Shown here piece after piece: positions 1 to 20,004 of a stretch of DNA of 20,004 nt. The DNA lies in the IMG/VR virus record IMGVR_UViG_3300024264_000206, positions 1 to 20,004 of that record; one strand, written 5' to 3'. The stretch's first letter is position 1; each line of letters begins with the position of its first letter. The notes under the pieces were generated by a model. The model did no database searches, was not told the DNA's origin, and was given only the letters and a program-made list of their open reading frames with translations. Source of the DNA: a virus. Position numbers and translations under genes: made by a program.

Positions 1-1
1 T

Positions 2-3000
2 ATACCTAAAGAATCTGAATATGGAATATCTCAAGTAAAAGAAGGTTCTAATTATGTTAATTTAGATATAAACACTGGGTCAACTGTTAGCTTTAGATTT
101 GATGCCTGGGAGGGTGCTGATTCTGACAACAATGATTCTAAATTTTTTGAAAGATCTTATGCTGTTGGTGCTAATTATTCTGGAGATGCCCTTGTGTCTG
201 CTTTAGAAAAATTTATGATTGCTGAAACGTCATGGGAAAAACCACAAGGTCAACCATATTATGACGACCCTGATAATCAATTTCAGCTTACCTTTTCTAA
301 AACAGGAAGCGGAGCAGCTACTAGACACTTATTAAATGTTAGAACTACAGAGTTTACAAGAGCTTTAGAGAGGGGTTATATTGATGTAGAGGTAAAGTTA
401 TTACTTGTTAATGGTTTATTGGTTTTCGAAACAGATCCTATGGATTTAGATAGCGATATCTATTATGAAACAGAGCAGACTTTTGATGTTGTAAATGGGT
501 TTCATGAAGGTAATGCTCAGAATCAAACAAGTTCTCAATCAGCAATAGTAAATTTAACAACAGGAAATTGTTTTTCTTTTGGTAACGGAGTAGAGAGTAT
601 TCAAGTTAGAGATGAAAGATTAGCTCCAATATATAATATTGACTTAAGACCTAACCTTTCGTTGCTTGATGGATATAAAAAAATATACAACACCACAACG
701 CTTACTTATTCAGGAGCTTATAACGAAAACAGTACATATAATTCATTAAATGAGTTTAACAATAGAAGGGGAATAACTAAAAAAATGGATGCTAAATATG
801 GATCTATTCAAAAGTTATTTGCTAGAGAAACAGATTTAATTGTATTTCAAGAAGATCGAGTTTCTAAAGTTTTGTATGGTAAAAGCTTAGTTCATTCTTC
901 TGACGGCAGCGCATCTCTTACAACCATTGAAAAAGTTCTTGGACAAGATGTTGCATATAGTGGAGAATATGGTATTTCTATAAATCCAGAAAGTTTTGCA
1001 AATTATGGTGGAAACATGTATTTCACAGACGCCGCAAGAGGCACAGTGCTAAGGCTTGGACAAGATGGGTTAACACCTATATCTTATTACGGAATGAAGT
1101 CTTATTTTAAAAACACTTTATATGGATTTAAAAATAAGTTTAATATAGGAGGAATAGACCCAAGAAACCATCAATATGTTTTATCAATGAATCAGTCAGA
1201 AATGATTGTGAACACGCCTGAATACGATTGCGCGTCTATTCTTAACCAATATGTTTATGCGAATATATCAACCAACTACAACTTAAGTGTAGGTTCTTAT
1301 GCGGGTACAGCGGTCTTACAATTTTCAGCAGGTTCTAGTGTTTCTATTTCTGTTGCTTATGGAGGCTCTACATTTACTGGGTCTGGCACATCAGGAAGCG
1401 TTAATATAGATGTTTCTAATTCTGATTTAGATGTAACAAACATAGCTGTGGTTACTATAAGTTCTACGGTTAGTCAAAACGTTTCAATAACACATACTTG
1501 TCCTATTGCACAAACAAGAAAAGTTTACCTTGTTGTTGTAAATGATCAAGACGAAGCTAATCAATCTATAACAAATAGATTTAAAGTAAACTCAAATTCT
1601 TTTTATGAGGACGAAGATGTTTTCGATGCAAGTGAATTAACAAAATTTACTTTCTTTGAAGACGTAGCAGGAACAGCATACGTTCCAGCAACAACTGACT
1701 CTGTGACAATATCTTCATTTAAGCAAATAGGGTATCATACAGGAGATTTTAATAGTTGTAATACATTAGGTTATTTAGTGTCTGCAGCAACTAATTTAAC
1801 AGCTTCTCAGGTAGTCGCACAAGCAACGTATCCTACAGTAACAAATACAGAAACCTCTACGCAAGAAGAGAATTCTATTACATTTACTTTTACAGAAAGC
1901 TCTGCTGACGATAATATTTATTTAGTGTGGAATTATAAAGACGCTTTACCTGTTTTAGTTGATGACAGTATAACAGGAATTACTAATGGAGGAACTGTAA
2001 CTGTAAATGTTATAGCAAATGATACGGTTCCTAGTCCATATACTTTAACTATTGTTGATCCTCCTACAAATGGAACAGCGGTAGTTGTTTCAGGAAGCCC
2101 ATCAACATCTATTCAATATACGCACACAGCTGGTCAAGGGTTAAATGATAGTATTACATATCAAGTTTCAAGGGGAGGTGATTGTGTTGCAACAGCAACT
2201 TTAGCAACAGAAGCTTTATCTATTAACGAAAACACTTATATCTATATTTATTTTGATAGCAGTGGTTCTATGGACAACTCTGAGAATGCTTTACAACAAA
2301 TGAGAAACAACTCATTAAAATCCGTATTGCAAGATTTATACGCTACAGGAGAGACTGCAGGAAACGGAAACACTGACGCTTCTACAAATGGAAGTAATGC
2401 CTATGATTCTCATGTTATATTGAGAGACCAAACATATAACTGGACTAATGAAAGGACTTTAGCCGCTTTAACTGATCCAGATTTAAAAGATTATATAACT
2501 ACAGGAAGTTTAAACTCGTTTCCTAGCGATGCTGAAAATGTTATTTTTATGATTTTCCAAGATGAAGCGAGTACTGTTTACCATGGAGGTAGTTGGGATA
2601 TAAACACAACTAGAACATCTACTTATAATACAGATGTAGCAAATTTAAGATCTAGAGTGTCTACATTAAATTCTACAAACTCTACTTTTTATAGAGGTAT
2701 AGTTTTTCAAGTAGACGGTTCTGGAGACTTCAAAGATTTAATGACTGCTGTCGAGACAGGAACTGGGCAATATAGCGGAACTAATGGATTAAGCGATTTA
2801 AGTACCTCTGGAGGTACATTCACTTTCGAGTATGACATAGAAGACACGATTGGATCAGGAACGCCTGATGACTCTCAAGCTCCGTATAAACCAGCTCCAT
2901 TAGTAGGAAGGTTTGATAAATGGGAGTATTATTACTTATACCACGTAACCAAGGCTTTAGATAATTTAGGATTTGATCCTAATAACACTCTAGATTGGCC

Positions 3001-3019
3001 TAGAATAATAGATGATTAA
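2..3019 (+). CDS. Muzzle/tail stabilisation protein with Ig-like and VWA domains (5' partial)
   Basis: The frame is open from base 2, so the true start lies left of the window; a GTG at 194 is only an internal codon. Numbering residues from base 2, the region from about 85 to 400 carries motifs I recognise from the crAss-like phage muzzle (stabilisation) protein: FQEDRVSKVL at 282, the EYGI..NPESF segment, and YFTDAARGTVLRL..DGLTPIS at 340. This protein family closes the tail end of the portal-ring-muzzle stack. Residues about 654-734 (DDSITG...VNVIANDT) resemble a bacterial cadherin/Ig-like repeat. From about 740 there is a VWA-like domain with DSSGSM (D752, a complete DxSxS) and a second candidate metal-site strand FMIFQDEAS (D854). 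The last 50 residues match nothing I know. The stop overlaps the next ATG by one base (TAATG), so the two genes are probably translationally coupled. The muzzle call is solid; the adhesion role of the VWA part is inference. Confidence 0.8.
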   Translation: MPKESEYGISQVKEGSNYVNLDINTGSTVSFRFDAWEGADSDNNDSKFFERSYAVGANYSGDALVSALEKFMIAETSWEKPQGQPYYDDPDNQFQLTFSKTGSGAATRHLLNVRTTEFTRALERGYIDVEVKLLLVNGLLVFETDPMDLDSDIYYETEQTFDVVNGFHEGNAQNQTSSQSAIVNLTTGNCFSFGNGVESIQVRDERLAPIYNIDLRPNLSLLDGYKKIYNTTTLTYSGAYNENSTYNSLNEFNNRRGITKKMDAKYGSIQKLFARETDLIVFQEDRVSKVLYGKSLVHSSDGSASLTTIEKVLGQDVAYSGEYGISINPESFANYGGNMYFTDAARGTVLRLGQDGLTPISYYGMKSYFKNTLYGFKNKFNIGGIDPRNHQYVLSMNQSEMIVNTPEYDCASILNQYVYANISTNYNLSVGSYAGTAVLQFSAGSSVSISVAYGGSTFTGSGTSGSVNIDVSNSDLDVTNIAVVTISSTVSQNVSITHTCPIAQTRKVYLVVVNDQDEANQSITNRFKVNSNSFYEDEDVFDASELTKFTFFEDVAGTAYVPATTDSVTISSFKQIGYHTGDFNSCNTLGYLVSAATNLTASQVVAQATYPTVTNTETSTQEENSITFTFTESSADDNIYLVWNYKDALPVLVDDSITGITNGGTVTVNVIANDTVPSPYTLTIVDPPTNGTAVVVSGSPSTSIQYTHTAGQGLNDSITYQVSRGGDCVATATLATEALSINENTYIYIYFDSSGSMDNSENALQQMRNNSLKSVLQDLYATGETAGNGNTDASTNGSNAYDSHVILRDQTYNWTNERTLAALTDPDLKDYITTGSLNSFPSDAENVIFMIFQDEASTVYHGGSWDINTTRTSTYNTDVANLRSRVSTLNSTNSTFYRGIVFQVDGSGDFKDLMTAVETGTGQYSGTNGLSDLSTSGGTFTFEYDIEDTIGSGTPDDSQAPYKPAPLVGRFDKWEYYYLYHVTKALDNLGFDPNNTLDWPRIIDD

Positions 3020-3795
3020 TGAGCACAGTAGATACAAACCAAGTAACAATAACATATGACGAAATAAATAAAGGCTGGACGTCTTTTCACTCATATGAAC
3101 CTGAGTGGATGGAGCGTTTAGGTAATCGCTTTTATACCTTTAAAAACGGTAATGTTTATATTCATGAAGATAACGAAACTAGAACCAATTTTTATGGAAC
3201 TAATTATGGGTGTAGCGTCACTGTATCTATTAATAAAGAACCTTCTACGGTTAAGGTTTTTAAAACTATTGGACTAGAGTCTAATAATACAAACTGGTAC
3301 GCGACATTAAATTCAGAGTTAGAGTCTGGTAAAATAGGTGACGCATCTAATTTAAAGTTTGAAGATAAAGAGGGTATTAAATATGGATACATTAGGAGAC
3401 ATTCTTCTAGTGTTTTAGATTTTAATGAACTGTCTATTATTGGATTAGGAAATTTACAATCTATTCCTAGTACTAATAATTATAGATTTACAAGTGATAT
3501 ACCAAATCAAATAACAGCAAATAATGTAGATGGAGTAGGAGGAGATGCGTTGTATTTTAATAACGGAGCTTCTTTGGTAATAGGCGGTATTGACTCTATA
3601 AATGGAAATATTATAACAACAACAATATCAACAAATACACCGTCTGTGAATGATTTTTGTTTCGTTGCAAAAAACCCTAGCTCAGAATCATTTGGATTAA
3701 GAGGATATCATTCTACAATTAAACTTGTAAATCAATTTACTGGTTTTGTGGAACTTTATTCTGTAAACAGTGAGGTAATGAAGAGCTATATGTAA
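3019..3795 (+). CDS. Probable detached C-terminal part of the muzzle protein
   Basis: This 258-residue protein starts at the ATG inside TAATG, directly after the large muzzle gene. Near its N terminus it has TYDEINKGWTSFHSYEPEW (residues 12-30) followed by NRFYTFKNGNVYIHE (36-50). In crAss-like muzzle proteins, as I remember them, this 'GWTSF.SY.P..M...FYTFKNG.LY.H' segment lies in the C-terminal half of a single long chain. Finding it as the start of a separate gene suggests that the ancestral protein has been split, with the C-terminal piece assembling with the upstream product in the virion. The rest is beta-rich and rich in N/S/T, as expected for a phage structural protein. No signal peptide or membrane segment is visible. 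The alternative is an independent tail protein that shares the fold. Confidence 0.65.
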   Translation: MSTVDTNQVTITYDEINKGWTSFHSYEPEWMERLGNRFYTFKNGNVYIHEDNETRTNFYGTNYGCSVTVSINKEPSTVKVFKTIGLESNNTNWYATLNSELESGKIGDASNLKFEDKEGIKYGYIRRHSSSVLDFNELSIIGLGNLQSIPSTNNYRFTSDIPNQITANNVDGVGGDALYFNNGASLVIGGIDSINGNIITTTISTNTPSVNDFCFVAKNPSSESFGLRGYHSTIKLVNQFTGFVELYSVNSEVMKSYM

Positions 3796-3801
3796 ATTTC
3801 G

Positions 3802-3809
3802 TATATTTG
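3802..3809 (+). promoter_or_regulatory. Bacteroidetes-type -7 promoter element (TATATTTG)
   Basis: TATATTTG matches the Bacteroidetes sigma-A -7 consensus TAnnTTTG and sits in the only sizeable gap of the rightward block. It lies 22 nt upstream of the 191-residue gene and would start a transcript near 3815. No clear TTTG -33 element is seen at the expected distance (TGAA at 3779-3782), so strength is uncertain. The leader after it is purely A-rich (AAAAAAGAATAAAAA before the ATG), the usual SD-less Bacteroidetes start context. It would drive the three ejection-protein genes. Confidence 0.5.
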
Positions 3810-3831
3810 TATAACTAAAAAAGAATAAAAA

Positions 3832-4407
3832 ATGGCTTTATTAACAACATTAGGATTAGTGGGTGGAGCAGCTGGTTCTGTTATGAATTTTATTGGCGGA
3901 TCAAAAGCAGCTGCAGAGGGTAGAAGAAAATTAGATCAGTTTCAATGGCAAGGCTTAGAGACTGGGGCGGCAGATGCTTTAGCTCCTTCTTTAAAACTAG
4001 AAGAAGACGCTTTAAATAAGATACAACAAAATAAAGAACGATTTGCAGATGTTGCTATGTCAGGCGGAGACGCGGGAAATATGTTAGCAATGCTTACTGC
4101 TGGAGAAGAGACAACAGGAGCTCAAGAACAAGCCCTTTATGGGAACATGAGCAAGCAAATGTTTGAGGCTGATAAAATTAGAGTTCAAGATGAGCAGATG
4201 AGAAGGTCTATGCTGGAGGAAAGACAAAAGAATGAAGTTGCTAGCCTACAAGCTCAAGTTGCTGCTGGGGAACAACAAAAATCATCAGCAATAACAAACT
4301 TCTCTAAAACGCTTATGAGTGGTGGTATTGGACAAGAATCTGCAAATGCAGATGCTGGGTTTGACCCAATGGGAATGTTTCAGTTAGGTATGAAAAAAAA
4401 AAAGTAA
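3832..4407 (+). CDS. Small internal virion/ejection protein (T7 gp14-like by position)
   Basis: This is a 191-residue protein. The N terminus (residues 5-24) is a glycine-rich hydrophobic stretch, LGLVGGAAGSVMNFIGG, reminiscent of glycine-zipper membrane-inserting segments. The rest is almost entirely helical and rich in A, Q, E and K (coiled-coil-like around 105-155), ending in a run of lysines. A hydrophobic glycine-rich head, a helical body and a length of about 190 residues match T7 internal core protein gp14 (196 residues), and the next two genes are larger, as gp15 and gp16 are. The role inferred from this is a capsid-stored protein ejected with the DNA to help build a channel across the envelope. 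No sequence-level homology is claimed. It is the first gene after the -7 element at 3802. Confidence 0.5.
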   Translation: MALLTTLGLVGGAAGSVMNFIGGSKAAAEGRRKLDQFQWQGLETGAADALAPSLKLEEDALNKIQQNKERFADVAMSGGDAGNMLAMLTAGEETTGAQEQALYGNMSKQMFEADKIRVQDEQMRRSMLEERQKNEVASLQAQVAAGEQQKSSAITNFSKTLMSGGIGQESANADAGFDPMGMFQLGMKKKK

Positions 4408-4432
4408 AAAAACAAACGAGTAATTCATAAAA

Positions 4433-6463
4433 ATGGCATACGGAGGAGGTTATTTAGTTAAACCAGTACAAAGCGAAAACGGATCTATTGGAGAATTGTT
4501 TTTAGCTGGTCAGGCACAGGTACAGAAAGTAAGAGACAAGGTTAGGGAGGAGAGAAGAGTTCAATCAAAAGCATTGGGTGAAGCAACGGATTTTGTAGCT
4601 ACAGGTATTCAGGACATGGATTCGTATTGGGCTAAAGCTGGTTCTGATGCGAGATCTAAATTAATGGAACTACAACAAGCTAATAGAAATGGAGAGATTT
4701 CTAGAAGCGAAGTGGTTGCGCAATCTGCAGCAATAACAGGAGAGATGAGTATGATAGGTCAATTACCTACCATAATAAAAGAACAAAGAGATTCAATAAT
4801 AGCAGAGCAAGAAAAAGAGGGGTATTCTGGATTAACTTTAGCTGAGTTTGATCGAACCTGGTTTAAAGATATTTCTAACGGAGCTTACTCTAGTGGAGCA
4901 ACTTACATACCTGCAAGAGACGCAATACCTGCGGTTCCTGATGTAGTTGCTACACAAGCCGATATCGATGGAGGAGCTGTTGATGTTGATGGAAAACCAG
5001 CGGTAGCTGGCAGTATTATGAAAAAAGGGTCTGCTGCTGTTCCAAAGCAATCAGCCAAGCAAGTAGACTTACAAAGCTATTACAAGCCTGTTCTTATAGG
5101 TAATAAACAACATATGGAGTTTACTTACCAGTACCTTGAAAAAGGAAGTGATAAAATAAAAACAAAAACAATATTAAAGCCTTTAAGAGATCATATAAAT
5201 CCAAGCAAGAAAAAATACTTTAAAGTAGACGACAAAAAAGAAGTTGCTGCTTTCAGAAAAAACATTGGAGACACAGGGTTTACTTTTACAGGAGCAGACG
5301 GGTTACAGCAGTCTATATACCAACCAATGCAAACAACTGTTAATGGCACCCAGATATACAGTAGAATTTCTGACCCTAAAGATGTTGAATATGTGCAGAG
5401 AGCTATAGAGCAAGAAATAACATCTAAAAGTATGGATTGGATGGCGGCTTATGCTTTTGATGTTTTAGGAGCAAGAACTCCTTTTGGAGATGGCGCCACA
5501 GGAATACCTTTAACAGATGATGAAATAGAGAGAAAATTTCCTTCTTCTATATATTTTGATTATGATTCTTCAACGGCTAAGGGTTCTGCAATTAAATTTG
5601 AAGACGATCCTTTGATGCTTGATGTTGATGAACAAGGAAATACAGTTTTAACAGAAAGCACTATTAAGCTAGTGAAAGCTCATTATAGAAATCAATTAAT
5701 GGCTTCTATAAATGTGGATACTGAGGTTTATAAAGATAGAGCAAGATCGTCTACAACAAGAAGTACAAAAGACACAAACACAAGAATTGCTCCAGCTAGC
5801 TATAGTGTTAAGGGTAAGGGTTATAAAGTAAGTGGACATAATCTTCTTTCTAGAGCGGTTATTTCTATGAGCAGAAAAAACGAATTAACGGGTAATGTTG
5901 ATGGATCAGATCCAAAATTGAGGCTAAGTAATCAAGAAGCAAGTTTCCTCGATAATGGAGTGCTAGAACATGGTCTTGATAATGTTCCAACAGCTTTAAA
6001 GAATTTACATTTGGCTACAGACTATGATTTAACAACTCAAGGAGCTGTTAATGTTGGAGGTGTTTTAGATAATTTTAAAGATGTATTAAACGTCAATACT
6101 TTTACTAATAACAAGTTTAAAGATATAACTGGATTTTTTACATCTGTAGATAAAGGTGGGCAACCTATAATTATTTTAACAGGTAACGCTACTTACGGAG
6201 AAGTAAGTTCTACTATTAAAACAGATGGAAGTAATCTTGATAGTAAAACAACAACTGGAGAAAGTTCTTATGTTGCTGAAGGCATGACGCTTCCTTTAAC
6301 AGATGAGCAAGCTCAGAGTTTTTATTTGCGAATATTTCATGACAAAAAAGGAATACCAGAATTAGCAGAAATTTTAACTGATTTACAATTCGATAGAAAC
6401 ACAAGAGACGTTAAAAAAGCCTTGCATTTAGCACAAGTTGAAATCAATAAACGAAGTCAATAA
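4433..6463 (+). CDS. Internal virion/ejection protein, 676 residues (T7 gp15-like by position)
   Basis: I do not recognise this family by sequence. Residues about 20-115 are charged and helical, likely coiled coil (VQKVRDKVREERR..., AKAGSDARSKLMELQQANR). A P/A/V/D-rich low-complexity linker lies around 160-205 (PARDAIPAVPDVVATQADIDGG), followed by a mixed alpha/beta region and a helical C terminus ending NKRSQ. There are no cysteines, membrane segments or enzymatic motifs. It starts 25 nt after the 191-residue gene, and the 2143-residue gene begins 13 nt after its stop, so the three form one unit. Position, size and composition suit a structural or ejected core protein. Confidence 0.5.
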   Translation: MAYGGGYLVKPVQSENGSIGELFLAGQAQVQKVRDKVREERRVQSKALGEATDFVATGIQDMDSYWAKAGSDARSKLMELQQANRNGEISRSEVVAQSAAITGEMSMIGQLPTIIKEQRDSIIAEQEKEGYSGLTLAEFDRTWFKDISNGAYSSGATYIPARDAIPAVPDVVATQADIDGGAVDVDGKPAVAGSIMKKGSAAVPKQSAKQVDLQSYYKPVLIGNKQHMEFTYQYLEKGSDKIKTKTILKPLRDHINPSKKKYFKVDDKKEVAAFRKNIGDTGFTFTGADGLQQSIYQPMQTTVNGTQIYSRISDPKDVEYVQRAIEQEITSKSMDWMAAYAFDVLGARTPFGDGATGIPLTDDEIERKFPSSIYFDYDSSTAKGSAIKFEDDPLMLDVDEQGNTVLTESTIKLVKAHYRNQLMASINVDTEVYKDRARSSTTRSTKDTNTRIAPASYSVKGKGYKVSGHNLLSRAVISMSRKNELTGNVDGSDPKLRLSNQEASFLDNGVLEHGLDNVPTALKNLHLATDYDLTTQGAVNVGGVLDNFKDVLNVNTFTNNKFKDITGFFTSVDKGGQPIIILTGNATYGEVSSTIKTDGSNLDSKTTTGESSYVAEGMTLPLTDEQAQSFYLRIFHDKKGIPELAEILTDLQFDRNTRDVKKALHLAQVEINKRSQ

Positions 6464-6476
6464 ACAAATATAGTTC

Positions 6477-9400
6477 ATGATTGTGAATAAAGAAAATACA
6501 ATACCATTAGTTGAGGAAACTAAGCCTGTCGTACAAGAAAGTGTTCAAGATACAACACAGGATAACTTGCAAAAAAAAGACAAGAAAGACCCAGCAGATC
6601 CTCCTAAAAAAAAGCTTGATAAATCAAAAGCAAAGCAATGGGTTATTGATTTATACAAGTCAAAAGGGATTGAAATAGATGACGCTGAAGCAACAAGATT
6701 TGCAGAGAATAAAAACATCAAATCAATAATCACTGATCAATACAGGTTGGCTAAGGTTAAAATTCCAAAACAAAAAGAATTAGATTCTTTATATAGTAGC
6801 TGGGAGATTGACATTGACCCTGTAGATGAAATCATTCAAAATTCTACTCTTTTAAACAATCCACCTTCACCAACAGATGAATTATTAACATCTGCTTCTT
6901 CTAACGTGGAAAAAAAAAATCCACTAACGACTTCTCAAAATCAGAGTACGGATTCGGATTCAAGTTCGGAAGATGGCAGTTCTTCATCGGCATACAAAGG
7001 GTTTTTTAATGGAGACAAAACTTATTCTGAAAACATAAACAATATTCCCGTAAGTGTTTTAGGTCTTGGAAGTGAAGATGCTATGCTGTCTTTAAACAAC
7101 ACTTTGAAGCAATATGGTGTTGATGTAAAAATGGGATCCCCTGACACAGATATGGATGGTATTACTATTACTAGGCCTGACGGGGAATCAATGTCTTTTA
7201 CAATATTTAGTGACATATACAAGGCTAGGCTTAAGATGGTTAATCCTGATCAAAATCCAGATGAATTACAAAAAGTAAGACATGCTGAAATGCTTAGTTT
7301 CATTAATGGATCAAAAAAAGAAAATCTAAGTTTTCAAAAAGGTATTTTTCAAAATGTAGACAAAACCACTTTGAGTGGTGCAGTATCAGACTACATGAAT
7401 TATGCTTTAACGCCTTCAACAGAAGATATTAACTTTATAATTAAAATGCTTCCTGGAAGAAAAAAATCTGTAGGCGAGTACTTTAATAAAGATGGTTCTT
7501 TTAAATATGAGTTATGGAAGTTAGATGTTGGTAGAGCTGATGCTGGGCTAAGTAAGCATAAATTAGATCAGTACAGAGATGATGAGTATGAGCAAGCCGC
7601 AACAAGGTCTAGAGATAATACTGCGACTAGAAAGCCTAAGATGATTAATTTTCCAAATCTTGATCCTGATAAAAAACTAAATGAAAAAGCAAAAAGCAGA
7701 TCAAGAAAAGAAGCTTTAAAAAAGATAAGTGATATATCAAGGTCTTTTAATGTAAAAAAAGAAGTAGCTTCCTCTAATTTAGGAAACGCATTAAGAGAGT
7801 CTGGAGCTTATCAAATGGTTGATTTAAATGATCCTGTTGCTATTTCTGATATTAGACAAGCTGGATTACTTCCTGGTGATTTGCCTATGGATCAAATTCT
7901 TATAAATGGATCACCTTCTTCTGTAAATGAAGTAAGCTCTATGCTTTATGATTACGAAACAATCAAAGCTATTCGCGCTGGTAAAATAAAAATAGATATA
8001 GGAGACCCTAAGACAGCAGGTTTGTTAGCTGATCAAGTTGCTCAAATTAAAGACTTAATTAGAACTCAAGAAGCTTTTGATAATGAAGGGGTTTTAGGAT
8101 TTGATAATGGATTCACCGATTGGCTTAATCAAGCACAAGAAACTGTAGAAGGTGGATTGACTGCTATTGGACTTTCTGCTTGGGAATTAGCCTCTAATGT
8201 TTCATATATTGGATATGACAGCTTAGTTGCAATGGGAGTTCCTAAAGCTGAAGCTCAAATGATAATGTACGGAAATACAGGTCTTCCAGGTGTCGCAAAT
8301 ATTGGAAGATTATTAGATCCTCAGCTTGTTAAACACGTTAGGGATGAATACCAGCCTGTATATGAAGGAGATATTTTAGATTCACAAAGTTTTGGAGAGG
8401 GTTTCTATAAAGCATCTACAGCTACTGCAAATTCTTTAGTGTATACGGGTGTTTTTATGTTAAATCCAGCTCTCGGATTAACCGCTACAGGATTAGGTAG
8501 TTATGGAGGAGATAGAGTTTACCAGAACCAAAGAGTAAACGAAATAAACGAAAAGAAAAAAATGGGCTTTTCTCTTAGTCCAGAAGAGCAACAGATGTTG
8601 AATCAATCAGGTTTTATGTCTAGGTTAAATTCATTAACTAAAGCTGGAGTTGAGGTTGGAGTTACCTCTTTGTTTACGTTTAGATATTTTAAAGGAGTAA
8701 AATCGGCGTCAAAATTTAATGGCCCAAAAACAGCTGAAAACGCAAAAAAAATAGCAGATCAATATGCTAAAAATGTTAGACAAACAATGGCTGGAAAATT
8801 ATCTCAAATGCTTGGTATTGAGAAAAAAGCTATTCTAGCAGAGCTGCCAGAAGAAAACCTTATTGCTTTAACTAATTATTATGTTGACATTGAATTTGGT
8901 TTGGATGTTTGGGATTTTGAAAAAGCAAAAAAATTAGTTAAAGAAACTTCCATTGTATCTGTTTTTAGCGGTTATACTATGGGGGTTGGAACTAAGTTGC
9001 ATCAAAATTCAAAAATCAAAAAAATAGGAGAGCAACAGATAAAAAACAACATTAATTTACCTGCGGAAAATGAAGCTATTGTTAATAAACTTAATATTGA
9101 TGCTCAGGTAAATCAAATTGAAAAGCAAGCAGAGCAAGGGTTAATTGATTTAGAAACCGTTAATGGATATCAGGATTTAAAAGACTTACAACTACAGGCT
9201 AACAACCAAGTAAATAAGTTCGAGGACATGAAAAATGACCTTGTTAAGAAGATGAGTGTGAACGAAAGGAATGAATTTTTAGATATTATAAGACAAATAG
9301 AGCAGCAAGACTCTAATATATCTTCTGAAGATAATTCAAATAATGTAAAAAAGAAAAGTCAAGAAAACATAGAAGCTCTTAAAATTAGAGGTAGAGAAAT

Positions 9401-12400
9401 ATTATCAAAGTATCCAAGCGATATGTCTTTTTATTTTGCAGATGCTCAAGTAAAATCTGAATACATAACTAAAGCTATGGAGGTTATGGGCAAGGAAAAG
9501 ACTGAAAAAGGAGAAAATAACTTTACTTTAAATAGTGATGATCCCGCTGTGTTTGATCGTGCTGCTCAACTACACACACAGGCTGTTGCTGACGGTATAG
9601 TAGAAGCAAGACAAAATGCTAATGCAGCTGAATACATCGGCCTTAATAATGCATCAGACTTTTACCAAGATATCACTAGGCAAGAATTAAACGACTGGAA
9701 TTTATCAAATGACATTTTAACCGTAAAGGATATGTTAAGTGCTCCAGAGCTTGATTTAACGGTTACAAAGCCAGTGGAAGATGTTGACGGAAGCAAAGAC
9801 TCTGAGTTTGAGGTTACAAAGGAAGGAGATGTTGTTGTTGCGACAACAAAATTAGAGAAGACTCAAAAACAAGTTAATCAAGAAAGAACAGGAACTATAG
9901 TAAGCAGAATAGAGTCTTTTAACTCTAACTCAGATTTCGCCAACGACTTACCTGCAAAACAATATGCAGAAGTTAAGGAGTTTTTTGAAAACGTTAAAAG
10001 CGGAAAAAAAGTTTCTTATGGTAGAATAGAATCTATATTAGACGCTCATGATTTAGCCCTTCAAATAAAATCTAACACTTTTGGGAAAATTAACGTAGGA
10101 GCTGATATTAAAGGAGTTTTAAAAGAAGATGGATCTTTAACTGAGAAGGGTTTAAAGCTTTACAATAGCCTAGCTCAAACAATGTCCGCTGGGATTGGTT
10201 TAAATACCATGACTATGGAGGGATTAACCTTAATAAGAGACACTCAAATAGGAGCTCCGTTACATAATTTAATCCAAGAAGGATTAAGATCTAGTGCGGA
10301 AGCACAGCAAAAAGCAGGTAATATAAAGTCTGGACACACTAGTTTGTATGAGGCTGAAGTTATTGCTTATAATAAACAAAATGGAACAAGCCACAGTAAA
10401 GACCCTAGAAGTTCTGTAGATTCATCATATGAAATGTCTATTCTTGGAATGCTTAAAAGAAAGACAGGGGAAAAAACAATGGATGGTCAAGATGTTGAGT
10501 TTGCTAGAGCAAAGAAACTAATACTTGAAGAGCTTGCTATAAGAAAAGCTGAATCTGAAGACACTTACAATGCCGTTCAAATAGCTAAAGGAGATAAGAA
10601 GGCTGCTATTGATAAATACAAAAAATATAAAGATGTAATTGATAGGTTAGGTGTTTCTGAAGCTACTTCTTTTGAAGATGTCTCATCAAAGGCGTTGCCG
10701 TTTAATTTAAACGCTATTAACAGGCTTTCAGAATCGATGCCTGGTCAAAGAGCTATTCAAAGAATAAATGATTTTGAAAAACATGAAGCATTTAATTTTG
10801 AAGAAGGCTCATACACACCTATATTTATGTCTAAATCAACAGATGGTATGGGCTTCAATGATTATTTTGGGCCACAGAATTTAGATGGAATTAATACTAA
10901 TAGCGGTAGAAAAGTAACTAGACCAGAAACTTTAGGAAATGATTTAAGATTAAATCCTGGAATGTATTGGGATAATGTTTATGCTCAATTAAACGGGATG
11001 GAAATGGAGATATCTGGAAAGAAAAACTTTCAGACTTTAGACAACTTATTAAACAATCCAACATTTTTAGACAGCTTTGAAGACGGTGCTTTAAAAGATG
11101 CTTTAATTTCCAACTTTAAAAAAAGGTCTGAAATGTGGAACAGAGAGGTTCGAGGCTCTAACTTAAAGGCAGTAGATATTGGTGATTCTAAAATTAAGGA
11201 CACGCAAAATAAAGCTATGAATGCCGCGTATGGTACAGTTAGTGCTATTTCTTTAGCAAGACTAACTCAACCAATGAGTCAGTTTATGAGTGCAACTTCA
11301 GGTAGTTATCCAATATTAAAAAATAAACAATCAAAAGCTTATTTAAGAAAAAGAGGGTTAAGTTTTTTTGGAGGTGTAGCAGGTTCTTTTAACATGAATA
11401 ATAAGGTTGGAAGGTTTTTTGGATATTTTGATAGCAAAGGAAAACTTGGTAACATATATGATAAGTCAAGAACAGGATTAAGAAATGCCTTAGCTTCTCA
11501 ATTAGCTATTGACAGAAATCAGTCTATGCCTGCTGAATATTATATAGATGCGCTTAGTCTTACAGATAAACAAGGTGAAGCTTTAAATTCTGTAGGTGGT
11601 CAATTAACTATAGACAGGGTTCTTGAGACTGTTAACAAGTCTAATGAAATGGCTTTGAATTTTATGTTAGCTAACTCAGATAAGGCTGCGGCAAATATTG
11701 CTTTTGAAGCTCATTATTTAGATTATAAACTTTCAAAAGGGGAGACTATAAACGACCTTGATGTTTTTTGGGAAAAAGAAAACGCTAATCCTGATTTAGA
11801 TGCTATAAAATATGCAGATCAAATTATTGATCGAACAATGCGCCAAAGTGATTCAGCTGGAGAGGCACAGATATATAACAGTGAAAAATCTAAAAACGGA
11901 ATGAGAATTCTTATGCCTTTTCAAAAATTTATATTAAATGCAAAAGCTGACTTTTCTGCTCAGTTAAGTATTCTACAAGATCCTAATATTTCTGAAATTC
12001 AAAAGCAAGACGCTAGAAGATTTATGAAAGGTAAAATGAATGAAATAGTTTCTTTTAACGCTATAAAATATGCAGGTAGTGTGGCAACATTAAAAGGGTT
12101 GTCAAGCTTATTAGCTTTAGGAATGGATGAGGATGATATTTATGAGAGTGGTGGAATAGATGGAGACATATCAAGACGACTAGGTATTAAGTCAAGTAAA
12201 GAAGATCTTGATGCAATGACGGCTACAATTAAAGGAGCAACAAGTCTTGAAGAAAGAAACGCGGCTCTATCTGCTTTATCTGGATTTAGAGAAATGAACG
12301 ACGTGGTTAAGGGGTTTGAGCAATACGCGATGAATTACGATAAAAAGTTTTCAATTAGTGACAATAAGAATATTATAAATCAAGTTTTTCAAGATGCTGG

Positions 12401-12908
12401 ATTTACCTTGAATCCTATTCCTACTACTGGTTTTATGAATGATTTAATGGCTTGGGGAGTAAATCACGTCTATGGAGAAGATATTCTTAGAGAATATAGC
12501 AGTAGAGATTTAACCTCAGAGGTAATGGACACAGACACATATATTGATGTTGTTGTAAAAAAAGCAGGTATGTTAGGTATAGCTTATGAGACTGTTGATA
12601 GATTTACCAGTGCAATTAGACTTAGAAAAAACGGAACGTTTATAATAAATCAAGGGGACTACAAGAATAAAGAGGTTTATTTGACTGCTCCTACTGATGC
12701 AATGAGAGAAAAGTTAGCTAATTCTGTTGACTTTCTATTTCAATTAAGGTGTCATGCTTTAATGAATCCAGTTGCTCCAAGAGCTGATTTAGATAAATAT
12801 GCAGACAGGCTAGAGAGAACAATTGAAAAGTATTTTACACAATCTACTCCTGATCAAAGAATGCAAAGAGTAATGGGAATGCAAGGGCCTCTACAAGAAG
12901 AAGATTAA
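6477..12908 (+). CDS. Giant internal virion/ejection protein, 2143 residues (T7 gp16-like by position)
   Basis: This is the largest gene in the window. The first 60 residues are K/D/P-rich and disordered, and residues 135-170 form a serine-rich linker. A helical hydrophobic area follows, with candidate membrane-interacting stretches at about 560-580 (GLTAIGLSAWELASNVSYIGY), 658-677 (VFMLNPALGLTATGLGSYGG) and 724-738 (VEVGVTSLFTFRYF). After a long charged coiled-coil-like region (about 870-1000), the C-terminal third is helical with further hydrophobic patches (ARLTQPMSQFMSATSG near 1594; VATLKGLSSLLALGMDEDD near 1868). I looked for a lytic transglycosylase or lysozyme motif and for the DxDxD motif of crAss-type virion RNA polymerases and saw neither. 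A huge helical protein at the end of the core-protein cassette fits an ejected channel protein, but its biochemical activity is unknown. Its stop overlaps the convergent nuclease gene. Confidence 0.55.
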   Translation: MIVNKENTIPLVEETKPVVQESVQDTTQDNLQKKDKKDPADPPKKKLDKSKAKQWVIDLYKSKGIEIDDAEATRFAENKNIKSIITDQYRLAKVKIPKQKELDSLYSSWEIDIDPVDEIIQNSTLLNNPPSPTDELLTSASSNVEKKNPLTTSQNQSTDSDSSSEDGSSSSAYKGFFNGDKTYSENINNIPVSVLGLGSEDAMLSLNNTLKQYGVDVKMGSPDTDMDGITITRPDGESMSFTIFSDIYKARLKMVNPDQNPDELQKVRHAEMLSFINGSKKENLSFQKGIFQNVDKTTLSGAVSDYMNYALTPSTEDINFIIKMLPGRKKSVGEYFNKDGSFKYELWKLDVGRADAGLSKHKLDQYRDDEYEQAATRSRDNTATRKPKMINFPNLDPDKKLNEKAKSRSRKEALKKISDISRSFNVKKEVASSNLGNALRESGAYQMVDLNDPVAISDIRQAGLLPGDLPMDQILINGSPSSVNEVSSMLYDYETIKAIRAGKIKIDIGDPKTAGLLADQVAQIKDLIRTQEAFDNEGVLGFDNGFTDWLNQAQETVEGGLTAIGLSAWELASNVSYIGYDSLVAMGVPKAEAQMIMYGNTGLPGVANIGRLLDPQLVKHVRDEYQPVYEGDILDSQSFGEGFYKASTATANSLVYTGVFMLNPALGLTATGLGSYGGDRVYQNQRVNEINEKKKMGFSLSPEEQQMLNQSGFMSRLNSLTKAGVEVGVTSLFTFRYFKGVKSASKFNGPKTAENAKKIADQYAKNVRQTMAGKLSQMLGIEKKAILAELPEENLIALTNYYVDIEFGLDVWDFEKAKKLVKETSIVSVFSGYTMGVGTKLHQNSKIKKIGEQQIKNNINLPAENEAIVNKLNIDAQVNQIEKQAEQGLIDLETVNGYQDLKDLQLQANNQVNKFEDMKNDLVKKMSVNERNEFLDIIRQIEQQDSNISSEDNSNNVKKKSQENIEALKIRGREILSKYPSDMSFYFADAQVKSEYITKAMEVMGKEKTEKGENNFTLNSDDPAVFDRAAQLHTQAVADGIVEARQNANAAEYIGLNNASDFYQDITRQELNDWNLSNDILTVKDMLSAPELDLTVTKPVEDVDGSKDSEFEVTKEGDVVVATTKLEKTQKQVNQERTGTIVSRIESFNSNSDFANDLPAKQYAEVKEFFENVKSGKKVSYGRIESILDAHDLALQIKSNTFGKINVGADIKGVLKEDGSLTEKGLKLYNSLAQTMSAGIGLNTMTMEGLTLIRDTQIGAPLHNLIQEGLRSSAEAQQKAGNIKSGHTSLYEAEVIAYNKQNGTSHSKDPRSSVDSSYEMSILGMLKRKTGEKTMDGQDVEFARAKKLILEELAIRKAESEDTYNAVQIAKGDKKAAIDKYKKYKDVIDRLGVSEATSFEDVSSKALPFNLNAINRLSESMPGQRAIQRINDFEKHEAFNFEEGSYTPIFMSKSTDGMGFNDYFGPQNLDGINTNSGRKVTRPETLGNDLRLNPGMYWDNVYAQLNGMEMEISGKKNFQTLDNLLNNPTFLDSFEDGALKDALISNFKKRSEMWNREVRGSNLKAVDIGDSKIKDTQNKAMNAAYGTVSAISLARLTQPMSQFMSATSGSYPILKNKQSKAYLRKRGLSFFGGVAGSFNMNNKVGRFFGYFDSKGKLGNIYDKSRTGLRNALASQLAIDRNQSMPAEYYIDALSLTDKQGEALNSVGGQLTIDRVLETVNKSNEMALNFMLANSDKAAANIAFEAHYLDYKLSKGETINDLDVFWEKENANPDLDAIKYADQIIDRTMRQSDSAGEAQIYNSEKSKNGMRILMPFQKFILNAKADFSAQLSILQDPNISEIQKQDARRFMKGKMNEIVSFNAIKYAGSVATLKGLSSLLALGMDEDDIYESGGIDGDISRRLGIKSSKEDLDAMTATIKGATSLEERNAALSALSGFREMNDVVKGFEQYAMNYDKKFSISDNKNIINQVFQDAGFTLNPIPTTGFMNDLMAWGVNHVYGEDILREYSSRDLTSEVMDTDTYIDVVVKKAGMLGIAYETVDRFTSAIRLRKNGTFIINQGDYKNKEVYLTAPTDAMREKLANSVDFLFQLRCHALMNPVAPRADLDKYADRLERTIEKYFTQSTPDQRMQRVMGMQGPLQEED

Positions 12909-13354
12909 TAGTATTTTTCTTGTATTATTTTTATGACCTCTTGGCAATCTTTTTGGTTTCTAGGCACAAATAGATCGGCTTTAATTTTATTAAGGTGTAG
13001 GTGCCTTTTAAATAGCTTCCAGACCATAGGGAATCTTTCATTTGGATTCCCTTTACACTCTATAATATATCTTGGTGGGTTTTGAGTATCTACAAAGTCA
13101 GGAGTGTATGTAATTGGTAGTATTTTTTTATTACCTCTATCATGCAAGTATTTTTTTGCAGGTGTTTTTTCATAAGAACATGCGTCAAACATAAATCCAT
13201 CAATGATTGTGAACTTAGTAGACTCATATCCATTATCTATTTTATTTGCTTTTAACAACAAATACATATGAGACTCAAGCTTGGATTGAAATTGTATTCC
13301 GTCAATTTTAACTTTCTTTGATCTGGTTATTTGTTTTCCTTTTTTAAATCTCAT
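12905..13354 (-). CDS. PD-(D/E)XK endonuclease of the DUF1064 type
   Basis: This 149-residue protein has the layout of the small phage PD-(D/E)XK nucleases usually labelled DUF1064. It has VKIDGIQFQSKLESHMYLLL (E27 in the first helix), then ITYTPDF (D86) and YIIECKG (E99, K101), giving the catalytic E...D...ExK set. A basic C terminus (KLFKRHLHLNKIKAD) follows. Such enzymes resemble T7 endonuclease I and other resolvase-like nucleases acting on branched DNA during phage replication and packaging; the exact substrate here is inferred. The ATG lies inside the end of the upstream 154-residue gene (11-nt overlap), so the two are co-translated. Its TAA overlaps the TAA of the giant virion gene on the other strand within a shared TTAA. 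Catalytic residues look intact. Confidence 0.8.
   Translation of the reverse strand: MRFKKGKQITRSKKVKIDGIQFQSKLESHMYLLLKANKIDNGYESTKFTIIDGFMFDACSYEKTPAKKYLHDRGNKKILPITYTPDFVDTQNPPRYIIECKGNPNERFPMVWKLFKRHLHLNKIKADLFVPRNQKDCQEVIKIIQEKYY
13028..13052 (+). terminator. Possible weak rightward terminator hairpin inside the nuclease gene
   Basis: AGGGAATC (13028-13035) and GATTCCCT (13045-13052) form a perfect 8-bp stem with a 9-nt loop, followed on the + strand only by TTA. It lies about 120 nt past the stop of the late virion gene, where no other stop signal for rightward transcription is available. It also encodes part of the nuclease (GNPNERFP), so it may be coincidental. Confidence 0.25.
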
Positions 13355-13808
13355 CGTCTACGTTTTCTAAATATAAATAATCTTCAAATCCTTCATTGAG
13401 TAATTGAACCACTGCTGATACATAACTCTTTGAGTATATTGATTTTTTTGCGTATTCTTTTTTTCTTTTTTTAAGAGTTAGGCTTTCTCCTACTACAATA
13501 GCAAACTTTTTAATATCGTTTATGCTTTCCCAGTAACACATCTCATTAAATTTTTGAGAGATTTCTTCTCTTCTTATGATGTATTCTATTGCCATTTTAT
13601 TATTTACGTTAAGTTCTTTTGAAGCTATAAACACATGGTTATCTTTAAACGCAAGTATTTCTACCTCATCTTCTTTTAGAATATTTACATAAATAAATGA
13701 ATCAACTAGGTGTTCTTTAATATCTAAGTCTTCATATAGTTCCTTTATGTATTCTAAATGGGTGTCTGAAGGCTCTTTGTTTATAAAAATTTTATTCATC
13801 TCTCTCAT
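13344..13808 (-). CDS. Unknown phage protein, 154 (or 151) residues
   Basis: I do not recognise this protein. It is acidic at both ends, with a basic segment in the middle (TLKKRKKEYAKKS, residues about 111-123), and has no cysteine cluster, signal peptide or membrane segment. It overlaps the nuclease gene by 11 nt and is its only co-transcribed partner, so it may act in the same DNA-processing step. Two starts are possible: ATG at 13808 and ATG at 13799 (MNKIFINKEPSD). A -7 element at 13820-13813 would place the transcript start within a few bases of 13808. The first ATG would then be essentially leaderless, and the 13799 start is at least as likely. The coding frame itself is convincing from its length and the tight overlap. 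Confidence 0.7.
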   Translation of the reverse strand: MREMNKIFINKEPSDTHLEYIKELYEDLDIKEHLVDSFIYVNILKEDEVEILAFKDNHVFIASKELNVNNKMAIEYIIRREEISQKFNEMCYWESINDIKKFAIVVGESLTLKKRKKEYAKKSIYSKSYVSAVVQLLNEGFEDYLYLENVDDEI

Positions 13809-13812
13809 ATAA

Positions 13813-13820
13813 CAAATTTA
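13813..13820 (-). promoter_or_regulatory. Bacteroidetes-type -7 element (TAAATTTG) for the nuclease gene pair
   Basis: Read on the minus strand, TAAATTTG fits TAnnTTTG and lies 4 nt before the first possible ATG of the 154-residue gene. A terminator immediately upstream cuts this gene pair off from the replication operon, so a dedicated promoter here makes sense. No TTTG is found at the ideal -33 spacing, and the region it should occupy is part of the terminator hairpin. Confidence 0.45.
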
Positions 13821-13823
13821 AAT

Positions 13824-13853
13824 AAAAAACCCTCAACAATTTGAGGGCTTTTT
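13824..13853. terminator. Bidirectional intrinsic terminator
   Basis: CCCTCAA (13830-13836) and TTGAGGG (13841-13847) form a perfect 7-bp stem with a 4-nt loop. A T run follows on each strand: CTTTTT on the + side and TTTTTT on the minus side. It sits after the last gene of the leftward replication operon and before the separately promoted nuclease pair, so its main job is probably to end leftward transcription. Confidence 0.85.
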
Positions 13854-13895
13854 GTGAAAACAAAACATAACAGTAAATAAAACTGCTACGGGAGA
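13830..13895 (-). ncRNA. Candidate small RNA between a -7 element and the terminator
   Basis: A -7 element at 13907-13900 would start a minus-strand transcript near 13895-13892, and the strong terminator ends at about 13824, giving an RNA of about 70 nt with no coding potential beyond a 10-codon ORF. Within it AGCAGT and ACTGTT (minus strand; + strand 13869-13886) can pair around a 7-nt loop, so the RNA would have two hairpins including the terminator. It could be a phage small RNA, or simply the operon's 3' trailer with a chance promoter match. Confidence 0.3.
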
Positions 13896-13899
13896 TACG

Positions 13900-13907
13900 C
13901 AAATATA
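13900..13907 (-). promoter_or_regulatory. Bacteroidetes-type -7 element (TATATTTG) after the 58-aa gene
   Basis: On the minus strand TATATTTG starts five bases after the stop codon of the 58-residue gene and points at the terminator. It matches TAnnTTTG exactly. The expected -33 TTTG is not seen. A promoter leading straight into a terminator would give only a short RNA or an attenuated leader for the nuclease pair. Confidence 0.4.
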
Positions 13908-13912
13908 CTAAA

Positions 13913-14089
13913 TTATTCTCTTTGAGTTCCATCTTCCCCAAACTCGTAGTTAATAGTTACCAACAGCAAATGAAGTCTTAGCGACCAGTATTGCTCATGT
14001 TCATTAGGCTCCCACACTTCATACCCAACTATCATTCCCTCATGAGGCCATCTAAAGTTTAACGAAAATAAATACCAACCTTCTTCCAT
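13913..14089 (-). CDS. Small unknown tryptophan-rich protein, 58 residues
   Basis: This ORF begins with ATG one base after the TAA of the metallophosphoesterase gene (TAAAATG) and encodes 58 residues with four tryptophans: MEEGWYLFSLNFRWP near the start, then GYEVWEPNEHEQYWSLRLH and LLLVTINYEFG, a pattern of alternating beta strands. The one-base spacing, the same strand and full use of the gap up to the promoter/terminator region argue that it is real and translationally coupled. No signal peptide or known domain is seen and the function is unknown. It is the last gene of the replication operon. Confidence 0.7.
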   Translation of the reverse strand: MEEGWYLFSLNFRWPHEGMIVGYEVWEPNEHEQYWSLRLHLLLVTINYEFGEDGTQRE

Positions 14090-14090
14090 T

Positions 14091-15191
14091 TTAAAATATA
14101 TGTGTTAATCTTGCTATTTGACCAAATTCTGGATGATGTAAAAACCCCTCTATTGCTTTTGGCGCATGCTGGTATCCATTTCTATGGTGCCAACTATCTG
14201 TTCCAGACGGACTTCTTAAACTTTCTACAGTTACACCCGCATAGTCTTTAGCATTTTTATGATGTACATGATGCGTATAAACATATCTATGTTGTGATTC
14301 CGACCACCATTTTTTGGCTTCTACAGCCATAAGTAGAGGTAGGTCGTTGTTTTTAGCACCATCTCCATGAGTTGTACCTATTAAATTAGAGCCGTACTTG
14401 TAATATTTTCTATGACTTATACTTGAATCAAATGATACATGTTTACAGTTTCTAAACCAAGTGCTTATTACGTCGGCTAAAAAGAATCCGTTTGTATAGT
14501 CGTGATTACTGGGATTGTAAGTTACATGAACATCAGCAATGCCTACCAATTTTTCGATAACCTCTACATAGATAGCTTTTGCTTTTAAAAAACTCTCATA
14601 CCACATTCCGTCTGTGTCTTGAGGAGTTCCCGATGTTGTTTGTCTTTTTGGGGTGTCTATGTGTAAAATGTCATTTCCAATAATTAATAGAAATTTATCT
14701 ATTTCAAAACCAGAGGTCTTATCCAGAATACCTTGAACTCCGTCCCTAACTCTTTGTATGGCTATTTCAGAATCATACTCTTCTCCTGTTTCAAAAGAAG
14801 TAGATAGCTTTCCTATATGAACATCAGCAGGATCTATAACTAAAAGATGAGGGTCTTTAGTTTTTTTTCTTTTTATGTTAGGATAACTAGGAGAATAAAT
14901 TTTCATCTCATCGATTATCTGTCTAGAGATATCGTTGTATGAAACTATTGTAGGTCTTACTTGTACGGAATATTCTTTTGTTTTATCCCAGTATTGGCTA
15001 ACACTATTGAAATCTATTCCTCTCTCTTTGCAGTATTCGTATACACCTTGGTGTCTTACTTGATTAAGTTTTTGTTGAGACTCAATATCTATGTAGGCTC
15101 TAAAAGTATTTCTTCCTTGCTCGATTTTCTTTACTTCTAAACCTAACGCTATTGCTTCTTCTTTGTTTAGTCTTACTCTTTTTTTGCTCAT
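14091..15191 (-). CDS. Calcineurin-like metallophosphoesterase with N-terminal extension
   Basis: This 366-residue protein shows the metallophosphatase motifs in order: DPADVHIGK (D123, H125), IGNDILHID (G172-N173-D174, H177), NPSNHDYTNG (N229-H230-D231), THGDG (H275) and YTHHVHH (H307-H311). These residues form the two-metal site that hydrolyses phosphodiesters or phosphomonoesters. The stretch TTSGTPQDTDG (185-195) is, as I recall, typical of a phage branch of this superfamily. The glycine of the usual GNHD is serine here. Residues 1-100 form a separate K/E/Q-rich helical region that may bind DNA. A role in nucleic-acid processing (SbcD/Mre11-like) is plausible from its place in the replication operon but not demonstrated. 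Its ATG overlaps the stop of the upstream 55-residue gene (ATGA). Family call firm, substrate unknown. Confidence 0.88.
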   Translation of the reverse strand: MSKKRVRLNKEEAIALGLEVKKIEQGRNTFRAYIDIESQQKLNQVRHQGVYEYCKERGIDFNSVSQYWDKTKEYSVQVRPTIVSYNDISRQIIDEMKIYSPSYPNIKRKKTKDPHLLVIDPADVHIGKLSTSFETGEEYDSEIAIQRVRDGVQGILDKTSGFEIDKFLLIIGNDILHIDTPKRQTTSGTPQDTDGMWYESFLKAKAIYVEVIEKLVGIADVHVTYNPSNHDYTNGFFLADVISTWFRNCKHVSFDSSISHRKYYKYGSNLIGTTHGDGAKNNDLPLLMAVEAKKWWSESQHRYVYTHHVHHKNAKDYAGVTVESLRSPSGTDSWHHRNGYQHAPKAIEGFLHHPEFGQIARLTHIF

Positions 15192-15355
15192 GGCTCAGTG
15201 TTTTTCTTTAACTCTTTCAAGTCATATATTAATGAATTGATACTGTTTCTAGAGTCTTCAAAATCGCCGTCAGAAACCCCTTCAAACACGTCGTTTAATT
15301 TATCGTGTAACTTATTAAAAGTTTTAATAAGGTATGTTTCTCTTTGTTTTAACAC
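15188..15355 (-). CDS. Small unknown protein, 55 residues, GTG start abutting an in-frame TAG
   Basis: A frame of 55 codons fills the space between the 77-residue gene and the metallophosphoesterase. It reads MLKQRETYLIKTFNKLHDKL..., a mostly helical acidic/basic peptide ending LKELKKNTEP. Its only plausible start is GTG at 15355, immediately after and in frame with the TAG stop of the upstream gene. Its TGA overlaps the next ATG (ATGA). That end overlap, plus the lack of any other use for 170 nt in such a compact operon, supports a real gene. Either ribosomes restart at the GTG after terminating at TAG, or the TAG is sometimes read through to give one protein of about 133 residues. Function unknown. 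Confidence 0.6.
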   Translation of the reverse strand: MLKQRETYLIKTFNKLHDKLNDVFEGVSDGDFEDSRNSINSLIYDLKELKKNTEP

Positions 15356-15589
15356 CTATTTATCCATTTGCCACAAATAACTTTCTCCTTGTTTTTTATC
15401 GATTTTACCAATAGCTCTGTATATAGCTCTAGATTTCTTTTTTGTTTCCAGCACTTCTTTTTTTGTTGAGTCTGTTCCTAGTTCTGTGTACATAGAACAA
15501 TCATGCTCAAGCAGGGTATCTATTTTTCTTTTATCAGACCATGTTTTATATGATAAAACTTTGTCAATTAATTTAGTTACCTTCTCCAT
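15356..15589 (-). CDS. Small conserved-looking phage protein, 77 residues, unknown function
   Basis: It reads MEKVTKLIDKVLSYKTWSDK followed by a helical body with ELGTDSTKKEV, and ends YLWQMDK. The pattern 'SYKTWS.KRKID.LL..D..MYT.LGTDS' seems familiar from small proteins of marine flavobacterial phages, but no function is attached to it. It is highly charged, probably all-helical, and has no signal peptide. It overlaps the MazG-like gene by 17 nt at its start and ends in TAG, directly followed by an in-frame GTG gene. A cytosolic accessory protein of the replication operon is the most one can say. Confidence 0.65.
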   Translation of the reverse strand: MEKVTKLIDKVLSYKTWSDKRKIDTLLEHDCSMYTELGTDSTKKEVLETKKKSRAIYRAIGKIDKKQGESYLWQMDK

Positions 15590-16004
15590 CTAATATATTT
15601 TTTAAGTTAGGTTTAAAATATTCAGCTCCTTTAATTACTTTACCGTCGGGTCTAAATAGAGGCCTACCTCTTTCTAGCTTACTCATGTTTGATTTATGCA
15701 CTTCCTCAAAAAGATCATAAAACACATCACTTAACCCGTGTTGTGTAATAAATCCGTAGAGGACGTACATCATATCTACAATAGCATCAGCTATTTCTAC
15801 TAAATTCTCATTTTCACACGCTTCTTTGTATTCATTTAACTCCTCCAACAACAACTTATACTTTAAGTCGTATTTTTCTTTAGATATAAGAGATGGATTA
15901 TTGTTTTGTTCTATTTTAAAAGACTTGTTAAACTCCTTAACCATGTCTAGTTTTGAGTCTAATAACTTCCAAAATAAATCTTTTTCAGTAAAAGAGTGAA
16001 GCAT
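15573..16004 (-). CDS. MazG/HisE-like nucleoside triphosphate pyrophosphohydrolase
   Basis: This 143-residue protein has the all-alpha NTP pyrophosphohydrolase signature: LLLEELNEYKEA (E54, E55, E58) followed by VEIADAIVDMMYVLYG (D73, D77), the two metal-binding helices. Then comes EVHKSNMSKL (101-110) and a tail RPDGKVIKGAEYFKPNL of the kind seen in phosphoribosyl-ATP diphosphatase-like phage proteins. The family hydrolyses NTPs to NMP and pyrophosphate. In phages it is thought to clean or adjust the nucleotide pool or lower host alarmone levels, which fits its position in a replication operon. The start is the ATG two bases after the upstream TAG (TAGAAATG). All metal ligands expected for activity appear present. 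Confidence 0.85.
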   Translation of the reverse strand: MLHSFTEKDLFWKLLDSKLDMVKEFNKSFKIEQNNNPSLISKEKYDLKYKLLLEELNEYKEACENENLVEIADAIVDMMYVLYGFITQHGLSDVFYDLFEEVHKSNMSKLERGRPLFRPDGKVIKGAEYFKPNLKNILDGEGN

Positions 16005-16006
16005 TT

Positions 16007-16336
16007 CTAGTTTGTTTGAGGAAATGTATAAAATCCTTCTTGAATATCCAAGAGAAAATCAAAATTTTTTCTGATTTCTTTAATATTTACGTATTTTTTA
16101 GTCTTTTCTTGTGTTAAATGAGACAATTGATGCAATATACCTTCGTCAGATAGTATATCTCTTGTCTTTAAGTCTTTTACAAAACAAACATATATTGAAA
16201 AATGAAGTATATCTAATATGTTTTCCATAAACTCTTCATCAGTCATCAAGCAAAATGTTTCATGCGTGTTAATAAGGTCAGACTCGTTGTATAAAAATGT
16301 TTTATTTCCTATTTTGTATTTTTTCTGCGATTTCAT
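16007..16336 (-). CDS. Unknown phage protein, 109 residues
   Basis: No family recognised. The N terminus is basic (MKSQKKYKIGNKTFLYN). The middle (residues about 31-55, MTDEEFMENILDILHFSIYVCF) looks like an amphipathic helix followed by a hydrophobic strand, not a clear membrane span. The C terminus is helical and ends FYTFPQTN. The start overlaps the upstream 74-residue gene by 35 nt and no later ATG would preserve the frame's well-formed N terminus. It ends in TAG two bases before the MazG-like gene's ATG, indicating coupled translation. Confidence 0.6.
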   Translation of the reverse strand: MKSQKKYKIGNKTFLYNESDLINTHETFCLMTDEEFMENILDILHFSIYVCFVKDLKTRDILSDEGILHQLSHLTQEKTKKYVNIKEIRKNFDFLLDIQEGFYTFPQTN

Positions 16337-16526
16337 GATATAATTCTATTATTTTTTTCTGCATTTTTTTTTGATCCGTTGTATTACGATAAAGATCCTT
16401 TCCTTTTTTTATCCTACCATCATAATTGATTTCAATTTTAAAATTGTTTTTATCGTATATGATCGGATAAATTTTTATATTTTCCTTTAAGCATATTCCC
16501 ATGCTTACATTTATATCTTCACTCAT
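16302..16526 (-). CDS. Unknown small protein, 74 residues
   Basis: No family recognised. The first half is beta-like (ICLKENIKIYPIIYD, FKIEINYDGRIKKGKD) and the second half a charged helix (QKKMQKKIIELYHEIAEKIQ). The start overlaps the end of the exported 3D-domain gene in ATGAGTGA, and its tail overlaps the 109-residue gene by 35 nt. Overlap on both sides and lack of stop codons support a real gene, but the short length leaves some doubt. Confidence 0.55.
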   Translation of the reverse strand: MSEDINVSMGICLKENIKIYPIIYDKNNFKIEINYDGRIKKGKDLYRNTTDQKKMQKKIIELYHEIAEKIQNRK

Positions 16527-16854
16527 TTATCAATGATATTTCTACGTTCTCCCACTTACCGCCTTTAATGTCATAGTCTACTAAGAAATCTATTCTTTTC
16601 ACCCATCTTTTATTCATTCTATCTTCTACTGTCCAAACTCCATTCATGTTTCCTGCGTTTGAAACCATAACTTTTGCTCCAAATACAAACCCATGTTTTT
16701 CTAGATCCCTGGAGACAGCAATCCATCTATGTGATCCAGGTGATTGTGAATTAATTGTTTTTAAAGATGCGGTTGTTAAAAAATCCGCGTTACATTGTTT
16801 TGGGTCTGCATGATAAATCGTTGCAGTAACCAATATTGCTATTAGTGTTTTCAT
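16519..16854 (-). CDS. Exported 3D/double-psi beta-barrel domain protein
   Basis: This 111-residue protein begins with a short signal-like segment (MKTLIAILV) that runs straight into a compact barrel domain. Visible motifs are VTATIYHADPKQC, TTASLKTI, HRWIAVSRDL (D50), VWTVEDRMNKRW (D78) and RIDFLV (D89), then GKWENVEISL. These match the Bacteroidetes '3D' domain proteins (three conserved aspartates; related to the MltA C-terminal and RlpA double-psi barrels), which are linked to cell-wall binding or cleavage. Because there is hardly any spacer, the last part of the signal may double as the first barrel strand. It lies among replication genes, not lysis genes, so it is probably made early. 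A role in envelope modification, lysis or exclusion of other phages is inference. Confidence 0.75.
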   Translation of the reverse strand: MKTLIAILVTATIYHADPKQCNADFLTTASLKTINSQSPGSHRWIAVSRDLEKHGFVFGAKVMVSNAGNMNGVWTVEDRMNKRWVKRIDFLVDYDIKGGKWENVEISLINE

Positions 16855-16856
16855 AT

Positions 16857-17210
16857 TTATATTATTTTATCAAAAAATATTAATCCTTTTTTTCTAGCAA
16901 TTTCTATATTCTTTATAAACTTTTCTGTAAACTCTGAAAATAAAATTGCATCAGCTTCGTTAAAAGAAGCTATATTAGACATTAGTTTGTTTTTAATGTT
17001 CATTGCATTTGTAACAAATTCTGAATCGTCTGCGTATAACCTATCGTATGATTCTGATATGTTTTTTTCTAGAGATTTTTTAAACATGTTACCATATTTT
17101 TTAGACAAACCCCTTAACTTATATTCGTCCATTAATTCTAAAGCTAACTGAAGAGTTAAAACTAACTCTAACCCATTCCTTAACTCATCTTCTTTTCTTT
17201 TGTTTTCCAT
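16857..17210 (-). CDS. Unknown helical phage protein, 117 residues
   Basis: The sequence is almost all alpha-helical with alternating charged and leucine positions (LRNGLELVLTLQLALELMDEYKLRG), then KYGNMFKKSLEKNISESYDRLYADDSEFVTNAMN and a C-terminal helix ending FFDKII. I have seen this general pattern ('L..LY..D.E..T..MN') in small hypothetical proteins next to replication genes of flavobacterial phages, but I know no function. It lies two bases after the TAG of the primase-helicase and two bases before the 3D-domain gene, so it is firmly in the operon. Confidence 0.65.
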   Translation of the reverse strand: MENKRKEDELRNGLELVLTLQLALELMDEYKLRGLSKKYGNMFKKSLEKNISESYDRLYADDSEFVTNAMNIKNKLMSNIASFNEADAILFSEFTEKFIKNIEIARKKGLIFFDKII

Positions 17211-17212
17211 TT

Positions 17213-18979
17213 CTATATTTTTAATTTATTAAATTCTATATCTAATTCTTTGTTCTTTTGAAAGGGTGTTTTTGCTGAAGATATCCAATTTGTGTTATCC
17301 CATCTTGGGCCTCCATCAACCATTTCAGTGTATCTACCATTGTTTACATTCCAAAAGTAATTCACATCGGCTTGGTTCTCTCCAAGATTTGAAAACTTTA
17401 CTTTTAAAACCTTAACCTTGACAGTTCCTTGCTCGTAATCTCTATGAACAAGCAAACCATGAGGACTCATGTCATAAAACTCTCCTCCACCTTTCACATC
17501 ATAAAACGTAGGCTCAAAAACCTTTCCTTTATCTGTTTGTGGCTTAGTAGGGTGTGCTACAAGTATTACAATTACATCGTTTTTCTTACAGAAATTATCT
17601 ATCTTGTTTAAGTAGGCGTTTGTGTAATCATTAATACCAAGCTTAATAGATGATTTATCTTTAACTTTATTGTATGGGTCTATTACTAAGCACCTTATAC
17701 CCATTCTCTTTACAAGCTCCTCTCCTTTTTGTAAAACCCTTTCTAAGTCATAGCCGTCATCATAGTTTATAAAGAAAAAATTCTTATTGACATGATCAAC
17801 ACACTTTCTCCAGGACAACTCTTTTGTATCTTCATACTCGGGAGTTCTTCCATAATATTTCCTTACAAGTTTATCAACGTGTAGGTATTGAGGGTAATTT
17901 TCTGTTGAAGCATATGCTATCTTCCAATCATACATCATATTATATCCAACACACATTTGGTCAACAAAATCTGATTTACCACTAGATGGAAACCCAGTTA
18001 CAACCGTAAATTGCTTTGTATATGTTGAAAATATACCATCAAAACTTCTTAATCCAATTTTATAACCATTCTCAACCCCATTCTTATAAAAAGAATCTAA
18101 GTCAGAAGCCATGTCGTTAGCCCTTATGACATTTTCTATAGGGCATGGCACTGCATCATCTATGGTTTCCTTTAAGGCTTTTTTACCATACTTAATTAAG
18201 TATTCGTTAGCGTCTTTGCAATCTTTAAAGTTTACTAAAAAACATTTATCTGAACCAAATCTTCTGATAAATTCTTTTTTGCCATTTTCTCCAGCCTCGT
18301 CGGCGTCCAGTGCTAAGTATATTTTTTTCTTATCTTCAAAGTAAAAATAAAAATCAGTTAGGTAATCTAAATTGATTTGACCACTAGAATTAAAACCATT
18401 GGGAACACTTATTGTGTTCTTGATACCGCACTCATGATAAGACATTGCATCTATCTCTCCTTCTGTAATTACGCATTCATCTCTACTTATTATTGAATCA
18501 ATATTGTAGAACGTTTTTTGCGCTCCCTTATACATTTTAAAATTCTTTTCTGCATCTCTATATTTAATATTAATTAGCTTTCCTAAAACATAGTAATTAA
18601 AAAATATAGCATTTACTTTTGAGCCTACTTGTGGCATGTATTCAATTCCATTAGTAACCTTTAAATCTAACACTGTTTTTTCTGATATACCTCTTTTTAC
18701 AAACCAATCTATAACATTGTTACTTGTTTTCTTTTGAACAACTTGCTGAGGTTTTACATACTCAATTGAATTGCTGTTTTTTTGTAATTTATAGGTATGA
18801 AGCTGTAATACTTCTCCGCAATGCTGACAAGTACCCAGTCCCCTCTTCCAATCTAACATTAAACACTCTTGTGTTTTCTTTTTTCTTGAAGAAGAACATA
18901 CTGGGCATGTAGATTTCTTTTTATTAGTTGGTAATTTGTATTGATTAAATACATCTATTTCAAATTCTGTTTCCACCAT
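17213..18979 (-). CDS. Bifunctional DNA primase-helicase (T7 gp4/Twinkle type)
   Basis: This 588-residue protein has the domain order of T7 gp4 (566 residues). First comes a zinc-binding domain with C25-P-V-C28 and C51-Q-H-C54. Then comes a TOPRIM primase core with ITEGEIDAMS (E173) and YLALDADEAGENG (D225, D227). The RecA/DnaB-like helicase domain has Walker A GFPSSGKS (329-336), Walker B CLVIDP (D434), VILVAHPTKP (H476) and a candidate arginine finger in LLVHRDYEQG (R513). It would make primers and unwind the fork during phage DNA replication. All catalytic motifs look intact. It starts two bases after the replication-initiator gene, the usual partner that loads such a helicase, and ends in TAG two bases before the next ATG. 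The C-terminal tail (565-588) is short and charged. Confidence 0.93.
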   Translation of the reverse strand: MVETEFEIDVFNQYKLPTNKKKSTCPVCSSSRKKKTQECLMLDWKRGLGTCQHCGEVLQLHTYKLQKNSNSIEYVKPQQVVQKKTSNNVIDWFVKRGISEKTVLDLKVTNGIEYMPQVGSKVNAIFFNYYVLGKLINIKYRDAEKNFKMYKGAQKTFYNIDSIISRDECVITEGEIDAMSYHECGIKNTISVPNGFNSSGQINLDYLTDFYFYFEDKKKIYLALDADEAGENGKKEFIRRFGSDKCFLVNFKDCKDANEYLIKYGKKALKETIDDAVPCPIENVIRANDMASDLDSFYKNGVENGYKIGLRSFDGIFSTYTKQFTVVTGFPSSGKSDFVDQMCVGYNMMYDWKIAYASTENYPQYLHVDKLVRKYYGRTPEYEDTKELSWRKCVDHVNKNFFFINYDDGYDLERVLQKGEELVKRMGIRCLVIDPYNKVKDKSSIKLGINDYTNAYLNKIDNFCKKNDVIVILVAHPTKPQTDKGKVFEPTFYDVKGGGEFYDMSPHGLLVHRDYEQGTVKVKVLKVKFSNLGENQADVNYFWNVNNGRYTEMVDGGPRWDNTNWISSAKTPFQKNKELDIEFNKLKI

Positions 18980-18981
18980 AA

Positions 18982-19713
18982 TTATAATATTGTAAAGTCA
19001 AACCCTTTCTGATCAAACTTATTTTTATCTATCTCCATTTCTTCTTTAGTCCCGCTTTTAATTGCTTGACCTTTCCATTTCCACCTGCAATCTCCATTAC
19101 TTGTAGAAATTTTATTAGAGTTGTATCTCATCCAATTTACAAAATGACTTTTTAAATCTCTCATTGTAGATTTATTTTCATCAGTGATAGTAAGAACTTC
19201 TTCAAACTTATCAAGAGCAGAATCAATTTTAGATATAGATAAAGAAAAATGCATAGCAGTTGTTTCTTTCCACATAATATCTTTTTTACATTGCTCTATC
19301 ATTGTTTTATTATTTTCTTTATTTCTTATATTCTTAATTATCTCTGTCGTTTGCGTGTCATCTGTTTGTCGTTTGCTTGTCGCTTTTCTTTTCTTCTTAA
19401 CCTCATCTACTTGATAACTATCATAGTTTAAGATAGTTACCTTTGTATACTTGTTTGTCGTTTGCGTGTCTATTTCTCCTGTTTTTACTAATCTTTTAAG
19501 AGACGTTCTTAGCTGTCTTACAGGTATATTTAAGTCATTAGAAAGCCTGGTCAAAGAGGTTATATATTCTCCTCTTTTGACAGATTTACCCATGAATCGA
19601 CAATTGTCGTAACAAGCGTTAAGAAGTAAGTGTATAAATAAATGCTTGGTATTTGTGTCTTTATACCATTCCCAATCTAGTATCGATCTGTGAAGTTTTA
19701 TAAATCCTTTCAT
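18982..19713 (-). CDS. Phage replication initiator/replisome organiser with winged-helix domain
   Basis: The N terminus MKGFIKLHRSILDWEWYKD followed by HLFIHLLLNA and RGEYITSLTRLSNDL is characteristic of phage replication-initiation proteins found in Bacteroidetes and Firmicutes phages. Residues about 45-100 form a winged helix (NIPVRQLRTSLKRLVKTGEI, wing TNKYTKVTILNYDSYQ). A K/T/Q/D-rich linker (105-130) joins it to a C-terminal helical domain containing LKSHFVNWMRYN, probably the helicase-contact part. It would bind the origin and load the primase-helicase encoded just downstream. The linker- and wing-coding DNA contains three near-identical 15-bp repeats, so the origin may lie inside the gene, as in lambda O. 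The start is fixed by the conserved N-terminal motif even though it overlaps the upstream gene by 53 nt. Confidence 0.82.
   Translation of the reverse strand: MKGFIKLHRSILDWEWYKDTNTKHLFIHLLLNACYDNCRFMGKSVKRGEYITSLTRLSNDLNIPVRQLRTSLKRLVKTGEIDTQTTNKYTKVTILNYDSYQVDEVKKKRKATSKRQTDDTQTTEIIKNIRNKENNKTMIEQCKKDIMWKETTAMHFSLSISKIDSALDKFEEVLTITDENKSTMRDLKSHFVNWMRYNSNKISTSNGDCRWKWKGQAIKSGTKEEMEIDKNKFDQKGFDFTIL
19345..19470. repeat. Candidate origin iterons inside the initiator gene
   Basis: There are three copies of TGTCGTTTGCGTGTC: 19345-19359 (exact), 19367-19381 (TGTCGTTTGCTTGTC, one change) and 19456-19470 (exact). Copies 2 and 3 also share an upstream TGTT. Start-to-start spacings are 22 and 89 nt, roughly one and four units of 22. 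Copies 1 and 3 encode DTQTT, whereas copy 2 is in another reading frame and encodes part of ATSKRQT, so the similarity is at the DNA level. Position in the initiator gene suggests binding sites for its product. Confidence 0.6.
19415..19439. repeat. A/T-rich inverted repeat with phased ATAGTT units, next to the iterons
   Basis: TAACTATC (19415-19422) and GATAGTTA (19432-19439) are perfect 8-bp inverted arms around a 9-bp spacer. The spacer holds a further ATAGTT (19423-19428) exactly 10 bp, one helical turn, before the one in the right arm (19433-19438). It lies between the second and third origin-like repeats. It may be a second protein-binding site or part of an unwinding element; it may also be chance in A/T-rich DNA. 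Confidence 0.35.
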
Positions 19714-19960
19714 TGTTCATTTTGTTTTGCAGAAAAATTAAATGTGACAACTCTTCTTTGTTTTTGTTTTCGTAAATCGCTTCGATTAACAAATGAACTA
19801 ACTCAACGAATTCTAAATTTTCATCCCCAAAAATTCTATCTATAATTCCCTGGACTTGAACGTCTCTAATTCTAGAAGTTTTATTAATTAAACTAACTGC
19901 TTTGTATATTTTGTTTTCTAATTGTTTCATCTGATTGCAGAACTCTTTATCTACATCCAT
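19661..19960 (-). CDS. Unknown small protein, 99 residues, upstream of the replication initiator
   Basis: No family recognised. The protein is helical and charged (MDVDKEFCNQMKQLENKIYK, then VQVQGIIDRIFGDENLEFVELVHLLIEAIYENKNKEELSHLI), with a basic C-terminal tail RIYKTSQIDTRLGMV. That tail is encoded by the same DNA as the first 17 codons of the replication initiator (53-nt overlap), an unusually long overlap for this operon. The start at 19960 lies 17 nt after a likely upstream stop. Being first in the visible operon next to the initiator suggests a replication-associated or regulatory role, but nothing in the sequence proves it. Confidence 0.6.
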   Translation of the reverse strand: MDVDKEFCNQMKQLENKIYKAVSLINKTSRIRDVQVQGIIDRIFGDENLEFVELVHLLIEAIYENKNKEELSHLIFLQNKMNNERIYKTSQIDTRLGMV

Positions 19961-19977
19961 ATACCCTTGTGTTTGTT

Positions 19978-20004
19978 TTACTGAATATAATACCGTGGCA
20001 TGAT
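19978..20004 (-). CDS. Possible 3' end of another leftward gene
   Basis: Reading in from the right edge, one frame gives IMPRYYIQ followed by TAA (19980-19978), 17 nt before the 99-residue gene. Only eight codons are visible, so neither reading frame nor function can be confirmed. No -7 promoter element is seen in the 17-nt gap, consistent with an operon that continues beyond the window. Confidence 0.25.
   Translation of the reverse strand: MMPRYYIQ

Follow-up and report, generated by a model that had tools for sequence, protein, structure and literature searches.

In phage lambda, the initiator iterons lie in the middle of gene O, between the parts encoding the DNA-binding and C-terminal portions of the protein, and are followed by an AT-rich region, each iteron being an inverted repeat (PMC7466680); the lambda record annotates four 18-bp iterons whose starts are 20-24 bp apart. 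The oriL of phage SPP1, located in gene 38, combines direct repeats with an AT-rich element inside the initiator gene, and oriR lies about 13 kb away (PMC6316719). In plasmid pSK41, the initiator has a DnaD-like winged-helix N-terminal domain, the origin is inside rep, and the protein can do without the central linker that the origin encodes (PMC5703833). A putative ori with iterons has also been described in the replication gene fhv_0043 of Francisella phage KIRK (PMC7924643). An origin within the initiator gene is, as a concept, already established by lambda, SPP1 and pSK41.

Here, we analyzed a 20,004-nucleotide stretch of DNA from a marine phage (hereafter the window; IMGVR_UViG_3300024264_000206, positions 1 to 20,004; one strand, 5' to 3') in which the gene for a DnaD-like winged-helix replication initiator contains direct repeats. 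These repeats are very probably the iterons of the initiator encoded by the same gene and, together with the adjacent AT-rich tract, constitute an in-gene replication origin, the origin activity of the array being proposed from its layout and by analogy with the systems described above.

Table 1 Features of the initiator locus in the window.
Feature	Position in window	Strand	Position in gene	Basis or remark
Primase/helicase, Toprim + DnaB/RecA-type ATPase	17213..18979	-		phrog_239 E 8.6e-86; Toprim_2 E 2.1e-13
DnaD-like winged-helix replication initiator, 243 aa	18982..19713	-		phrog_2514 (residues 1-140) E 3.3e-27; PF25200 (C-terminal part) E 3.5e-12
AT-rich, A-rich tract, candidate unwinding element	19294..19344	-		Directly 3' of the array
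Linker array GACAAGCAAAC GACAAACAGAT GACACGCAAAC GACA(GAGATAA)	19338..19381	-	nt 333-376	11-bp period
Wing cluster, two 11-bp units GACACGCAAAC GACAAACAAGT	19449..19470	-	nt 244-265	Contains the copy at 19456-19470
Predicted recognition helix codons, residues 65-78	19480..19521	-		Helix H65-78, AlphaFold2 model mb7e325cda3ce
Arg66 codon, residue predicting unit bases 1-2	19516..19518	-	nt 196-198	Start of predicted recognition helix

The repeats and the gene that contains them

The AlphaFold2 model of the initiator (mean pLDDT 75) consists of an N-terminal winged helix, with wing strands at residues 81-85 and 90-94, a disordered linker modelled at low confidence, and a helical C-terminal domain; the C-terminal part corresponds to Pfam DUF7833. 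A fold search with the winged helix returned CAP at Z 10 and the plasmid Rep initiators 4pt7 and 4pql at Z 8.4, a score that does not exceed those of unrelated winged helices such as CAP, and when solved structures were searched by sequence, using the window alignment, the only match was at chance level. By its annotation, the initiator would serve as a helicase loader. The primase/helicase gene starts 2 bp past the initiator stop, in keeping with the initial annotation, which had the helicase gene following at once. The nearest known phages, as judged from the helicase and one structural protein, infect Cellulophaga, Tenacibaculum and Flavobacterium; therefore, a host in the Bacteroidota is likely, and the initial assignment to a Bacteroidetes phage agrees with these relationships. 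Elsewhere in the window, gene direction and GC skew both flip at 12.9 kb, with late genes on the plus strand and early genes on the minus strand, and an ORF of 2143 aa (6477-12908) without a clear family match lies among the structural genes.

The 15-mer originally reported in the gene, TGTCGTTTGCGTGTC, was found at the coordinates given for it, with exact copies at 19345-19359 and 19456-19470 and a copy with one mismatch at 19367-19381. When up to three mismatches were allowed, there were 4 matches compared to 0.18 expected from window shuffles. On the coding (minus) strand, the 15-mer reads GACACGCAAACGACA and starts at gene nt 244, 333 and 355, in codon phases 0, 2 (the copy with one mismatch) and 0, respectively. 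It had been argued that protein conservation could not account for copies in different phases, and synonymous recoding bears this out: three copies within one mismatch, as present in the gene, were obtained in none of 4,000 trials (2,000 with window codon usage and 2,000 permuting synonymous codons), the maximum being two.

The true repeat unit is 11 bp long, GACAmrCAAAC on the coding strand, and the units are non-palindromic direct repeats, located at gene nt 333, 344 and 355, with a half unit at 366, and at 244 and 255 in the wing. This unit accounts for the 22-bp spacing and, 11 not being a multiple of 3, for the change of frame. The linker array includes the 15-mer copies at 19345 and 19367, and in one relative (L013) it assumes the regular form GACACGCAAAC GACAAACAAAC GACACGCAAAC GACA. 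The constrained segment continues beyond the array and reaches about nt 420 in the AT-rich tract. Thus, the initial placement of the repeats in the wing and linker stands, with the unit redefined and the segment extended. The protein sequence of the linker (ATSKRQTDDTQTT) is largely a by-product of the 11-bp repeat read in three frames. The coding strand of the AT-rich tract, both in the window and at the corresponding family position, is rich in A and contains numerous AAT/TAA triplets.

This arrangement resembles that of lambda in that the initiator iterons are in the middle of the gene, with an AT-rich region next to them, and in that extra lambda iterons likewise only add linker residues. 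It differs in the unit, an 18-bp inverted repeat in lambda compared to an 11-bp direct repeat here, and in the gene downstream, which encodes a P-type loader in lambda and a primase/helicase here. The window initiator matched the O-like profile phrog_345 weakly (E 1.5e-06), but lambda O itself did not match the winged-helix profile of the family. Membership in the lambda O family is supported neither by the unit nor by the profile; the initial description as lambda-O style holds for the layout. The likeness to SPP1, which is compared by its published description, consists in direct repeats and an AT-rich element inside the initiator gene, and a second array 10-11.5 kb away in relatives is a candidate counterpart of the second SPP1 site. 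The RepA_N initiators of pSK41 and pTZ2162 share the winged helix, the origin within rep and the origin-encoded linker, and differ in their Rep boxes and sequence family; no RepA_N domain was among the Pfam matches listed for the window initiator, and the resemblance is one of fold only. Lactococcal TP901-1 Rep and r1t ORF11 are also phage replication genes with repeats in mid-gene, but their top repeat lag is 15 bp and they do not match the family profile convincingly. KIRK fhv_0043, set beside the window gene by description, shares the iterons in a replication gene, its origin being putative.

Conservation of the array in near relatives and across the family

The array is kept in all 15 near relatives (L001-L015), at 59-100% identity. 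In two of these (L003 and L004), A is replaced by G at motif position 9 in all three copies, a change that is silent in two copies and replaces Lys with Arg in the middle one; the same substitution is present in 2 of the 3 copies in L002. Among ten near relatives, synonymous differences numbered 39 at the iteron codons and 21 in the AT-rich tract, the amino-acid-matched expectations being 201.7 and 125.6, respectively. Synonymous change across the array is therefore five-fold below expectation, and amino-acid differences in the array and AT-rich region rank among the highest in the gene. The search for in-gene repeats and reduced synonymous variation in homologous initiator genes, suggested in the initial annotation, thus yielded both. 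No in-gene array is present in L016 and L017, the closest of the linker-less relatives; the array is therefore dispensable in this lineage.

The family was collected by scanning viral contigs, together with the genomes of bacteria and archaea, with the profile and by adding phage records, and was reduced to 120 representatives at 80% identity, with very diverse hosts; several of the contigs are fragments, and Staphylococcus phage PVL enters the analysis by its initiator locus only (L041). The commonest top self-similarity lag was 11 (67/120), with lag 22 on top in another 11, and the identity at lag 11 exceeded that in synonymous shuffles at p <= 0.05 in 92 of the 120 representatives and did not in 28. 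The mean identity within the linker was 0.594 at lag 11, 0.522 at lag 22 and 0.473 at lag 33, compared to about 0.30-0.35 at most other lags; the family wing carries a 12-bp pair. Downstream of the array, a tract at +75 to +120 after the domain is A-rich and 73-76% AT. Codon choice flips between the two elements: Asn is encoded by AAT at a frequency of 0.38 within the array, 0.76 in the AT tract and 0.65 elsewhere. With the in-gene array retained in relatives, its copies changing together and an 11-bp array recurring in the corresponding position in most of the family, the initial proposal of iterons inside the gene is well supported. In a genome-wide scan, the cultured Cellulophaga phage phi18:3 (71 kb; initiator gp006, with GGCA in place of GACA in its units) and Vibrio phage 1.116.O (36 kb) showed no lag-11 array beyond the in-gene one at the threshold used. 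The record of L039 (PP511318.1, Dulem virus 31) is filed as Microviridae, yet is 35.8 kb long with tailed-phage-type genes, so that its taxonomy looks wrong.

Residue 66 and the first two bases of the unit

With the units placed in register, APC-corrected mutual information was highest, among the winged-helix columns tested, for residue 66 paired with unit positions 1 and 2. The units start with GA in 29 of the 31 genes with Arg at this residue, with AA in 33/34 genes with Gln and with GG in 17/18 genes with Lys (79/83 in total). Codon 66 is outside both repeat clusters. On the best tree, built without column 66, residue 66 changes at least 28 times, and sister pairs that differ at this residue differ in the unit as predicted, with 0 opposed in the single-residue tests; well-supported branches alone give 3-5 independent pairs, by themselves too few for significance. 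A weaker covariation links base 4 of the unit (A or C) to residues 53-54, close to the beginning of the helix that precedes the recognition helix.

The rule emerged post hoc from a large number of pairs, which makes held-out sets important. With the rule fixed beforehand, the unit phase set without positions 1-2 and only new genes at <80% identity considered, the rule was correct in 8 of 9 genes from held-out Bacillota and Bacteroidota genomes and in 57 of 65 from further viral contigs (shuffled labels: mean 25.3, maximum 39); these sets come from the same protein family and partly from the same collections. By our reading, some of the misses are phase errors or represent an Arg65-Lys66 class with GCAC units. 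Binding of the array by the initiator is thus supported by the covariation of residue 66 in the training and held-out sets. Arg and Lys usually prefer G, and Gln prefers A.

These observations suggest a mechanism in which the winged-helix domain would bind successive 11-bp units, and the GA of GACA would be recognized by Arg66, located where the recognition helix begins. Since each unit spans about one helical turn, the bound initiators would be positioned on one face of the DNA. The assembled initiators may then melt the adjacent A/T tract, and the C-terminal domain may recruit the primase/helicase encoded next door.

The distal array and alternative explanations

The same units also form a second array in relatives, where they occupy the 3' end of an ORF of about 49 aa that immediately precedes a GroEL-like gene; the window stops short of this region. 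In 12 aligned loci, of which about 10 are independent (L215/L233 and L230/L231 are near-identical), successive units are offset by 11 bp and another CGACA, the fourth, is located 97 bp from the first; the sequence between the units and the fourth CGACA is not conserved. The distance between the distal array and the initiator is 10-11.5 kb in five genomes (G016, G017, G012, G021 and G820). These units outside the gene are of the Arg66 class, and the fourth copy is non-coding. The initiators of L016, L017 and L122 are without the linker array, and all three retain the distal array, which in the L016 genome has the same 97-bp spacing. The repeats can therefore be separated, as a DNA element, from the protein, which disfavours linker structure as their cause. 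The module had been described as self-contained; the array is indeed within the gene, but the description is incomplete because relatives bear a second array elsewhere. By analogy, the distal array is probably a second initiator-bound site comparable to oriR of SPP1; it may just as well act in transcription of the GroEL-like gene.

The ~49-aa ORF is conserved in L224-L234, L215 and L202-L208 (G004, G005), where the fourth distal unit is followed, in most cases, by TATATAAAAAG. Clusters of GCGACA-type words occur at L202:953-1560 and L206:1915-2520 (another small ORF upstream of the initiator, in two linker-less relatives), and GCGACA is the most clustered 6-mer in G004. Such clusters were considered as a relocated origin in L016 and L017 and set aside, the regular 11-bp array before the GroEL-like gene being the better candidate. 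The L122 contig (C66 of G021), which carries both the initiator and the distal array, is in a metagenome bin labelled Maricaulis and is probably misbinned or a prophage.

The GC skew of the window does not switch at the array, although the initial annotation had proposed looking for a switch at 19.4 kb; the switch is at about 13 kb and coincides with the change in gene direction. In phi18:3, there is likewise no switch at the in-gene array and the minimum is at 13 kb. Skew was discarded as an origin marker since it tracks gene direction in both the window and phi18:3. The lack of support from skew for an origin at 19.4 kb would fit a role of the array in which the initiator binds it for other ends, as an operator of early transcription or a site of handcuffing or incompatibility control, with the working origin elsewhere, e.g. 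in the distal array. The linker-less relatives, which retain the distal array only, and the regulatory look of TATATAAAAAG, which abuts the fourth distal unit just before the GroEL-like gene, point in the same direction. However, the array lies in the gene and is followed by a synonymously constrained AT-rich tract, a layout known from in-gene origins that have been characterised (lambda, PMC7466680; SPP1 oriL, PMC6316719; pSK41, PMC5703833), and phi18:3 and Vibrio phage 1.116.O have the in-gene array only, at the scan threshold; we regard a purely regulatory role as unlikely.

The binding protein could also be a different one, of host or phage origin, with residue 66 covarying for another reason, given that covariation is indirect evidence of binding. 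But it is residue 66, in the predicted recognition helix, that has the top mutual information with unit positions 1-2, and the residue-base pairs fit the usual preferences, so that a different binding protein appears very improbable. The least credible explanation is that the repeats are a consequence of the protein, i.e. of a flexible linker rich in Thr, Gln, Asn and Lys and a conserved wing motif encoded in similar codons. The linker composition does recur across the family, and the wing contains conserved residues, but the differing codon phases, the recoding trials, the synonymous shuffles, the opposite codon choice in the array and the AT tract, and the recurrence of these units outside the gene, with one of the copies being non-coding, refute protein sequence as the full explanation. 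Thus, iterons of the self-encoded initiator within an in-gene origin remain the preferred reading.

More broadly, we lean towards the view that a large class of phage initiators, spread over multiple phyla, has its origin within the gene in the form of an 11-bp array, with the unit set by residue 66 and the linker shaped by the DNA, and that the initiator of the marine group also acts at a strictly spaced distal site, able to substitute for an in-gene origin that has been lost. We found no description of the 11-bp unit or the residue-66 rule in a literature search that did not cover Weigel and Seitz 2006 and older lactococcal papers. The new parts are the family-wide unit, the residue-base rule and the distal site, their priority being uncertain; the advance is in the breadth, the code and the distal site rather than in the concept. 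The recurrent odd linker (RQTNDKQTTNK-like) is explained as a constraint at the DNA level, and nature provides examples of phages that have lost the array from the gene and retain it elsewhere. In most uncultured phages, the origin has yet to be located and is not revealed by GC skew, whereas here an origin can be proposed from one gene, and the residue-to-base rule makes its specificity directly testable. If this view is correct, the origins of phages and their mutual compatibility would be readable from sequence.
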